A stretch of 64,000 bases of DNA. Source: Halobacteria archaeon AArc-dxtr1. Lineage in GTDB: Archaea; Halobacteriota; Halobacteria; Halobacteriales; Natrialbaceae. A program made the position numbers and the translations under genes. Under the pieces are notes generated by a model. The model was not told the DNA's origin and ran no database searches. It was given only the letters and a program-made list of their open reading frames with translations. Positions 1 through 64,000 of this stretch are shown piece after piece; position 1 is the stretch's first letter; the number at the start of each line of letters is the position of its first letter. The stretch lies in the NCBI GenBank assembly GCA_025517425.1, contig JAOPJY010000002.1, positions 248,001 to 312,000 of the forward strand, written 5' to 3'.

Positions 1-312
1 ATCCGCCCGGATTGCGCCAACAAACGTCTCCGGGTCCCGCGAAGCGGTGAACAGGACGACCGGGGTCTCAGATCCCAGTTCCGCCGCGAGATCTCCGTCG
101 ACGACCGGTTCGAGCGCTGTCGAAACGACACAGTTGACGGGCTGATGGGAGACTGTCCCGTCCGGCGGGATCGCACGCACCGAGTACGGCGGCGAGATGG
201 ACGCCGCGACGGATTCGCGGCGATCGGAGTTCGGGTCGACGTAGAGGACGGTGAAGTGCGATCGATCGCCACGCGTAACAGAACTCGCCTGCTGATCCGG
301 ATAGGTGGTCAT
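1..312 (-). CDS. Signal-transduction protein with degenerate receiver-like domain, N-terminal fragment
   Basis: The reading frame opens at ATG 312-310 and runs off the left edge, showing 104 residues. The start reads like a haloarchaeal receiver domain: a hydrophobic first strand ending TVLYVDPNSD, a middle strand ending NCVVSTALEP, and a later strand VVLFTASRDPE. In normal receivers the middle strand ends in the phosphorylated Asp (VVSD); here the aligned residue is Thr, so the domain is probably not phosphorylated in the usual way. Such domains head many haloarchaeal PAS/histidine kinases and Bat-type regulators, but the effector part is outside the window, so the class is inferred. An AT-rich stretch at about 351-360 could be its promoter on the minus strand. 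Confidence 0.6.
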   Translation of the reverse strand, partial: MTTYPDQQASSVTRGDRSHFTVLYVDPNSDRRESVAASISPPYSVRAIPPDGTVSHQPVNCVVSTALEPVVDGDLAAELGSETPVVLFTASRDPETFVGAIRAD

Positions 313-395
313 TGAAACCGCTCAGGTACGCTCTGGGGTTTAGAGAGCACGCTAATAAATCCGTTGTGAGTGACTAGTTCGAAATCGGACAGGGG

Positions 396-1262
396 CTACA
401 GATCAGTGCCGTTGAATCGGTAGTAACCGACCGCAAGTGAGGCAAGTAGCCACAGCGCCAGGACGAGGATGCCGACTTCGGGGTTCGTGTAGAACGGTTC
501 GGCCTCGCCAGCCGTTACCTCGACGCCGGCGCCACCGGGGTCGGCAGCTGCGGTATCCGCGAGGTCCGGCAGCAGGGCGACAATCGTCGAGAAGTACGCT
601 GACGACGGCGAAATCTGGGTTACGAGGAACACCCAGTCCGGGATCTGCGTTGGAAACGAAAACCCCTCCACGACGTAAAGGACGCCCATCGGGACCACGT
701 CCCAGACGAGCTCGAAGACGACGAAAAAGCCAAGCGCCAGCGTCGTGGCTCGTGACGTCGACCCAGTTGTCGCGGAGATGCCGACGACGATAGCCGTGTA
801 GACAGCAGCGAACGAGAGGGTCGCAAGCACGAAGACCAGTACCGCGAGGACGTCGACCTCGCCGAGCATGGCAGCGCCGAACCCGAGGCCGACGACGAGG
901 CCACTGCCGAGTCCGAACGCGAGGACACCAGCCCTTCCGAGCACTTTGCCGAGGAAGACCTGCCCGCGCGTGGTCGGCAACGAGAGCAAGAGTTTGATGC
1001 TTCCGAGTTCCCGCTCACCGGCGAGTGACTTATAACAGACGACGATCGCCGCAACCGGAACGAACAGGCTGGTGAGCGCGACGGTAAAGAAGATCAGTCC
1101 GCCAAAGGTCGCCCCCGCCGGCGAGCCGAGCATCTCCGGAACTTCGACATAGGCATACGTCGAAATGAGCGATAAGACGACGAAAACAGCGACCAGTGCC
1201 CACAGTGCCCGCGACTGGACGGCATCTCGGAAGTCTTTCTTCGCGACGGTGAGCCACGTCAT
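396..1262 (-). CDS. ABC-2 type transporter permease
   Basis: This 288-residue integral membrane protein has about six hydrophobic segments and the layout of the NosY/ABC-2 permease family: an N-terminal helix after a short cytosolic start (FRDAVQSRALWALVAVF), a conserved cytosolic loop (CYKSLAGERELGSIKLLLSL) and a final helix near the C-terminus. The loop with GERE..G..KLLLSLP is the typical coupling region of this family. It overlaps the upstream ATPase gene by four bases (ATGA), so the two are translated together and should form one exporter. Substrate cannot be told from sequence; in haloarchaea such pairs are often simply called ABC transporter permease. Confidence 0.9.
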   Translation of the reverse strand: MTWLTVAKKDFRDAVQSRALWALVAVFVVLSLISTYAYVEVPEMLGSPAGATFGGLIFFTVALTSLFVPVAAIVVCYKSLAGERELGSIKLLLSLPTTRGQVFLGKVLGRAGVLAFGLGSGLVVGLGFGAAMLGEVDVLAVLVFVLATLSFAAVYTAIVVGISATTGSTSRATTLALGFFVVFELVWDVVPMGVLYVVEGFSFPTQIPDWVFLVTQISPSSAYFSTIVALLPDLADTAAADPGGAGVEVTAGEAEPFYTNPEVGILVLALWLLASLAVGYYRFNGTDL

Positions 1263-2182
1263 CTCCGGACCTCCTGGGCCTCGTTGGTGTAGCGAACGAA
1301 CAGATCACCGAGAGAGGATTCGACGACGGAGAAGTCCTGGACCGAAGAGACGTCGTCGATAGCGTCTAACACGGCAAACTTCGAGACCCCGTCGACTGTG
1401 ACCCGGAACCGGCCGTCATCAATCGAGGCGGTGCCAACACCGTTGACACTCCTGACCCGTTCGAGGACAGCTGCGTCGACGCGCTCGGTGGAAACGTACA
1501 ACGTCTCCCCGGTTTCGGTCGCGTCGCGGAGGCCGTCGATCGTGTCGGTGGCGACGAGCCGTCCGCGATTGATAATCGCCACGCGGTCACAGACAGCTTC
1601 AACTTGCTCCATGATGTGGCTCGAGAAGAAGACGGTGGTCCCGCGGGCGTTCTCCTCGCGGATGATCTCGCGCATCTCGCGAGCACCGTTCGGATCGAGA
1701 CCCGTCGAGGGCTCGTCTAAGACGAGCAGGTCGGGGTCGCCGACGAGTGCCATCGCGAGAACCAGCCGTTGGGCCATCCCTTTCGAGTAGCCACCGGCTT
1801 TTCGGTCGGCAGCGTCCGCGATCCGGACGCGTTCGAGCAGCGCCCCGGCATCGTCGTCGGCGCCTTTCATCTCGATCGCGAACTCGACGTGTTGACGGCC
1901 GGTGAGTCGATCGTAGACGTGGTAGGCGTCTGGAAGTACACCGGTACGACTGCGGACGGTCTCGCCCTCAGTCTGGGCGTCGTAACCCAGGACGGTGGCG
2001 GTGCCTGCGGTTGGGCGCGTAAAATCCAGTAAGATGTCGATCGTCGTGGACTTGCCGGCGCCGTTGGGGCCCAAAAAGCCGAAAATTTCGCCCTCCTCGA
2101 CAGAGAGACTGAGATCGTCGACCGCGACGACATCGCCGAACCGTTTGGTCAGACCGTCGAGTTCAATCGCAGGCACAGTCAA
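1259..2182 (-). CDS. ABC transporter ATP-binding protein
   Basis: About 307 residues with all nucleotide-binding motifs: Walker A GPNGAGKST (38-46), signature YSKGMAQRL (132-140), Walker B LLVLDEPSTGLDP (152-164) and the switch histidine in FFSSHIMEQ (189). The C-terminal 80 residues form the accessory domain usual for CcmA/NatA-type ATPases that pair with ABC-2 permeases. The longest frame begins at TTG 2182, but a GGAGG Shine-Dalgarno-like sequence sits seven bases before an in-frame GTG at 2176, giving a start MPAIELDGLTKRFGD; this GTG is the likelier start. The gene leads a two-gene operon with the permease at 396-1262. The product should energise export of an unknown substrate. Confidence 0.92.
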   Translation of the reverse strand: MTVPAIELDGLTKRFGDVVAVDDLSLSVEEGEIFGFLGPNGAGKSTTIDILLDFTRPTAGTATVLGYDAQTEGETVRSRTGVLPDAYHVYDRLTGRQHVEFAIEMKGADDDAGALLERVRIADAADRKAGGYSKGMAQRLVLAMALVGDPDLLVLDEPSTGLDPNGAREMREIIREENARGTTVFFSSHIMEQVEAVCDRVAIINRGRLVATDTIDGLRDATETGETLYVSTERVDAAVLERVRSVNGVGTASIDDGRFRVTVDGVSKFAVLDAIDDVSSVQDFSVVESSLGDLFVRYTNEAQEVRR

Positions 2183-2250
2183 CCCTCCGTGACGAGACGA
2201 CTAGGTGCTGGACGTCGAACAGCAGGTGCATGACCGCTCATGCTCGGGAG

Positions 2251-2260
2251 ATTAAATAAA
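2251..2260 (-). promoter_or_regulatory. TATA-like promoter element for the ABC exporter operon
   Basis: An AT-rich run reading TTTATTTAAT on the minus strand stands out from the GC-rich surroundings about 80 bases before the likely GTG start. Transcription would begin about 2228, leaving a leader of roughly 50 bases that contains the GGAGG ribosome-binding site. This is inferred from position and composition only. Confidence 0.5.
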
Positions 2261-2323
2261 TCCCGCGTACACGCATTCAGTGAGGCGAGCAACGGTTCGC
2301 TGGGCCAGTCGTCGCGGACCAGA

Positions 2324-2734
2324 TCAGGGCCAGTCGTCGCGGGCCGGTTCGGGCTCGGGTTCGTCGGACGTGGCATCAGAAGCGAGGGTCCAGTCGGCGG
2401 CCTCGGCGGCGTCGTCGACGTGGAGGAACTCCCAGCCGAGATCGTCGGCCATCGCCTCGTCCTCGTCGGTGGTGCCGATGAAGACGTACCGCTCCGTGTC
2501 GAACTGATCTTTGACGCCGACGAGGCTCTCCTCGACACCCCGGGGACCGGAGAAGAAGTCCTGGCGGACCCGGTTCTTTCGCGTGAAGTTCGTCACGACG
2601 TAGGTGGGCTTCTCGGAGACGACCCCGACGTACGTCGTCCAGCTTCGCGCGTCCTCGAAGACGTGCTCGGGGGACGTCACCGCCTTCAGCGCCTCGAGTT
2701 CGAACGCCAGAGTCATGTCGCTACCGCCGTTCAT
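2324..2734 (-). CDS. DUF7124 domain-containing protein
   Basis: A 136-residue acidic soluble protein beginning MNGGSDMTLAFELEALKAV. The core (VGVVSEKPTYVVTNFTRKN, then RQDFFSGPRGVEES, then FDTERYVFIGTTDEDEAMAD) matches a family I recall as DUF7124, found widely in haloarchaea and without known function. The frame remains open to 2761, but the extra residues are not family-like and the ATG at 2734 gives the conserved N-terminus; ATG 2716 (MTLAFEL) is another option. The tail is a low-complexity acidic stretch rich in Glu, Pro and Asp. It is a single gene between the exporter and the flavoprotein; no functional link is visible. Confidence 0.8.
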   Translation of the reverse strand: MNGGSDMTLAFELEALKAVTSPEHVFEDARSWTTYVGVVSEKPTYVVTNFTRKNRVRQDFFSGPRGVEESLVGVKDQFDTERYVFIGTTDEDEAMADDLGWEFLHVDDAAEAADWTLASDATSDEPEPEPARDDWP

Positions 2735-2821
2735 ACCCGGAAAAAGACGGGCGCGACGCAAAACGGCTTCGATACCGGGAATGAATCCGGGCCGTCGTCG
2801 GCAACGGCCGCGGCGACCGTG

Positions 2822-4060
2822 TTACTGCTCTTGAAGCGGCGCCAGATCGTCGGCGTCGACACGCTTCTCTAAAAGGACCTCGGCCTGATCGGCAACCGGA
2901 CGCTGCTCACGCATCAGCTGCTTGAGCGTGCTCTGGGCGGAGAGGTCGCCGATGAGGACGCCACCGACGACCTTGCCGTCTTTGAACGCGATGCGTCGCC
3001 ACTCGGTGTCGCTGTACTTGCGCTCGGCGTGCTCGTCGCCGAGCGTGGGGTGGCCAAAGGAGAGAAACGGGAAATCGAAGTGGGTGATCGAGTACGAGGA
3101 GACCCACTCGAAGGCCTCGTCCTCGTCGTCGGCGGCCATGTTGACGGCGGCGACCCGACCCTGCTCTTTCGCCGAGCCCCAGGAGCCGTTCTGGGCCTGC
3201 TCGCCGAGCAACACGTCGTAGAAGCGGGTGATGTCGCCGGCCGCGTAGACGTCCTCGAGGTTGGTCTGCATGAACTCGTCGACGACGATACCGCTTTCCT
3301 GTTCGATACCGGTCCCGTGGAGGAACTCGGTGTTGAACGTGAGGCCGATGGCGACGCCGGCGAAGTCACAGGGGTAGCGCTCGCCGTTGGGGTCGACCGC
3401 GGCCGTGACCGCGCCGTCGTCGTCGACTTCGAACTCGGAAACGCCGCTGTCGAAGACCGGCTCAACGCCGACGTCGCGCATTCCCTCGTGCATGATCTCG
3501 GCGCCGTCAGCAGAGAGCGCGTAGCGCCACCAGCGGTCACCGCGCATCAGGTACTTACCGGAAACGCCCTGAGAACCGCAGACAGCCGCAAAGTCGATAC
3601 CGAGAAGCCCGGCGCCGACGATAGCCGCCTCCTCGGCGGCCTCGGCGCTCTCGCGGATCCTGCGAGCATCCTGGAAGGTCCAGAAGTGGTGGACGCCCTC
3701 GGCGTCGCTGTTGGGGACAGGCAGCTGCGTCGGCGTCCCGCCGGTCGCGACCAGCAGCTTGTCATAGGAGATGTCCTCGCCGTCGTGGATTCGCAGCTGC
3801 TTCGCGTCAGGGTCGACGGTCGCCACGTGGGTGTTGAGTTGGAGGTCGATATCTCGTTCGTCGTACCACTCCTCGTCGTGGATCGAAATCGGCGCTTCGG
3901 GGAGCTTCCCCTTCGCGTGTTCTTTGATCAGGATGCGGTTATAGAGTGGCTCCCCTTCATCGGTGATAACGGTGATCGTCGCCTCCGGATCCTCTTCCCG
4001 GAGCGTTTCGGCCGCGGAACTCCCCGCGATACCGTCACCGATGATCACGTAGTCGGTCAT
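2822..4060 (-). CDS. NAD(P)/FAD-dependent oxidoreductase
   Basis: A 412-residue pyridine nucleotide-disulfide-type flavoprotein. The N-terminal FAD Rossmann motif is GDGIAGSSAAETL, the second nucleotide-binding motif is GAGLLGIDFAAVCGS, and the second FAD contact is the VYAAGDITRF segment, in the order of the nitrite reductase/rubredoxin reductase family. There is no CxxxxC redox pair, so it is not a dithiol reductase. The C-terminal segment FGHPTLGDEHAERKYSD resembles the NirB/NoxA-like C-terminal domain. Start MTDYVIIG at 4060 is preferred over an ATG nine bases earlier because it lies directly before the first beta strand. The electron acceptor is unknown; a redoxin or ferredoxin reductase role is plausible. 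Confidence 0.85.
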   Translation of the reverse strand: MTDYVIIGDGIAGSSAAETLREEDPEATITVITDEGEPLYNRILIKEHAKGKLPEAPISIHDEEWYDERDIDLQLNTHVATVDPDAKQLRIHDGEDISYDKLLVATGGTPTQLPVPNSDAEGVHHFWTFQDARRIRESAEAAEEAAIVGAGLLGIDFAAVCGSQGVSGKYLMRGDRWWRYALSADGAEIMHEGMRDVGVEPVFDSGVSEFEVDDDGAVTAAVDPNGERYPCDFAGVAIGLTFNTEFLHGTGIEQESGIVVDEFMQTNLEDVYAAGDITRFYDVLLGEQAQNGSWGSAKEQGRVAAVNMAADDEDEAFEWVSSYSITHFDFPFLSFGHPTLGDEHAERKYSDTEWRRIAFKDGKVVGGVLIGDLSAQSTLKQLMREQRPVADQAEVLLEKRVDADDLAPLQEQ

Positions 4061-4180
4061 ATACGGCAAGGTTTGTAACGAGGGGTAAAGTGGGTTGCTA
4101 TCCCGTTCAGCGTTCCGTGTGTGAACCTACACTTTGCGACGGTCGAACCCCTCATTACCCTCGCGTTCATACCTGCAAGT

Positions 4181-4780
4181 ATGAAGATTAGACAGAACGC
4201 GCGCCACGTCGCTTCACGGAAGGCTCTCGAGACACCAGGGATCCGCTCGGTCGCGAAACGCGGGCTCGTCCGCTTACACACCCGTATCTTCAGCGGGAAG
4301 GCCGATCCCGAGCGGGTCGACGAGCGAACCGATCGCCTCGACGCGCTCTTCGGGGCGACTGTCGACACCTACCTCGCGGCGTTGCAGGCCGGCTACTCCG
4401 AGGCCGAAGCGCGAGAGATTACCCACATCCAGGCCAACTTCGACTTCTACAACCACGGCTGGACCGAGATGATGGAGATTCCGGTCGACGAACTCGAGGC
4501 CCACTACGACCGCCACGCCGACTTCTTCGATACCTGGGGGATCACGATCGCCGATCCGTTAGGCGAGTTCGAGCCAGCTGGCGGCCTTCCGGCCGCTCCC
4601 TCGACGCCCGAGCGCCTCGAGGATCCGGACCACCCCCACGCCGAGGGCGGGTTCGCCGACGACGTCTACGTCGAAGGGCCCGACGGCGAGCTGGTCGTGG
4701 GTGGGGACGCAGACGTGGGTGAGGCCGATATCTCCGAGGCGGTCGGCGTCGACGGAGCCGACGCAGACGACGAGCGCTGA
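4181..4780 (+). CDS. DUF6149 family protein
   Basis: A 199-residue protein starting MKIRQNARHVASRKALETP. The first 130 residues are a conserved helical domain (THIQANFDFYNHGWTEMMEI is a distinctive block); the last 70 are an acidic, Gly/Asp-rich tail. I recognise the family as the haloarchaeal DUF6149, which has no known function. The frame stays open upstream to 4121 but ATG 4181 gives the family N-terminus. It is divergent from the flavoprotein at 4060, leaving about 120 bases for both promoters. The aromatic and His-rich central block could bind a cofactor or metal, but that is speculation. Confidence 0.8.
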   Translation: MKIRQNARHVASRKALETPGIRSVAKRGLVRLHTRIFSGKADPERVDERTDRLDALFGATVDTYLAALQAGYSEAEAREITHIQANFDFYNHGWTEMMEIPVDELEAHYDRHADFFDTWGITIADPLGEFEPAGGLPAAPSTPERLEDPDHPHAEGGFADDVYVEGPDGELVVGGDADVGEADISEAVGVDGADADDER

Positions 4781-4858
4781 GGGCACCGTGACGCAGCCGA
4801 TTTTCGCGCGCTTCCAAGCGGCTAAGTAGCCGCGGCGACGCCGTTTCGACACCACGCC

Positions 4859-6163
4859 ATGGCCCTGACCGCGAACGACCGATCGATCGCCGGCTTCACG
4901 ATGGCTGGCCACGCGCTGGTCCACTGGTTCGAGACGTCGATCCCGATCCTGCTGGTCGTCTGGATCGCGCAGTTCGACGTCAGCGTCGCCGTCCTCGGGC
5001 TCGTCGTCGCACTCGGCTACGCCCCGTTCGGCCTCGGCGCGCTTCCCGGCGGGATCCTCGCAGACCGGTACGGAACGAAGCGACTCGTCTGCTGGAGTCT
5101 CGTCGGAATGAGTGTCGCGTTTCTCGCGCTCGCAGGCGCGGCCGTCGCCGACTCTATCTGGGCGATCGCCGTCGGTCTCGTCCTGTGGGGCGTCGCGGCC
5201 AGCGTCTACCACCCCGCGGGACTGTCGCTGATCAGCACCGGGGTGGAGGATCGAGGGACGGTCTTCGCCTGGCACGGCATCGCGGGCAACGCCGGCATCG
5301 CGCTGGGGCCGTTTGCCGCCGCGACGCTGCTGATCGTCGTCGGCTGGGACGCCTGGTACTACGTCCCGGCGCTGCTCGCGATACCCGGATTTCTCGCCGC
5401 GGCCTACGGCTTCGGCGCCGAGTTCGACCCGACCGCGGCCGTCGCGGACGGTGCGCTCGCGGCTGGCGAGGACGGAGCCGACGACCGGTTCTCGCTGCCC
5501 GACTTTCTGGCGGACTCCCGGACCCTGTTCGCGAGCGCGTTCGCGATCGTCTTCGTGATCGTCACCTTCGAGGGGTTGTACTACCGCGGGATGCTGACCT
5601 ACCTCCCCGAGGTACTCCACAACGCGCCCGCGATCGCAGACCTCGAGTTCGCACCCGAACTCGAGCGATACGAGATCGACGTCGAGTTCTACCTCTACGT
5701 CGGGCTGCTGGTCGCCGGGATGGGTGGCCAGTACGTCGGCGGCAAGCTCACCAACCGCGTCTCCCCTGCCGCCGGGATGGGAGCGCTGTTCGTCGTCTTG
5801 GCTACACTGGCGCTCGCGTTCGTCCCGGCGACGGCGGCCGGGGCGGCGGGCCTGTGGCCACTCGTCGCCCTCTGTGTCGTCTTCGGGATCTGCCTGTTCG
5901 CGATCCAGCCGTTCTACCAGGAGGCCGTCGCCGTCTACACGCCTCCCGAGTCCCGGGGGCTCTCCTACGGTTACACCTACCTCGGCGAGTTCGGCCTCGG
6001 CTCGGCGAGTATCGCGCTCGGCGGCCTGGCACTCGGCGTCTCACAGGCCTGGTTCTTCGGCCTGCTGGCGGCGTTCGCGGCGGTCGGGGCCGCGCTCGCG
6101 GTCGGGCTGTACTCCGGAGTCGACCGCCGCCGGGGCGGCATCGGATCGACCGCCGACGACTGA
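4859..6163 (+). CDS. Major facilitator superfamily transporter
   Basis: A 434-residue polytopic protein with about twelve transmembrane segments. The loop between helices 2 and 3 has GGILADRYGTKRL, a good match to the MFS signature G-x-x-x-D-R-x-G-x-(R/K). A proline/glycine-rich segment in helix 5 (GIAGNAGIALGPF) is like the antiporter motif of drug/H+ or sugar exporters. A longer loop around residues 190-215 separates the two six-helix halves. The extracellular loop holding EVLHNAPAIADLEFAPE is acidic, as expected in a halophile. Substrate is unknown. The start MALTANDRS lies within a plausible leaderless context. Confidence 0.88.
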   Translation: MALTANDRSIAGFTMAGHALVHWFETSIPILLVVWIAQFDVSVAVLGLVVALGYAPFGLGALPGGILADRYGTKRLVCWSLVGMSVAFLALAGAAVADSIWAIAVGLVLWGVAASVYHPAGLSLISTGVEDRGTVFAWHGIAGNAGIALGPFAAATLLIVVGWDAWYYVPALLAIPGFLAAAYGFGAEFDPTAAVADGALAAGEDGADDRFSLPDFLADSRTLFASAFAIVFVIVTFEGLYYRGMLTYLPEVLHNAPAIADLEFAPELERYEIDVEFYLYVGLLVAGMGGQYVGGKLTNRVSPAAGMGALFVVLATLALAFVPATAAGAAGLWPLVALCVVFGICLFAIQPFYQEAVAVYTPPESRGLSYGYTYLGEFGLGSASIALGGLALGVSQAWFFGLLAAFAAVGAALAVGLYSGVDRRRGGIGSTADD

Positions 6164-6295
6164 GCAGCCGCGACTACCGATCGCCACTGGCATCGAACCG
6201 GGGGTACGCTGACAACGCGAGTGCGATCGAACCGGCGGGAATCGACGCCGGGTCGGTCCGCTACCTTTTTGCCCGCAGTCTGGAAAGCACACGAC

Positions 6296-7177
6296 ATGCT
6301 AACCGTGCGGGCGCCGGCGACCAGCGCGAACCTCGGCAGCGGCTTCGACGTCTTCGGCGTCGCCCTGGGCTCGCCCGCCGACGTGATCCGGGTCGAACGC
6401 GCCTCCGAGACCGAGATCACGGTCACCGGCGCCGGCAGCGAGTTCATCCCGGAAGATCCCGACTCCAACACCGTCGGCGCCGTCGCGAAGGCACTCGACG
6501 CGCCGGCTCGTATCCGGATCGACAAGGGCGTCCGCCCCTCCTCCGGGCTGGGCTCCTCGGCTGCCAGCGCGGCCGCCGCGGCCGTCGCACTGAACGAACT
6601 CTACGACCGCGGGCTCTCCCGCGAGGAACTGGTTCCGATCGCCGCCGAGGGCGAGGCACTCGTCTCCGGGACTGCTCACGCGGACAACGTCGCTCCCTCC
6701 CTGCTTGGCGGCTTTACGATCGTCACCGACGACGGCGTCACGCAGGTCGAGACCGACGTCCCGCTGGTGGCCTGCCTGCCCGAAACGGCCGTCTCGACGC
6801 GCGATGCGCGCGGTGTCGTCCCCGAGAACGCGGCGCTTACCGACATCGTCTCGACGGTCGGCAACGCGGCGACGCTCGCGGTCGGAATGACCAGAGACGA
6901 CCCGACGCTCGTCGGCCAAGGAATGGACGACGGGATCGTCACACCTGAGCGCGCGGCGCTCATCGACGGCTACGCAGCGGTCCGGGAGGCCGCCCTCAAG
7001 GCGGGCGCCACCGGCGTCACCGTCAGCGGCGCCGGCCCCGGCGTGCTGGCGGCCTGCCAGCGAGGCGATCGACGCCAGGTCGCCGCCGCGATGATCGGTG
7101 CGTTCGACGCCGCAGGTATCGAGAGTCGAGCCTACCAGACCGCCGTGGGCGACGGAGCGACGCTGTACCGGGAGTAG
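6296..7177 (+). CDS. thrB: Homoserine kinase
   Basis: A 293-residue GHMP-family kinase that phosphorylates homoserine in threonine biosynthesis. The ATP loop is PSSGLGSSAASAA (81-93); the N-terminus APATSANLGSGFDVFG is the usual substrate-side motif of homoserine kinases, and VSGAGPGVLAA near residue 240 is GHMP motif 3. Length fits the family (about 290-300). The frame is open upstream to 6221, but ATG 6296 gives the conserved MLTVRAPATSANLG start, and the T-rich ctacctttttgcc about 25-30 bases before it can serve as promoter. No other threonine gene lies adjacent. Confidence 0.95.
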   Translation: MLTVRAPATSANLGSGFDVFGVALGSPADVIRVERASETEITVTGAGSEFIPEDPDSNTVGAVAKALDAPARIRIDKGVRPSSGLGSSAASAAAAAVALNELYDRGLSREELVPIAAEGEALVSGTAHADNVAPSLLGGFTIVTDDGVTQVETDVPLVACLPETAVSTRDARGVVPENAALTDIVSTVGNAATLAVGMTRDDPTLVGQGMDDGIVTPERAALIDGYAAVREAALKAGATGVTVSGAGPGVLAACQRGDRRQVAAAMIGAFDAAGIESRAYQTAVGDGATLYRE

Positions 7178-7280
7178 CGCCGGGCACTCGGGGAGCAAAA
7201 GAGACGAGATCGATCGACGGTGTCCGAGCCTGCGACCGGCCACGACGCTTATCCCGCTGAACGATGATAGTCACGGCACC

Positions 7281-7838
7281 GTGAGTACCGACACCGAGAC
7301 CCTGACAGTCGAACCGTCTGTCGACGGCAGCGACCTCTACCCGCTCGTTCGGATCACCCTGCTCGTCGGAAGCGGGCTGCTCGTCGTCGCGCTCGCCTCG
7401 CTGTTGCCCGGACTCGAACAGCTGTTCGGGTGGCTGCCGATCTCGCTGTCGGCCACCCTCCTGGCACTCGGAACCTATCTCCTCGTAGCGGGGTTGCTGG
7501 CAGCGTCGCCAGTCCTCGAGCGCCTCGTTCGAAGCTCACTCGACGGACCGGAAGCAGTCGTCACAGACGTCGCAGCGAGTGCGAAGTACGTGGCCGTGTT
7601 TTCTGCGATTCCGATCGCCCACTGGGGCTTCGAACCCCCTCTCGCGCCGGCGTTTGCCACCGTCTCGGGCGGGTGGCTGTACCACCTGACCTTTCTCGCA
7701 CTCGCACTGCTCCCGCTCGCGCTGCTCATCGCGCGGATTCGGCGCTGTCTCGATCCGCTGGCCGAGTTGCTCGCGAACCAGCTCGCGGGCTCGCCGGAAC
7801 GAAGCGGCGAGACGGCCGGACGAGTTCGACGCGAGTAA
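7281..7838 (+). CDS. Hypothetical membrane protein
   Basis: An unrecognised 185-residue protein starting at GTG 7281 (reads VSTDTETLTVEP). After a short acidic N-terminus there are four or so hydrophobic segments (about 25-45, 55-78, 100-125, 128-150), ending in a charged Arg-rich tail. The frame is open further upstream to 7098, but those residues are not hydrophobic or acidic and overlap homoserine kinase, so they are excluded. Nothing in the protein suggests enzymatic activity. It sits between thrB and pdxS in a convergent arrangement with pdxS. Confidence 0.7.
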   Translation: MSTDTETLTVEPSVDGSDLYPLVRITLLVGSGLLVVALASLLPGLEQLFGWLPISLSATLLALGTYLLVAGLLAASPVLERLVRSSLDGPEAVVTDVAASAKYVAVFSAIPIAHWGFEPPLAPAFATVSGGWLYHLTFLALALLPLALLIARIRRCLDPLAELLANQLAGSPERSGETAGRVRRE

Positions 7839-7881
7839 GCACGTGCCGTAAAAACAGTCGGTTCGGAATCCGGTCGACCGC

Positions 7882-8790
7882 TCAGACGCCCCGTCCCTGG
7901 AGCTTCTCTTCCTCGGGGAGGTCGACGTTCGCGTCGCCTTTCATGCTCTTGCCGAGATTCTTCGAGATCTCGGCGAGTTCCTCGGGGTCGTCCCAGTTGT
8001 TGACGGCCTCGACGATCGCTTCGCCCATCTCGACGGGGTTCTCGGCGCCGAAGATGCCGCTGCCGACGAAGATGCCGTCACACTCGTGGTGCATCATGAG
8101 CGCGGCGTCGGCGGGCGTCGCGATGCCGCCCGCGGCGAAGTTCACGACCGGCAATCGGCCCATCTCGGCGGTCTCGTGGACCAGTTCTGCGGGCGCCTCG
8201 ATCTCTCGGGCGTAGGCCTCGCGTTCCTCGTGTTTCATTCCCTCGAGCCGGCGGATCTCGCCTTTGATCGTGCGCTGGTGGTAGACGGCCTGATTGACGT
8301 CGCCAGTCCCGGCCTCGCCTTTGGTGCGGATCATCGCCGCGCCCTCCTCGATCCGGCGCAGCGCCTCGCCGAGGTCGCGTGCACCACAGACGAACGGTGC
8401 CGTGAAGTCGCGCTTGTCGATGTGGTAGGCGTCGTCCGCGGGCGTGAGGACTTCGGACTCGTCGATCATGTCGACACCGACCGCCTCCAGGATCTGGGCT
8501 TCCTTCGTGTGGCCGATTCGGGACTTTCCCATCACCGGAATCGAGACCGAGTCGACGATCTCTGCGACGTCGGCAGGGTCTGCCATCCGGGCGACGCCGC
8601 CGCGCTTGCGAATATCGGCGGGAACGGCCTCAAGGGCCATGACGGCGACCGCGCCGGCGTCTTCTGCAATCTGGGCCTGTTCGGGATCGACGACGTCCAT
8701 GATGACGCCGCCTTTCTGCATCTGGGCGAAGCCGCGCTTGACGAGGTCCGTCCCGCGTCGCAGTTCCTCGAGATCGGTGGGTTCGGTCAT
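7882..8790 (-). CDS. pdxS: Pyridoxal 5'-phosphate synthase lyase subunit PdxS
   Basis: A 302-residue PdxS/SNZ protein making pyridoxal 5'-phosphate from ribose 5-phosphate, glyceraldehyde 3-phosphate and ammonia. Recognisable blocks are the (beta/alpha)8 barrel start [17 protein letters not shown], the family signature [20 protein letters not shown], the lysine-bearing strand [15 protein letters not shown], and the phosphate-binding C-terminal loop [14 protein letters not shown] followed by [10 protein letters not shown]. Length matches the family. The glutaminase partner PdxT is not in this window, so the two genes are unlinked here. Starts at ATG 8790, close to leaderless. Confidence 0.97.
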
Positions 8791-8944
8791 ACGAACGGGT
8801 TAGGACCCACAGCACTTACGCGTGTCCTTTGGCCGAATTCGTCGAGCCGGTTCGAATCGAAGAGACTCCTCAGCAGACGACGGTGATCCGTCGAGAGTGT
8901 CCCGATCGCTATCGTTTTAGCCCTCCCGTCCGTCGCCGCGGACG

Positions 8945-9643
8945 ATGAGCATGCGCGACGGACTACCGGAGAGGGAGCCGCTACCGACGTATCTCGCCCC
9001 GGTTCCGCAACGGATCGAGGACCTCGGCCTGCGGCTGGCGTGGCTCGTGGTTGCGATCAACCTCGTTGGCGCCGCCTTCGGCTTCTGGTGGTACGGCGCC
9101 CAGCTCGGCCAGTTCGCCGACTCGCCGATGATGATGTGGCCCTGGGTACCCGACAGCCCGATGGCGACGCTGCTGGCCGCGCTTGCGATCGCCGCCTGGA
9201 AGCTGGGACGCGAACAGGCCTGGCTCACCGCGCTGGCCTTCTTCGGAAACATCATCCTCGGGTTGTGGACGCCCTATACGCTGCTCGCGTTCGCCGACGC
9301 CTACTCGGGTCTTCACCCCGCGATGTACCAGTTCCTCTTCTGGAGCCACCTCGCGATGGTCGTCCAGGCGCTGGTTCTCTACCGAATCTCCGACTTCCCC
9401 GTCTGGGGCGTCGCCGTCGCCCTCGCCTGGTACACCAGTAATCTGATCGTCGACTACTTCATCCCGGTCGCCGGAGACCTCCATCACACCGTGATCCCGG
9501 TCGACCGCGACGAGCCGATGTTTCTCGGCGCCGACGCACTCGGCGTGGTCGCCGCCGGAGAAGTGACGTTTACGCTGCTGGCGCTGTTTCTCGCCCTCGC
9601 GATACGCGTCAAAAAGTGCGAGTCGGTGATAGAAGAGGAGTGA
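8945..9643 (+). CDS. DUF1405 domain-containing membrane protein
   Basis: A 232-residue protein with about six to seven transmembrane helices. The sequence FGFWWYGAQLGQFADSP followed by MWPWVPDSPMATLLAAL, and later LWTPYTLLAFADAY, is characteristic of the DUF1405 family (YpjA in Bacillus). No function is established for the family. The start MSMRDGLPERE is used; an internal ATG six bases later would be equivalent. It is divergent from pdxS with about 150 bases between them. Confidence 0.85.
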   Translation: MSMRDGLPEREPLPTYLAPVPQRIEDLGLRLAWLVVAINLVGAAFGFWWYGAQLGQFADSPMMMWPWVPDSPMATLLAALAIAAWKLGREQAWLTALAFFGNIILGLWTPYTLLAFADAYSGLHPAMYQFLFWSHLAMVVQALVLYRISDFPVWGVAVALAWYTSNLIVDYFIPVAGDLHHTVIPVDRDEPMFLGADALGVVAAGEVTFTLLALFLALAIRVKKCESVIEEE

Positions 9644-9805
9644 GAGAGACGACACACGACTCTCGCAGCCGGTCTGGTTGTACGTCCGCCACAAACTCTT
9701 CGCTCTACGCGGTCGCTGGGGACGAACGAGACCACACACCGCCACATAGCAAACAGAGCGAAGCGACTCTGTCGAAGTCCGCTTCTGTCGGTTCGGTTTT
9801 CGTTC

Positions 9806-10054
9806 TCACTCGACGGATTCGAGAAACGTCTCTAACGTGTCTGTGAGCGCATCGATTTGCTCCCCATCCTCACTGGCGGAGTACCGGACGATGTAGACGT
9901 CTTTTTCGTTTGCTTCACGAGTTGTATCGACGCTGTTGACGCCTTTCCAAATTCCAGTCACCTCGACGAGCCCGTATGTCTCGTGCTCGTACGTCTCCCC
10001 GCGTTCGATTACGCTGTCAGCGCCAGAACTGGGGAGCTCACCCGAATCACCCAT
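9806..10054 (-). CDS. Small acidic hypothetical protein
   Basis: An 82-residue protein starting MGDSGELPSSGADSVIERG. It is acidic and has a plausible beta-rich core (HETYGLVEVTGIWKGVNSV, then KDVYIVRYSA) and a C-terminal helix (IDALTDTLETFLESVE). The composition is typical of real haloarchaeal proteins, which supports coding. I do not recognise the family. It stands alone between DUF1405 and valS; the 160 bases on its 3' side contain only a short hairpin-like CAGAG...CTCTG at about 9760-9775. Confidence 0.65.
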   Translation of the reverse strand: MGDSGELPSSGADSVIERGETYEHETYGLVEVTGIWKGVNSVDTTREANEKDVYIVRYSASEDGEQIDALTDTLETFLESVE

Positions 10055-10161
10055 TAGTGCTCTGAGAGAGATGTTCTACGACTACTCGTCCGCGTGCAGC
10101 CACTGTAACGGTGAATTCGTCGAACGAAAAGCTGATCGTACATCGATTAGCCGCGTTCGAG

Positions 10162-12933
10162 CTAGAGATCTGGTTGTCGAGTGGTGACGACAATGACCGC
10201 AGAGTCCGTCTCTACCATCTCACCCTCGCCGGAGTAGGTCCGCTCGAACGAGATCTCGAACAGGTCACCCTCGAGTTCCTCGCCGGCCACCCGAAGTACG
10301 TCTGCATCGTCGTCTCGCGGCTCATCGCCGCTCGAATTCTCCGCGGAGCGTTGCTCCGCGCTTACGATCTCGAACTCGCCGTTCTCGATCCCGGCGTCGA
10401 TCTCGCCGACCTTAGCGCCGTACTTCGGTCCGAGCGTCGAGTAATCGAGGTCGATCGAGGCGATCTCGGTCGTGACCTCCGGCTCTTCGTCGAGTACCTC
10501 GAGCTCCCGGACGTGCATCACGTTCTGGATGGCGTCCTCGAAGCCGACGACCGAACCGTACACCGAAACCGAGTCGAGCTTCTCGTTCAGTGGGAGCTGA
10601 TTCTCGCTTTTGTACCGTCGGAGTGCAGAGATAACCTCCATCGCCGTCTCGCCGGCTTCGAGGTCGGCGTCGTAGCCCTGTGGAGCTGGCCAGTCGCGGG
10701 TGTGGATGCTGGTCTCGTCGAGGGAGCCCCCATCACCGTCGTACACCGCCTGCCAGATCTCCTCGGTGACGTGGGGCAGGAACGGCGCCCAGAGCTGGAG
10801 GAAGGTTCGGTGGGCAGTTCGTAACGCGTACTGCGTCGAGGGGTTGTCCTCCCGGCCCTTCGCGATCTCCAAGTAGTCGTCACAGAACGTATTCCAGAAG
10901 AACGTTCGCAGGCGGTCGCGGGCCTTCGCGAACTCGTAGGCCTCGAACTGGGTCGTCAGCTGCTCGACGGCGTCGTCGAGTTCCGCGAGCAGCCAGCGGT
11001 CGATCGGCTCCAATTCGTCTGGTTCCTCGGGCTCTTCGGGTGCGAGTGTGTCGACGAGCTTCGACGCGTTCCAGAGCTTCCGAAGCAGCTTCTCGCCCGC
11101 CCGAAGGTCTTTTTCCTGATACGGGAAGTCGTCGCCAACGGCGGCGCTTGCTGCCCAGAAGCGGACGGCGTCGACGGGGTAGTCTGCGAGCACCTCGTCG
11201 GGAGCGACGACGTTGCCCTTCGACTTCGACATCTTCTCTCTGTTCTCGTCTAAGACGTGGCCGTTGATCAGCGTCGCGTCGAACGGCACCTCGCCGGTGT
11301 GCTCGTAGCACTTGACGATCGTGTGAAACAGCCAGAAGGAGATGATGTCGTGGCCCTGCGGTCGCAGATCGAACGGGTAGAGTTCGGGGTTGGCCATCGT
11401 AAACCCACCCTCGCCGCCGTCGGCGTCGGGATCCCAGTCCCAGCCAGCGTTGATGAGGGGCGTGAGCGAAGAGGTCGCCCAGGTGTCGAAGACGTCCTCC
11501 TCGGCCTCGAAGGCGTCCGTCCCCTCGTTGCCACACTCGGGACAGGCGTCAACCGGTGGCTCGTCCGAGAGGGGATCGACTGGCAGGTCCGCCTTCTCGG
11601 CGACGATCTCGTGGTCACACTCCGTACAGTACCAGACCGGGAACGGAATCCCCGAGTCGCGCTGGCGGGAGATGAGCCAGTCCCACTCCAGGCCCTCGAT
11701 CCAGTGGCGGTAGCGGGTAAACATCTTTTCGGGGTACCAGTCCATCTCCTGGCCCGCCTCGAGGTACTCCTCTTTGTGATCGAGAATCTCGACGTACCAC
11801 TGCTTGGAGACGCGGTACTCGACGGGGGTATCACAGCGCTCGTGGACGCCGACGGCGTGGACGTGGTCGCGTCGGTCGCGGAGAGAGCCCTCGTCGTCTA
11901 AGTCCTCGACGATCGCCTCGCGGGCCTCCTCCGTCGAAAGCCCCTCGTAGTCGCCGGCGAGGTCGGTCATCGTCGCAGTTTCGTCGATCGCAACCCGAAG
12001 CGGCAGGTCGTGGGCCTGGTACCACTCGATGTCGTTCTGGTCACCGAACGTACAGCACATCACGATCCCGGACCCGGTTTCCATGTCGACGCGATCGTCT
12101 GCGATGATCGGGACTTCGTGGCCGAAGATTGGAATACGGGCGGTCTCGCCGACTAAGTCCTGGGTATCCTCGTCGTCGGGGTGGACGAAGACGGAGACGC
12201 AGGCCGGAATGAGTTCGGGTCGCGTGGTGGAGATGACGAACTCCTCGCGGTCCGCGCCATCGGAGGCCACCTCGAACGCGATGTCGTTGAAGTGTGAGTG
12301 GCGCTCGTCGTCTTCGGTCTCGACCTGCGAGATCGCCGTCTCGCACTCGGGACACCAGATCGCGGGGGCCTTCTTGCGATACTCGCGCCCTTTCTCATAG
12401 AGGTCGATAAAGGAAAGCTGGGAGATGCGCTGGACGCGGGGCTCGATCGTCTTGTAGGTGTGATTCCAGTCGATCGAGGTGCCGAGTGCCTGCATCTTCT
12501 CCGTGAATTCGGCCTCGTACTCCGAACAAACCTCTCGACAGAGCTGCTGGAACTCGCGGCGTTCGTAGTCCTGGTGGCGGATATCGAGTTCCTCCTCGGT
12601 CAGGCGCTCGGAGGCGATTCCGTTGTCGTCGTAGCCGAAGGGGAAGAGGACGTCGCCGTCTGCCATCCGCTGGAAGCGGGCCGCGAAGTCCTGCAGCGTC
12701 GAGCCGTAGAGGTGGCCCATGTGCAGGCTCCCCGAGACGGTTGGCGGTGGCGTGTCGATCGCGTAGGTCGTGTTCGGATCCTGGCCCGGATCGCCGTCGT
12801 AGGCGTAGGTCTCGGATTCGACCCAGCGTCGCTGCCAGCGCGCCTCGACCGTCTCTGGCTCGTAGCCACCCTCGAGGGAGGGGGCGCCGAGCTCGGCCTC
12901 GTCACCCTCCGACTCGGGTGTCTCCGTGCTCAT
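10162..12933 (-). CDS. valS: Valine--tRNA ligase
   Basis: A 923-residue class Ia aminoacyl-tRNA synthetase that charges tRNA-Val. The HIGH motif appears as HMGH in PPTVSGSLHMGHLYG, the KMSKS loop as REKMSKSKGNVVAP, and the editing domain and zinc-like CPEC/CTEC/CPEC clusters lie between them, as in archaeal ValS. The anticodon-binding domain follows. Start MSTETPESEGDE at 12933 is chosen; the frame is open to 13047 but the extra residues are basic and Pro-rich, unlike the protein. Near the C-terminus an unusual short insert (SAEQRSAENSSGDEP) coincides with a perfect DNA hairpin at 10342-10360. Confidence 0.97.
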   Translation of the reverse strand: MSTETPESEGDEAELGAPSLEGGYEPETVEARWQRRWVESETYAYDGDPGQDPNTTYAIDTPPPTVSGSLHMGHLYGSTLQDFAARFQRMADGDVLFPFGYDDNGIASERLTEEELDIRHQDYERREFQQLCREVCSEYEAEFTEKMQALGTSIDWNHTYKTIEPRVQRISQLSFIDLYEKGREYRKKAPAIWCPECETAISQVETEDDERHSHFNDIAFEVASDGADREEFVISTTRPELIPACVSVFVHPDDEDTQDLVGETARIPIFGHEVPIIADDRVDMETGSGIVMCCTFGDQNDIEWYQAHDLPLRVAIDETATMTDLAGDYEGLSTEEAREAIVEDLDDEGSLRDRRDHVHAVGVHERCDTPVEYRVSKQWYVEILDHKEEYLEAGQEMDWYPEKMFTRYRHWIEGLEWDWLISRQRDSGIPFPVWYCTECDHEIVAEKADLPVDPLSDEPPVDACPECGNEGTDAFEAEEDVFDTWATSSLTPLINAGWDWDPDADGGEGGFTMANPELYPFDLRPQGHDIISFWLFHTIVKCYEHTGEVPFDATLINGHVLDENREKMSKSKGNVVAPDEVLADYPVDAVRFWAASAAVGDDFPYQEKDLRAGEKLLRKLWNASKLVDTLAPEEPEEPDELEPIDRWLLAELDDAVEQLTTQFEAYEFAKARDRLRTFFWNTFCDDYLEIAKGREDNPSTQYALRTAHRTFLQLWAPFLPHVTEEIWQAVYDGDGGSLDETSIHTRDWPAPQGYDADLEAGETAMEVISALRRYKSENQLPLNEKLDSVSVYGSVVGFEDAIQNVMHVRELEVLDEEPEVTTEIASIDLDYSTLGPKYGAKVGEIDAGIENGEFEIVSAEQRSAENSSGDEPRDDDADVLRVAGEELEGDLFEISFERTYSGEGEMVETDSAVIVVTTRQPDL
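10342..10360. repeat. Perfect 8-bp hairpin inside the valS 3' coding region
   Basis: The arms CGCGGAGC and GCTCCGCG are exact reverse complements separated by GTT. It lies in the valS segment coding for a low-conservation acidic insert near the C-terminus. Its dyad form inside a tolerant linker is what a small palindromic insertion could look like, but one copy alone does not prove that. Confidence 0.5.
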
Positions 12934-13105
12934 GCTCTCACCGCCCGTCGCGGGCGTCGCCGGTGTGTCATCCGTGGGTGCGGGTCGGTGTCGTCCATAG
13001 CTGAAAGGGCTCCGTTGTTCGCTGAATGCGGGTCGGCGACAATACATCCGTCGAAAGCTGGCGGGTTCGGGGTCCGGCGTGGTCGAGCGATCGACCGAAT
13101 CCCCG

Positions 13106-13750
13106 TTACCCGGACGCCCCCATCTCGATGACTGCTCGCGAGTCGCTCTCCCTCGTGAGCTCGCCGTCCAGATACGTCGCCAGCCGCTCTAAGAACGCTG
13201 GATCGGCGTCGCGGTCGGTGACGGTGAGCAGTTCGATTCGGTCGCACTCGGCGACGGCTGTCTCCCCGCGCATGATGACCGAGAACAGCTCTCTGGGGGT
13301 GATCGGCTCGCCTTCGCGCAGCCGGGTGGTGGTTCCCGCGAGCGTCGACTCGACTGTCCGACTCACATCGAAGTCGACGTCGACGGAGACGGTCGCGTCG
13401 CGGGTCGTCGCCGCGAGATACTCCTCCGCGCTCGCGACGCCGGGTTCGAGGACGTCCTCGAAGTCGACGCCGTACCGTGCGAGCCCGAGATAGACGAACG
13501 CGACCGTCGCCCGCAGCCCATCGAGAACGGCGTCGTCGGTCAGCGTGGCCTCGAACACTTGCTTGCGGTCTTTCTCGGGTAGCGTGTGCAAGAGCAGGTC
13601 GAAGTCGAGCACGGCGGCACGAATTCGGCGCCTGATGCGCGCCTCGGCGTTTCGGGCCGACTGGTCGTGGGACATCTCGCGTTCGCCGAGCAGGTAGGCC
13701 CGGTCGGCGGGACTCAACACGCCTCGTTCGCGGTCGATTTCAGCGTCCAT
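13106..13750 (-). CDS. Conserved haloarchaeal hypothetical protein
   Basis: A 214-residue acidic soluble protein beginning MDAEIDRERGVLSPADRAYL. The N-terminal block, ending in GEREMSHDQSARNAEARIR, resembles that of many unnamed haloarchaeal proteins that start with ...RGVLTPADRAYL. The middle is helical (AAVLDFDLLLHTLPEKDR, then LGLARYGVDFEDVLE). No enzyme motif or membrane segment is visible. It is divergent from the MMPL exporter at 13887, sharing a 136-base AT-containing region, so coregulation is possible but not shown. Confidence 0.75.
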   Translation of the reverse strand: MDAEIDRERGVLSPADRAYLLGEREMSHDQSARNAEARIRRRIRAAVLDFDLLLHTLPEKDRKQVFEATLTDDAVLDGLRATVAFVYLGLARYGVDFEDVLEPGVASAEEYLAATTRDATVSVDVDFDVSRTVESTLAGTTTRLREGEPITPRELFSVIMRGETAVAECDRIELLTVTDRDADPAFLERLATYLDGELTRESDSRAVIEMGASG

Positions 13751-13762
13751 AATCGGTTTCCA

Positions 13763-13770
13763 ATTATACC
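13763..13770 (-). promoter_or_regulatory. TATA-like element in the 13750/13887 divergent promoter region
   Basis: Minus-strand GGTATAAT, preceded by AGTAT, lies in an AT-rich island between the divergent genes. It is somewhat close to the ATG at 13750 (about 17 bases), so the true box may extend upstream to about 13777. A second AT-rich element, aacgtatatcc near 13790, could serve the plus-strand gene. Confidence 0.45.
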
Positions 13771-13886
13771 ATACTGGGTTTGGCCGAACGTATATCCCTT
13801 GCTAGGGCCGAGTAGCCGGCAATGAGTCGGGTGATGAGTCGCAGGGCGAGGACGGGAAGCGGGGAACGAAGAGGGGGAGCAACAGG

Positions 13887-16544
13887 ATGAGTGGCGAGCT
13901 GTCGTCGCGGTACGCCGACTGGCTCGTCTCCCACAGTCGGGCCGTAATCGTCGCGGTACTCCTCATCACTGCCCTCGTCGCGGCGGGTGCGGCAGTCGGC
14001 GAGAGCGAGGACGGCGAGATCGGTCAGTTCGAAACGGATTCCGAAGAGACCGACGCACTCGAGGAGATCGAGGCGACCTACGACACCGACGACGGCGTGG
14101 TCGCCCAACTTGTGGTCCGTGACGAGGGTGGGGACGTACTCACCCACGAGTCGATGCTCGAGGGACTGTATCTTCAAGAAGAGATCCGGGAGGACGCGGC
14201 GCTGAACGCGACGCTCGAGGAGCCCGGAATCGTGGGACTGGAAAACGTCGTCGCGACGGGCGCAGTCTTCGAGGATCGGGCCGCCGAAGCGAACGGGCCG
14301 CCCGATACGAGCCAGCCGACGATCGGCGAACAGATCACCGCGCTCGAAGAGCGCTCTGATGAGGAGGTCGAGGCGCTGCTGGCGGACGTGTTAGATCCGG
14401 ACGGTGACGGTGTGGGCGGGGGCGAAGCGAGCCAGCAAGATTCCGCCGTCGACGCGGACCCCTACGAGTTCCTCCCGAGTGACTACGAGCCGGGCGAGAC
14501 TGACTCCGAGTCCCGCCTCATCCTCATCTTCCAGGCCGACGACAGCGGCGAGGACGAAGTGCCCCAAGCAGCCTACGACGCCCAGGTCGAGATCGACGGC
14601 CTCGTCGAGGAGCGCTTCGACGACGCGTTCGTCTTCGGGCAGGGAATCACCGACGAGGCCTCCTCGAACGCCGTCGGGGACAGCTTCGCGATCATCACGC
14701 CGGTCGCGCTCGTGCTCGTGCTTGGCGTTCTCGCGATCACCTACCGGGACGTGGTTGACGTCCTACTCGGCGTCTTCGGGATCGCCGTCGTGATGGGGTG
14801 GCTCGCAGGCCTGCTCGGCTGGCTGGAGATCCCGACGAGCCAGCTGTTGATCGCGGTCCCCTTCCTGCTGATCGGGCTCTCGATCGACTACTCGTTGCAC
14901 GTCGTGATGCGCTACCGGGAGGCCAGAGCCGGCGTGCTCGACGAATCCGGCGGAAAAAGCGGTGAGAGCGACGGAGGGTCGAGGGCCGGGGCGAGAGACA
15001 AACCCGGGGCGACGATGGGGCCGCGAGCCGGGATGCGACTCGGCCTCGCTGGCGTCGTTCTGGCACTCGGCGCGGCGACGGTTTCGACCGGCGTCGGCTT
15101 TCTCTCAAACGTCGTCAGTCCGCTGCCCGCGATTCAGGATTTCGCAATCCTTTCTGCAGGCGGAATCTTCGCGACGTTCGTCGCCTTCGGCGTGTTGGTG
15201 CCGGCGCTCAAAGTCGAGGTCGACGACCTGCTGGAGGACCGGTTCGACCGCAACCGGGCCAAACCACCGTTTGGCGTCGGGTCTGGTGTGGTAAACCGGG
15301 CACTCTCGCGGCTAGTCGGGCTGGCGCGCCGGGCCCCTGTGGCCGTAGTGCTCGTAGCACTACTGCTGGCGGCGGGTGGAGGATACGCGGCGACAGACAT
15401 CGACACGGAGTTCAACCAGGCCGATTTCCTTCCCCAGGACGCTCCAGAGTGGGCAAAATCGCTCCCCGGCCCGCTCGCAACCGGCACGTACACGGTGAGC
15501 GACGACGCCGCCTACCTGGGCGAGAACTTCGCCGAGCAGGGCGAGGGCTCACAAACGCAGGTGTTGATACGCGAGGGCGCGACCGATCCCGAGACGCTGA
15601 CGGCGATCGAGAGCGCCCGCGACGGCGTCGATCCGGACGGAACGATCACCTCCGGGCCCGCCGGGCCGGCAATCGAGGGTCCAGACAGGCTGATCGCCGA
15701 TCTCGCCGCCGAAAACGAGACGGTGGCCGCTGCGCTCGACGAGCGCGACACGTCCGAGAACGGACTGCCAGACGAGGACGTCGCCGGCCTCTACGACGTG
15801 CTCTTCGAGGCCGACGAAGAGCGAGCGAGCGAGGTGCTCCACCGAACAGATGATGGCGAGTACGAGAGCGTGCGGCTGCTCGTGACCGTCCAGGGCGACG
15901 CGAGCGCCCAGAGCGTCGCCGAGGACACCCGAGCGCTGGCCGAGGCGATCGAAGACGAGAGCGCAGCGGTCGCCGTCGCGACTGGCGGGCCGGTCACGAC
16001 CGCGGTCGTCCAGGACGCTCTCTTGGAGACGCTCGTTCAGGCGTTCGCGGTCACGCTCGTGGTCATCCTGACGTTCCTGACCGTGCTCTCGTGGGTTCGC
16101 CACCGGGCGCTCTCGCTGGGCGCCGTGACGCTCGCACCCGTGGTCGCGGCGCTCGCGTGGCTGCTCGGCGCGATGGCGCTTCTGGATCTCCCCTTTAACA
16201 GCGAGACGGCCGTCATCACGAGCCTCGCGATCGGTCTCGGTGTCGACTACAGCATCCACGTCTCCGAACGATTCGTCGCCGAGCGCGAGGTGCGTGACTC
16301 ACTGGGCGATGCCCTCGCCGCGACGGTGACCGGAACCGGCGGGGCGCTGCTCGGGAGCGCACTGACGACGGCGGCCGGCTTCGGAGTGCTGGCACTCGCA
16401 CTCGCACCGCCGTTGCAGCGGTTCGGTCTCGTGACGGGGCTGAGCATCATCTTCGCGTTCGTCGCCTGCGTCACGGTCCTGCCGTGTCTGCTCGTCCTCC
16501 GCGAGCGCGTGATCGCCCGGTTCGGGACCGGGGAGGGCCGCTAA
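13887..16544 (+). CDS. MMPL/RND superfamily exporter
   Basis: An 885-residue membrane protein with the duplicated RND/MMPL plan: helix 1 near residues 12-32, a large extracytoplasmic domain (about 35-270), a helix bundle (about 270-450) holding a sterol-sensing-type block IGLSIDYSLHVVMRYREA, then a second copy with its loop (about 485-710) and a second bundle containing LAIGLGVDYSIHVSERF. The paired GL(S/G).DY.(L/I)H motifs are the family hallmark; the Asp residues likely carry protons. The first extracytoplasmic domain holds a DPDGDGVGGGE stretch resembling a calcium-binding loop. A Gly/Ser-rich linker (about 355-375) is haloarchaeal in style. Substrate may be lipid-like, by analogy only. 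Confidence 0.9.
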   Translation: MSGELSSRYADWLVSHSRAVIVAVLLITALVAAGAAVGESEDGEIGQFETDSEETDALEEIEATYDTDDGVVAQLVVRDEGGDVLTHESMLEGLYLQEEIREDAALNATLEEPGIVGLENVVATGAVFEDRAAEANGPPDTSQPTIGEQITALEERSDEEVEALLADVLDPDGDGVGGGEASQQDSAVDADPYEFLPSDYEPGETDSESRLILIFQADDSGEDEVPQAAYDAQVEIDGLVEERFDDAFVFGQGITDEASSNAVGDSFAIITPVALVLVLGVLAITYRDVVDVLLGVFGIAVVMGWLAGLLGWLEIPTSQLLIAVPFLLIGLSIDYSLHVVMRYREARAGVLDESGGKSGESDGGSRAGARDKPGATMGPRAGMRLGLAGVVLALGAATVSTGVGFLSNVVSPLPAIQDFAILSAGGIFATFVAFGVLVPALKVEVDDLLEDRFDRNRAKPPFGVGSGVVNRALSRLVGLARRAPVAVVLVALLLAAGGGYAATDIDTEFNQADFLPQDAPEWAKSLPGPLATGTYTVSDDAAYLGENFAEQGEGSQTQVLIREGATDPETLTAIESARDGVDPDGTITSGPAGPAIEGPDRLIADLAAENETVAAALDERDTSENGLPDEDVAGLYDVLFEADEERASEVLHRTDDGEYESVRLLVTVQGDASAQSVAEDTRALAEAIEDESAAVAVATGGPVTTAVVQDALLETLVQAFAVTLVVILTFLTVLSWVRHRALSLGAVTLAPVVAALAWLLGAMALLDLPFNSETAVITSLAIGLGVDYSIHVSERFVAEREVRDSLGDALAATVTGTGGALLGSALTTAAGFGVLALALAPPLQRFGLVTGLSIIFAFVACVTVLPCLLVLRERVIARFGTGEGR

Positions 16545-16642
16545 CGACCGAGTTCGGTCCCGATATAAAAATTACGGGGATCGGCTGGGCGGTCGACAGT
16601 CGGGCCTCCGTATTAACGTGGGTCCTGTCCGTACACCGGCGT

Positions 16643-17479
16643 ATGCACCAGCACACGACGCGCCGAACATTCCTCGGCGGCCTCGCTGCGGCGGGGAGCG
16701 CGGCGCTTGCCGGCTGCAGCGGGGCGACGCCGTTCGTCGGCCAGCAGCTCTCGGAGACCGAAACCGTCGCGCCGGAGGGGGCTGAATCGATCGCGATCAC
16801 GGGTGACGTCGGGGACGTTTCGGTGAGAACGAGCGACCGGGACGACGTCGACCTGGATCTCGAAAAGCAGTCGAGTTCGATCCGGACGGATCTGGACGAC
16901 CTGGTCCTCCGGACCGAGGCAGACGGTGAGAATCTGGCACTTCGATCGGAGTACGAGGGAAGCGTGGGATGGTTCGAGAGCCGCCCCTCGATGAGCATCA
17001 ACGCGGAGATTCCCGGGGAGCTTGCGGTGTCGGAGATCGAGACCGACGTCGGCCGCGTCACCGTTAGGGACGTCGCCGGCGATCTCTCGGTTCGGGCGAC
17101 GACCGGCCGGGTCGACGTCGACGGCGTCGACGGCGCGGTGGAAGCGCAGACGACGACCGGCCGGGTGACGGTTCGCGACATGGAGGCGCTGGGGGACGTC
17201 CGGACAACGACAGGCCGGATCGAAGTCGACGTGCCCGCAATCGACGGCGAAACGACGATCCGAGCCACGACGGGGCGAATCGAAGCCGCGATCAGCTCGG
17301 ACGTGAACGCGGAGATTCGCGCGAGTACGACCACCGGGCGCATCGACACCGACGACCTAGCGATGAGTGGCGCGAATCGGACCGACGGCCAGGTGACAGG
17401 CACTCTCGGCGAGGGTGGGCCGACGCTGCGATTCGAGACGACGACCGGGCGGATCACGCTGACGACACTTTCCGAGTAG
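16643..17479 (+). CDS. DUF4097-like Tat lipoprotein with TTGR beta repeats
   Basis: A 278-residue exported protein. The N-terminus has a twin-arginine signal (TTRRTFLGGLAAAGS) ending in lipobox LAGC, so it is likely a lipid-anchored surface protein exported folded by Tat. The mature part consists of repeated short beta segments of the form (A/E)TTTGR(I/V)-x-V/A-D, with at least six TTGR copies between about residue 150 and the end. This matches the DUF4097 beta-strand repeat (adhesin-like right-handed helix) family. ATG 16643 is chosen because it gives the signal peptide; the frame is open upstream to 16484 inside the MMPL gene. Confidence 0.85.
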   Translation: MHQHTTRRTFLGGLAAAGSAALAGCSGATPFVGQQLSETETVAPEGAESIAITGDVGDVSVRTSDRDDVDLDLEKQSSSIRTDLDDLVLRTEADGENLALRSEYEGSVGWFESRPSMSINAEIPGELAVSEIETDVGRVTVRDVAGDLSVRATTGRVDVDGVDGAVEAQTTTGRVTVRDMEALGDVRTTTGRIEVDVPAIDGETTIRATTGRIEAAISSDVNAEIRASTTTGRIDTDDLAMSGANRTDGQVTGTLGEGGPTLRFETTTGRITLTTLSE

Positions 17480-17492
17480 CGGTCAATCGTCG

Positions 17493-18005
17493 CTATCGAA
17501 GCAGGAACGCTCCTGAAGTCACGTTCTCGACGGCCCCGAAGAAGTGCAGGAAGTCGACGCCGACCCAGTTGGCGAGTCCCAGCAGTATTACGAGGGCGAC
17601 GAGTGTGGCAATGAGTCCGTCTCGTTGTAATTTCTCGTGGCGTCCGAGGTCAGCGCTGCTTCGGTACGGCAACGACAGGAACCGAAGCAGACCGGTCGTG
17701 GTCGCGTCCGGATCTACACGCCGGAGGCGACGAGCCGTCCAGAGCGCCCAGCAGCCGTACCCGATTAACGAGCCGACGAGTAAAAGCACGGAGATCCCAA
17801 GCAGTGCCACGAGGGCACCGAGAACGAGCGTTCCGGTCCATCCCAGGGAGACATCACCAATCACCAGCGCAATACTAAGGAGGACGACAGCGAGTGTCGG
17901 AGTGGAGAGGCCGGAGACGACGAAGAGGCGACGAAAGCGGTTGCCAAGCGTCCCCTCCGTCACCGGCCGTGCCGAGGACGTCTCAGTGCGAGCTGACTCG
18001 TCCAT
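17493..18005 (-). CDS. Hypothetical membrane protein
   Basis: A 170-residue protein with start MDESARTETSSARPVTEG and three hydrophobic segments (about 38-58, 62-85, 133-160). The N-terminal 25 residues are polar and the region between segments 2 and 3 is Arg-rich (TARRLRRVDPDATTTG), implying a cytosolic loop. I do not recognise the family. An upstream in-frame ATG (MGVRSKHTMDES) is possible. It converges with the DUF4097-like lipoprotein; a functional link is not evident. Confidence 0.7.
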   Translation of the reverse strand: MDESARTETSSARPVTEGTLGNRFRRLFVVSGLSTPTLAVVLLSIALVIGDVSLGWTGTLVLGALVALLGISVLLLVGSLIGYGCWALWTARRLRRVDPDATTTGLLRFLSLPYRSSADLGRHEKLQRDGLIATLVALVILLGLANWVGVDFLHFFGAVENVTSGAFLLR

Positions 18006-18034
18006 AGTGTGTTTCGAACGTACACCCATCCCCA

Positions 18035-18187
18035 TTAAACTGCGTGACACAGCCGTGAATCGGCAGTAGCGGCGACGGCGCGTCCGAGCGTATCGATTTG
18101 GGAGGGGGCGACGTGGTCTCCGTAGAACGCGAGCGCGGCGAGCAAACTCACAGCCAGCGAGAGGGTGACGACGAGTTCCACGAACAC
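18035..18187 (-). CDS. Possible small single-span membrane protein
   Basis: A frame starting at GTG 18187 or 18181 gives about 50 residues with one strongly hydrophobic segment (ELVVTLSLAVSLLAALAFYG) followed by a short polar tail. It sits directly downstream of the DUF7521-type gene at 18265-18597 on the same strand, in a 259-base stretch otherwise without a gene. No ATG start exists. It could be a real microprotein or the eroded 3' end of another membrane gene; the evidence is only the hydrophobic pattern. Confidence 0.25.
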   Translation of the reverse strand: MFVELVVTLSLAVSLLAALAFYGDHVAPSQIDTLGRAVAATADSRLCHAV

Positions 18188-18264
18188 CGAAACCGGGATC
18201 GCGGCCTGTCGACTGACCCACTCGGCTAAATCCTTACGTGAAGATCGAGATCGAGCGACGTCGG

Positions 18265-18597
18265 TCAGACGCCTTCGAGCGAGTAGAGAATCGAGAGCAG
18301 CCCCGCGATGGTGGCGAGCAGCACTCCCAGCAGCGTCGCGGCGTCGGAGAGGGCGAGCAGTGGTCCAACACCGTAGCTGATGAGGAAGGGGCCGACGGCG
18401 ATGCAGACGATCCCTACGGCGAGGTAGCGCATGGTGTCGCTGCCGTGGCGCCGGTAGCCCTGATAGGCGAGGCCGGCGACGACAGCACCGAGGACAGCGG
18501 TCGCCAGCGCCGTCGCAAAGAGGACGGCTACGGGATCGACGGCGACCATCGGCCATGGATCGGTAGCTGCGGTCGATCCGGGATCAACGACGAGCAT
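18265..18597 (-). CDS. DUF7521-family membrane protein (second copy)
   Basis: A 110-residue protein with three predicted membrane helices (about 22-44, 56-75, 82-105). The arrangement VGIVCIAVGPFLISYGVGPLL after a basic RRHGSDTMRYLA is close in plan to its neighbour (AGLVLLTTVPMVLRL after YRGGGGSGML). I place both in the haloarchaeal DUF7521 family from memory. Its start overlaps the 3' end of 18584-18967 by 14 bases, indicating translational coupling. Function is unknown; the linked winged-helix gene suggests the trio is one regulated unit. Confidence 0.7.
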   Translation of the reverse strand: MLVVDPGSTAATDPWPMVAVDPVAVLFATALATAVLGAVVAGLAYQGYRRHGSDTMRYLAVGIVCIAVGPFLISYGVGPLLALSDAATLLGVLLATIAGLLSILYSLEGV

Positions 18598-18967
18598 AGA
18601 TCACCCCCAGGATCAGGAGCAGGCCGAGCAGTTGGGCGGCCGTCGCGATCACTTCCCGCCAGACCGGGTCGGCGGGCACGTTCGACAGCGCCAGCCGGAG
18701 TACCATCGGGACCGTCGTGAGCAACACTAGACCCGCGCCGAGGACCAGCATACCGCTGCCTCCGCCACCGCGGTAGCCGCGGTAGAGGCGGACCGCGAGC
18801 ACGAGCGAGAGCACCGTTGCGATGAGCAAGGCGACGAACACGAGGACGACGAGCGTCGGCGAGCCGCCGGTGGCGTCCGCCTGTAGCGGGAGCACCGGCG
18901 GCTGGAGGTTCCCTCCGAGGGGTGTCGGAGGCAAACCCGCAGCCGACGTCGGTACTTGCGTCGTCAT
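18584..18967 (-). CDS. DUF7521-family membrane protein (first copy)
   Basis: A 127-residue protein with a Pro-rich N-terminus (SAAGLPPTPLGGNLQPPVL) that could be a weak signal or exposed tail, then helices at about 37-60, 72-92 and 105-125. The central RLYRGYRGGGGSG loop resembles the same loop in the following gene (YQGYRRHGSDT), suggesting an ancient tandem duplication. ATG 18967 overlaps the stop of the winged-helix gene (ATGA), so the three genes form an operon. Confidence 0.7.
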   Translation of the reverse strand: MTTQVPTSAAGLPPTPLGGNLQPPVLPLQADATGGSPTLVVLVFVALLIATVLSLVLAVRLYRGYRGGGGSGMLVLGAGLVLLTTVPMVLRLALSNVPADPVWREVIATAAQLLGLLLILGVIYARR

Positions 18968-19311
18968 TTGAATCCCTCGTAGAGCCTGGTGAAGCGATCG
19001 GCCGCCGATTCCGTCGGGCTCCGGTCGACGTCGACCTCGAAGCCCTCCTCGTCGAGACGGATCCGAACCTCCCGGAGGCGAGCGCGGTAGACCTTGTAGT
19101 GGTGGCCGCCGGGATCTAGCTGCTGGTGGTCCTCTAACAGGCCGGCCTCCTGAAGCTGCGTGACGCGGCGGTAGATCGTCGACGGATCGGCCCCACAGGC
19201 GTCGCTCAGGGCGTCGACCGACTGGGGCTCCTCCCGAGACTGCTCTAAAATCGTCCGCATGTACTCGTCACTCAGGAGATCGACGACGTCGGCCTCGGCG
19301 TCGTCGCTCAT
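18964..19311 (-). CDS. Winged helix-turn-helix transcriptional regulator
   Basis: A 115-residue regulator starting MSDDAEADVVDLLSDEYM. The helix-turn-helix is visible as SVDALSDACGADPSTIYRRV with recognition helix around STIYRRVTQL, followed by the wing region LLEDHQQLDPGGHHYKVYRA. The C-terminal part is acidic. ArsR-like haloarchaeal regulators have this size and order. A longer frame to 19530 is open but its residues do not fit and would overlap the divergent gene at 19511. It overlaps the first DUF7521 gene by four bases; regulation of its own operon is a reasonable inference. Confidence 0.85.
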   Translation of the reverse strand: MSDDAEADVVDLLSDEYMRTILEQSREEPQSVDALSDACGADPSTIYRRVTQLQEAGLLEDHQQLDPGGHHYKVYRARLREVRIRLDEEGFEVDVDRSPTESAADRFTRLYEGFK

Positions 19312-19510
19312 CACCCCCACGGTTCCCGCGGATCCCAAAAAGCTCCACCGGTCGTACGGCCCGGTTCTGGCATCCAGATCCGCAACCTGTCGGACTCGAC
19401 CATCGGTGTCTGACCATCGGGTGAGAGACGGGTAGTAGCCGCCGACGAGCTGTGGAGTCGACAACCAGGGGCCAACGTTTATGTCTCCGCGCCGGGCAGT
19501 CTCGACCGAG

Positions 19511-20296
19511 ATGTCGCGTCCAGGGGCCACGGCGGCGAGCGATCGATTCGGTCGCCTGGGTGCCGGACTCCAACAGTTCGTGACGGTTCCGTTTCGACGA
19601 CAGACGTACCTGAATCTCGCGTACCTGTTGCTGGCCTTTCCGCTCGGGCTCGTCTACTTCGTCGGGCTCACGGTCGGACTCTCTGTAGGGATTGCGCTCG
19701 TACTCTCGGTTGTGCTCTTGCTCGTTGGCCTTCCGATCCTGGCGATCACGATTGCGGTGGCGCTCTCGCTTGCCGGATTCGAGCGCTGGCTGACGTCGGC
19801 GATGCTCGACGTCGAAATCGGCCCGAAAACCGAGCTCGCGGGAGACCGAACGCGGGACAGAGTCGTCTCACTGGTAAAAGACCCGAAAACGTGGGCGCCC
19901 CTGCTCTACCTGCCCGCGAAGTTCGTCCTCGGCGTGCTCTCGTTCGTGATCGTCACCACCGGGCTCTCGACGGGGGTAAGCATGCTGTTGTTGCCGCTTT
20001 ACTACGACCGTCCAGGGCTGTACGTTGGACTCGTCTCGGACCGCGCACCCGAATTCAGCCAGACGCTGTACCTCGGCTGGAACTACCTGCTGGTCGGCTT
20101 CGAGGCGGTGATCACCCTGGGCCACTGGCGGATCGAGACGCTTCCGGCGGCGCTTCTGGCCGCCGTCGTCGGCGTCGGCGTCGTGCTGACTACGCTGCAC
20201 CTGCTGAATGCGGTAGCTGGGCTCTTCGGCCGATTCGCACGACTGACGCTGGCCGACAGCTACGATCCGGTTGCGGTTCTTCGGCGGTCGTCGTAA
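19511..20296 (+). CDS. Putative sensor domain-containing membrane protein
   Basis: A 261-residue membrane protein starting MSRPGATAASDRFGRL. The block FRRQTYLNLAYLLLAFPLGL followed by a long bipartite hydrophobic region (VGLTVGLSVGIALVLSVVLL) matches the N-terminal 'putative sensor' domain found in front of bacterial histidine kinases and as stand-alone archaeal proteins. There are four main hydrophobic regions; a loop with TWAPLLYLPAKFVLGVLSF precedes the third. No kinase follows. It is divergent from the winged-helix/DUF7521 operon, with about 200 bases between, so a membrane-sensing link to that regulator is possible but unproven. Confidence 0.75.
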   Translation: MSRPGATAASDRFGRLGAGLQQFVTVPFRRQTYLNLAYLLLAFPLGLVYFVGLTVGLSVGIALVLSVVLLLVGLPILAITIAVALSLAGFERWLTSAMLDVEIGPKTELAGDRTRDRVVSLVKDPKTWAPLLYLPAKFVLGVLSFVIVTTGLSTGVSMLLLPLYYDRPGLYVGLVSDRAPEFSQTLYLGWNYLLVGFEAVITLGHWRIETLPAALLAAVVGVGVVLTTLHLLNAVAGLFGRFARLTLADSYDPVAVLRRSS

Positions 20297-20420
20297 CTGT
20301 AGTTGGTTCTCCGGTTTCGGTATTCAGAGTAGTTCGTGCGACTTGCGGTCAGCATAGATGGACGGTATAACATGAGAAGGACCTACGGATACCAAGTAAT
20401 CGCTCTGGGTACACATCATA

Positions 20421-20690
20421 TTACGGTTTCAACGGGAGGGGAATTCTTCCGTCCGAACGCATAACCTCTCTGTTGCGGTCAGGCCACGCTAGTAACCGTT
20501 CACGGAGTACTTCGCCGTCTGTCGTTTTCGGATCGCACCCGCCAATCTTGGCGGTGAGGGTCAAAACAATCCAACCACCATATCCGAGAACGACAGTTAC
20601 GCCGGTCATTACGACGACTGAGGTAATTACCCGAACAAGACGTTTTCTGAATCGTACATCTGAAGTAGTCGATTCATCTTTTGATGTCAT
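20421..20690 (-). CDS. Small hypothetical membrane protein in AT-richer DNA
   Basis: An 89-residue protein starting MTSKDESTTSDVRFRKRL with one hydrophobic segment (about 21-45, ITSVVVMTGVTVVLGYGGWI) and a short C-terminal domain ending in a basic/proline tail. Base composition is lower in GC than neighbours and codon choice is mixed, unlike the surrounding genes, which may point to transfer. TATA-like TTATAG at about 20700 on the minus strand gives a near-leaderless start. No family recognised. The 124 bases downstream hold nothing identifiable. Confidence 0.5.
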   Translation of the reverse strand: MTSKDESTTSDVRFRKRLVRVITSVVVMTGVTVVLGYGGWIVLTLTAKIGGCDPKTTDGEVLRERLLAWPDRNREVMRSDGRIPLPLKP

Positions 20691-20746
20691 GTCCCTAATC
20701 ACTATAACAGATGCTAAAAACATACCGTCAATCTATGGACGCCCTA

Positions 20747-20779
20747 GCACTCCATACGCAGCTGTAGGTACTGGAGTGC
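20747..20779. terminator. Inverted repeat downstream of the HFX_2341-type gene
   Basis: GCACTCCA (20747-20754) and TGGAGTGC (20772-20779) are perfect complements separated by 17 bases. The site is about 70 bases beyond the stop of the gene at 20851 and is followed on the minus strand by a T-run near 20713-20720, compatible with termination. It could also be an operator for the gene at 20690. Confidence 0.4.
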
Positions 20780-20850
20780 CGATTATCTTCCACCCCCACG
20801 CATTGTGGAAAGAGGCCGTGAGTCCCTCCACTGGCAAGCGGAACTGCGAC

Positions 20851-21735
20851 TCAATCAGAGTGTGCGCGCACCCACAGCTCGCCGATCCGCGAGAGGCGAG
20901 TCCGGTAGGACTTGCCGTGTTCTTCGCGCTCGATATACCCTTTCCCGCCGGGGCCGAGTCGGTCGACGTTGTAGATGACTTTCGAGCGGAAGCTCTCGGT
21001 GTACTCCTCGGTTAGTTCCTGGGAGAGGGCCTCAGCGAGCTCGGAGACCGAGTCGAACTCGCCGTCCTCGCCGAGTTTGTAGAGAATGAGCTCCTCGAAG
21101 GGTTTGACGTTCGAGAAGGAGGCGACGGGAAGTTCGACGACGTGGCGGCCGTCGATCTCCTTGGCGCCGATGGTGGTGCCGCGCTCGTCGAACTCGGCGA
21201 GCAGGTCCCGGGCGCTCTCGAGGCGCTCTTGGACCCGGTCGTCGTCGACGTCGCCGTCGAGGAGATCCGAAAGCAGGTCGACTCCCTCTCGGAGTTCCTC
21301 GGCCAGTTCCGTCTCCAGATACTTCTCCGGAGCGGTGTAGTAGGTGTGGATCCCCTCGCGGTCTTCCTCGCGCTCAACCATCAGGGAGTGGGCCGCGGTC
21401 GCGAAGGCGAAGCTGACGGTGCGGGGCATCGCCGCGATGTTTACCCAGACCTCGTTGCCGTCGTCGAGTTCGGCCGTAATCAGCTCGTAGGCCTGCTCGA
21501 AGGCGTCGTCGTAGTCGTAGACGTCGGCGAGGACGAAGCGGTCGGTGCTCGCTCCGAGCAGGTTCTGGAAGTCGGTCTCGAGTTTCCGCGAGAGGTTGCG
21601 CGAGTACTCGACGTTGGCTTCGGAGCCGACTGCACCCTCGAGCAAGATGACGTGATCGACGTCGATCTGATCGCGCACGAGGGGTGCGATCAGCCGGTCG
21701 TAGTCGAAGCCGACCGGGACGATGTGGGTTTGCAT
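20851..21735 (-). CDS. HFX_2341-family (CARF-like plus winged-helix) regulator
   Basis: A 294-residue protein. The N-terminal half has an alternating Rossmann-like fold starting MQTHIVPVGFDYDRLIAP, with strands HVILLEGAVG and VWVNIAAMPRTVSFAFATAA that resemble the ligand-binding CARF fold seen in CRISPR-linked sensors; DUF6293/HFX_2341-type proteins share this plan. The C-terminal half carries a winged helix (ILYKLGEDGEFDSVSELAEA, then SKVIYNVDRLGPGGKGYIER). Length matches the family. No CRISPR or cas gene is present, so its ligand is unknown and probably not a CRISPR messenger. A TATA box at 21759-21766 predicts leaderless transcription. Confidence 0.8.
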   Translation of the reverse strand: MQTHIVPVGFDYDRLIAPLVRDQIDVDHVILLEGAVGSEANVEYSRNLSRKLETDFQNLLGASTDRFVLADVYDYDDAFEQAYELITAELDDGNEVWVNIAAMPRTVSFAFATAAHSLMVEREEDREGIHTYYTAPEKYLETELAEELREGVDLLSDLLDGDVDDDRVQERLESARDLLAEFDERGTTIGAKEIDGRHVVELPVASFSNVKPFEELILYKLGEDGEFDSVSELAEALSQELTEEYTESFRSKVIYNVDRLGPGGKGYIEREEHGKSYRTRLSRIGELWVRAHSD

Positions 21736-21758
21736 ACCCGATACAGCGCATCCAGGCC

Positions 21759-21766
21759 GTATAAAA
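21759..21766 (-). promoter_or_regulatory. TATA box of the HFX_2341-type regulator
   Basis: TTTTATAC on the minus strand is centred about 28 bases before ATG 21735, the standard spacing for a leaderless haloarchaeal transcript. Confidence 0.6.
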
Positions 21767-21825
21767 GCAATCAGAACGGACCAGAGCGCAGGTCGTCGCG
21801 GGGTGGGGGCTTGGGCCGGATACAG

Positions 21826-22227
21826 TCACTGCGTCGCCCACTCCATTCCCTCCTCGAACGAGTCTGCGACGTGCGTCTCGACGCCTGGAACGTCATTGAT
21901 CTGACTCCGGAGCGCGAGGTTTTTGATCCCGTCTGAAACCATGACCCACTTCGTGATGCCGTGGTCGGTCCCCATCGCCGCGGCCTCCGTTGCCTTCTCG
22001 AAGACGTCTACAGTTAGCGCGGCATCCATTTTGAGCCACGAGAGGTGCGCGTGGGCGTCGGATCGGGACGCCAGTTCCTCGAACTGCCGGTTGACTTCCT
22101 CGTACTCCGAACGCTCCGAGGGCATCCCCTCGGGGAACTCGGCGACGACGACGCCCTCACGGACGTAGAGTTCCCAGTCGCCGTCCGTTTCGCCGGCATT
22201 TCTCGCAGTTCGCGGATCAGGTGTCAT
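21826..22227 (-). CDS. Hypothetical protein with STAS/SpoIIAA-like appearance
   Basis: A 133-residue acidic soluble protein beginning MTPDPRTARNAGETDGDWEL. It has alternating strands and helices (YVREGVVVAEFPEG; LSWLKMDAALTVDVFEKATE; ITKWVMVSDGIKNLALRSQI) reminiscent of SpoIIAA-like/STAS-type folds. This resemblance is my reading of the secondary-structure pattern, not a firm family match. No catalytic motif is visible. It lies upstream of the HFX_2341-type gene on the same strand but that gene has its own promoter. Confidence 0.65.
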   Translation of the reverse strand: MTPDPRTARNAGETDGDWELYVREGVVVAEFPEGMPSERSEYEEVNRQFEELASRSDAHAHLSWLKMDAALTVDVFEKATEAAAMGTDHGITKWVMVSDGIKNLALRSQINDVPGVETHVADSFEEGMEWATQ

Positions 22228-22321
22228 CGATCGTGTCTTTCGGCGGAAGATGAGTAACCAGTACTCCTACGAATGTAGGCCAGCACTGCCAATCGACCAC
22301 GCTCACAGCCGAGTGAAACGC

Positions 22322-22405
22322 TCAGTCGTCCGCGAGCCCCTCGAAGTACAGTGTCCGACGTTCGTCAGGAGCGAGAGCCCTCGGGAGCGAGACGAGAACA
22401 CAGAG
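22322..22405 (-). pseudogene. Remnant C-terminal tail of a second sodium:solute symporter
   Basis: Read on the minus strand, this segment codes for a 27-residue tail ending DERRTLYFEGLADD and a TGA stop at 22324-22322. The intact symporter at 23073-24539 ends ADERRALYFEGLSGD, and the preceding residues (VLVSLPRALAP versus TIAVSLATAPA) also align. No start or further homologous sequence is present because the stop of the neighbouring gene (22424) lies immediately upstream. It therefore looks like the leftover 3' end of a duplicated symporter gene. Confidence 0.7.
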
Positions 22406-22423
22406 ACGGTCCGGTCACGTCGA

Positions 22424-23023
22424 TTACGAATTGGTACCGCTATCGGTCTCGATCGTCCGAACGAACTCCTGGATCAGTCCCCGGTCTCGGTCCGGTTCGA
22501 TCGCGACCGCGTCCGAGACCGACTGGGGAACGGTTAGTGGTAGCGTCCCGCCGGCCATTCCGTAGGACGTTTCCGTCGGCCAGACCGCGACGTGCGTCTC
22601 GGCGTCGATCGTCCGACGGTCCGTCCCATCCGAATCGATCGCCAGCGCCGTCGAGAACGCATAGTGACGTCCCGTCGTCCCATCGGCACGCTCGAATTCA
22701 CCCTTCGTCAGCTGGTCTTCGACGATGAGCCCGTCTGCTTCGGCGCTCTCGAGTACGAGCTGCTTCGCCCGTGGCGCGGCGAACGAGAGCACCGCCCGCG
22801 GGGAGAATCCGAGCGTGGATAACGACGGCTGGAACCGGATCGCGATCGCGAACAGTGACCGTGTTGGAATCGCGCTGGCCGTCTGGGCGTCCACTGCGGC
22901 CGCCGTCTCGCGGTGTTCGAACAGCGTAATATTGGCCGTGATCGACGCAACGGCGAGTTGTGACTGTTCGGTTCGTATCTCTGCGATCTGCCACTCCGAC
23001 GCGAGTCGCTCCCGGAGGTCCAT
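22424..23023 (-). CDS. DUF6517-like hypothetical protein
   Basis: A 199-residue protein starting MDLRERLASEWQIAEIRTEQ. The order of features (VASITANITLFEHRETAAAV, then FAIAIRFQPSLSTLGFSPRA, then HVAVWPTETSYGMAGGTLPL) follows the plan I associate with DUF6517 haloarchaeal lipoproteins, but this copy has no signal peptide or lipobox, so it would be cytosolic. It lies between the intact symporter and the symporter tail remnant, which suggests it entered or was kept during a local rearrangement. Assignment to the family is tentative. Confidence 0.6.
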   Translation of the reverse strand: MDLRERLASEWQIAEIRTEQSQLAVASITANITLFEHRETAAAVDAQTASAIPTRSLFAIAIRFQPSLSTLGFSPRAVLSFAAPRAKQLVLESAEADGLIVEDQLTKGEFERADGTTGRHYAFSTALAIDSDGTDRRTIDAETHVAVWPTETSYGMAGGTLPLTVPQSVSDAVAIEPDRDRGLIQEFVRTIETDSGTNS

Positions 23024-23072
23024 CGATGTCGGCTTGCACGGGCGGCGGTAAGAGACTCCCGTTCGAATCGGG

Positions 23073-24539
23073 TCAGTCGCCCGAGAGCCCCTCGAAGTAC
23101 AGTGCCCGACGTTCGTCGGCCGCTGGCGCAGTCGCGAGAGAGACGGCAATCGTGAGAACGAGGCCGAGTCCCATGCCGACCAGCCCGGCCGACCAGCCGG
23201 CGTAGGCGCCCGGAATCGGGGTGAACAGACTCGCGAGGTAAAACAGCTGACTGCCGACGATCCCGGCGGTGATCCCGGCTCGGGTCGTCCCCCGCCAGTA
23301 GAGGGCGACGAGCACCGGCAAGGCGAGTTGGGCGAAGCCGCTGAACGCGGCGTCGCCGAGTTCGAACAGGGTCGCCGGGTTGTAGAGGCTCGCAACGAAA
23401 GCGGCGGTTGCAAAGGCGACGACCCCGATCCTGGCGAGCAGGTCCTCGCGTCGTGCCGAGAGGTCCGCCTCGACGAACGGTCGGTAGAGATCGCGCGTGA
23501 AGTACGACGAGCCAGACAGCAGCATCGAGTCCGAAGAGGACATCATCGCGGCCATCGCGCCAGCGATGACGATCGCAGCGAACCAGATGGGTGTGTACTC
23601 CGCGAGCACGGCTGGGAGGACGTTTCCGCCCTCTGGGACCTCCACGCCCAGACCGCGCCCCCAGGCGCCGATCATGAAGGAGGGGACGAACAGTAGAACG
23701 CAGAGGATCGGCCAGAGGGCAAACGAGCGCTTGAGCACGGTCCGTGAGCCGGCAGCGAAAAATCGCTGGTTGACCTGCGGGAACATCGCGACGCCAAACC
23801 CGATCGTGATCGCCGTCGAGAGCATCCACTGGGGCGTGTAGTAGTCGCTGCCGAGCGCCAGGAAGTCGGGTTCGACCGAGCCGAGTTCGGCGGTCGCGAC
23901 ACCGGGGCCGCCGACGACGGCGAGCAGCCACAGCATCGCAACCCAGGTAGTCACGAGCATCACCGCACCCTGGAGCGTGTCCGTCCAGGCGATGCCACGG
24001 AAGCCCGCGACGACGACGTAGGCGATCATGAAAACGGTGATCAGTCCGGCGCCGACGGCGTAGGGCAGCGCCCCCTCGGTCAGCGCCTCGAGTGCCGTCC
24101 CCGCACCAACTTGCTGGAGCATCACGTACGGAAAGAGCCACAGCAAGCTGACGCCCGCAACGAGCCCTCGAAGGCGTCTCGATCCGAACCGGTCGCCGAG
24201 CATCTCGCCCAGTGTGACGTAGTCGTACCGCTGGCCAAGCAGCCACTGCTTGTAGCCGACGAGGTACCAGAGGATCGCGAAGATGATCCCGTCCATCAGC
24301 CCCATCACGAGCACCCACTCGGGACCTTGCTGGTAGGCGATGTTCGGTCCGGCGAAGAAGGTAAACGCCGATAACAGGGTGGCAAACGTGGTAAAGAGAA
24401 GCACGACGGTGCCGACGGTCCGACTCGCCAGATAGAAATCCTCGGCGGTACGCTCGGTGACGCGGTAGGCGACCAGACCGATCACTAATGCGAGGAACAT
24501 GTAGCCGACGATGATGGCCAACTGGACGGCGAGACTCAC
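23073..24539 (-). CDS. Sodium:solute symporter family transporter
   Basis: A 488-residue SSS/SLC5 transporter with about thirteen membrane helices. Typical features are the unwound first helix region after MSLAVQLAIIVGYMFLALVI, the conserved block DFYLASRTVGTVVLLFTTFA in helices 2-3, and the SSDSMLLSGSSYFTRDLYRPF sequence of helix 9 that supplies sodium ligands in the family. The solute is unknown; such haloarchaeal genes with a DUF3311 partner are often annotated as acetate/proline/pantothenate-like symporters. It is translated after the DUF3311 gene with a four-base overlap. The last 30 residues are echoed by the remnant at 22322-22405. Confidence 0.92.
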   Translation of the reverse strand: MSLAVQLAIIVGYMFLALVIGLVAYRVTERTAEDFYLASRTVGTVVLLFTTFATLLSAFTFFAGPNIAYQQGPEWVLVMGLMDGIIFAILWYLVGYKQWLLGQRYDYVTLGEMLGDRFGSRRLRGLVAGVSLLWLFPYVMLQQVGAGTALEALTEGALPYAVGAGLITVFMIAYVVVAGFRGIAWTDTLQGAVMLVTTWVAMLWLLAVVGGPGVATAELGSVEPDFLALGSDYYTPQWMLSTAITIGFGVAMFPQVNQRFFAAGSRTVLKRSFALWPILCVLLFVPSFMIGAWGRGLGVEVPEGGNVLPAVLAEYTPIWFAAIVIAGAMAAMMSSSDSMLLSGSSYFTRDLYRPFVEADLSARREDLLARIGVVAFATAAFVASLYNPATLFELGDAAFSGFAQLALPVLVALYWRGTTRAGITAGIVGSQLFYLASLFTPIPGAYAGWSAGLVGMGLGLVLTIAVSLATAPAADERRALYFEGLSGD

Positions 24540-24799
24540 CGGTTCTCACCCCCCACGTTGGATCCACTTGATTCGGTCGACCCGTCGCGCTCGAAGTCCG
24601 GTTCGATACCGATTCCCCACGCACGCTTCGTGAAGATCCAGAAGACGACCGATGCGAGTATCATCCAGCCGATGTGCCACCAGAGCCACAGCGGGAAGCC
24701 GGCCACGACCGCCGATGTGCCCCAGAGGAACCAGGGGATCGCGAGTGCGACGAGCACGAGGGCGACGGCCAGCCACCCGATGCGCTCAGCAAGAGTCAT
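24536..24799 (-). CDS. DUF3311 domain-containing small membrane protein
   Basis: An 87-residue protein starting MTLAERIGWLAVALVLVALA with two membrane helices (about 5-25, 35-60) and an acidic, Gly/Ser-rich tail. The block PWFLWGTSAVVAGFPLWLWW is typical of DUF3311. DUF3311 genes regularly precede an SSS symporter, as here, with an ATGA overlap, so it is probably an accessory subunit. The longer frame to 24841 is excluded because ATG 24799 gives the family N-terminus. Confidence 0.85.
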   Translation of the reverse strand: MTLAERIGWLAVALVLVALAIPWFLWGTSAVVAGFPLWLWWHIGWMILASVVFWIFTKRAWGIGIEPDFERDGSTESSGSNVGGENR

Positions 24800-24973
24800 A
24801 CCGGCACTCAGCCCGCCACTGTGGTAATAGTTACTATCCAATCACCCACATTGGAGAGGATTTTTCACCACTGGGGAGTTGCGTCCTGAGACTCCCATAT
24901 TCAGAAGCTAAAAATCGGCTTTTAGGTAGGAAAAAGTGTATACGTGTCGGCGAGAGTATGATAGCTGACGGAG

Positions 24974-25808
24974 ATGGCTCGGCTGTTCCCCTTTCGATCG
25001 GAGACGTCGACCGACAAGCGACAGCCGCGGGTCGTCGATCTTGGGGACGAAGACGCCGACGCGGTGTTCAGTGCGCTCTCCTCGACGACGGCACGAGAAA
25101 TCTACACGACCCTGGAAGGGCGTCCGGGGACGCCAAGCGATGTGGCCGAGGCGATCGACTCCTCGATCCAGAACGTTCGGTACCACCTCGAGAAGTTAGA
25201 GGATGCCGGCCTCGTCGAAATTGTCGACACCTGGTACTCCTCGCGTGGCAACGAGATGAGCGTCTACGCGACGACGAACGGACCACTGATCGTCACCAGC
25301 GATCGTTCGACGGCCGACCGGCTGAAGGCGGCGCTCTCGCGGTATCTCGGGGCCGTCGCGGCACTTGCCGGCGGCAGTCTCCTCGTCCAGTACGGACTGG
25401 CGCAGTATTACGGCGGCGAGACCGCGGGAAGCGACTGGTTCTCGTGGGGGGGAGCCGACGATGACGACGATGCGGATGCCAACGGTGACGCCGCCTGGGA
25501 GGAAGACGATGCGGCAGAAGACAGTGCAGCGAACGGCGCGGACGCAGCGGACGAAAATGGTGGGGCGAACGGTGACGACGCGAACGTAACCGATGACAGC
25601 GACGATTCGTTCGACAGCACCGACGAAGCTGTCGATACCGGAGACGACACGGGCGCGGGCGACGTGCCCACGGATGGAACCGTCGACGGTGCCCCCGAGG
25701 GCGCCGAAGCGGTGTTCGCAGCGGCCCCCCCCGGGCGTGCTCTTCTTCCTCGGCGGGCTCGTGGTGTTGACTGCAGTGTTCGCCTACTGGTACTGGCAGA
25801 CGTACTGA
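24974..25808 (+). CDS. Membrane-anchored winged-helix regulator broken by a frameshift in a C8 tract
   Basis: The first 250 residues read as an ArsR-like winged helix (REIYTTLEGRPGTPSDVAEA, recognition helix SSIQNVRYHLEKLED), a membrane span (LGAVAALAGGSLLVQYGLAQ) and a long Asp/Glu/Ala linker. After residue EAVFAAAPPG the frame continues as Arg-rich nonsense. One base earlier in phase, from about 25735, the sequence codes for a perfect second membrane span (VLFFLGGLVVLTAVFAYWYW) and a stop at 25808. The break falls in a run of eight C at about 25725-25732; seven would restore the protein. So the intended product is probably about 278 residues with two spans and the acidic linker outside the cell. 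Confidence 0.75.
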
Positions 25809-25943
25809 CTGCTCTCGCGCACCTGAAGGGCACCCTCATCGTAGTGGACACCGCTCGGCAGGTGTGTCAACAGGTATTTGCCGTCCAGGATCCTACTTGT
25901 ACTAGACACGACGGTCGCGCCGATTTCGCGCGATCGATTCCAC

Positions 25944-27347
25944 ATGGACGAAACGTCGAAATACCACATCCACGCGGACGTGACGGCCGATGGCGTCGTC
26001 GAGCGTAGCGACGTCGTTGGCGCGATATTCGGGCAAACGGAGGGACTGCTCGGCGAGGAACTCGACCTGCGGGACTTACGCCAGTCCCAGAAGGTCGGAC
26101 GGATCGACGTCGAGATTGCAAGCGCCAGCGGCCAGTCGCACGGCGAGTTGACGATCGCGACGAGCCTAGATAAGGTCGAGACAGCGACGCTCGCAGCAGC
26201 ACTGGAGACGATCGAGCGCGTCGGTCCGTGCCGGGCCACGCTGGAAGTGACCGGCATCGAGGACGTCCGTGCAGCAAAGCGCCGAGAGGTCGTCGACCGA
26301 GCAACCGAGCTGTTGCGAACGGGCTTTGACGATACGGTGATGTCCTCCGAGGAGATTCTGGCAGAGGTCCGCCAGCACGTCCGCGTCGAGGATATCACGG
26401 AGTTCGAGGGGGCCCCGGCAGGTCCTCGCGTTGCCGACAGCGACGCCATCATCGTCGTCGAGGGGCGTGCAGACGTGCTGACGCTGTTGAAGTACGGCAT
26501 CAAAAATGCCATCGCGGTCGAGGGGACGAACGTCCCGGATGCGGTGGCTGAGCTCACCGGACACCGGACGGTGACTGCCTTCTTAGACGGCGATCGCGGC
26601 GGAGACCTGATTCTCGAGGAGCTGGCCCAGGTCGGGGAGTTAGACTACGTCGCGTTTGCCCCCTCGGGAAGCTCCGTCGAGGATCTAGACCACCACCAGC
26701 TGTTCGCTGCGTTGCGAAACAAGGTTCCGTACGAGTCGATTTCGGAGCACCAGGAGCCTCGCTCGGCAGTCGCCGCCACAGACGGAAGCGCCTCACCGGC
26801 ACCCGCCCCGCCGGCGGACGAGTCACCGTCCACCGCAGACGAGTCACCGTCCACCACAGGGAGGACCGACGGGAGCACCTCGCCGGCACCCAGCCCGAAA
26901 AACGAACGCGACGCCGGTCCGAGTGAAACGACAACAACGCGAGCGCAGACAGCGCTCAACGACGACGCCGATACTGCGGATGACGGCACCGACGGTGCGG
27001 ATGGAGACGCCAACACTGCAGGTGGCGACGCCGACGAACCACGGACCGTCTACGAGCACGCAACGACGGTCATTCGAGCCGGGACCGACACAGCACGGTT
27101 CGTCGACGCGGAGGGAAAGACCGAAACCGACGTCCCGGCCGGCGACGCGTACGAGGCGCTCACAGCGGCAGACACCGCGCCACAGCTACTCGTGTTAGAC
27201 GCGATTCTCGGACAGCGACTCCTCGATCTGGCGGCCGATCGAGGCGTCGAGCGGATCGTCGCCCGATCGCTCGGCCAGTTCACGAAGCGACCTACCGGGG
27301 TTCAGATTCACGCGATCAACGACGTCGCAGAAGCCACGCCCGAGTAG
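25944..27347 (+). CDS. dnaG: Archaeal DnaG primase-like protein
   Basis: A 467-residue archaeal DnaG. The N-terminal third is the archaeal DnaG-specific helical region, followed by a Toprim domain with catalytic Glu in IIVVEGRADVLTLLKYGI and the second metal site in FLDGDRGGDL. The rest is an acidic variable linker and a short conserved C-terminal domain (LLVLDAILGQRLLDLAADRG). Archaeal DnaG is linked to the RNA exosome rather than replication. Within the linker an 18-base DNA unit is repeated 21 bases apart (26817 and 26838), coding the DESPST repeat. Start ATG 25944; the frame is open upstream to 25878. Confidence 0.95.
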   Translation: MDETSKYHIHADVTADGVVERSDVVGAIFGQTEGLLGEELDLRDLRQSQKVGRIDVEIASASGQSHGELTIATSLDKVETATLAAALETIERVGPCRATLEVTGIEDVRAAKRREVVDRATELLRTGFDDTVMSSEEILAEVRQHVRVEDITEFEGAPAGPRVADSDAIIVVEGRADVLTLLKYGIKNAIAVEGTNVPDAVAELTGHRTVTAFLDGDRGGDLILEELAQVGELDYVAFAPSGSSVEDLDHHQLFAALRNKVPYESISEHQEPRSAVAATDGSASPAPAPPADESPSTADESPSTTGRTDGSTSPAPSPKNERDAGPSETTTTRAQTALNDDADTADDGTDGADGDANTAGGDADEPRTVYEHATTVIRAGTDTARFVDAEGKTETDVPAGDAYEALTAADTAPQLLVLDAILGQRLLDLAADRGVERIVARSLGQFTKRPTGVQIHAINDVAEATPE

Positions 27348-27370
27348 CGTCGTCGGCCGTGGCTCGATAC

Positions 27371-27378
27371 CGTTTAGT
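27371..27378 (+). promoter_or_regulatory. TATA-like element of mgtE
   Basis: The AT-rich cgtttagt sequence is centred about 27 bases before ATG 27401, compatible with a leaderless transcript. Confidence 0.45.
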
Positions 27379-27400
27379 GTCTCACGGGTAGGACACGAGT

Positions 27401-28660
27401 ATGGACAGTCGATCGACGGAGATTCAGGAGACGATCTCGATGTCTCCAGAGCCGTCCGACCCATTTACCGACCTGCCGCGAGACAAGTGGCGCGACGTGT
27501 TCTTCTCACTTCCGGGGAGCGTCCGAGAGGTGCTCGTGGAAGATATGAGCCGCCCCGAACTGGAAACGTTCATCGATCAGCTCGATCCCGACGAAGTCAC
27601 GGACGTGCTCGGGTACACCGACGAGGAGAGGCGCGAGGCACTACTCGCGACCCTCGACAGCGAGCGCCAGGAGAAAATCAACTTTCTGCTGTCGTTCAAC
27701 CCCGAAAGCGCGGCCGGACTAATGAGCCTCGATTACGTTACCGTCGACGCGAGCCGGTCATTTCGCGATGCAACCGAGCGCGTTCGGCGCTTCGAAGACC
27801 GAACGGGGCGGATACCGACGATCTTCGTCACCGACGAAAGTGAACTCCAGGGGGAGCTACCGGGAGTGGCGCTGTCAGTGGCCGACCAGGAGACCGAGAC
27901 GATCACTGATCACGTACAGGAGACACCCCACGTCAGGTACGACCGTGACGACGAGGACGTACTCGAGGTGTTTCAGCAGAACCGCGAGCGCACCGTCGCC
28001 GTCCTCGACGAGGAAGACGACATTCTCGGCGTGATCCACGCCGACGACCTGCTGACGCTAATCGAAGAGGCGAAAGGCGAAACACTCTACGAGTTCACCG
28101 GCGTCGCCGAAGAAGAGAGCGTTCTCGACGGCCCGGCGACGAAGGTGCGCAGGCGGTACAAGTGGCTGATCCTCAACCTCGGAACGGCGTTCATGGCGGC
28201 CGCAGTCGTCGGGTTGTTCGAAGCGACGATCGCAGCCGTCGCCATACTGGCTGCGTACATGCCGGTCGTCGCTGGTATGGGAGGGAACGCGGGAACGCAG
28301 GCGATGGCGGTCACCGTTCGGGGCATCTCGCTGGGACAGGTATCGCTCAACACCGGCAAACGCGTCATCGCCAACGAAGTGATCGCCGGAGCCGTCAACG
28401 GGCTCATCACCGGTGTGCTCGTCGCCACCATCGCGATCGCCTTCTCCTTCGGCGAGTTCGGGGTTTTGCTCGGCGCCGTCATCGGGATTTCGATGGTCGC
28501 GAACCTGGTCATTGCGGGCTTTTTCGGCGCGATCACCCCACTGATGCTCGACCGGATTGGATTCGATCCGGCAACCTCCGCGACGATTTTCATCACCACG
28601 GCAACCGATGTGCTGGGCTTTTTCGTCTTCCTCGGACTAGCCCAGGCGGTCTTGCTGTGA
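27401..28660 (+). CDS. mgtE: Magnesium transporter MgtE
   Basis: A 419-residue MgtE channel. The N-terminal helical domain (about 20-130) and paired CBS domains (about 130-250) sense cytosolic magnesium; the membrane domain has five helices. The selectivity/gate motif PVVAGMGGNAGTQAMAVTVR and the conserved Asp in TTATDVLGFFVFLGLA identify the family. The MSLDYVTVD block typical of the first CBS domain is also present. Length is normal. The gene probably has its own promoter just upstream, about 55 bases after dnaG. Confidence 0.95.
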   Translation: MDSRSTEIQETISMSPEPSDPFTDLPRDKWRDVFFSLPGSVREVLVEDMSRPELETFIDQLDPDEVTDVLGYTDEERREALLATLDSERQEKINFLLSFNPESAAGLMSLDYVTVDASRSFRDATERVRRFEDRTGRIPTIFVTDESELQGELPGVALSVADQETETITDHVQETPHVRYDRDDEDVLEVFQQNRERTVAVLDEEDDILGVIHADDLLTLIEEAKGETLYEFTGVAEEESVLDGPATKVRRRYKWLILNLGTAFMAAAVVGLFEATIAAVAILAAYMPVVAGMGGNAGTQAMAVTVRGISLGQVSLNTGKRVIANEVIAGAVNGLITGVLVATIAIAFSFGEFGVLLGAVIGISMVANLVIAGFFGAITPLMLDRIGFDPATSATIFITTATDVLGFFVFLGLAQAVLL

Positions 28661-28718
28661 ACGGGCTCCTCGCTGCGTACCTCGCTTCAGTCGCGGTGAG
28701 GGCGTCTCGCGTGGGCCG

Positions 28719-30044
28719 TCATCCCAGTGTCGCCACCGAGATCACGAGCAACGCACAGACGACTGCGCCGGCCAGCGTCGCCAGGAAGTTGACGCCCTGA
28801 TTGCCGAGGAAAGATCCTTCGAGCGTCGCCCCGAGGAGGCTGTCGACGAGCATCCCGGTGACGCCGGCCGCCACGATGACGAGCGCACCGATCGCGGTGA
28901 CCTCCTCGAAGAACGAGACGGCGATGATGGCGACGACTGTCGCACCAACGAGGCCCGCGAGAGATCCCTGCCAGGTGATTCCGCCGTCGGTCCCGGGTTC
29001 GACCGGCTCTAACGTGGTTATCAGCCGCGGCTCGTCGAAGACGCTCCCGATCTCGCTCGAGAGCGTGTCGCTCATCGCGGTCGCGACCGAGCCTGCGAAG
29101 GCAAAGAGGAACAGCTCGGGTGCGCCAGGGAGCATCCCCGCCGAACTGGCTTCGTAGCCGAGGACGGCGGCGATCGCCACCGCGGCGTTACCGAGGACGT
29201 TTCCGCTGCCGCGAGCACCGTCGTTTTGCTCGGCGACGCCGCGGGATGCCTTCTCGTCGTACCGGAACTTCGTTGAGAGGCCGCCGATGGCGAAAAACGA
29301 GATCAAGACGACGAACCAGCTGTAGCCCCCGAGGACGATCGTGAGCAGGCCGAGCAAGACGCCGGTGAGCATCCCCGCAATCGAGGCGGTCTCGAGCGCA
29401 TAGGAGGCGTACCCAAGCAAAACGGTGACCGCGAGCGCAACGAGTAACTCGACGGTCCCGATAACCGGTTCGAGCTCGGCGAGCAACCAGAGCAGTAAGC
29501 CGACCGAGAGCATCACCACCGGATCGTCGTACAGAAAGAGGACGTCGCGCAACAGTGCGGCGAGTAACGCCCCACTGGCCGCGAGGAAGAGGGCGATCGG
29601 AAGCGCGTCCGTGAGGCCGTCACCGACGATCCAGAGCGTGGTGAGCTGGCCGACGACGGCGGCGACGGTGCCAACGATGCAAAATGCGACGACCGATCGA
29701 ACGCCGTGTTCGATTCGGATCCGGACCAGCTGCTCGGCAACGTTGCCGAAGCCGACCAGAAAGACCGCGCCGACGAAGATGGCGACCGGCACGGAGAGTA
29801 CCTCGGTGAGTAGCCCAAACGCGCCGAGTGCGAGAACGAACGTGATCAACCCATAGAGGCGCTCGTCCTCGTAGTCCTCCGGATAGGCGAGGAGATCGAA
29901 CAGCGGGCCATCGGTAATCGAGAGCGCCCCGAGGACGACGACCGCTGCCAGCGCCGCGGCGACCAGCGGGCCAAACAGTGGAAGGACGAGCGAGAGCGTA
30001 CAGAGCGCAGCGAAGATCCCTGCTCGTCGAACGGGAGCCGTCAC
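28719..30044 (-). CDS. DUF92 family membrane protein
   Basis: A 441-residue protein starting at GTG 30044 (reads VTAPVRRAGIFAAL) with about thirteen membrane segments. The C-terminal half holds the DUF92/TMEM19 core (SSAGMLPGAPELFLFAFAGS, then TAMSDTLSSEIGSVF, then PGTDGGITWQGSLAG). The N-terminal half resembles the dolichol/phytol kinase and CDP-diglyceride-like membrane domain often fused in haloarchaea. In plants a DUF92 protein phosphorylates phytyl phosphate; whether this one acts on an isoprenoid phosphate is inferred only. It lies 2 kb from the cis-prenyltransferase genes, which makes an isoprenoid role attractive. Confidence 0.85.
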   Translation of the reverse strand: MTAPVRRAGIFAALCTLSLVLPLFGPLVAAALAAVVVLGALSITDGPLFDLLAYPEDYEDERLYGLITFVLALGAFGLLTEVLSVPVAIFVGAVFLVGFGNVAEQLVRIRIEHGVRSVVAFCIVGTVAAVVGQLTTLWIVGDGLTDALPIALFLAASGALLAALLRDVLFLYDDPVVMLSVGLLLWLLAELEPVIGTVELLVALAVTVLLGYASYALETASIAGMLTGVLLGLLTIVLGGYSWFVVLISFFAIGGLSTKFRYDEKASRGVAEQNDGARGSGNVLGNAAVAIAAVLGYEASSAGMLPGAPELFLFAFAGSVATAMSDTLSSEIGSVFDEPRLITTLEPVEPGTDGGITWQGSLAGLVGATVVAIIAVSFFEEVTAIGALVIVAAGVTGMLVDSLLGATLEGSFLGNQGVNFLATLAGAVVCALLVISVATLG

Positions 30045-30249
30045 GATATCCGACCCTTTCTGTGGTGGTTACTTTAACGTTCCCGAAGCCGTGGGGCCGT
30101 CGAAATCGACGGCTCTGACGGACGCAGTCAGGGACGGAGCACCGAGCCGGCCGACTGCCGTCGGTGGGGAACAGGTCGAGCGTCGCCGACGACAGCTGTA
30201 CGCGGCCGGGAGTCTCGGTACGGGCGCGGAGGCGCCAGTCTGGCCGCAA

Positions 30250-30264
30250 CGTCCCGATGGGACG
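30250..30264. terminator. Hairpin downstream of the LOV histidine kinase
   Basis: CGTCCC-GAT-GGGACG forms a perfect six-pair stem with a three-base loop, starting about 20 bases after the kinase stop on the minus strand. It may end or stabilise that transcript. The remaining 180 bases up to the DUF92 start hold no other identifiable element except a TTAAAGTAA box near 30070. Confidence 0.35.
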
Positions 30265-30282
30265 GAGGCGCCGGCCCAGCGA

Positions 30283-32034
30283 TCAGTCGGCCCGCAGGAG
30301 CGTCACCGTGATCTCGTTGCCACCGGCTGCGTGCTCTGAGACCGTGACCGAGCCGCCAGCCATGGTGACGAGCCACTGGACGAGCCATAGGCCCAGTCCG
30401 CTCCCGTGCTGGAGCGCGGTCTCCTCTCTCCCGAGCAGCGTGGTCTTCTCCTGGTCGGTCAGTAGCGGGCCGGAATCGATCACAGACACGCGAACAATCG
30501 GCCGGTCGGTGCCGTCGGGACGCCGCTGGGTGTCCAAGTCCGCGGTGACGGTCGCCGACGGCGACGGGTGATCGGCGTGTTTGACGGCGTTCTCGAGGAG
30601 TTCCTCAAAGACGACCTGGAGTGCGTCCGGTCCGAGCACGCGGACGTCGGCCGGGACGTCCGTCGTAATCTCGGCGTTCGGATACGAATCCGATACGGAC
30701 GTGGCCGCCGTCTCACAGAGGGTAGTAAGCCCCACCGAGGTGGTCGTCTCCACTCGAACGCGTTCGAGCAGGGTGTCGGTGTCGCGGACCCGATCAGAGG
30801 CCCGAAGGAGGCTCCCTCCGTGTTCGAAAATCGGGGCCAGCTGCGCCGTATCGAGCTCGGTCGTCTCCGCAAGGTGGACGGCCTGTCCGAGGATGACGTT
30901 CATGCTGTTGCGGAGGTTGTGACGCAACAGGCGCTGGAACATCTCCGCTCGTTGCCGTTCTTCTACGTGGGTCGTTACGTCCTGTTGGAAGCCGATGAAG
31001 TGCGTCAGCGAGCCGTTTACGTCGAACACCGGGGTGACCTGGAGGCGGTTCCAGAAGGGCGTGCCGTTTTTCCGGTAGTTGATGAGTTCGACCGTGACCG
31101 GCTCACGGCGATCGATCGCCCGTCGAAGTTTCGAAACGGTGTCTGGATCGGTCTGAATCCCCTGGAGAAACCGGCAGTTCCGCCCGAGGGCCTCCGCCCC
31201 CGAGTACCCTGTGAGTGCTTCGAACCCCTGGTTGACGTAGATGATCGGATTATCGGATTGGTGGGGATCGGTAATGATGATCCCCAGGTCTGCCACGTCC
31301 ACTGCCTGAGAGAGAAGGATCTCGTCGGTGATATCGCCGAAGTAGACCGAGAGACCGTCGCCAGACGGATAGGCGGTGACGTGGAACCACGTTTCGAGCG
31401 GTTCGTGATAGAACTCGAACTCGCTGGTCGTGCCAGTCTCTACGGCGGTGGTGTACTTCTCGTAGAGGATGGTATCGGTCGTCTCGGGGAACGCGTTCCA
31501 GACGTTGCACCCAATCAGGTCTGCCGCGGATTTCTGTAGCAGCGTCTCAGCATACTCGTTTACCGAGGTAAACTGCCAGTCGGAATCGAGCGCGTAGAAT
31601 CCGTCCGTCATCCGGCTGAGGCTGGTCCGTTCCGGGGAGTCGTCTAAGAAGAACTGGTCCCCGCGGAGACACTGGACGAGCGTCGTAATTCGATCGCGGA
31701 CCTGCTCCGGTGCGTCGGCGCGTTGCATCTGTACGACCGTCGTCGGATGGGGTGCTCGGTCGGCGTCGCCGAGCGTGTACTCACCGTCAGAGAGAAAGAC
31801 CGTGGGGAGAAGTGGGTCTCGGGTCTGCGTTCGATCGAGTAGCGTCTCGGCGTCCATGTCGGGCAGATCGCGACCGAACAGGAGGACGTCGACGTCGGCG
31901 CGATCGAGCAACGCGAGCGTTTCCGCGCCCGTTCGGGCAGTGAGGACGTCGAACTCGGATTGAGATTCGAGATAGTGTATTAGATCTTCGTCATAGGAGG
32001 GGTCAGAGGCAAACAGGAGAGTGAGCGAGATCAT
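30283..32034 (-). CDS. LOV-domain histidine kinase with pseudo-receiver
   Basis: A 583-residue soluble kinase: receiver-like domain (1-125), PAS domain (about 137-245), LOV-type PAS domain (about 250-355), histidine-containing helix pair with RLLRHNLRNSMNVILG (H372) and an HATPase C-terminus with ENAVKHADHP (N box) and HGSGLGLWLVQW (G box). The LOV signature is complete: GRNCRFLQG (Cys287 should form the flavin adduct), NYRKNGTPFWN and FIGFQQDVT. So this is a probable blue-light sensor. The receiver reads LLFGRDLPD where a phosphoacceptor Asp is expected, giving Gly54, so it is likely not phosphorylated. No response regulator is adjacent. Confidence 0.92.
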   Translation of the reverse strand: MISLTLLFASDPSYDEDLIHYLESQSEFDVLTARTGAETLALLDRADVDVLLFGRDLPDMDAETLLDRTQTRDPLLPTVFLSDGEYTLGDADRAPHPTTVVQMQRADAPEQVRDRITTLVQCLRGDQFFLDDSPERTSLSRMTDGFYALDSDWQFTSVNEYAETLLQKSAADLIGCNVWNAFPETTDTILYEKYTTAVETGTTSEFEFYHEPLETWFHVTAYPSGDGLSVYFGDITDEILLSQAVDVADLGIIITDPHQSDNPIIYVNQGFEALTGYSGAEALGRNCRFLQGIQTDPDTVSKLRRAIDRREPVTVELINYRKNGTPFWNRLQVTPVFDVNGSLTHFIGFQQDVTTHVEERQRAEMFQRLLRHNLRNSMNVILGQAVHLAETTELDTAQLAPIFEHGGSLLRASDRVRDTDTLLERVRVETTTSVGLTTLCETAATSVSDSYPNAEITTDVPADVRVLGPDALQVVFEELLENAVKHADHPSPSATVTADLDTQRRPDGTDRPIVRVSVIDSGPLLTDQEKTTLLGREETALQHGSGLGLWLVQWLVTMAGGSVTVSEHAAGGNEITVTLLRAD

Positions 32035-32050
32035 AGGACACTCACTAACA

Positions 32051-32076
32051 CATAAACTGATAACGCTATTGTTATC
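32051..32076 (-). promoter_or_regulatory. Promoter and inverted repeat of the LOV kinase
   Basis: A TATA-like CAGTTTATG (32051-32059, minus strand) lies about 21 bases before ATG 32034. Directly upstream, GATAAC (32059-32064) and GTTATC (32071-32076) form a perfect six-base inverted repeat with a six-base gap, placed where a haloarchaeal activator or repressor would touch the TFB/TBP site. Confidence 0.5.
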
Positions 32077-32274
32077 TTTAGCCCGGCGGAGGGATAGAGA
32101 GCCGGGTCCGAACAGTTCACTAGTACCTCCGTCAACCGGACGCGAGCCCGAAACCCTACGAGACGCGCCCGCATACGATCGACCACCGAAACCTCTCAGT
32201 CTCCAAAGAGGGTTCGAGGGCGACGATTCACCCGGAGCCGTAATCGGTTTGTCACCGGGTCAGGAACTACGGTC

Positions 32275-32880
32275 GTGGGACTGTACGAACGGTACCTGGC
32301 GTATCAGATTCGCCGACACGAGGGGGACACCCCCGATCACGTTGCCCTGGTCCTTACGGAACGGGATCTACTCGAGGACGGGGCCTACGAGACGCTCACG
32401 AGGTGTTTCGAGTGGGCCTTCGAGTACGCCTCGCGAGTGACGGTGTACGTAAGCGTCTTAGACGCCGCGGCCGTCCCGGCACTGCGCGAGGAGCTCGAGA
32501 CAGTCGAGACCCCCCGAGAGGTGGCGGTCCGCGGCCCGGAAGATCGGACGCCGGCAGATGCGCCGATCCAGATCGGCATCGGACTCGGCGGGAAACACGA
32601 GTTTACGAGTGCCGTCAGAACGCTGTCCGAACGCGTCGAATCGGGCGATCTCGAGCCCGGAGAGATCGAAACTGAGCATGTCGAGGACAATCTCGTCTTT
32701 CCCGACGAACCCGACCTCGTGATCAAGACCGGTGCCGAACGCCTCTCGGATTTCATGATCTGGCAATCGGTCTACTCGGAGCTGTACTTCACCGACGTCA
32801 ACTGGCGCGACCTTCGGAAACGTGACTTCCTGCGCGCCGTCCGAGAGTTTTGCAACCGTTCGCGTCGGTTCGGGCAGTAG
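32275..32880 (+). CDS. Cis-prenyltransferase-like protein lacking the catalytic motif
   Basis: A 201-residue UppS-family protein starting at GTG 32275 (reads VGLYERYLAYQIRRHEGDTP). The C-terminal half is a good family match (DLVIKTGAERLSDFMIWQ, then SVYSELYFTDVNWRDLRKRD). The N-terminal half keeps the strand HVALVL but then reads TERDLL where active enzymes have the pyrophosphate-binding MDGN or QDGNRR motif; the catalytic Asp is Thr. It is shorter than a normal UppS (about 250). This is the pattern of Nus1/NgBR-type partner subunits. The complete homologue is at 33839-34771, one kilobase away on the other strand. Confidence 0.82.
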   Translation: MGLYERYLAYQIRRHEGDTPDHVALVLTERDLLEDGAYETLTRCFEWAFEYASRVTVYVSVLDAAAVPALREELETVETPREVAVRGPEDRTPADAPIQIGIGLGGKHEFTSAVRTLSERVESGDLEPGEIETEHVEDNLVFPDEPDLVIKTGAERLSDFMIWQSVYSELYFTDVNWRDLRKRDFLRAVREFCNRSRRFGQ

Positions 32881-32921
32881 CTGGCTGTTCGAGACCGGCG
32901 ATGGCTGCGGTACGCAGCCGA

Positions 32922-33143
32922 CTACGCGCCGTCGGCTGGAATCTCGACGAACGACCGAAACGTGACGACGACGCCGACGGCGAGGGCGACGACGCTGCCA
33001 GTGATCGCGATCACGTCGAGCGCCGCGTACGTCTCGGCCGCCTCGGCCGGGTGGCGAAGGACGCCGCCTAAAGCGAGTACCACGAGTCCGACGAGTCCGA
33101 GAGTCGTCAGGCCGAGTCCGACCGCGAGGAGCTGCCGGTTCAT
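32922..33143 (-). CDS. Small two-span membrane protein
   Basis: A 73-residue protein beginning MNRQLLAVGLGLTTLGLVGL, with membrane helices at about 5-28 and 43-63 separated by a short His/Ala/Glu-containing loop. The pattern is common among unnamed haloarchaeal proteins and codon use fits the genome. It lies between the two cis-prenyltransferase homologues on the strand of the catalytic one, though a lipoprotein gene intervenes. No function can be assigned. Confidence 0.65.
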   Translation of the reverse strand: MNRQLLAVGLGLTTLGLVGLVVLALGGVLRHPAEAAETYAALDVIAITGSVVALAVGVVVTFRSFVEIPADGA

Positions 33144-33256
33144 TCGAGAGTGCTATTTCGAGGGCGGTCGGTTGAGCGTTTCGGCTGTGGACGCGCTCAG
33201 TCGGAGGTGACGGAGAGTTCGCGTAGCGCAGCGCCAAGAAACGTCAGTGTCCCTCC

Positions 33257-33772
33257 TCAGAAGTCGTCGGCGTACTCCTCTAAGTCGCTTAGCTCTTCGA
33301 TCGTCGTGACGAGGATCGCCTCCTCGACCTCATCCGAGCCGAGGAAGACGAGGATGTGCTCGTCGTCAGGGTCGTCGACGTCGATCGTCTCCTCAGTGCC
33401 CTCTTCGCCGTCGATCGAGTCGCCGTCATCCAGTTCGACGTGGACGGTATACTCACCGGCATCGGTGAAGACCTCGTCGTAGATCGCCTGTGCGTCCTCG
33501 TCACCGTCGTCGTCGCCGGCTTCTAAGTCGAACGTCTCGTCGAGGACGCGCTCGCCTGCCGGATCCGTTACCTCGATCGTTCCAGCGACGGGCTCGTCAG
33601 CGCCGTTGATCACGTTGACGTCGTCCAGAACGAGCCCGGCGAGAAAGTCGACGACAGTCGAACAGCCCGCAAGGGCTGCGGTCGCCAGGCCGGCACTGGT
33701 CGCCAGAACGCGTCGGCGTGAGAGCGACGGGGTGATCGATGTCGGGGACATGTTAGCAGGGTTGGGTGTCAT
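33257..33772 (-). CDS. Tat lipoprotein, function unknown
   Basis: A 171-residue exported protein. The N-terminus has a twin-arginine signal (SLSRRRVLATSAGLATAAL) and lipobox LAGC, predicting a lipid-anchored surface protein. The mature part is highly acidic, with a likely Ig-like or CARDB-like beta fold (GTIEVTDPAGERVLDETFDL, then AGEYTVHVELDDGDS) and an acidic tail. Start is ATG 33772 or ATG 33751; the latter also keeps the signal. It is located just downstream of the catalytic cis-prenyltransferase on the same strand, with 66 bases between. Confidence 0.78.
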   Translation of the reverse strand: MTPNPANMSPTSITPSLSRRRVLATSAGLATAALAGCSTVVDFLAGLVLDDVNVINGADEPVAGTIEVTDPAGERVLDETFDLEAGDDDGDEDAQAIYDEVFTDAGEYTVHVELDDGDSIDGEEGTEETIDVDDPDDEHILVFLGSDEVEEAILVTTIEELSDLEEYADDF

Positions 33773-33838
33773 CGTCGACTCGAGTTTGGATTCCACTGAC
33801 AAAAGAGTCCCGGGCGGAGTTTCCAGCTGAGAAAGTCA

Positions 33839-34771
33839 CTAATCGGCGGCCTGTCCGCTCGCATCGGGCGCCTCGACGTCCTCTGCGTCCGGTCGTTCGG
33901 AAATCGGCAGCGAGTCTCGAAAGCGGGCGACGGTCGAGCGTGCCTCGACAAGTTCGACGTCGCCGAGAGCACCCAGAAGCGCCAGTGCCCGTCTGGCACG
34001 GGTACGTCGCCAGGATGCCTCGCGGTGTTCGTAGGTTCGAATCCCGCGCAGGAAGTCGGCCTTCGAAAACTCCGGCCAGTAGGGCGTACAGAAGAAGACA
34101 GCGGCCTCGTTGCCGTTTGCGTGCCACGGCAGGAAGTTCGAGGTGCGCTCGTCGCCGCCGGTTCGGATGATCAGATCGACGTCACGGACGGGGCTATCGT
34201 AGAGCTGAGATTCGATCCGGTCGACGTCGATCTCCCCCGGATCTAGCTCGCCGGCGTCGACCTCCGTGGCGACGTTTCGGGCGGCACAGAGTAGCTCCGA
34301 GCGACCGCCATAGGCCAGCGCGACGTTCAACACGAACTGGTCGTAGGCTTCGGTTCGCGACTCGGCGTACTCGACAGCGTCGCGGACGCGTTCGGGCAGC
34401 AAAGAGACGTCGCCGAGCGCGCGGATACAGACCTCGTTGTCGTGGACGCGGTCGGCGTCGGCGAACGACCGAAGCTTCTCACAGAGGAGGTCAAAGAGTG
34501 CCTCGTTTTGCTCGTCCGGGCGGTCGAAGTTCTCCGTCGAGAAGGTGTACAGGGTGAGCTCCTCGACGCCGACGTCCTGGCACCATTCGAGGACGCGCTC
34601 GGTCGTCTCCGCGCCGGCTCGGTGGCCGTCCGGTGCGTCCTCGCCTTGCTTGCGAGCGTACCGACGGTTCCCGTCCTGAATCACGGCGACGTGAGTCGGT
34701 GCGCCGGAGAGCTCCCGAGAGAGCATACGCTCGTACACCCAGTCCACACGCCGGCGGAGCCACCGCTTCAT
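33839..34771 (-). CDS. uppS: Cis-prenyltransferase (UppS family), catalytic
   Basis: A 310-residue enzyme making long-chain cis-polyprenyl diphosphate for the lipid carriers of protein and surface glycosylation. The pyrophosphate-binding motif is HVAVIQDGNRRYARKQG (catalytic Asp at about residue 35), followed by TLYTFSTENFDRP and the C-terminal IIRTGGDERTSNFLPWHAN. About 50 residues at the C-terminus, basic then acidic, go beyond the usual length. The gene precedes the lipoprotein on the same strand. A second, catalytically degenerate homologue at 32275 suggests a two-subunit enzyme, as reported for Methanosarcina and eukaryotes. Confidence 0.93.
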   Translation of the reverse strand: MKRWLRRRVDWVYERMLSRELSGAPTHVAVIQDGNRRYARKQGEDAPDGHRAGAETTERVLEWCQDVGVEELTLYTFSTENFDRPDEQNEALFDLLCEKLRSFADADRVHDNEVCIRALGDVSLLPERVRDAVEYAESRTEAYDQFVLNVALAYGGRSELLCAARNVATEVDAGELDPGEIDVDRIESQLYDSPVRDVDLIIRTGGDERTSNFLPWHANGNEAAVFFCTPYWPEFSKADFLRGIRTYEHREASWRRTRARRALALLGALGDVELVEARSTVARFRDSLPISERPDAEDVEAPDASGQAAD

Positions 34772-34877
34772 CGTCCGTTGTAACTTCGTCGAAGGCTATG
34801 TGTCTTGTGTGTCAGGTACCCCCACTCGACACTCGCGAATCGTGACCGCTTTGAGTCCAGACGCGTACTCTCGACCG

Positions 34878-35282
34878 ATGGAAGACGCTATCGATACGGA
34901 TCTCTACGAGCGGACGAAGGCCTTGCTCGAGCCCGGCGAGATCGAGTTGAACGGCGCCATCGTCCACACGCCCTACGGCGGTAGCGAGGACGTCCAGATG
35001 ATGCAGGCGACGATCGATGTCGGCGACATCATCGCCGAGCACTCGGGCTACGATTCGACGGACTGCTACGTTCACTCCGGCAACGACGACCCCGACTTCT
35101 CCTCGAATCAACACCAGGGGCTGAGCTTAGAAGACGAGTCGTTCGTCTGGGAGTGCCAGCAGCTGCTGCGAAACGGGACGTTCGAAATCGTGATCTACTA
35201 CGAGGCGAGCGCAGACCACGAGGCGATTCTGGCGGACATCCGTGAGCTGGGCTACGACGTGACCGGCGTCGAAGGGGAGTAG
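34878..35282 (+). CDS. DUF5778 family protein
   Basis: A 134-residue acidic soluble protein starting MEDAIDTDLYERTKALLEPG. The blocks IELNGAIVHTPYGGSEDVQM and DCYVHSGNDDPDFSSNQHQG are characteristic of a haloarchaeal family I recall as DUF5778. It is predicted to be alpha/beta and has no catalytic motif. It starts about 100 bases from the divergent UppS gene; the frame upstream to 34800 is excluded because it does not fit. It may be transcribed with, but does not overlap, the following heme genes, which have their own TATA box. Confidence 0.78.
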   Translation: MEDAIDTDLYERTKALLEPGEIELNGAIVHTPYGGSEDVQMMQATIDVGDIIAEHSGYDSTDCYVHSGNDDPDFSSNQHQGLSLEDESFVWECQQLLRNGTFEIVIYYEASADHEAILADIRELGYDVTGVEGE

Positions 35283-35319
35283 CCGGCGAGCAACTGGCCA
35301 ACAGGGCTCGCCCGAGGCG

Positions 35320-35328
35320 CTTATACAT
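35320..35328 (+). promoter_or_regulatory. TATA box of the heme operon
   Basis: The sequence cttatacat lies about 25 bases before ATG 35349, giving a near-leaderless start for the three-gene heme operon. Confidence 0.6.
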
Positions 35329-35348
35329 CGTCAGTCGAAGAGTCACGT

Positions 35349-36479
35349 ATGAGTACGGACGCCGACCTCACAGACCGCGAGCGGGGGGTCATCAACGCCT
35401 TTCAGGGGGGATTTCCAGTTACGGAACGCCCGTTCGAGGACGCCGCGACGGCGATGACGGCCGCAGGGGTCGAGATCGACGCGGACGAACTGCTCGAGAC
35501 GATCCGCGAGTTAGACGACCGGGGCGTCCTCTCGCGGTTCGGCCCGCTCGTCAACGCTGCCGAGATCGGCGGCGCGGCGACACTGGTCGCCATGCACGCG
35601 CCCGACAACCGGTTCGACGAGGTCGTCGAGGCGGTCAACGCCCATCGTGAGGTTGCGCACAACTACGAGCGCGAGCACCCACATCTGAACGTCTGGTTCG
35701 TCGTGAGCGTCGCCGAGGAGCAGCGAGTCGCAGCGGTGCTGGCCGAAATCGAAGCCGAAACGGGCCAGGAGACGTACAATCTGCCAAAGCAACAGGAGTT
35801 CCGCGTCGAGGCGAAGTTCTACGTCGACGGGCCGCTCGCTCCGCCGGAGTCGGGCGAGCCGGGCGGCGTCGACTGTTCGGACCAAGGACCAGACGTTTGC
35901 GACGACGAGCTGGAGGAACGGGAGAGTTCGACGACGCTTTCGCCGGGCGAGCGAGACCTCGTCCTCGAAATTCAGGACGGGCTCCCGCTCACTGACACGC
36001 CGTATGCGGACGTCGCCGCGGCGATCGGCCGCGACCCCGCGTGGGTCCGCGAGACAATCAAACGGTTCGATCGCACGGGGAAGATCCGCCGGATCGGCGT
36101 CGTCCCGAACCACTACGCGCTGGGCTATACGGAGAACGGAATGACGGTCTGGAACGTCCCCGACGAGGTCGTCGCCGAAGTGGGTCCCGAGGTGGCCGCG
36201 CTCCCGTTCGTCACTCACTGCTACGAACGCCCCCGCCACGAGGGCGTCTGGCCGTACAACTTCTTCGCGATGACCCACGGGCGAAGCAAGGAAGAGAGCG
36301 AGCAGCGCATCGAGCAGGTCCGCGAGACGATGGCAGCCCACTGGGACGTGGGCGCTGACGACTGGGACTCGCTGTTCTCGACCCAGATATTGAAGAAGAC
36401 CGGTATCAGGCTCGCTGAGCGCGCCGACGCCAATACGGAATCCGAACAGCACACCGACTCGCCGACAGACTCCGCCTAA
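35349..36479 (+). CDS. ahbB: Fused siroheme decarboxylase (AhbA/AhbB-type)
   Basis: A 376-residue protein with two Lrp/AsnC-type halves. Half one (about 8-165) begins DRERGVINAFQGGFPVTERP and contains SRFGPLVNAAEIGG; half two (about 205-350) begins GERDLVLEIQDGLPLTDTPY and contains RRIGVVPNHYALGY and FVTHCYERPRHEGVWPYN. Each half has a winged helix and a RAM-like domain, as in siroheme decarboxylase subunits that are usually separate AhbA and AhbB chains. The enzyme converts siroheme to didecarboxysiroheme in the archaeal heme pathway. An acidic linker (about 168-200) joins the halves. It is first of three genes; three bases separate it from sirC. Confidence 0.9.
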   Translation: MSTDADLTDRERGVINAFQGGFPVTERPFEDAATAMTAAGVEIDADELLETIRELDDRGVLSRFGPLVNAAEIGGAATLVAMHAPDNRFDEVVEAVNAHREVAHNYEREHPHLNVWFVVSVAEEQRVAAVLAEIEAETGQETYNLPKQQEFRVEAKFYVDGPLAPPESGEPGGVDCSDQGPDVCDDELEERESSTTLSPGERDLVLEIQDGLPLTDTPYADVAAAIGRDPAWVRETIKRFDRTGKIRRIGVVPNHYALGYTENGMTVWNVPDEVVAEVGPEVAALPFVTHCYERPRHEGVWPYNFFAMTHGRSKEESEQRIEQVRETMAAHWDVGADDWDSLFSTQILKKTGIRLAERADANTESEQHTDSPTDSA

Positions 36480-36482
36480 CGC

Positions 36483-37154
36483 ATGATCCCTCTGCTTCAC
36501 GACTTCTCCGCGTCGACGGTGCTCGTCTTCGGCGGCGGCCCCGTCGGCGCGCGGAAGGCCCGCCGGTTCGCCCGCGAGGCGCGCGTCGTGGTCGTCAGCC
36601 CGGCCTTTGCCAACGAATCGTTCGAGTCAGAGGGAACAGGCGAGACGGAACTCCTCCGGGCAGCTCCCGCACCCGAAGAGGTCGGCGACTGGCTCGACCG
36701 GTTCGAGCCCGCGCTGGTCGTCGCCGCAACTGACGACGAATCCGTTAACGACGCGGTGGTGGCTGCAGCGCGCGATCGAGGAACGCTGGTCAACCGCGCG
36801 GATCGCGCTGGCGAACGCGAGCCGGGAAGCGTCGTCGTGCCGGCGACGGTTCGCGAGGGCGACGTCGTCGTCTCGATCTCGACGAGTGGAACCGCACCAG
36901 TCCTGAGCAAACATCTCCGAACGGAGCTAGACGCGGAGCTCGCGGGGGCCGGCGAGATGGCGACGGCGCTCGCTGCGCTTCGAACTCGTCTCAAAGAACT
37001 GGACGTTCCACCCGACCGCCGGCGCCAGATAGTCACTGACACCGTCAATTCTCCGTCCGTTTGGACAGCTTTACGTACGGGAGCCCCGAACACGGAGCAA
37101 GTGATCGAGGACGTGCTGGAGGAGCACCGAAACGCCGGAGGTGAGCTGCAGTGA
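36483..37154 (+). CDS. sirC: Precorrin-2 dehydrogenase / sirohydrochlorin ferrochelatase (SirC/CysG N-domain)
   Basis: A 223-residue protein with an NAD-binding start TVLVFGGGPVGARKARRFA, then LVVAATDDESVNDAVVAAA and the SISTSGTAPVLSKHLR block of the CysG/Met8 N-terminal family. It oxidises precorrin-2 to sirohydrochlorin, and in some members inserts iron, supplying siroheme to the preceding decarboxylase. The gene lies three bases after the siroheme decarboxylase and overlaps hemA by four bases, a tight operon. Length is typical. Confidence 0.93.
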   Translation: MIPLLHDFSASTVLVFGGGPVGARKARRFAREARVVVVSPAFANESFESEGTGETELLRAAPAPEEVGDWLDRFEPALVVAATDDESVNDAVVAAARDRGTLVNRADRAGEREPGSVVVPATVREGDVVVSISTSGTAPVLSKHLRTELDAELAGAGEMATALAALRTRLKELDVPPDRRRQIVTDTVNSPSVWTALRTGAPNTEQVIEDVLEEHRNAGGELQ

Positions 37155-38536
37155 CCGCAGGCGGACTGGTGACGAGTGCCCGCGTGACCCACGAGCGCGC
37201 CGACGTCGACCAGCTTGCAGCCGCGAGTCCGTCCAGCCAGCGCGCCGGCGTCGCCGGTCTGCTGGCCCGACCGGGGGTTTCCGAGGCGTTCGTCCTCTCG
37301 ACGTGCAACCGTGTCGAAGCGTACGTCGTCGCCGAGGACGGCGCGGTCGGCCGCGCCGCCATGGAGGGATTTTTCGCGTCGGTCGACGACGAGGCGGTCG
37401 TCGTGGCCGACCACGATGAGAGTATCACGCACCTGCTGCAGGTCGCTTGCGGGCTCGAATCGGTCGTCATCGGCGAGGATCAGATCATCGGCCAGGTCCG
37501 GCGAGCGTACGAGGACGCCCGGACCACCGGCGGGATCGGGTCGTTGCTCGAGATGGCCGTCACCAAAGCGATTCACGTCGGCGAGCGTGCCCGCACCGAG
37601 ACGGCGATCAACGAGGGTATCGTCTCGCTGGGCTCGGCGGCGACCCGGCTGGCAGGGCGTGAGATCGATCTGACCGACGCGACGGCGCTCGTGGTCGGCG
37701 CCGGCGAGATGGGACAGCTCGCTGCCCGCGCTGTGGCCGCAACGGAGACCGCTGAGGTCGTCGTCGCCAACCGGACGGTCGCTCACGCCGAACACGTCGT
37801 TCGCGACATCGACGACGAGGTGACCGCCAGCGCTGCCCCACTAACTGCGGTCGGGACGATCGCCCGGCGGGCGGACGTCATCATGACCGCGACTGGAAGC
37901 GACGAGCCGGTACTCGAGACACACCACCTCGACGAGGACGGCAGCGAGCAGGTCGTCGTCGATCTCGGCCAGCCCCGAGACGTCGCGCCGGGCGTGGCAG
38001 ACGTCACGGACGTCTCGGTGTACGATCTCGACGATCTCGAGTCGGTAACGACCCGAACTCGCGAGCAGCGCGCGGCGGCCGCCCGGGAGGTCGAGGTACT
38101 GATCGATCGGGAAGTTGACAACCTCCACGATCAGTACAAACGCGCCCAGGCCGACGACGTGATCGCAACGATGTACGAGTCCGCAGAGCAGATCAAGCGC
38201 CGCGAGCTCGAGACCGCCAAAGCACGGTTAGCCGAGAGCGAAGGGAGCGTCGACGAGTGGGAGATCATCGAGTCGATGGCCGACGCGCTGGTCGGCCAGT
38301 TGCTCGCGCCGCCGACCCAGAGCCTGCGAGAGGCGGCTGCCCAGGACGACTGGGAGACGATCTACACCGCACTCCGACTCTTCGATCCCGGGCTCGACGA
38401 TGGCCCGCCATCTGCGATGCAGTCTCCGTGGGAGACGGGACAGCGAACCACCGGTGGCGATCTACACGGCATCGGCACAGCCCGATTCGACGCGAGCCGG
38501 CTCGGCGAGGCCAGCGGTATCACTGACGACGACTGA
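37151..38536 (+). CDS. hemA: Glutamyl-tRNA reductase
   Basis: A 461-residue enzyme reducing glutamyl-tRNA to glutamate-1-semialdehyde, the first step of tetrapyrrole synthesis. The catalytic cysteine lies in LSTCNRVEAYV (Cys52), the signature GLESVVIGEDQIIGQVR follows, and the NADPH-binding motif LVVGAGEMGQLAARA and dimerisation helices come after. Start is GTG 37151, overlapping the sirC stop (GTGA). The last 60 residues are a Gly/Asp-rich haloarchaeal extension. HemL (GSA aminotransferase) and HemB are not in the window. Confidence 0.96.
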   Translation: MTAGGLVTSARVTHERADVDQLAAASPSSQRAGVAGLLARPGVSEAFVLSTCNRVEAYVVAEDGAVGRAAMEGFFASVDDEAVVVADHDESITHLLQVACGLESVVIGEDQIIGQVRRAYEDARTTGGIGSLLEMAVTKAIHVGERARTETAINEGIVSLGSAATRLAGREIDLTDATALVVGAGEMGQLAARAVAATETAEVVVANRTVAHAEHVVRDIDDEVTASAAPLTAVGTIARRADVIMTATGSDEPVLETHHLDEDGSEQVVVDLGQPRDVAPGVADVTDVSVYDLDDLESVTTRTREQRAAAAREVEVLIDREVDNLHDQYKRAQADDVIATMYESAEQIKRRELETAKARLAESEGSVDEWEIIESMADALVGQLLAPPTQSLREAAAQDDWETIYTALRLFDPGLDDGPPSAMQSPWETGQRTTGGDLHGIGTARFDASRLGEASGITDDD

Positions 38537-38766
38537 ACGGAGCGGCCAGGCACAACCGTTATGTTTTCGGCTGCGATCAGTCGGTCCATGCACGCTTGTC
38601 CGGATAGCGGACGCAAGCGCGTGGTTCCAGACGGAAGAGGCGAGCAACGCGCTTCGGTAGTGGACGACGGCTGCGGGGGTCGACCAGCGGTCGGCGACCG
38701 CGAGGGTCACCTGTCGAACGGCGACCGGAAGGTTGGGCCGTCGAACGCGGTGTGGAGAGCAGCAGA

Positions 38767-39153
38767 ATGAACGGGCAGTACGTCTTCCGTGTTGGGCTTC
38801 GCCTCGAGACACGACGAGACGACGTCCGGCTCGATCCCACCACCGCCGAGACCACGCTCCGAATCGAGGCTGCGGAGCCGGGAACGGAGGGATGGCGCTT
38901 CTTTCGAGACACCCTGTGGCGCGGTGAGCTGTCGGATCCGACGTACGGGCGAGAGCTCATCGACGAGTGGGTCGAGCCACCGGTCGACGCCGTCGAGTTC
39001 CGCGAGCTACAGGTCGATGACGCCTACCGCTCGGCACTACAGACCGAAATTGCGGACGATCTGGACGCGTTCAACGCCGAGACTGTCACCGAAGTGCTCT
39101 CGAAGTACCTCGGGTCGAGTATCAGAGTGATGGGCGAGGGAGAGCACTGGTGA
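38767..39153 (+). CDS. LWR-salt protein
   Basis: A 128-residue protein starting MNGQYVFRVGLRLETRRDDV. It carries the LWRG motif in FFRDTLWRGELSDP that names this haloarchaeal family, and ends in a helical acidic region (VTEVLSKYLGSSIRVMGEGE). Function is unknown. The 230 bases before it, downstream of hemA, include a strong stem-loop at 38593-38618 (GCTTG...CAAGC outer arms) and a possible TATA-like gttatgttttc at about 38558-38568, so it could have a long structured leader. Confidence 0.8.
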   Translation: MNGQYVFRVGLRLETRRDDVRLDPTTAETTLRIEAAEPGTEGWRFFRDTLWRGELSDPTYGRELIDEWVEPPVDAVEFRELQVDDAYRSALQTEIADDLDAFNAETVTEVLSKYLGSSIRVMGEGEHW

Positions 39154-39223
39154 TGGAGAGATGCTCCATCCGAATCCGAGACGTCACGATCCGGCGACAA
39201 ACACTTGTCTTCGAACCGTGTAG

Positions 39224-39883
39224 ATGAGTGTCCGCATGGTCCCCGAGTACGACTTCTGGCTGCTCGACCTCGACGGGACCCTGGTCGACGTCGACTGGGG
39301 GTACACGAGAGAGGTCTTCGATCGGGTCGGAGACCGGCTCGGACGCCGCTTCAGCGACCGCGAAGCCGACATCATCTGGAGCGGGTTAACCGGGTCACGA
39401 GACCGCCAGCTTGCGGCATGGGGCATCGATCCAGCCGAGTTCTGGGAGATATTCCACGACGAAGAAGATCCTCGCGTACGCGCCGAACAGACCTATCTCC
39501 ACGACGACGCCGACTTTGTCACCGAGATCGATCAGCCGGTAGGGCTGGTGACTCACTGCCAGGAGTTCCTCTGTGAGCCGGTGTTAGATCGCGTCGATAT
39601 TCGCGACTGGTTCGACGTCGTCCTCTGTTGTAGCGAGCAGACCGGGTGGAAACCGGACCCGACCCCCGTCGAGCGCACGATGTCGGAACTCGGCGTCGGC
39701 CACAACGGCCACCAGGGCGTGCTGGCGGGCGACGGTGCCAACGACGTCGGCGCCGCCTGGAACGCCGGGCTGGACGCGATCCACGTCGAGCGCGTCGGCC
39801 ACGAGCGCCGTGGACAGTGCGTGCTCGGCGACTACCGGATCACGTCGTTCGAGGAATTGCAGGCCGAAACGGAGGAGCTGTAG
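39224..39883 (+). CDS. HAD family hydrolase
   Basis: A 219-residue haloacid dehalogenase-type phosphatase. Motif I is FWLLDLDGTLVDVD with the nucleophile Asp in DLDGT, motif II is in PVGLVTHCQ, motif III Lys in TGWKPDPTPVERTM, and motif IV is VLAGDGANDVGAAWNAGL. It fits the phosphoglycolate phosphatase-like subgroup with a helical cap. The start is ATG 39224 or ATG 39236, four residues later. Substrate is unknown. It follows the LWR-salt gene by 70 bases. Confidence 0.9.
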   Translation: MSVRMVPEYDFWLLDLDGTLVDVDWGYTREVFDRVGDRLGRRFSDREADIIWSGLTGSRDRQLAAWGIDPAEFWEIFHDEEDPRVRAEQTYLHDDADFVTEIDQPVGLVTHCQEFLCEPVLDRVDIRDWFDVVLCCSEQTGWKPDPTPVERTMSELGVGHNGHQGVLAGDGANDVGAAWNAGLDAIHVERVGHERRGQCVLGDYRITSFEELQAETEEL

Positions 39884-39919
39884 GCGGAACTCTGTGGAAC
39901 GACAGAAAGCGCTGACGGG

Positions 39920-40588
39920 TTATCGCGGCCCGGTCGTCGATTCTTCCCTGTCGGTGGGCTGGATCTCCTGCTCGACGAGGGTGCCGTAGGCCCGCCGGAG
40001 CCGTTCTGAGAGCGCCTGGTGAGAGATTCCCAGTTCGCCGGCGAGTTCCTCCATTGAGATCCCACGGGGAATCTCGAAGTAGCCGTGTGCTAAGGCGGCC
40101 TCGAGCGCCTCGTGCTGTTGGGGAGTAAGCGATGATCCCTCCGCAGCGTCAGTGGCGACGTCCGAGACGCGACGTAAGTCGACGGAGACGTCGTTACGGA
40201 CGAATTCCTCGTGGATCCGCCAGAGATGGTCCCGATCCCGGACCCGTATTTTGGCTTGCCACCAGCCGTCGACCCCCCAACACGCCAGCAGGGCGCACCC
40301 CTCGCCATCCTCGATGCGACCCTCCGTGAGACACGGCGCTCCTTCGGCGAACGTTACGTCGTACAGGAGCCGTCCGGTCGTCTCGGTTACCAGAGAGTAG
40401 GCCTCGACGGAGGAATCCGCGTCGAACGCCAGTTCGACGTCGTCGCGGCTCACACCATCGACCCACAGCGAAGGGACAGTCCGAGATACCGACGGCTCGA
40501 GTTCGAACTGGACGTCGGGAACGCGCTCGAACGTGTGTCCGAGCGACGTCTCCGCGGCCGAGACACGAAACTCGGCGATAGTCGACAT
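39920..40588 (-). CDS. Bat-type helix-turn-helix regulator
   Basis: A 222-residue regulator starting MSTIAEFRVSAAETSLGHTF. Its N-terminal domain (about 1-155) is the usual sensor part of bacterio-opsin-activator-like proteins; the C-terminal HTH_10 domain is clear: LTPQQHEALEAALAHGYFEI, then PRGISMEELAGELGISHQAL, then RLRRAYGTL. A PRGISMEELA helix-turn-helix preceded by TPQQ/RQ is diagnostic of the family. Target genes are unknown; the neighbouring Hsp20 gene is divergent, 156 bases away. Confidence 0.9.
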   Translation of the reverse strand: MSTIAEFRVSAAETSLGHTFERVPDVQFELEPSVSRTVPSLWVDGVSRDDVELAFDADSSVEAYSLVTETTGRLLYDVTFAEGAPCLTEGRIEDGEGCALLACWGVDGWWQAKIRVRDRDHLWRIHEEFVRNDVSVDLRRVSDVATDAAEGSSLTPQQHEALEAALAHGYFEIPRGISMEELAGELGISHQALSERLRRAYGTLVEQEIQPTDREESTTGPR

Positions 40589-40743
40589 TGATGAACGTAC
40601 GAGAGAGAGGGTGAAAACTGCTACGTAGGCGATTTGGACAGTCTGGAGCAGTGATACGGGAGGTTCGGCGACGTCAGCTGGGAGCCCGGTCGACAGCTCG
40701 AACGACCGCGGTCTTTTTCGTTCCCGCGTCCGAATCGCCAGCC

Positions 40744-41178
40744 ATGGCACCGCTGCGCGAGGCGCTGCAAGATCTCTCCGACGACGCGTTTTTCGATCTG
40801 CTCGAGAGCGAGGGGGCGTATCTGCTCGTCCTCGACGTCCCGGGAGCCAGCGCGGAGACACTCGAGGTCACCGTCGACGACGGGCACATCTCGGTCGAGG
40901 CGCGTCGGGAGAAGCCCGACGGCGAGGGGTACCGGTACGTGACGGAGGACCGCCCGCTGTATCACGATGTCGACCTTCCGCTCCCTGCCGACGCGACCGA
41001 GTCGGGGGCCGAGGCAGTCGTCGAGCGCGGCGTCCTCGAGTTGACGCTCCCAAAGCGTACCGCGACGGACGAGACGAACATCGACGTTGTCGAGGGGGAA
41101 AATCGAGACGAAGACGACATCGTCGAAAGCCGGGATCGAGACGAAGATGACGACGACGAGCCCGCCGGGGGCGGCTAA
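40744..41178 (+). CDS. Hsp20/alpha-crystallin family protein
   Basis: A 144-residue small heat-shock-like protein starting MAPLREALQDLSDDAFFDLL. The alpha-crystallin core shows YLLVLDVPGASAETLEVTVD, HISVEARREKPDGEG and ERGVLELTLPKR; the last (G-V-L-x-L/I-x-L-P-K) is the family signature. It lacks the C-terminal IXI motif, and instead has a strongly acidic tail, as in other haloarchaeal Hsp20 proteins. It lies six bases before the UbiB-type kinase and is probably cotranscribed. Confidence 0.88.
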   Translation: MAPLREALQDLSDDAFFDLLESEGAYLLVLDVPGASAETLEVTVDDGHISVEARREKPDGEGYRYVTEDRPLYHDVDLPLPADATESGAEAVVERGVLELTLPKRTATDETNIDVVEGENRDEDDIVESRDRDEDDDDEPAGGG

Positions 41179-41184
41179 CGAGGG

Positions 41185-42858
41185 GTGGGCGGTCTGTCCA
41201 CCCTCCGTGCGTACCGGCGGTTCGTCGTCGTCACGTGGCAGTTCCTCCCGCTGTTGCTCGCGTACGCCCGCGACCGGCGCCGATTCCTGCTGTTCGGCAG
41301 GCGGCGGCGCGTCGACCACCAGACCCACCGCCGTCGGGCGGAGGTCCTCCTCGAGTCGTTGCTGACGCTCGGCCCGACGTTCATCAAGCTCGGACAGCTC
41401 CTTTCGACGCGGCCCGACGTGCTCCCGCCGGCGTACGTCGAGGTGCTCTCGGCGCTCCAGGACGACGTGCCGCCGACTGACTGGGCCAAGGCAGAGGAGG
41501 TTGTCGAGGAGGAGTTAGGGCCCGTCGACGAGCAGTTCGACGCCTTCGACACCGAGGCGATCAGCGGTGCGAGCCTCGGACAGGTGTACCGGGCCCGGCT
41601 GGACGGCCAGGAGGTCGCGGTAAAAGTCCGGCGGCCAGAGATCGAGGAGCTGGTCGCGGCTGACCTGCGCGTCATTCGGTGGTCGATGCCGATTCTGCTC
41701 CGCGTGGTCGACGACTCGAGAGCGTTTTCACTCGAGAATCTGGCCGACGAGTTCGCCAAGACCATCCGCGAAGAGATGGACTACGAGCGCGAGGCGCGGA
41801 TGCTAGAGGAGATCAAAGAGAACCTCGGCGCGGACGATCGGGTCCGGATTCCGGCGGTGATCGATCGTCGGTCCGGACCACGCGTCCTGACGATGGAGTA
41901 CGTCGAGGGGACGAAGATCAACGACATCGAGGAGCTCGAAGCGCAGGGGATCGACCGCGAGCAGATCGCAGAGAACCTCCAGCGGGCGTACATGCAGATG
42001 ATCATCGACGACGGAGTGTTTCACGCCGATCCCCACCCCGGCAATCTGGCAGTCACCGACGATGGGCAAATCGTCTTCTACGATTTCGGGATGTCCGGCC
42101 GGGTCGACGAGTTCGTCCAGAACAAGATCGTCGAGTTCTACATCGCAGTCGCCAACCGCGATATCGACGCGATCCTCGATGCGCTTATCGAAATCGGGAC
42201 GCTCAGCCCCGAGGCGGACCGGGCAGTGATGGCCGAGGTGATGGAAGTCGCGATCGAGAACGCCCGCGGGCGGGAGATCGAGCAGTACCGCGTCCAGCAG
42301 ATCGTCGGCCAGGTCGAGGACTCGATCTACGAGTTCCCCTTCCGCCTGCCGAAGAATCTGGCGCTCGTCCTCCGGGTCGCGACGGTCGTCGAGGGCGTCT
42401 GCATCACGCTCGACCCCGACTACGACTTCATCTCGACGGCGACCGAGTACCTGACCGAGGAGGGGTATCGCGAGGAGTCGATTCGGCAGTTCATCGACGC
42501 AACGGGTGCCGACGTCAGAGACGCCGGGACGTCACTGATTCGGGTGCCGCCAAAGACCGAGCGGGCGCTCGACCGTCTCGAGCGTGACAATCTCTACGTT
42601 CGGATCGGTGTCGAAGACGACAAGAACGTCTTCGAGCACCTCGCGCGTCGGTTGATCTACGGCATGTTGCTCACGATGGCGCTGTTCTCGACCGGCGTCC
42701 TCTACGCGCTGGAGGCGCCCGAGGCATCGATCGTCGCCGGGGCGTTCGCAGTCGTCATCACGGTACAGCTCTACCGCTCGTTCCGGGAATCGCGAGGAAT
42801 CAAGGCGAAACCCCAGTTCACGCGACAAAACGTGAGCCGACGGCGCGGCGAGGAGTGA
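41185..42858 (+). CDS. ABC1/AarF (UbiB) family protein kinase-like ATPase
   Basis: A 557-residue UbiB/COQ8-type protein starting at GTG 41185 (reads VGGLSTLRAYRRFVVV). Family motifs are the KxGQ-like TFIKLGQLLSTRPDVLPPAY, the Ala-rich ATP loop SGASLGQVYRA, catalytic Lys in VAVKVRRPEI, the loop DPHPGNLAV, and the metal-binding FYDFGMSGR. Two C-terminal helices (about 485-530) anchor it in the membrane. UbiB proteins support quinone or isoprenoid lipid metabolism by ATPase activity; haloarchaeal menaquinone is a plausible client. It directly follows the Hsp20 gene. Confidence 0.93.
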   Translation: MGGLSTLRAYRRFVVVTWQFLPLLLAYARDRRRFLLFGRRRRVDHQTHRRRAEVLLESLLTLGPTFIKLGQLLSTRPDVLPPAYVEVLSALQDDVPPTDWAKAEEVVEEELGPVDEQFDAFDTEAISGASLGQVYRARLDGQEVAVKVRRPEIEELVAADLRVIRWSMPILLRVVDDSRAFSLENLADEFAKTIREEMDYEREARMLEEIKENLGADDRVRIPAVIDRRSGPRVLTMEYVEGTKINDIEELEAQGIDREQIAENLQRAYMQMIIDDGVFHADPHPGNLAVTDDGQIVFYDFGMSGRVDEFVQNKIVEFYIAVANRDIDAILDALIEIGTLSPEADRAVMAEVMEVAIENARGREIEQYRVQQIVGQVEDSIYEFPFRLPKNLALVLRVATVVEGVCITLDPDYDFISTATEYLTEEGYREESIRQFIDATGADVRDAGTSLIRVPPKTERALDRLERDNLYVRIGVEDDKNVFEHLARRLIYGMLLTMALFSTGVLYALEAPEASIVAGAFAVVITVQLYRSFRESRGIKAKPQFTRQNVSRRRGEE

Positions 42859-42866
42859 CGGGATCG

Positions 42867-42946
42867 CCGTAACCGGTCACAGGAGCCGAAGCGTCCCCCA
42901 ACTGGCACAGACGCGACGAGGCTGCCCGTAACCGACCACAGAAGCC
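42867..42946. repeat. Imperfect 21-bp direct repeat downstream of the UbiB gene
   Basis: CCGTAACCGGTCACAGGAGC at 42867 and CCGTAACCGACCACAGAAGC at 42926 match in 17 of 20 bases, 59 bases apart, and a weaker copy (CTGTAATCGTCCATCGGACC) follows at 42958. They fill the 200-base space between the UbiB and asparagine-synthase-like genes. No function is evident. Confidence 0.45.
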
Positions 42947-43058
42947 ACAAAACGGCCTGTAATCGTCCATCGGACCCGACGTTCATCAGTCGTTGACCGT
43001 CAGCGGGACGCGAGTATGACTTCCATTACAATGTGTTGGTATCGGGAACGCGTCTCCA

Positions 43059-44723
43059 ATGGCGACAGTACTGGTCGCGAATCCGAGTGCTGAGATTGTT
43101 ACCCGACAGGATCGGACGTGGGTCGTCGTCGGAACGCACACGCGCGAACTCCGCGACGAGATCGAACGAGGAACCGACTTCGAGGGCGTGCGGGAGCTGC
43201 AGACGACGCTACCCGGGGAGGGAACCGTCGTGGCGCTCTCCGGGCGCGAGGACGAGCCAACGGTCCGGGCCCACCGCGGAATCACGTCGGCCTACGAGGT
43301 GTTTTACTGCGTCGACTCGAGCGGCGAGCCGATCGTCACCGATCTGTTCAAAAACGCGCTTGCACGGCTCGATCCGGACGATCGGACGGTTCCCGACCGG
43401 GCGGTCGCCGACCACCTCCTGTACCGAACGACGCCGATCGAGACGTACGTCGAGCGCGTCCACCGGCTCGGACACGGAGAAACGCTGACCTGGGATCCCG
43501 GTGAGACTCACCGGACGCCGTTGACCGAGACGCTCGATCCCGAGCCGGGTGTGTCCGCTGCGGGCGCACACAGACGTCTTGACGAGGTGCTCTCGGCGGT
43601 CTGTACACCCGTCGCCGACGACGCGACGCTGATGCTCTCCGGTGGCGTCGACTCGACCGTACTGGGTCCGTATCTCACGAATCCGACCCCGAGCGTCACC
43701 GGTTCGTTCGATACGCCCGAACTCGCGTTCGAGGGAGCGTACGCCGAGCGAGCGGCCGACCTCATAGACGCCGACCGCGAAGTCGTCGAGATGACGGAGG
43801 ATGAGTACGTAGCGCGCTTAGAGTCGGCCGTCGACGCGCTCGGGATGCCACCCCACCAGCTCCAGACGCCGACGTTCGACGGCATCTTCCGAGAGGCGGA
43901 GGGGAGGCTCGTCAGCGGACAGGTCGCAGATGCCGTCTTCGGCCTCGAAAGTGCGCTCCAGACCGGTCGCCGGGTGTGGCGAACCCGCCACCTTCGGTAC
44001 GTGCCGGCGGTCGTCGAGAGGCTCAAGCGCCACGGGGAGATTCGCCGTGGACTCGAGCGACCGCCGTCCGATCCGGACGGGCACGCACTCGGGTTCGGCG
44101 TCTACACCGACGTGCCGTCTGCGATCGAGTCGATCGGCCGGGATCAGTACGAACGCCGACAGCGGGCACGCTACGAGTACGCGATGGCCCGCGTTCCGCC
44201 GGCTGCTGGGGACAACTTCGCCAAGCACGCCCACGCAGGCCAGTGGGTCGACTTCTTCTGTGAGGACGCGGGTACGGTCTGGCGCCAGGCGGCGATCGCT
44301 CGAGGCTGTGAGATGTACACGCCCTTTGCCGGCAAGGCAGTCGCCGAGCTGGCGCTCGGGATCCCCTCGCCCGATCGGTACATGGTCGACGGCGAGGCCA
44401 AGCACGTTCCGAAGCGACTCGTCGAGGAGTGGTTCCCGACCTACGACCGGGACAAGCCCAAGGGGAACGGGAACTTCCCCGCCGAACGGTTCCTTACGAC
44501 GGGGCCACTCGCGTCGATCTTCGAGCAGTACGAGCTCCCTGCGTTCGCCCCGGACATTTCCGGCGAGGTCGTCGAGCGCTCGGCCGGGCTGGCGTGGAAC
44601 CTGGCCAGCTATGCGATCTGGCGAGATCGCGTGCTGGACGCGCACGATCTCGAGCCAGCGCCCCATACTCGGACGGCGTCGGTCGCCGGCCGCGTCTCGG
44701 CGTCGGCCGTCGAACGCGTCTAA
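43059..44723 (+). CDS. Asparagine synthase-related protein lacking the N-terminal glutaminase cysteine
   Basis: A 554-residue AsnB-type protein. The ATP pyrophosphatase loop LMLSGGVDSTVLG (SGGVDST at 194-200), the VEMTEDEYVARLESAVDALG block and the C-terminal YTPFAGKAVAELALGI and KHVPKRLVEEWFPTYDRDKP segments mark an asparagine synthetase-like C-domain. The N-terminal 160 residues look like a Ntn-hydrolase remnant (HRGITSAYEVFYCVDSSGEP) but position 2 is Ala, not the catalytic Cys of glutamine-using enzymes. It may use ammonia or act on another substrate. An enolase-superfamily gene follows with its own promoter. Starts at ATG 43059 after an AT-rich TATA-like ttccattacaat. Confidence 0.85.
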   Translation: MATVLVANPSAEIVTRQDRTWVVVGTHTRELRDEIERGTDFEGVRELQTTLPGEGTVVALSGREDEPTVRAHRGITSAYEVFYCVDSSGEPIVTDLFKNALARLDPDDRTVPDRAVADHLLYRTTPIETYVERVHRLGHGETLTWDPGETHRTPLTETLDPEPGVSAAGAHRRLDEVLSAVCTPVADDATLMLSGGVDSTVLGPYLTNPTPSVTGSFDTPELAFEGAYAERAADLIDADREVVEMTEDEYVARLESAVDALGMPPHQLQTPTFDGIFREAEGRLVSGQVADAVFGLESALQTGRRVWRTRHLRYVPAVVERLKRHGEIRRGLERPPSDPDGHALGFGVYTDVPSAIESIGRDQYERRQRARYEYAMARVPPAAGDNFAKHAHAGQWVDFFCEDAGTVWRQAAIARGCEMYTPFAGKAVAELALGIPSPDRYMVDGEAKHVPKRLVEEWFPTYDRDKPKGNGNFPAERFLTTGPLASIFEQYELPAFAPDISGEVVERSAGLAWNLASYAIWRDRVLDAHDLEPAPHTRTASVAGRVSASAVERV

Positions 44724-44762
44724 CCGTGCCCGAGGAACGACACGCAGCGATTCGGGGAAGGG

Positions 44763-44771
44763 GTACTTACA
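44763..44771 (+). promoter_or_regulatory. TATA-like element of the enolase-superfamily gene
   Basis: The sequence gtacttaca lies about 30 bases before ATG 44797, suggesting that this gene is transcribed separately, although it is only 73 bases after the asparagine-synthase-like stop. Confidence 0.4.
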
Positions 44772-44796
44772 CCCGATTCGAGCTCGAAGGGGTGGT

Positions 44797-45885
44797 ATGG
44801 CCACGGAGACGGAGTACGACCGGATCGCCGACCTGTCGCTATCGATCGACGCCGTCGAGACGGAGCGCCTCGAAGGCGAGACGACGAGTGATTTTACCCG
44901 AGTAACGACGCTGCTCTCGCTGTCGGGACCGGACGGGGAGGGCGGATCGATCACTGGACGAGGAGAAGACGTCATCTACGACGCCGAGGAGCACGACGCG
45001 CTGGCGTCCCACGGCCTTCCCGACCTGACCGGCGAATACACGATCGACTCGTTCTCGAGCCGACTCGCCGACCTCGATCTCTTCCCCGAGGGCGCACCGG
45101 ACCGTGACGTGTTCCGAAACTACCGGCGCTGGGGGGTAGAGAGCGCTGCGCTCGATCTCGCGCTCCGACAGGCAGGAGAGACGCTCGCGGGCGTGCTCGA
45201 CCGGGATAGCGAGCCGGTTTCGTTCGTTGCTAGCACGCGGCTGGGAGAGCCGCCGACGACGGATCGGCTCGAACGGATCCGCGAGCGCGAGCCCGAGGCA
45301 GCGTTCAAGCTCGATCCGACGCCGTCGTGGGACGCGGACGTGATCGAGTCAGTCGCCGCGACGGCCCCAGTGCGGATCCTCGATCTGAAAGGGCAGTACG
45401 AGGGGACCGAGGTCGACGTACCGGCAGATCCGGACCTCTATCGGCGACTAATCGACGCTTTCCCGGAGGCGATCCTAGAGGACCCCGCCTTGACGAGCGA
45501 GACCGAACCACTCTTCGAAGAGCCCGCAGTTCGCTCGCGGGTCGCCTGGGACGCGCCGATCCACGGGCTCACAGACGTAGAGGCACTTCCCTGGGAGCCC
45601 AGCTGGCTGAACATCAAACCGTCCAGATTCGGGTCGATCGAGTCGCTGTTGGAGACGATCGACGCGTGTCTGGAGCGGGGGATCAGCCTCTACGGCGGCG
45701 GACAGTTCGAACTGGACGTCGGACGGTATCAGATACAGGAACTGGCCTCGCTGTGGTATCCCGACGGGCCGAACGACCTCGCACCGCGACCCTACAACGT
45801 GCCGGAGCTGCCATCGACAGTGCCATCGTCACCCCTCCCGGCGCCGAACGACGAGCCGGGTTTCGGCTGTGAGTCACCGAAATAG
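44797..45885 (+). CDS. Enolase-superfamily (mandelate racemase-like) protein
   Basis: A 362-residue protein. The N-terminal capping domain (about 1-125) has TEYDRIADLSLSIDAVETER and a barrel follows with strands AAFKLDPTPSWD, VRILDLKGQYEG, AILEDPALTS, RVAWDAPIHG and SWLNIKPSRFGSIESLLETI. The D-L-K-G, E-D and N-I-K-P placements correspond to the metal-binding Asp and Glu and a C-terminal Lys of the enolase superfamily (muconate cycloisomerase/o-succinylbenzoate synthase group), though the strand carrying K-x-K is degenerate (FKLDP). Substrate is unknown. An AT-rich inverted repeat overlaps its stop codon. Confidence 0.8.
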   Translation: MATETEYDRIADLSLSIDAVETERLEGETTSDFTRVTTLLSLSGPDGEGGSITGRGEDVIYDAEEHDALASHGLPDLTGEYTIDSFSSRLADLDLFPEGAPDRDVFRNYRRWGVESAALDLALRQAGETLAGVLDRDSEPVSFVASTRLGEPPTTDRLERIREREPEAAFKLDPTPSWDADVIESVAATAPVRILDLKGQYEGTEVDVPADPDLYRRLIDAFPEAILEDPALTSETEPLFEEPAVRSRVAWDAPIHGLTDVEALPWEPSWLNIKPSRFGSIESLLETIDACLERGISLYGGGQFELDVGRYQIQELASLWYPDGPNDLAPRPYNVPELPSTVPSSPLPAPNDEPGFGCESPK

Positions 45886-46005
45886 TTATTAGCAATTAGC
45901 GATAACTATAGAGTGCCCATCCAGTAGTACTGGAGGCAACTCCCCCCACTCCCCCCGACTTCGGCACGGAAACTTACAGAGTGCACGGCTGACTGGTCTC
46001 AGTCA
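45882..46005. other. Intergenic region with three hairpin-forming repeats
   Basis: Three perfect dyads lie within 124 bases: ATAGTTAT/ATAACTAT (45882-45889, 45902-45909), CCAGTA-G-TACTGG (45921-45933) and TGACTG-GTCT-CAGTCA (45990-46005), with a C-rich tract (ccccccactcccccc) between the last two. The first overlaps the stop of the enolase-like gene and may be a terminator; the others suggest a structured transcript. No open frame with convincing composition is present in the 265-base gap. Confidence 0.4.
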
Positions 46006-46119
46006 CTCTTCCCCCACTTGCTGGTGGTGCCCCAGTGTTCTGCTCCATCACCACGTGCCGATCGGGATATGCTACTGAACCCCGTACAGCGGCGCGACGG
46101 GCCTCGCACGATCCAAACG

Positions 46120-46127
46120 GTTTATGC
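46120..46127 (+). promoter_or_regulatory. TATA box of the eIF5A operon
   Basis: The sequence gtttatgc, preceded by a BRE-like ccaaac, is centred about 28 bases before ATG 46151, predicting a leaderless mRNA for eIF5A and agmatinase. Confidence 0.65.
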
Positions 46128-46150
46128 CCGTCGGTTGATTACCCCGGGAC

Positions 46151-46525
46151 ATGGCGAAGCAGCAGCAAGAGGTTCGGGACCTCCAGGAAGGAAGCTACGT
46201 AATGATCGACGATGCGGCTTGTAAAATCAACGCTTACAGCACGGCGAAGCCGGGCAAACACGGCAGTGCAAAGGCCCGCGTCGAGGCAAAGGGCGTCTTC
46301 GACGGCAAGAAGCGCTCGCTCAGTCAGCCCGTCGACGCGAAGATCTGGGTCCCGATCATCGACCGCAAGCAGGGACAGATCGTCTCTGTCGACGGCGATG
46401 ACATGCAGATCATGGACTTAGAGACCTACGAGACGATCACGATGCGCGTCCCCGAGGACAAAGATGTCTCCCCAGACGACAACATCGAGTACCTCGAGAT
46501 GGAAGACCAGCGAAAGATTATCTGA
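46151..46525 (+). CDS. eif5A: Translation factor IF-5A
   Basis: A 124-residue archaeal eIF5A starting [20 protein letters not shown]. The hypusine site is in the loop [14 protein letters not shown] with the modified lysine at residue 36. The C-terminal OB fold contains [19 protein letters not shown] and the acidic end. Length is typical of haloarchaea. It promotes peptide bond formation at proline-rich or other stalling sequences. The stop codon overlaps the agmatinase ATG by one base, so the two are cotranslated, a meaningful link because haloarchaeal deoxyhypusine formation uses agmatine. Confidence 0.97.
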
Positions 46526-47382
46526 TGTTTCCCGGGGCGACCGGTACGCGTGAGGCCGAGACCGACACGCAAGGACGACCGTCCGAGAGTGGCGGCGTGA
46601 ACTTCGTGGTGGTCGGTGCGCCCCTGGACGCGACGACGACCTTCGAGCCGGGCGCTCGGTTTGGACCCCGGCGCGTGCGACTGTTTTCGGAGCCGTTCGA
46701 CGACTACGACCGTCGAACCGACCAGCACTTTTCGGCCCTGGGCGTCGCCGACGACGGCGACGTCCGGGCGTGGGACGACGTCGACGAGTACCTCGAGTTT
46801 CTCGAGGGAACGGTCCGAGACGTCGTCTGGGACGACGCAATCCCGCTGGTGCTCGGCGGCGAACACACCGTCTCGCTTTCGGGCGTCCGCGCCGTCGAAC
46901 CGGACGTGTTCGTCTGCCTCGACGCACACCTCGACCTCTACGACGCCTACGACGGCAACCCGCTCTCGCACGCCTGCGTGACCCGCCGCATTCTCGAGGA
47001 CGTCGATAGTGTCTCCGAGGTCCTGCTTCTGGGCGCGCGAACCGGCAGCGAGCTCGAGTGGAAGCGAGCAACCGAATCCGACGTGACGGTCGTCCCGCCC
47101 GAGGACGTCGACGACGTCGACCTCGCATCGTGGATCGGCGACCGGACGGCCTACCTGAGCGTCGACATCGACGCCGCCGACCCGGCCTACGCGCCAGGGA
47201 CGGGGACGATGGAGCCGTTCGGCCTTGAACCCCGTCAGCTGCGCCGGCTCGTTCGCGAAGCAGCGCCACGCAGCGCAGGATTCGACGTCGTCGAAGTCAA
47301 CGACCGCGACGACGGGCAGGCCGCGGCGCTCGCGGGGAAGCTCCTCCGGGAGTTCGTCTTTTCTGCAGCCGACACCGAGTGA
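46525..47382 (+). CDS. speB: Agmatinase
   Basis: A 285-residue ureohydrolase hydrolysing agmatine (or agmatine-derived groups) to putrescine and urea. Binuclear manganese ligands are visible: IPLVLGGEHTVSLSG, FVCLDAHLDLYDAYDG and YLSVDIDAADPAYAPGTG. A short N-terminal acidic extension (about 1-22) precedes the fold. It is translationally coupled to eIF5A; in Haloferax the modification of eIF5A passes through an agmatine-derived intermediate that this enzyme is thought to process. Length matches the family. Confidence 0.94.
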   Translation: MFPGATGTREAETDTQGRPSESGGVNFVVVGAPLDATTTFEPGARFGPRRVRLFSEPFDDYDRRTDQHFSALGVADDGDVRAWDDVDEYLEFLEGTVRDVVWDDAIPLVLGGEHTVSLSGVRAVEPDVFVCLDAHLDLYDAYDGNPLSHACVTRRILEDVDSVSEVLLLGARTGSELEWKRATESDVTVVPPEDVDDVDLASWIGDRTAYLSVDIDAADPAYAPGTGTMEPFGLEPRQLRRLVREAAPRSAGFDVVEVNDRDDGQAAALAGKLLREFVFSAADTE

Positions 47383-47429
47383 GCGCTCGCCGCCGCGTGG
47401 TTCGGGGTCCCGATCCGCCCACCCCGGCG

Positions 47430-48074
47430 CTACCGGTCCAGGTACTCGACTGCCTCCGCGTCTGAGACCTGTCCGAACTGGCGGTAGTACTGGCCAACCG
47501 CCCGGAAATCGGCCGGCTCGCGGAGTGCGATCACCTCGTCGGCTTCGCTCTCTAAGTCCGCAAGCGAGTCGGGCGAGCCGACCGGGACGGCAAGTGTAAC
47601 GCGCTCAGCGCCCGCCCCGCGAATCTGCCGAAGGCAGGCGATCGCCGTCGCGCCCGTCGCGACGCCGTCGTCGACGACGACGACCTCCCTGTCCGCAAGC
47701 GGCGGGAGGCCGGTGCCGTCGCGGTAGCGGGCAGCCTTCTCGCTGGCGTTCTCGGCTTCCTCCTCGCGGACGGACTCGAGGTACGGTTCAGAGACGCCGA
47801 GCTGGGCGACGAGCGCGTCGTTTAGCCAGACGCTGCCGTCGCTCGCGACCGCACCGAGTGCGAGTTCGGGGTTCCCCGGCGCGCCGAGTTTGCGGGCGAC
47901 GACGACGTCTAGGTCGGCGTCGAGCGCGTCGGCGACCGGCCTGGCCACCGGCAACGCTCCACGTGGAATTCCGAGTACGATATCGGCCGTGACGCCGCGC
48001 GCTGTGAGCGCGTCGGCCAGCCGAGCGCCGGCGTCTGCTCTGTCGTCGAACACGGGGACGTGTACGGGCGCCAT
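47430..48074 (-). CDS. Phosphoribosyltransferase family protein
   Basis: A 214-residue type I PRTase starting MAPVHVPVFDDRADAGARLA. The PRPP loop is REVVVVDDGVATGATAIACL; earlier strands IVLGIPRGALPVARPVADAL and VVVARKLGAPGNPELALGAV are typical of PRTases of the ComF/putative regulator class. The long hood region and acidic tail are haloarchaeal. Substrate is unknown. It is divergent from the NNRD-like gene, with an unusual repeat block between (48080-48134). Confidence 0.88.
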   Translation of the reverse strand: MAPVHVPVFDDRADAGARLADALTARGVTADIVLGIPRGALPVARPVADALDADLDVVVARKLGAPGNPELALGAVASDGSVWLNDALVAQLGVSEPYLESVREEEAENASEKAARYRDGTGLPPLADREVVVVDDGVATGATAIACLRQIRGAGAERVTLAVPVGSPDSLADLESEADEVIALREPADFRAVGQYYRQFGQVSDAEAVEYLDR

Positions 48075-48079
48075 GCAAT

Positions 48080-48134
48080 TAGCTCTCACGCAGCGTGTGA
48101 CGGGTCGAGCCGTGTGACGGTAGCTCTCACGCAG
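48080..48134. repeat. A-B-B-A repeat block in a divergent promoter region
   Basis: TAGCTCTCACGCAG occurs at 48080 and again at 48121; CGTGTGACGG occurs at 48094 and 48111. The order is A, B, spacer gtcgagc, B, A, all in direct orientation. Parts of A and B are complementary (CTCACGC and GCGTGTGA), so hairpins are also possible. The block sits between start codons at 48074 (minus) and 48214 (plus), where regulator binding sites are expected. Confidence 0.55.
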
Positions 48135-48213
48135 GTAGAGCCAGTCCGAGGAGCCGACGTGAGCAGGAACACGCGTGCCGAAATCGTACCCGTTTGGGCC
48201 GCCCACACCACGT

Positions 48214-48990
48214 ATGGGACGACTCCAGCGGACGCTCTCGAACGTCGCGAGCGAGCACGGGGACGGGAACGGACGAGTCGGCATGGTCGGCGGGAGCGTC
48301 GCCTACCCGAACCAGCCGACGATTGTCGGGCTGGCTGCGTTGCGCGCCGGTTCGGACCACGTTCGAACGTTGGTCGCCGCCGAGATCTACGACGCGGTCG
48401 CCAGCGCCTCGTCGAACCTGCTGGTCGACCGGTTCGTCGGCGAGCGATTCGACGGCGAGGCGGCCGAGGCCGCACTCGAGATGGCCGCGTGGGCAGATGT
48501 ACTGGTCGTCGGACCGGGGCTGGTCGACGCCGAGTCAGCGGCAATTCGGCGGACGATCGACGAGACAGACTGTCCGACCGTCGTCGACGCGCTGGCGATC
48601 GAGCCGGGACTCGAGGCGGACCTCTCGCAGGCGGTATTGACGCCCAGCGAGAGGGAGGACGACGCTATCAAGGAGCGGTACGGCTCGATCGAGGCGTTCA
48701 CCGAGGAAACCGGCGCAGTGGTCGCGCTGACGGGCGAGGTCGACGAGATCGTCGTAGACGGGCAGCGGTTACAAAACGAGACCGGCACCTCGGCGCTGAC
48801 GGTGGCCGGAACCGGCGATACGCTCGCAGGCATCGTCGCCGCGTTGCTCGGCCAGGGCGCCGATCGGGAAACGGCGGCCGAACTCGGAGCCTGGATCCTC
48901 GGGAAATCGGGAGAACTCGCGACGGCCGAGTACGGCGCGGGAGTCGTCGCGACCGACGTGATTGCCCGCATTCCGGATACGATGCGCTGA
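48214..48990 (+). CDS. NAD(P)H-hydrate dehydratase-like protein (NNRD fold)
   Basis: A 258-residue ribokinase-fold protein starting MGRLQRTLSNVASEHGDGNG. The NNRD-type N-terminal loop GRVGMVGGSVAYPNQPTIVG and the nucleotide-binding VAGTGDTLAGIVAALLGQG are clear. Differences from standard NNRD: the catalytic-region strand reads PTVVDALAI instead of P-(V/I)-D-A-D-A-L, and TPSEREDD replaces the usual TPH..E segment. So it may be a paralogue with altered substrate. The NNRE epimerase domain that is often fused is absent. Start ATG 48214; the frame upstream to 48175 is not used. Confidence 0.85.
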   Translation: MGRLQRTLSNVASEHGDGNGRVGMVGGSVAYPNQPTIVGLAALRAGSDHVRTLVAAEIYDAVASASSNLLVDRFVGERFDGEAAEAALEMAAWADVLVVGPGLVDAESAAIRRTIDETDCPTVVDALAIEPGLEADLSQAVLTPSEREDDAIKERYGSIEAFTEETGAVVALTGEVDEIVVDGQRLQNETGTSALTVAGTGDTLAGIVAALLGQGADRETAAELGAWILGKSGELATAEYGAGVVATDVIARIPDTMR

Positions 48991-49066
48991 GAGCGACAGT
49001 CAGCTATCGGCGCGCTCCGATCGGCTGGGACAACAGTTACCCTCCTTCCGGCCGAATCGTCCACTC

Positions 49067-49759
49067 ATGAGCGACCGGACGGCCGAAACCGAGCGTTCGG
49101 ATGCCGACCTCGACGCGATCTCTCACCCGTGGTTCGCGGCGCTGTACGACGCCATGGTCCCAATGGAATGGTTACTGGCGTCCCACCGCGAGTACCTGTC
49201 TCGGGATCTCTCGGGGCGAGTACTCGACCTGGGCGCGGGGACCGGCTCGATGTGGCCGTATCTGACTGACGCAGTCGAACAGGCAGATTCCGAGGGGCGG
49301 GGGATCGAGGTCCACGCGATCGAGCCCGATGTGCACATGCGCCGGCGAGCCGAACGTGCGGCGGCGAAAGCGGGGCTTTCGGTCGACCTGCGGGACGCGC
49401 GTGCCGAGTCGCTGCCGTATCCCGACGACGCGTTCGACGCGGTGCTGTCGGGGATGGTCTTCTGTACGGTCGCCCAGCCGGACCGCGCGCTCGAGGAGGT
49501 CGCCCGCGTGCTGGCACCGGGCGGCGAGTTCCGGTTTCTCGAGCATGTCCGGGCGGACGGCTGGCGCGGGCGCGGACAGCGTCTGGCCAACCCACTCTGG
49601 AAGCGCGCTGCGGGCGGCTGTCAGCTCACTCGGGACACCGTAGGGCGGTTCGTGGGCCACGAATCGTTCGGGGTTGTGGAGATAGCGCGCGTCGACGTCG
49701 GCGTCTTCCCGGCGGCGCCGTTCGTGAGGGGGCGACTCCGGCGGCTCGACGACCGATAG
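49067..49759 (+). CDS. Class I SAM-dependent methyltransferase
   Basis: A 230-residue methyltransferase starting MSDRTAETERSDADLDAISH. The SAM-binding motif I is RVLDLGAGTGSMWPYL, motif II is VHAIEPDVHMRRRA, motif III is VDLRDARAESLPYPDDAFDA, and post-motif EEVARVLAPGGEFRFLEHVR follows. The C-terminal segment CQLTRDTVGRFVGHESFG is like that of METTL7/UbiE-related methyltransferases. Substrate is unknown. It is close to the NNRD-like gene on the same strand. Confidence 0.9.
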   Translation: MSDRTAETERSDADLDAISHPWFAALYDAMVPMEWLLASHREYLSRDLSGRVLDLGAGTGSMWPYLTDAVEQADSEGRGIEVHAIEPDVHMRRRAERAAAKAGLSVDLRDARAESLPYPDDAFDAVLSGMVFCTVAQPDRALEEVARVLAPGGEFRFLEHVRADGWRGRGQRLANPLWKRAAGGCQLTRDTVGRFVGHESFGVVEIARVDVGVFPAAPFVRGRLRRLDDR

Positions 49760-49853
49760 CGAGGCGTCGTCCACACCGGAACCGAGCGAGATCTCCCGAC
49801 GGCCGGAAACTGCAGGGCGAGGCGTTTCCCGTCAGTCGAGCCGAGTACGTGGT

Positions 49854-50129
49854 ATGTCACAGCCGGACGATCGACCAACTGACACCCCTACCACGGACGC
49901 CGAGGAGGCGCGGGATGAGGGGACGTGGATGGTCCGCAACTGGCTCGCGGTCGCCGTTGTCTCCATCCTCACACTGTTGTTGCTCGCAGTCGTGATGATG
50001 CAGTGGACCGGACTAGTCGACGTGGGCGCCCCGCTCGCCGATACCGAAGGCGGGCAGTGGATCGTCGTCGGCGCCCTCGCGCTCGCGGTCTTGCTGATCG
50101 CCGGCTGGAGCTGGCGAGCGATGATCTGA
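49854..50129 (+). CDS. Small two-span membrane protein
   Basis: A 91-residue protein with an acidic Pro/Thr/Glu-rich N-terminus (MSQPDDRPTDTPTTDAEEAR) and two membrane helices (about 30-50, 70-86), the second ending in a basic/Trp tail (GWSWRAMI). Codon use matches the genome. No family recognised. It lies between the methyltransferase and YchF on the same strand. Confidence 0.65.
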   Translation: MSQPDDRPTDTPTTDAEEARDEGTWMVRNWLAVAVVSILTLLLLAVVMMQWTGLVDVGAPLADTEGGQWIVVGALALAVLLIAGWSWRAMI

Positions 50130-50229
50130 GGCGGCACAGTTAGTAGCTGGACGCGGACGTCATGTGTTCCCAGCCCACGGCAGGGACAGAGAGAAACCCG
50201 TTTACCCCTCGCCGTGTCAGGTATCCCTA

Positions 50230-51423
50230 ATGAACTACCGAATCGGACTCGTCGGCAAACCCTCTGTCGGCAAGTCCTCGTTTTTCAACGCCGCGACGAT
50301 GAACGACGTCCCCGAGGGGGCGTATCCGTTCACCACGATCGATCCCAGCGTCGGCGAGGCCTACGTCCGCGTCGAGGACGCCGCCCCCGAGTTCGACGAG
50401 GTGTCGACGCCGAGCGTGGGCTACCTCGAGGGTGACGTCCGCTTCGTCCCGACGAAGCTCGTCGACGTGGCCGGGCTGATCCCCGGCGCCCACGAGGGGA
50501 AAGGACTGGGCAACCAGTTCCTGACCGACTTGAACGAGACCGACGTGTTGATCCACGTCGTCGACTTCTCTGGCCAGACCGACAGCGAGGGCGAGCCCAC
50601 GGAGGGCCACGACCCGCGCGAGGATATCGACTTCCTCGAGACGGAACTCGATCAGTGGTACCTCGAGGTGCTCAAGAAGGGGATCAACCGCTACGAATCG
50701 GGCTACACGACCGAAGACGACGCGATCGAAGCGGAGCTAGCCGAGCAGATGAGCGCGTTCAAGACGACCGAAGACGAGATCAAGCTCCTGATCCGCCGAA
50801 CCGGCGTCGGCTTCGATCCCGAGGAGTGGGACGAGACCGACAAGCTCGAACTCGCCCGGGAGATCCGGCGGGAGACCAAGCCGATGGTGATCGCAGCGAA
50901 CAAGATGGACACGCCCGAGGCGGCGGAGAACTTCGAGGAGATCGCTGTCGATCCCGACTACGAGCACCTCACGATCGTCCCCTGTAGCGCCCACGCCGAG
51001 AAGGCACTCAAAACGGCCGACGAGGGCGGTGTCGTCGACTACCGGCCCGGTGACGACGACTTCGAAATCGTCGGCGACATCTCGGCAGAGCAGGAGAAGG
51101 GACTCGAACAGATTCGGGACTTCCTCGACGAGTACGGCGCGTCTGGGGTCCAGGCCGCCCTGGAGACGGCACTGTTCGACGTCCTCGGCGTCGTCCCCGT
51201 CTTCCCCGGCGGCGCAAACGGCCTGGGCAACGAGCGCGGGGAGGTGCTGCCCGACTGCTACCTGATCCCGCCGGAGTCGACCGCGGAGGACTTCGCCTAC
51301 AGTCTCCACTCCGATATCGGCGACGGCTTCCTCCACGCGATCGACTGCCGGACGAACCGCCAGCTCGGCAAGAACTACGAGGTCGAGCCCCGGGACGTCA
51401 TCGAAGTGATCACGACGAACTGA
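50230..51423 (+). CDS. ychF: Redox-regulated ATPase/GTPase YchF
   Basis: A 397-residue OBG-family ATPase starting [21 protein letters not shown]-loop GKPSVGKSS, switch region [20 protein letters not shown], the [20 protein letters not shown] block (family core) and [12 protein letters not shown] are clear, with a coiled-coil insert (about 130-185) and a C-terminal TGS domain (residues about 320-397, [16 protein letters not shown] region). YchF binds ribosomes and hydrolyses ATP. Start ATG 50230 is leaderless-like. Length is typical of archaeal members. Confidence 0.95.
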
Positions 51424-51620
51424 TCGTCGTAGAACGTGACGCGGAGTCTGAACTGCTCGAGTCAGGTAAACTAGGTAGCGGAACAGCAATCAAATTCGTT
51501 GATAGTTGTCACGAACAGCGTGCTGATACCAGAGGTTCCGATTAACACGATTTCTGCGCGCCTTTATTTCACCCACTATACCACATCCATTTACATTCTA
51601 ATGGGACTTGAATTGGGGCA

Positions 51621-51629
51621 AATATTTAC
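51621..51629 (+). promoter_or_regulatory. TATA box of the small lipoprotein gene
   Basis: aatatttac is centred about 28 bases before ATG 51654. It lies in an AT-rich block (51424-51653) that holds no recognisable gene. Confidence 0.5.
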
Positions 51630-51653
51630 CTGTCAACATTATAGGGGTGAGAA

Positions 51654-52115
51654 ATGAAACGGCGCGTGTTCCTTGCTTCGTCTGGCACCACCCTTACAGT
51701 TCCTTTCATGGGATGCGCTGGCTCATCGAGGTGCCCTGACCCTGACATCGAGTCTCCGATGGAATATGAAGAGTTTGACTTCAGCGCGTCTGAGGCAGAA
51801 GACGAAGTACGACTTCTCACTACCCCTAATGACGTTGAAGTCGAGGAAAGGGAGACCAGACAGAATCTAGCAGAGATCGACTTTGACACACAGTGTGCTG
51901 TAATAGTTGAACGGCCATTGCGTGGGGATTGGGGTTCACACCACATATTGGGGGTTGAGCGGGACTCTGACAACCCAAGTCTGCTCCGAGTACACGCCTG
52001 TTCGACTGACAGGCCCGACGAACCCAATGACGTGCAGACTTACTTGGCGTTTGGAATTATTATTGACTATACTGAAAACACGCCCACAGATGTAACCCTC
52101 CGCCACCATCATTAG
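51654..52115 (+). CDS. Small Tat/Sec lipoprotein in an AT-rich islet
   Basis: A 153-residue protein with a short basic signal (MKRRVFLASSGTTLTVPFMG) and a Cys at the lipobox position (FMGC), predicting a lipid anchor. The mature protein is acidic and has no recognised fold (MEYEEFDFSASEAEDEVRLL, then HHILGVERDSDNPSLLRVHA). Its GC and codon use are distinctly lower than neighbours, suggesting transfer. It sits alone between YchF and a spermidine-synthase-like gene. Confidence 0.65.
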   Translation: MKRRVFLASSGTTLTVPFMGCAGSSRCPDPDIESPMEYEEFDFSASEAEDEVRLLTTPNDVEVEERETRQNLAEIDFDTQCAVIVERPLRGDWGSHHILGVERDSDNPSLLRVHACSTDRPDEPNDVQTYLAFGIIIDYTENTPTDVTLRHHH

Positions 52116-52136
52116 CAGTAATTTCCGAGAGTTCTT

Positions 52137-52158
52137 GATTCACCTTTAAAACTGAATC
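52137..52158. terminator. Weak hairpin after the small lipoprotein gene
   Basis: GATTCA (52137-52142) and TGAATC (52153-52158) are complementary around an AT-rich ten-base loop, 22 bases after the stop codon, consistent with a transcript end. Confidence 0.35.
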
Positions 52159-52170
52159 GGGGGTCGCTAA

Positions 52171-52184
52171 GTACGCACGCGTAC
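52171..52184. promoter_or_regulatory. GTACGC-AC-GCGTAC dyad upstream of the membrane-fused SpeE-like gene
   Basis: A perfect six-base inverted repeat with a two-base centre lies 104 bases before ATG 52288. It could bind a dimeric regulator, but it may also be chance in GC-rich DNA. Confidence 0.3.
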
Positions 52185-52287
52185 TGAACGAGCACGTCCA
52201 GTACAGACTGACGTATTCGACGCGCAGGTCACCAGACCACCTCCGCGACCAACAGGTACTCAACGACGGATCGACTCAGATCGGATA

Positions 52288-53874
52288 ATGGACGTGCGGT
52301 CGCCGACGGCATATCAGCCGACGAAAGCCGAACTCGCGGTCTTCGTCTCCGGGATCACCAGCATGGGGCTGGAGATCCTTGCAGTCAGGATCGTCGCCCC
52401 GCAGTACGGGAGCCACATCTACACGGTCGGCGGGATCCTAACGGTCTGTCTCGCCGCCTTGAGCCTGGGCTACTGGCAGGGTGGCAAGCGCGCCGCGCAG
52501 GCGACCAACCGGGAGATGTCCTGGATCTTACTCGCGACCGCAGTCTACGTCGCGATCATCGTCTACGCGAGCGACATGCTTCTCATTTACACGTCGACGC
52601 TGCCGCTGTCGCCGCGGTACGCCGCGCTTCCGGCGACCATCCTGCTGTTCGGGCCGCCAACCTACCTGCTCGGGTTCATTAGCCCCTACGCTGCGGAGCT
52701 CTCGGCCAAGACGGGGGTCGGCGAGGCCTCGGGCCACGTCTACGCGCTCGGGACGATCGGCAGCATCGTCGGCTCGGCGGCGACGACGTTCCTGCTCATT
52801 CCGAGTCTCACGATCGAACTGATCGGGCTGCTGTTCGGGCTCGCGTTAGTCGCAACTGCCCTGGTGCTCGTAAGCCCCTCGCTTCCGAAGCCAACCGTCG
52901 CCGCGAGCGTCGTGATCGTCGCCCTGCTCGTCGTCTCCTCTGGAATGGGCCCGGTCGCCTTCGATCACCGCGGCGACGTCGTCTACGAGACCCAGACGGC
53001 CCACCAGCAACTCGAGATCGTCGACGACGGGGACGTTCGAACGATGTACCTGGATGGGGCCCAGCACAGCGCGATCGATCTCGAGGATCCGGATCGCCAC
53101 GTCTTCAAGTACACCGAATACTTCCACCTGCCGATGCTCGCGGTCGACGACCCAGACGAGGTAGAGAACGTGTTGTTCGTCGGCGGGGGCGGCTACGTCG
53201 GTCCGCAGGACTTCCACGAGCGCTACGACGTCGACGTCGACGTCGTCGAGATCGATCCCCAGGTGACCGACGCCGCCGAGGAGTACTTCGAACTCGAACA
53301 GGGTGAGAACATGACCGCTTACGAAGACGACGGTCGGCAGTTCCTCGCCGGCGCAGACGAGGAGTACGACCTCATCATCCTCGACGCCTACAAGCAGGAT
53401 CAGGTCCCCTTCCAGCTGACGACCGTCGAGTTCATGGAACTCGTCTCGGATCGGCTGGCCGACGACGGCGTGCTCCACGCAAACGTCGTCGGCGCGCCCT
53501 CGGGTTCCGGTTCGGAGTTCTACCACGCCCAGTACGAGACGATGGACGAGGTCTTCCCCGACGTCTACAGCTTCCGCACCTCGGATGCGAACGCAGTCCA
53601 GAACATCCAGCTGGTTGCGACCAACGACGAAACCGGCTTCAGCCAGGACGAACTCGCGGAGCGAAACGCCGACCGCGAGCTGAGTATCGACCTCGCAGAC
53701 GCTGTCGAGAACTACATCGAGAGTCCCGACACCGGCGATGCACCCGTCCTTCGGGACGACCGGGCTGGGGTCGACAGTCTGCTCGATCCGATGCTCGGCC
53801 AGCGATACGTGATCGAGGAGACCGAGCCGGCGACGGCGACGTCTGCTCCACTCGTCGCACCGCGGGTCGGATAG
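52288..53874 (+). CDS. Membrane-fused spermidine synthase-like protein
   Basis: A 528-residue protein with an N-terminal membrane half (about seven helices, residues 15-215) and a C-terminal aminopropyltransferase-like Rossmann domain. The SAM-type loop is VLFVGGGGYVGPQDFHERYD, acidic strand VDVVEIDPQV, and the catalytic region LIILDAYKQDQVPFQLTTVE. This fused form is common in haloarchaea and bacteria and often does not make spermidine; the substrate is not certain, and the Asp pattern (D-A-Y rather than D-(S/T)-x-D) differs from classical SpeE. It starts at ATG 52288 following an AT-rich spacer. Confidence 0.9.
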   Translation: MDVRSPTAYQPTKAELAVFVSGITSMGLEILAVRIVAPQYGSHIYTVGGILTVCLAALSLGYWQGGKRAAQATNREMSWILLATAVYVAIIVYASDMLLIYTSTLPLSPRYAALPATILLFGPPTYLLGFISPYAAELSAKTGVGEASGHVYALGTIGSIVGSAATTFLLIPSLTIELIGLLFGLALVATALVLVSPSLPKPTVAASVVIVALLVVSSGMGPVAFDHRGDVVYETQTAHQQLEIVDDGDVRTMYLDGAQHSAIDLEDPDRHVFKYTEYFHLPMLAVDDPDEVENVLFVGGGGYVGPQDFHERYDVDVDVVEIDPQVTDAAEEYFELEQGENMTAYEDDGRQFLAGADEEYDLIILDAYKQDQVPFQLTTVEFMELVSDRLADDGVLHANVVGAPSGSGSEFYHAQYETMDEVFPDVYSFRTSDANAVQNIQLVATNDETGFSQDELAERNADRELSIDLADAVENYIESPDTGDAPVLRDDRAGVDSLLDPMLGQRYVIEETEPATATSAPLVAPRVG

Positions 53875-53917
53875 CCGGGACGAGAGAGTTTCGGGAGCGT
53901 GCCAACGCCGAGCCAGC

Positions 53918-54526
53918 TCAGACGCCCGCGCCCGTCGGCGCGTCGGGCAGGTCGTACGGCTCGGCGTCGAGGCCGAGTTCCTCTAAGGCGGCCGCGAGGT
54001 GCTCGTCCTCCGCGTAGTCGGCGCCGTCCTCGACGCGGAGGCGCTGGGCGGTCGCCAGGACCTCGCCGCGACGGTCGTCGGGAATGTCGTACTTGTCGGT
54101 CGAGAGTTCGATCGTCAGGCCGTTGGGATCGCGGGTGTACAGCGAGAAGAAGATGCCCCGGTCGAAAACGTTCGAGCCGTAGCCGGCCTCGGCTAAGGCC
54201 TCGCGGGTGTCGACGAAGTCCTCGGGGTCGATCGAGAACGAGAGGTGGTGGACCGAACCGATCTGGTGGCGAAGCGGGTTCGCGTTCGTCGGCCGGTCGC
54301 CGACGAAGAAGGTGATGATCCGCCCGTCACCCGTATCGAAAAAGAGGTGCGTCGAGTTTGGATCGTCGAGGTTCGGCTGTTTCAACACGAGGGGCATCCC
54401 CAGCAGATCGCGGTAGTACTCGATCGTATCCTCCTCGTTGCTCCCGATGAGGGTGATGTGATCGGTTCCGGTGACGTTGATGGGGCTGTCCGGTGGGGTC
54501 GCAGTGATCTCCGGCTCGTCGGTCAT
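53918..54526 (-). CDS. VOC family (glyoxalase/dioxygenase-like) protein
   Basis: A 202-residue vicinal oxygen chelate protein starting MTDEPEITATPPDSPINVTG. Metal-binding residues fit GTDHITLIG, TGDGRIITFFVG, GSVHHLSFSIDPED and NGLTIELSTDK (the His and Glu positions of two beta-alpha-beta-beta-beta units). An acidic C-terminal extension (about 155-202) is added. It probably catalyses an extradiol-type or glyoxalase-type reaction; the substrate is unknown. It converges with the SpeE-like gene. Confidence 0.85.
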   Translation of the reverse strand: MTDEPEITATPPDSPINVTGTDHITLIGSNEEDTIEYYRDLLGMPLVLKQPNLDDPNSTHLFFDTGDGRIITFFVGDRPTNANPLRHQIGSVHHLSFSIDPEDFVDTREALAEAGYGSNVFDRGIFFSLYTRDPNGLTIELSTDKYDIPDDRRGEVLATAQRLRVEDGADYAEDEHLAAALEELGLDAEPYDLPDAPTGAGV

Positions 54527-54692
54527 AGTTCGACGGGTAGTAGGCGACCGAGGGGTAAACCTGTGGTCCCGACGGCAAGGTGGAACGGGATCGCGAGACG
54601 CCATCTGACCGGTTTCCAGCGCCGGAGTGACTTGAAACGACGACTGGGACAGCCCAACCGCTACCCACCCGCCGTGCCGAGTGTCGACAGAC

Positions 54693-55184
54693 ATGTCGAC
54701 CCAACTCGAGCAGGCTGCCCCCGAAGCAGAAGCCACCTGGTCTGGAACCGTCCCGACCGCCTTCGACGCCCGGATCGTCGGACTCGTCGTCGCTGCCGCC
54801 GCCCTCGCTGCGTCACTGAACGTCCCCTACGGCGGCATTCCGATGGCCGCAGCTGCGTTTGGTGTCCTCACCGTCGTCGGCGTCGCGGGCCACGCACTCG
54901 GCCAGCGCCGCCTCCGACGGCTGACCGACGAACTCGCTGCACGCTGGAGCGCCCGCGGCGGAACGATCGAAGCGGTCACGCGATCATCCGACGGACTCCG
55001 CACCGAATGGACGCTGCACACGCCTGACGGCCCCGTCACGGTCGGCGGAATCGCGCTCGCACCGGTTTCACAGCTCTCCATCGAGTGGAACGGCATTCGC
55101 GATTCGACGCCGGTGGGTGATGCGGAGAAAAATATCGAGGGGTTGGCAGAGAGTCTCTACCGAGAGATATTCGAGCTATCCTGA
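54693..55184 (+). CDS. Hypothetical protein with two membrane spans
   Basis: A 163-residue protein starting MSTQLEQAAPEAEATWSGTV. Hydrophobic segments lie at about 26-48 and 50-70, followed by a soluble part with a small beta domain (GGTIEAVTRSSDGLRTEW, then TPDGPVTVGGIALAPVS). No family recognised. A GTG start at 54681 (VSTDMSTQ) is another possibility. It is about 140 bases before the surface-protein cluster but has different composition and is likely a separate unit. Confidence 0.65.
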   Translation: MSTQLEQAAPEAEATWSGTVPTAFDARIVGLVVAAAALAASLNVPYGGIPMAAAAFGVLTVVGVAGHALGQRRLRRLTDELAARWSARGGTIEAVTRSSDGLRTEWTLHTPDGPVTVGGIALAPVSQLSIEWNGIRDSTPVGDAEKNIEGLAESLYREIFELS

Positions 55185-55235
55185 TCCTCCCCTGTCAATC
55201 CACGCAGCTTCCACCGTCGAATTCGTGATTTTCAG

Positions 55236-55267
55236 GGCTTGTTAGGTCTGTGAGCCAGAAACAAGCC
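55236..55267. promoter_or_regulatory. Inverted repeat upstream of the repeat-rich secreted protein
   Basis: GGCTTGTT (55236-55243) and AACAAGCC (55260-55267) are exact complements 16 bases apart. They lie just upstream of the AT-rich promoter (ttactattacactaac, about 55291-55306) of the gene at 55326, as expected of an operator. Confidence 0.5.
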
Positions 55268-55325
55268 AAAGACTCATACGCCTGGAAGACTTACTATTAC
55301 ACTAACTAAACGGGGTGAGAGACAA

Positions 55326-56543
55326 ATGGGACGAAGTCGGCGACGGCGCAGCAAAGGGGGAACGCTGAGCCGACGCGCTGCCCTGGGGCTGATCGCCGGG
55401 GGCGCCGGAATCGCCGGCCTCCATAGCACCGGCGCGTTTAGTGTCCAGAACGCGGCGCGAACGCTCGGCGTCGGAGTGGCCGACGACGACGATGCACTAT
55501 TGGGAATCGTTCCCCACGATGTGTCCGGTGCAGAAGGTGACGAGGTTGCCCTCCTCACGCTTGAAAACCGGTTTTCCGAGAATCTCACTGAGATTGATAT
55601 TTCGCTCTTCGCTGGAGAGGTCATCGAGATCGACAGTGTCGAGACGCCAGCAGAGATTGCAGCTGGCGCCGAGCGAACCGTCACAGGCGTACTCTCATGT
55701 TCGCAAGCGGGTACAGAGACTCTCGAAGTAGAGATTTCGGTGGCCGGTGAGAACGCGTCGTTGACGACGACGCGGTCACTCACAGTGACGTGTGAACCCA
55801 CGGGCTGCGTGAACCTCATCGACGAAGACGGATCGGTCGACCGGTCCTGGGACAATGGCAGCGTCGAGGAGTGTGACGTACAGATCGATTCCAACGATGA
55901 GGTATCCGTCGATGTCACCAGCGGTGGCCGGATCGAGGAATCACTCAATATCGTCACAAGCGACGAGGTTGCAGTCGATCTCAGAGACAATGGCCAGATT
56001 GGGGGGAACCTCGATATCACAACTGACGACGATGTTAGACTCGACGTGCGGCGAGGAGGTCAGATCGACGGCGACACAAACATCGTCACCAGCGGCGAAG
56101 TTGTGGTTGACCTCAAAGACAACGGCCGCATCGACAACGATCTGACGATCGAGACGGACGACGACGTCACACTCGACGTACAGCGAGGCAGTCAGATCGG
56201 GGGTAACGTCGAAATTGTCACGAGTGGGGAGGTCAGTCTCGATCTGAAAAATAGCGGTGACATCGAGGAGAATCTCACGATTCAGACGGACGACGAGGTC
56301 AGTCTCGACCTCAAGCAAGGCGGCACGATCGGGGGTAACGTCGAAATTGTCACGAGTGGGGAGGTCAGTCTCGATCTGAAAAACGGCGGCACCATCGGTG
56401 GTAGTCTCACGATCGAGAGTGACGACGATGTCGTGGTCGATCTTAGACAGGGAGGGAGTATTGGCGGCAACCTCGATATCGACACGAGCGGCGAAGTTGA
56501 CGTTAGGGGTCAAGAAAACGTCGCTGGAACAGTCACTACCTAG
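55326..56543 (+). CDS. Tat-exported DUF1102-like protein with 22/44-residue solenoid repeats
   Basis: A 405-residue exported protein. The signal has SRRAALGLIAGGAGIAGLH followed by STGAFSVQNAARTLGVGVAD, the same plan as in DUF1102-like haloarchaeal surface proteins (compare 57743-58258). After a CARDB-like region (about 60-160) comes an array (about 175-400) of ~22-residue units, each with (I/V)-x-x-(S/T)-(S/D)-(G/D)-E/D-V-x-(L/V)-D-(L/V) then a Gly/Asn turn. Units alternate between TSGEV and TDDDV forms, giving a 44-residue period, which predicts a right-handed beta-solenoid. A 57-base stretch is repeated exactly 132 bases apart (56195 and 56327), showing recent duplication. Confidence 0.85.
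   Translation: MGRSRRRRSKGGTLSRRAALGLIAGGAGIAGLHSTGAFSVQNAARTLGVGVADDDDALLGIVPHDVSGAEGDEVALLTLENRFSENLTEIDISLFAGEVIEIDSVETPAEIAAGAERTVTGVLSCSQAGTETLEVEISVAGENASLTTTRSLTVTCEPTGCVNLIDEDGSVDRSWDNGSVEECDVQIDSNDEVSVDVTSGGRIEESLNIVTSDEVAVDLRDNGQIGGNLDITTDDDVRLDVRRGGQIDGDTNIVTSGEVVVDLKDNGRIDNDLTIETDDDVTLDVQRGSQIGGNVEIVTSGEVSLDLKNSGDIEENLTIQTDDEVSLDLKQGGTIGGNVEIVTSGEVSLDLKNGGTIGGSLTIESDDDVVVDLRQGGSIGGNLDIDTSGEVDVRGQENVAGTVTT
56195..56383 (+). repeat. Exact 57-bp tandem duplication inside the solenoid array
   Basis: Bases 56195-56251 and 56327-56383 are identical and 132 bases (44 codons) apart, in register with the protein repeat. They begin GATCGGGGGTAACGTCGAAA and lie in the second half of the array, pointing to recent unequal crossover or conversion. 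Confidence 0.8.
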
Positions 56544-56576
56544 TTGACGTCCGACGGCCTACGTCGGGCGACAGAG

Positions 56577-57728
56577 CTACTTGTGCCGTCGATTTCGGGA
56601 CGGAATCTCAGAGGTGATGCGATTTGAGACCATGGATAACAGTTCTCTGCTTGCGCGCCTACCGGGCGGAGTAACGAGTACGAGAAGAGTACCAAACAAC
56701 GGAATCGCGAGAAGTCCGTGATCCTGGGTAAAGCTCATATTATTTATTGTGAATATCTCGTTCGTCTCTTCGACGGTGACGCTTCCGGCGTGGTGGCCGT
56801 TGACCGTGACGTCGTACGTTCCAGGTTCGTCGATCGAAGTGCTGAACCGCACCTCCCGCTCACCACCCGGTTCGAGAGTGATACGCGTCGTATCCCGAAC
56901 GATCCCGTCGATAGAGAGTTCGGCGATGAACGTCTCACTCTCCCCATTCGACAGCGGAGTAACTGGTGAGTCGGCCGGCGACGAGGCAAATCCGGACGCG
57001 GTTCCTGCGTCGTTCGAAAGGAACGAGGGTGCCGACTCACTCTCTTCTTCGATCAGCTCGTACTGGAACGTTCCAACGACGTCGAATTCGACACCGGATT
57101 GGACGGTGAATTGACCGTCAGTTTCGGACCCCTCATCGCCAGTAGCGTCTGGTCCGCCGGTAGCTTGTGCGCCAGGTTCCAGACCGACGTCGACACCTGC
57201 GTAGGTCATTCGGACGTTCGATGAAAGCCCATCATCGACGTTGGTGTAGATGGTCACCGTCGGCTCATCGTCGGTGGTTTCGCGCGTGTCGACTTCGGCA
57301 CCGATCGAGGCTGATTGGCCAGCGGCGATCCTAAGCGGGTTATCCCCGTCTATTGTCGCCGTTCGGTCGTCACCTTCGTAAAACGTGACGCCGGACGGTT
57401 CGTCGAACCAGACTGTTCTCGGCTGGTCACCGGTTACCTCGATCGAAAAGACGTCGTCGATGGTCGTGGTCGCGTCCTGGTTGAGCCCCTCGAAATGGAA
57501 CTCGATCTCGCCGTCAGTGACGCTCGCGTACGACTCGTCTGTGGCCTCGATCGAGATGTCGGCGGTCTCGGAATGGCCGTCTTGGGCTTGTGCGCCCGCG
57601 GAGGCGAACACGAGGAGAAGAGCAAGAGCAAGAGAAAGTAACGCAATCGCTCGAAGCCCATTGGAGACGGAGATCCATCGATTACGTTCGTCGGAACCGG
57701 GGCTCTTGTGGGTTCCGATCGAACTCAT
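56577..57728 (-). CDS. Secreted, C-terminally anchored protein of the surface cluster
   Basis: A 383-residue protein starting MSSIGTHKSPGSDERNRWIS. It has a Sec-type N-terminal helix (LRAIALLSLALALLLVFASA) with likely cleavage after AGAQAQ, an acidic extracellular region with repeated beta domains (TYDVTVNGHHAGSVTVEETN resembles a CARDB domain near the end), and a C-terminal membrane span (HGLLAIPLFGTLLVLVTPPG) with a basic tail. It lies 14 bases after the DUF1102-like gene, so it is cotranscribed with it, and converges with the solenoid gene. The pair are probably parts of one cell-surface structure. Confidence 0.78.
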   Translation of the reverse strand: MSSIGTHKSPGSDERNRWISVSNGLRAIALLSLALALLLVFASAGAQAQDGHSETADISIEATDESYASVTDGEIEFHFEGLNQDATTTIDDVFSIEVTGDQPRTVWFDEPSGVTFYEGDDRTATIDGDNPLRIAAGQSASIGAEVDTRETTDDEPTVTIYTNVDDGLSSNVRMTYAGVDVGLEPGAQATGGPDATGDEGSETDGQFTVQSGVEFDVVGTFQYELIEEESESAPSFLSNDAGTASGFASSPADSPVTPLSNGESETFIAELSIDGIVRDTTRITLEPGGEREVRFSTSIDEPGTYDVTVNGHHAGSVTVEETNEIFTINNMSFTQDHGLLAIPLFGTLLVLVTPPGRRASRELLSMVSNRITSEIPSRNRRHK

Positions 57729-57742
57729 GGGAAGCAATTACG

Positions 57743-58258
57743 TTATTCTTCCTGGGCGTTTGCGACGAACGTGACGTCGATGTTGAAGTCTTCCTCATCC
57801 GAAGCATCACCAACCACAAGATCTAGCGAGAGCTCGACCGATCCGCCTGAAATGACTTCGACCGAATTGCCGCCCCCATGGACTGAACTGTTGTCATTTT
57901 CGAAGTTCAAAGTTACCTCACCATCAGAGAGGGTATCTTCGCCGTCGCTGTTTTCGACGTGTAGGTCGACGTCCTGATCGCCGTTGTTCGTGACAGTCAG
58001 GAGATCGTCGAATCCAGTGGTCGCCTCAATGTTGATGCTATTGAAACTGAGTTCAACGGTGTCGCCACCAGTGTCATCAACGCCGTCGAAGTCCCCATCG
58101 TTCGCGACGATTTGGAGGAGCGCGCTTCCGTCTCCCGCGGTTTCGATGTTTACGCTTCGTTCGGCTTCGACGGTGCTGAACGCACCAGTTGCGAGCACGG
58201 CACCGCCACCGGCGACGAGCGATCCAATTCCGACCAGCGTGTTGCGTCTACTTATCAT
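57743..58258 (-). CDS. DUF1102-like exported protein
   Basis: A 171-residue exported protein starting MISRRNTLVGIGSLVAGGGA. The signal region ends in ATGAFSTVEAERSVNIETAG, the hallmark haloarchaeal DUF1102-like motif, and the mature part is a beta-rich acidic domain (TVELSFNSINIEATTGFDDL, then SGGSVELSLDLVVGDAS). Related proteins are considered possible TasA- or fibre-like surface components, but that is inferred. It is the first gene of a minus-strand operon whose promoter is bracketed by the inverted repeat at 58276-58331. Confidence 0.82.
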   Translation of the reverse strand: MISRRNTLVGIGSLVAGGGAVLATGAFSTVEAERSVNIETAGDGSALLQIVANDGDFDGVDDTGGDTVELSFNSINIEATTGFDDLLTVTNNGDQDVDLHVENSDGEDTLSDGEVTLNFENDNSSVHGGGNSVEVISGGSVELSLDLVVGDASDEEDFNIDVTFVANAQEE

Positions 58259-58275
58259 GGGTGTGTGGACGTAGC

Positions 58276-58331
58276 GGGTGTTCTCCGACAGTTGCCGGGG
58301 CCCGTGATCTACGGATATACGTAGAACACCC
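58276..58331 (-). promoter_or_regulatory. Promoter bracketed by perfect inverted repeat
   Basis: GGGTGTTCT (58276-58284) and AGAACACCC (58323-58331) are exact complements and flank a TATA-like segment (CGTATATCCG read on the minus strand) that itself lies inside the small dyad CTACG-gatata-CGTAG (58309-58324). The layout places one arm near the transcription start and one at the BRE side of the box, a typical repressor or activator arrangement. Confidence 0.6.
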
Positions 58332-58495
58332 ACCCACTTTGTATTGTCGTGCCAGAAAGACAGTCAGTCACACACGAATATCGTTCAAGCTCTACGAGAA
58401 GATGGTCACGGTTGGCGAGAAGGGGTTCAAGCCGAGCCATACCGGGGTGAAAGCGGCATATTTCTCCGCAACTTCGTGGTGCGTGCGAACAGTCT

Positions 58496-59281
58496 TCAAA
58501 CGCAACCCGGGAACTCCTCGCCCGTGATGTGAACGGAGTCCACCCAGCCGGGGAGTTCCTCGTCGGACTTGGTAAAGCGCGAACGCGAACGCATGTAGGC
58601 CATGATGAGCGCGCGCCGCCAGTGTTCGGAGGTGTTCGGCGCGGTGTAGTGGGGCGTCAGGCAGTGCTGGAAGAGGACGCTCCCGGCCTCCATCGGAACC
58701 GCGACGGCGTCGTCGGCGTCGTAGTCGCGCTCGCCGATCACGATGTCGGTGTCGTACTCGACGGCCTCGTGGCCGAGGATCCCGTCTTTGTGCGCGCCGG
58801 GGACGACGTTCATGCAGCCGTTTTCCGGCGTCGCGTCGTCGAGGGCGATCCAGACCGTGACGTGGTCCATCGGGTGGATCGGGTAGTAGGCCGCGTCCTG
58901 GTGGAAGCCCTTCTCGCTGCCGATTTCGGGCGGTTTGAACATCGCCGCGCTCCGGAGCAGTTTCAGGTTCGGGCCCAGAAGCTGCTGGGCGACAGAGACG
59001 ATCGTCTCGTTGTCTGCAACCTCGCGGAAGACGTCGTCCTCCTCGACCATTCCAAGGCCCTCGAACTTGCGGACGGCGTCGCCTTCCTCCTCGACCTCGA
59101 GTTCACCGCGCTCGACGCGGGGTTCGAGCTGGCTGTCGAAGCCGGCGGGGTCGCGGTCACCGTGGGTATACTCCCGGAGTCGCTCCGTCACGCGCTCGAT
59201 CTGGTCGGGTGAAAGCGCGTCCTCGACGACGACGTAGCCGTCCGTCTGGTACTGCTCGAACTGGCTGTCTGAGAGCTGCAT
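58496..59281 (-). CDS. Phytanoyl-CoA dioxygenase (PhyH) family protein
   Basis: A 261-residue 2-oxoglutarate/Fe(II)-dependent oxygenase starting MQLSDSQFEQYQTDGYVVVE. The iron site is in GFHQDAAYYPIHPMDH (H-x-D), the distal His in LFQHCLTPHYTAPNTSEHWR, and the 2-oxoglutarate Arg follows in HWRRALIMAYM. Length matches PhyH-family hydroxylases. Substrate is unknown; haloarchaeal examples may act on isoprenoid or compatible-solute compounds. It is divergent from an NRAMP-type transporter with 133 bases between. Confidence 0.9.
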   Translation of the reverse strand: MQLSDSQFEQYQTDGYVVVEDALSPDQIERVTERLREYTHGDRDPAGFDSQLEPRVERGELEVEEEGDAVRKFEGLGMVEEDDVFREVADNETIVSVAQQLLGPNLKLLRSAAMFKPPEIGSEKGFHQDAAYYPIHPMDHVTVWIALDDATPENGCMNVVPGAHKDGILGHEAVEYDTDIVIGERDYDADDAVAVPMEAGSVLFQHCLTPHYTAPNTSEHWRRALIMAYMRSRSRFTKSDEELPGWVDSVHITGEEFPGCV

Positions 59282-59306
59282 AGGGATACCTGGGTGGTAG
59301 CACGCG

Positions 59307-59376
59307 GTAACGGTTACGGAAGCGTTCCGAGTGGTACAACAGCATAATCATCTAACATCCCGGTAGTACAACCGAG
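59307..59376. promoter_or_regulatory. Dyads and direct repeats in the PhyH/NRAMP divergent region
   Basis: GTAAC-G-GTTAC (59307-59317) is followed at once by CGGAA-GCG-TTCCG (59317-59329), and the motif T(G/A)GTACAAC occurs near 59332 and 59366. The clustering between divergent starts suggests regulator sites, possibly metal-responsive, but no known box is recognised. Confidence 0.35.
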
Positions 59377-59414
59377 TAGAATCCTTTTTCAGTGCGTACT
59401 CGATAGAGCAGTCA

Positions 59415-60773
59415 ATGACCGACGTAGCGGTTGAGCGGACAGAGACGGAACACATCGGCGTGAGGAGATACTTCTCGAAGCTTGGACCGACCTGGCTCGC
59501 GGGCGCGATCGCCGCGGGACCGGCGACGATGGCTGCGGTGATCACTGCCGGCGCGGTGTTCGGCTACGACATGCTGTGGGTCGTCATCCTCGCAGCGGTG
59601 CTGGGCGCGACCGCGCAGTACCTCTCGATGCGCCTGGGACTGCTCACCGAACAGGGAATCGTCGCCACCGTCGAGGAGCGTCTGGGCACGTTCTGGGCGT
59701 GGGTGCTGGTGATCGATACGGTACTCGCCTCGGGACTCGCCCAGATCGTGATCATGAAAACGGTCGCCGACGTCAGCGCGATGGCCACTGGGATCGACGC
59801 GCGAATCTGGGGCGTCCTGTGGGCGCTCGCCCTCGCGGTCGGGCTGGCCGGGGGCGGCTACTACATCGCCGAGCTCGGCGCGAAGCTCATCGTCTCGGCG
59901 GTGGTCATCGCCTTCATCGCTTCTGCGTTCATCGTCCCAACCGACGGAACGGCTGCGGTCTCGGGGCTCGCGCCGTCAATTCCGACCGACGCCGGTGCCG
60001 CGTTGATTATCGCAGGCGTGCTCGGCGGTGCCGTCCACATCACGCTCATCACGATGCAGACGTACACGATGCGGGCCCGCGGCTGGACCCGCAAGGAGTA
60101 CGACCTCGGGCTGTTCGACGTCGGTAGCTCGATGCTCGTCGCGTTCGGCCTCTTCAGCGTCGCGACGTTCATCGTCGCCGCCAGTGTGTTGCACACTCCC
60201 GAGATCTCCGGCGCGGAACTCGACGCTCTCGCCGCCGCCGACGCGCTCGGCCCACTGGCCGGCGAGTACGCCGCCGCGATCTTCATGATCGGACTGTGGG
60301 GCGCCGCGATTTCGACGCTCGGCGCAAACACCGTCGTCCCGCCGTACCTGATCGCCGACAAACTCGACTGGGAGCAAGACGTCTCTGACTCGCGGTTTCG
60401 CGCTGCCGTCGTCGCCGTCGCGCTGATCGGCGCCCTCGGCGCGTTCCTCGAGGGCGGATTCTTCCCGCTGCTGACGCTGATGCTCGCGTTCGGACTCGTC
60501 GGAACTCCGTTCGCACTCGTCATTGTGCTCTACTTGCTCAACGATTCGAAGACAGTGCCGGAGACGAACTCCTGGCTTGCGAACCTCGCCGCGATCGTCC
60601 TCATCGTCGTGACGACGGTACTCGCCGCCGACTTCGTCCGCGAAGAGGCGCCGGCCGCGACGAGTGAGTTTAGCTCGGCTGGCGTCGTGATCTTTGCCGT
60701 CGTGATGGGGATCGCGACCCTCGGGCTGATCGGGAAGTACGCTGGAGAGCAGGTCGGGTCGGGCGCGAGCTGA
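59415..60773 (+). CDS. NRAMP-like divalent metal transporter, atypical
   Basis: A 452-residue protein with about eleven membrane helices and the NRAMP order. The first-helix motif normally DPGN reads GPAT (in IAAGPATMAAVITAGAVFGY), and the sixth-helix MPH triplet is absent (GAVHITLITMQTYTMRARGW), so the classical transition-metal ligands Asp, Asn and Met are replaced. The rest (LRLGL-type MRLGLLTEQGIVATVEERLG and GANTVVPPYLIADKLDWEQD) supports the superfamily. It may move another ion, as in NRAMP-related magnesium transporters, or another solute. It starts at ATG 59415. Confidence 0.8.
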   Translation: MTDVAVERTETEHIGVRRYFSKLGPTWLAGAIAAGPATMAAVITAGAVFGYDMLWVVILAAVLGATAQYLSMRLGLLTEQGIVATVEERLGTFWAWVLVIDTVLASGLAQIVIMKTVADVSAMATGIDARIWGVLWALALAVGLAGGGYYIAELGAKLIVSAVVIAFIASAFIVPTDGTAAVSGLAPSIPTDAGAALIIAGVLGGAVHITLITMQTYTMRARGWTRKEYDLGLFDVGSSMLVAFGLFSVATFIVAASVLHTPEISGAELDALAAADALGPLAGEYAAAIFMIGLWGAAISTLGANTVVPPYLIADKLDWEQDVSDSRFRAAVVAVALIGALGAFLEGGFFPLLTLMLAFGLVGTPFALVIVLYLLNDSKTVPETNSWLANLAAIVLIVVTTVLAADFVREEAPAATSEFSSAGVVIFAVVMGIATLGLIGKYAGEQVGSGAS

Positions 60774-60892
60774 TAGACGGGTAACAGGCCGAATTTTACG
60801 CCGACAGTAGAAGCGCGGAACCGGACGGTTCGGCCGCGAAAGCGCCACCGGAGAGCGTTCGGTACGCAAGCGATCGACGAGTCCCAGGCGGC

Positions 60893-62287
60893 TCAGTCGT
60901 CGCTCGGCGTCGGCGCCGCCGTCTCCGTCGAATCAGTGCCGGGCGCGTCGAACAGTGGGCTCTGCTCACCGGGGACGAACGTGTTGAGGATGAGCGCCGA
61001 TAGCGCCGTGAGGATCACCGGCTCGCCGAAGAACGTCTCGGCCGCGCTCGGCAGCCCTTGAATCGCTTCGGGCGTGGTCGCGATACCGAGACCGAGGCCG
61101 AGGGAGGTCGCGACGATGACCATGTTCCGCCGGTCGAAGTCGGTGTGGAGGACGATCAGCCGGACGCCGCTGGCGGCGACCATCCCGGCCATCAGGATGA
61201 CCGCGCCGCCGAAGACCGCACTCGGGATCGTCGTCACGAGCGCGCCGACGACCGGGCTCAGCCCCAGCAGAGCGAGGATGCCGCCGGCGATCGCGACGAC
61301 GTGACGGCTCATCACGCCAGTGAAGCTGACGATCCCGACGTTCTGGGAGAACGAGGTCACGGGGAAGGCCGCGAAGATCGAGCCGAGCGAACTGGCGAAG
61401 CCGTCGGTGAAGAGGCCGCCTCGGACCTCCTTCTCGTCGGGAGAACGCCCCTCGGCGGCCGTGACGCCGGACATGTCGCCGACGGTCTCCATCGCGGAGA
61501 CCAGAAAGAGGAAGGCGAAGGTAACGATCGCGATCGGCTCGAACTCGACGCCAAAGCGCGTCGGCTCGGGGATCGCGAACCAGGCAGCCTCGCCGATCGG
61601 CGAGAAGTCGACGACGTCGACCCCGAACCCGAAGTCGAGCGCGATGGCGGCGGCGTAGCCGACGGCGATGGCTGCGAGGACGCTCAGCAGCCGGGTGGAT
61701 CCGCGGGTAAAGAGGTTGAGCGCGATGGCGACGCCGAGGACGAGGGCGGCCAGTCCGACGTTGTGGGTGGCGCCGAAGTCGGGCTCGCCGACGCCGCCAG
61801 CGGCGTACTCCATTCCGACTGGGATGAGGTAGAGGCCGATGATGACGACAACGAGGCCAGTGACGAGCGGCGGGAAGAAGGGTTTGATGCGTTCGAACTG
61901 CCAGCCGATGACGCCCTCGACGAGAAATCCGGTCACCAGGATCGCGCCGAAGACCGCAGCCATCCCGAAGTCGATGCCAATCGAGATGATCGCGCCGACG
62001 AACGTGAAGCTCGTCCCCATCACGAGGGGGAGCTTCGCGCCGATCGGTCCGATGGTATAGGCCTGAACGACGGTGGCGATACCCGAGAACAGCAACACCA
62101 TCTGGACGATGTAGGTGAGGTCAGGCCCCGAGAGCCCGACGTCGCCGGCGACGACGTACGCCACCGCCGTCGCCGGCACGATCATCACCGCGACGTGTTG
62201 GATCGCCAGCAGCACCGACTTCGGTAGGGGCGGTCTGTCGTCGAGTTCGTATTCGAGATCCATCCGTCCGTCCGCGTCGTTCGACAT
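60893..62287 (-). CDS. Nucleobase:cation symporter-2 (NCS2) purine/uracil permease
   Basis: A 464-residue transporter starting MSNDADGRMDLEYELDDRPP with about fourteen helices. The conserved NCS2 motifs are FLVSAMETVGDMSGVTAAEG (transport-site Glu/Asp in helix 8) and SFSQNVGIVSFTGVMSRHV, the Q-N-x-G-x-x-x-x-T signature. The adjoining gene encodes hypoxanthine phosphoribosyltransferase, so the substrate is probably xanthine or hypoxanthine. Start ATG 62287; the frame upstream to 62332 is not used. The promoter contains the perfect TTGCGAA inverted repeat (62303-62332). Confidence 0.93.
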   Translation of the reverse strand: MSNDADGRMDLEYELDDRPPLPKSVLLAIQHVAVMIVPATAVAYVVAGDVGLSGPDLTYIVQMVLLFSGIATVVQAYTIGPIGAKLPLVMGTSFTFVGAIISIGIDFGMAAVFGAILVTGFLVEGVIGWQFERIKPFFPPLVTGLVVVIIGLYLIPVGMEYAAGGVGEPDFGATHNVGLAALVLGVAIALNLFTRGSTRLLSVLAAIAVGYAAAIALDFGFGVDVVDFSPIGEAAWFAIPEPTRFGVEFEPIAIVTFAFLFLVSAMETVGDMSGVTAAEGRSPDEKEVRGGLFTDGFASSLGSIFAAFPVTSFSQNVGIVSFTGVMSRHVVAIAGGILALLGLSPVVGALVTTIPSAVFGGAVILMAGMVAASGVRLIVLHTDFDRRNMVIVATSLGLGLGIATTPEAIQGLPSAAETFFGEPVILTALSALILNTFVPGEQSPLFDAPGTDSTETAAPTPSDD

Positions 62288-62302
62288 TGTATGACCGCCA
62301 GG

Positions 62303-62332
62303 TTGCGAATCGGTCCACAAAAAGTTTCGCAA
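62303..62332 (-). promoter_or_regulatory. TTGCGAA inverted repeat bracketing the purine permease promoter
   Basis: TTGCGAA (62303-62309) and TTCGCAA (62326-62332) are exact complements with a 16-base gap. The gap contains an AT-rich ACTTTTTGTGG stretch on the minus strand, a likely TATA region about 30 bases before ATG 62287. The arrangement suits a dimeric purine-responsive regulator. Confidence 0.5.
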
Positions 62333-62407
62333 GTACGCTCATATCTCCACCCAAACATAGCAAAAATGTCCACGTTCGTGGATACACCCCTGGGCGAGAG
62401 CCGACGG

Positions 62408-62953
62408 TCAGTGGACCGTAACCTCGCCGTCTTCGACCGAGATATCGAGGAGGCTCGTCGCCTCGAACTTCGTGTCGTCGAGTGCCGACTCGCCCACCTT
62501 TCGCATCACGACGACGACGTCGACGATCTCGGCGCCGATGTCGTCTAAGGCGTCACAGATGGCCGCGAGCGTGCCGCCAGTCGAGAGCATGTCGTCAACG
62601 ATGACGACGCGGTCGCCCGCCTCAACGTCGTTAATGTACATCTCTGACTGAGAGTAGCCGGTCTGCTGGTGGAGCGAAACCTCGCCGTCGAGACCGTACG
62701 AGCGCTTGCGGATGACGACCAGTGGGATGTCTGTCTGTAAGGAGAGTGCGGTCGCCAGGTGGATTCCCATCGCCTCGGGGGCGACGATCTTGTCGACGTT
62801 CAGATCGGCGGTTTGCATGACCTCGACGACGACCTCCCGTAACAGTTCGGCGTCTAACATCGGGACGCCGTTGCTGATCGGGTGGACGAGGTACTCGTAC
62901 CCGTCCTTGTCGACGATCGGTGCGTCGTCTAACGACTCGATGAGCTTCTCCAT
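62408..62953 (-). CDS. hpt: Hypoxanthine/guanine phosphoribosyltransferase (archaeal Hpt)
   Basis: A 181-residue PRTase starting [20 protein letters not shown]. The PRPP-binding loop is [20 protein letters not shown]; the hood and base-binding regions ([40 protein letters not shown]) fit the archaeal hypoxanthine PRTase group rather than adenine PRTases. It converts purine bases plus PRPP to nucleotides, completing a salvage pair with the NCS2 permease, 120 bases downstream on the same strand. Start is ATG 62953. Confidence 0.92.
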
Positions 62954-63013
62954 GCAGTGACTCGGGAAATGGCGGTGAAAAGCGGTTCGTTCTGATGAGA
63001 TGAGATGGCTCGA

Positions 63014-63880
63014 TTAGCGAACGGCCGAACTCGTCGCCTTCGAGAGCAGGTGGACAGCCACCGCGCCGAACGCCGCACCGATCGCGGCTAACACGGCGAC
63101 AGCGGGGACGACAGTGTTGAGCACGCCGTCGAAGGCGGTCACGTCGAGGACGGTCATCACGTCCTCGTCGACCATCATCGCTCGCGACGCGTCGACGCCG
63201 TAGGTGACGGGGTTAATCGCAGCGAAGCGCTGGATCCAGGTCGGGAGGACGTCAAGCGGTAGAAACGCACTCGAGAGAAAGAGGAGGGGGAACTGCAGCA
63301 GGTTGGCGCCGATGATCGTCGACTCCTGGTCTCTGGTTACGACCGCGAGGACGTTCGAGAACGCGATGAACCAGATCGAAAAGAGGATCGCGATCGCGAC
63401 GATGGCTACGACGCCGACGAGCCCGGTCGCGATCTCTGCGCCGAGCAGGACGCCGAGTCCGAGGATGATGACGACCTGGATCGCGATCCGGAACACCTCG
63501 GCGGCGGTCTTCCCGACGAAGACGGCCGTCCGATCCATCGGCGAGACGAGCACCTTCTCGAACATGCCGTTCTCGATGTCGTTGACGAGTCCGATCCCGG
63601 AGGTGACCGCCGAGGCCAGCGCGACCTGGATCGCGATCGCCGGTACGAGAAACGTCGTGTAGTCGACGCCCGGTAGGTCCTGGCTGACGGCGCCGCCGGC
63701 GACGTTGCCGAACACCTCCGTAAACAGCACGAGGAAGATGACGGGCTGGGCGAGCGAGACGAGCAACACGAACGGGTTGCGGACGGCTTTGAGGTTCCAG
63801 CGCTTGAAGTTGACCCAGGCATCGCCGGCGAACGTATTCGCGGTTCGGGCAACGTCCGACTCGGCGGTCTGGGGGCTCAC
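63014..63880 (-). CDS. ABC-2 type transporter permease
   Basis: A 288-residue ABC-2/DrrB-type permease starting at GTG 63880 (reads VSPQTAESDVARTANTF). Six membrane helices are visible; the conserved segment VNDIENGMFEKVLVSPMDRT precedes the third, and SAFLPLDVLPTWIQRFAAIN is the typical ABC-2 (T/S)-x-x-x-P-L motif. It overlaps the ATPase gene by four bases, so they form one exporter operon. Substrate is unknown; related pairs export drugs, polysaccharide or lipid-like compounds. Confidence 0.9.
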   Translation of the reverse strand: MSPQTAESDVARTANTFAGDAWVNFKRWNLKAVRNPFVLLVSLAQPVIFLVLFTEVFGNVAGGAVSQDLPGVDYTTFLVPAIAIQVALASAVTSGIGLVNDIENGMFEKVLVSPMDRTAVFVGKTAAEVFRIAIQVVIILGLGVLLGAEIATGLVGVVAIVAIAILFSIWFIAFSNVLAVVTRDQESTIIGANLLQFPLLFLSSAFLPLDVLPTWIQRFAAINPVTYGVDASRAMMVDEDVMTVLDVTAFDGVLNTVVPAVAVLAAIGAAFGAVAVHLLSKATSSAVR

Positions 63881-64000
63881 GGCGACACCTCCGCGAGGTC
63901 GGCGTCCTCGGCGTCGACGCGCTCGCCGGTGATCGCGAGGAAGACGTCGTCGAGCGTCGGCGCGCGGACGTTGAAGCCGGTGACAGTGATATCCGCGTCA
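63877..64000 (-). CDS. ABC transporter ATP-binding protein, C-terminal fragment
   Basis: The window's right edge cuts the gene; only the last 40 residues are visible, in frame and ending at the TGA overlapping the permease start. The sequence FNVRAPTLDDVFLAITGERV is the common C-terminal element of DrrA-type ATPases (a T-L-D/E-D-V-F-L-x-L-T-G motif). Walker motifs lie outside the window. Confidence 0.85.
   Translation of the reverse strand, partial: DADITVTGFNVRAPTLDDVFLAITGERVDAEDADLAEVSP

Follow-up and report, generated by a model that had tools for sequence, protein, structure and literature searches.

Organization of the cis-prenyltransferase locus

The window, by which we mean the whole stretch of 64,000 nucleotides analyzed from Halobacteria archaeon AArc-dxtr1, contains two genes of the cis-prenyltransferase family (PF01255), here called S (short) and L (large). 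The genome (2.8 Mb, 98.8% complete) holds exactly one S, one L and no further PF01255 protein. The features of the locus are as follows:

28719..30044, minus strand: DUF92 membrane protein (PF01940, E 1.8e-59), a conserved neighbor that adjoins S in most loci
32275..32880, plus strand: S, putative non-catalytic NgBR/Nus1-like subunit of 201 aa (PF01255), with orthologues in 242 Halobacteria genomes; catalytic residues gone, RxG kept
32356..32367, plus strand: S T28-E29-R30-D31, degenerate counterpart of E. coli UppS D26-G-N-G in the alignment with E. coli ispU
32866..32877, plus strand: S C-terminal R198-F-G200-Q201, the RxG plus one terminal residue, the same end as human NgBR R290-L-G-K293 (PMC7573591)
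33839..34771, minus strand: L, putative catalytic DHDDS-like subunit of 310 aa (PF01255, TIGR00055)
33842..34006, minus strand: C-terminal extension of L past the core, a predicted helix-turn-helix followed by a disordered tail (AlphaFold2 helices 237-270 and 275-287)
34007..34015, minus strand: L S253-W-R255, opposite E. coli R242-F-G244, where the RxG is lost
34661..34675, minus strand: L D33-G-N-R-R37, the catalytic pyrophosphate-binding motif

A preliminary description of this DNA gave the positions of both genes correctly. S and L are not in tandem but convergent, with a 181-aa ORF between them. The same orientation is found in 51 of 53 co-located S/L pairs, many of which are separated by gaps of less than 100 bases. 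The reading in the preliminary description withstands its own test, conservation of S near uppS: S is conserved across the Halobacteria, and S/L pairs in convergent orientation are found again in deep branches of the phylum. S and L lie far apart in several haloarchaea, and in genome G194 an additional S and an additional L adjoin each other and are read in one direction. S usually has the gene for the DUF92 protein at its side, also where L has been relocated, and this holds in several families outside Halobacteria as well. A published study links DUF92 to uppS and suggests for DUF92 a kinase-like role in the metabolism of isoprenoids (PMC5898192).

Several other genes were noted at the locus. 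The 181-aa ORF (33257-33802, minus strand) is lipoprotein-like, with a twin-Arg-like start and a lipobox (RRRVLATSAGLATAALAGC), and is unrelated to S and L; it has the look of a local insertion, since a tblastn search of related loci found no match to it. A PAS-PAS histidine kinase gene (30283-32034, minus strand) is inserted between the DUF92 gene and S, which are direct neighbors in most relatives. Past L, at 34878-38536 (plus strand), are genes also found there in many relatives: DUF5778, an AhbB-like regulator/decarboxylase, a siroheme synthase-like gene and hemA, whose identities, DUF5778 excepted, were read from the sequence.

Residues lost and kept in S

S is translated from a GTG start at 32275 to a stop at 32878-32880, and orthologues of 201-202 aa start at the same position. 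The PF01255 match covers residues 96-200 (E 3.9e-24, 85.9 bits against a curated cutoff of 27), in agreement with the C-terminal cis-prenyltransferase fold first ascribed to this protein, while S scores above the cutoff of none of the NCBI equivalog models. Identity across 55 haloarchaeal orthologues is 34-82%, indicating that S is not a chance reading frame. Two other explanations were rejected. S is not an ordinary uppS with a misplaced start, since orthologues share the start and the motif that is missing falls inside the protein, and it is not a decaying pseudogene, since it is conserved across all genera sampled.

We aligned 92 S and 86 L proteins, drawn from Halobacteria and from further families in the phylum, with E. 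coli IspU (MG1655 record) as the reference. T28 of S aligns with the catalytic D26 of E. coli, so that the Asp-to-Thr change reported in the preliminary description is borne out, and most S orthologues likewise have Thr at this position. The positions of E. coli R30 and R77 are occupied by Arg in 0/92 S. In all, S lacks the equivalents of D26, N28, R30, N74 and R77, and the intervening stretch is shortened. Part of the C-terminal diphosphate-binding segment is retained, with R200 and S202 equivalents in most S and the E213 equivalent in all.

The C-terminus of S is conserved to the residue. At the register of E. coli R242-x-G244, 91 of the 92 S proteins have RxG and one has KxG, and all 91 end exactly one residue after the Gly. 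Outside Halobacteria, every S terminus read was RFGx, RYGx or a near variant.

The AlphaFold2 model of S (mean pLDDT 83) has the cis-prenyltransferase fold and matches UppS and DHDDS chains; NgBR chains were absent from its best 50 fold matches. The last residues are of low confidence, which would fit ordering of the tail by a partner without showing it. Ahead of the first strand of the enzyme fold is one short amphipathic-type helix, and the 201-aa protein has no N-terminal membrane segment of the Nus1/NgBR type, a difference from human NgBR.

Variants of S were also seen. S of genus g27 (L133-L135, L160 and similar loci) has ~15-30 extra residues inserted ahead of its C-terminal half, and in this genus S and L are not neighbors. 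An S orthologue of the Methanosarcina family (G418:C1:2055464-2056111) contains one in-frame TAG, possibly a pyrrolysine codon or an error. In a search of a plasmid collection with S, the matches listed were bacterial UppS, none covering 80% of S, and no archaeal S was among them.

Motifs of L and the distribution of the pair

L, whose 310 aa are encoded at 33842-34771, is matched by PF01255 over its full length (residues 31-252, E 5.7e-67, 225.9 bits; cutoff 27) and scores above the cutoff of TIGR00055, the NCBI uppS model. Together with D33-GNRR, this substantiates the complete enzyme that had been placed here. The equivalents of E. coli D26, G27, N28, R30, S71, N74, R77, R194, R200 and S202 are identical in 86/86 L. 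In contrast to this invariance, an in-register RxG is found in 0/86 L, and an R.G near the site but out of register occurs in only two. Thus the losses are complementary: the catalytic residues are gone from S and the in-register RxG is gone from L. Retention of RxG in S with its loss from L is the most telling feature of the pair, and one which the preliminary description did not mention. E80, N81 and R84 of L, the residues which an NgBR-like tail would touch, are invariant among L proteins.

In the AlphaFold2 model of L (pLDDT 78), the core is followed by a C-terminal helix-turn-helix. Human DHDDS accounts for each of the first eight PDB matches to the model, above every bacterial enzyme, a ranking that is aided by the longer alignment. 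The L profile likewise extends past the core in DHDDS (to profile position 289) and not in bacterial enzymes. The extension is missing from the L of several other families, including the Archaeoglobus-like family, and is therefore not a general feature of the L type.

The S query matched 242 of 242 Halobacteria genomes sampled, spanning 74 genera. Because this query also matches L weakly, low scorers were re-examined, and all four (G217, G020, G183 and G235) do have S: in the first two it is divergent, in G183 its frame is broken and in G235 it is split over contig ends. Across the phylum, the S profile matched 288 of 295 genomes. Six of these are single low matches, all in genomes less than 90% complete, that may represent L only, leaving S in about 282 of the 295. 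Both genes are present in 39 of the 42 phylum genomes examined in detail. The other three, from family f18 (G248, G257 and G266, the last 91% complete), yielded no PF01255 protein, and this family may use another carrier lipid route. S and L therefore co-occur in essentially all Halobacteria examined and in nearly all of the phylum, the exceptions being one 120-contig assembly in which L was not found, incomplete genomes, and the one family without any cis-prenyltransferase.

In a phylogenetic tree of sampled sequences, which included neither eukaryotes nor Asgard archaea, S forms one clade (support 0.99) and L forms another with a support of only 0.55; the deep order is not settled. As separate clades, S and L appear to have split before the sampled diversity arose. 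Several genomes besides G194 have extra L copies and one S. G225, for example, has three L and one S (loci L149, L150 and L280-L282 cover G194 and G225), and all of these L carry DGNRR. Since some genomes have two or three L and a single S, not every L need have a partner of its own.

A proposed two-subunit enzyme and its relatives

From the motif partition, together with the co-occurrence and gene order of S and L, we consider it very likely that S and L together form one heteromeric cis-prenyltransferase that works like DHDDS/NgBR, with the S tail completing the L active site. In the human enzyme DHDDS/NgBR (Rer2/Nus1 in yeast), a catalytic subunit without RxG is likewise paired with an inactive subunit ending in RxG-x, and the split between S and L resembles this division of labor, S appearing to contribute the final part of the active site. 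In such an enzyme, L would bind the allylic diphosphate and IPP through its DGNRR loop, STEN-R segment and RTGGxxRxSN segment, and would elongate the chain in the Z configuration. S, having the same fold without a catalytic site, would dimerize with L and extend its C-terminal R-F-G-x tail across the interface to reach the active site of L, in the manner of the NgBR tail in human DHDDS. There, R290-L291-G292-K293 of NgBR enters the DHDDS active site, the backbone nitrogens of L291 and G292 hold phosphate, and the carboxylate of K293 contacts R37 and R85 (PMC7573591). The RxG alone is no proof of this mechanism, since yeast Nus1 is functional without a canonical RxG (PMC7573591). The product would be a long polyprenyl diphosphate, leading to a dolichol-type phosphate carrier for N-glycosylation and S-layer sugars. 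We infer this carrier from knowledge of the family and from an STT3/AglB (oligosaccharyltransferase) homologue found in this genome.

The complementary losses likewise support the proposal, made in the preliminary description, that a partner system is present in this haloarchaeon. A two-subunit system is not in itself a new kind of enzyme. According to the passage of PMC8131916 that cites Emi 2019, MM_0618/MM_1083 of M. mazei, a member of the same phylum, is heteromeric with C45-50 products that are likely glycosyl carrier lipids; the mention of a heteromeric Methanosarcina enzyme in the preliminary description thus agrees with that passage. What this analysis adds is the partition of motifs between S and L, the precise end of S, and the extent of the pair across the phylum; our literature search found no paper on the haloarchaeal S/L pair.

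S and L of the types described here, with the motifs divided between them in the same way, are also present in Methanosarcina (the named genomes compared are of species other than M. mazei). In this genus one S and one L are often accompanied by an MM_0014-like third copy, whereas the haloarchaeon has two copies only. The S and L genes of Methanosarcina are far apart, those of the haloarchaeon close and convergent. In a closed Methanosarcina genome of 4,142,816 bases (G490), the third copy lies 770 kb from L, and L lies 552 kb from S. This spacing fits the M. mazei locus-tag order 0014, 0618, 1083, and on this basis MM_0618 probably corresponds to L and MM_1083 to S, an assignment that uses our own estimate of gene density. 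Archaeoglobus fulgidus reportedly also has a heteromeric cis-prenyltransferase, Af1219/Af0707. The genomes in our set that we take to be Archaeoglobus-like have one S and one L each.

Could L instead act alone, as an active homodimer of the bacterial kind, with S as a regulatory or stabilizing paralogue that plays no part in completing the active site? Every catalytic residue is present in L, L copies outnumber S in some genomes, and human DHDDS by itself has weak activity (PMC7573591). However, homodimeric UppS of bacteria, which shares the fold and family of S and L, has both the catalytic motif and RxG on one polypeptide in E. coli IspU, whereas in the haloarchaeon these are split across two proteins. 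The absence of an in-register RxG from all 86 L, its retention at the exact C-terminus of 91 of 92 S, and the M. mazei pair as described in PMC8131916 together make a self-sufficient L improbable. It is harder still to credit S as an enzyme in its own right, such as a prenyltransferase that makes short chains at an unusual active site. The partly kept diphosphate-binding segment in its C-terminal half would suit such a role, but the loss of five catalytic residue equivalents and the shortening of the stretch between them argue strongly against it.

Whether the heteromer of S and L shares its origin with the eukaryotic enzyme is a separate question. The S profile matches NgBR over its full length and co-terminally (E about 1e-7), but the scores do not bear out a closer relationship of S to NgBR than to other cis-prenyltransferases: the S profile gives 107 bits against E. 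coli UppS and 35 bits against NgBR, and the L profile gives 39 bits against NgBR. With NgBR scoring no better against the S profile than against the L profile, the inactive subunits are not shown to share an ancestor, and convergence is at least as likely. Descent of archaeal S/L and eukaryotic NgBR/DHDDS from one ancestral two-subunit enzyme is thus not favored by the profile scores, and we regard it as unlikely. If it were true, the design of the eukaryotic dolichol synthase would have been inherited from archaea and not separately invented.

The proposed S/L heteromer has consequences for how these genes are read. Family models label both S and L merely as uppS-type, and L expressed alone may give a result that is misread as L being inactive. 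From the exact C-terminus of S comes a prediction at the level of one residue, related to the R290H disease change of human NgBR, and the genetically tractable Haloferax volcanii is suited to a direct test. More broadly, our reading predicts that the sugar-carrier lipid is made by a two-subunit enzyme in haloarchaea and almost throughout the phylum as sampled.
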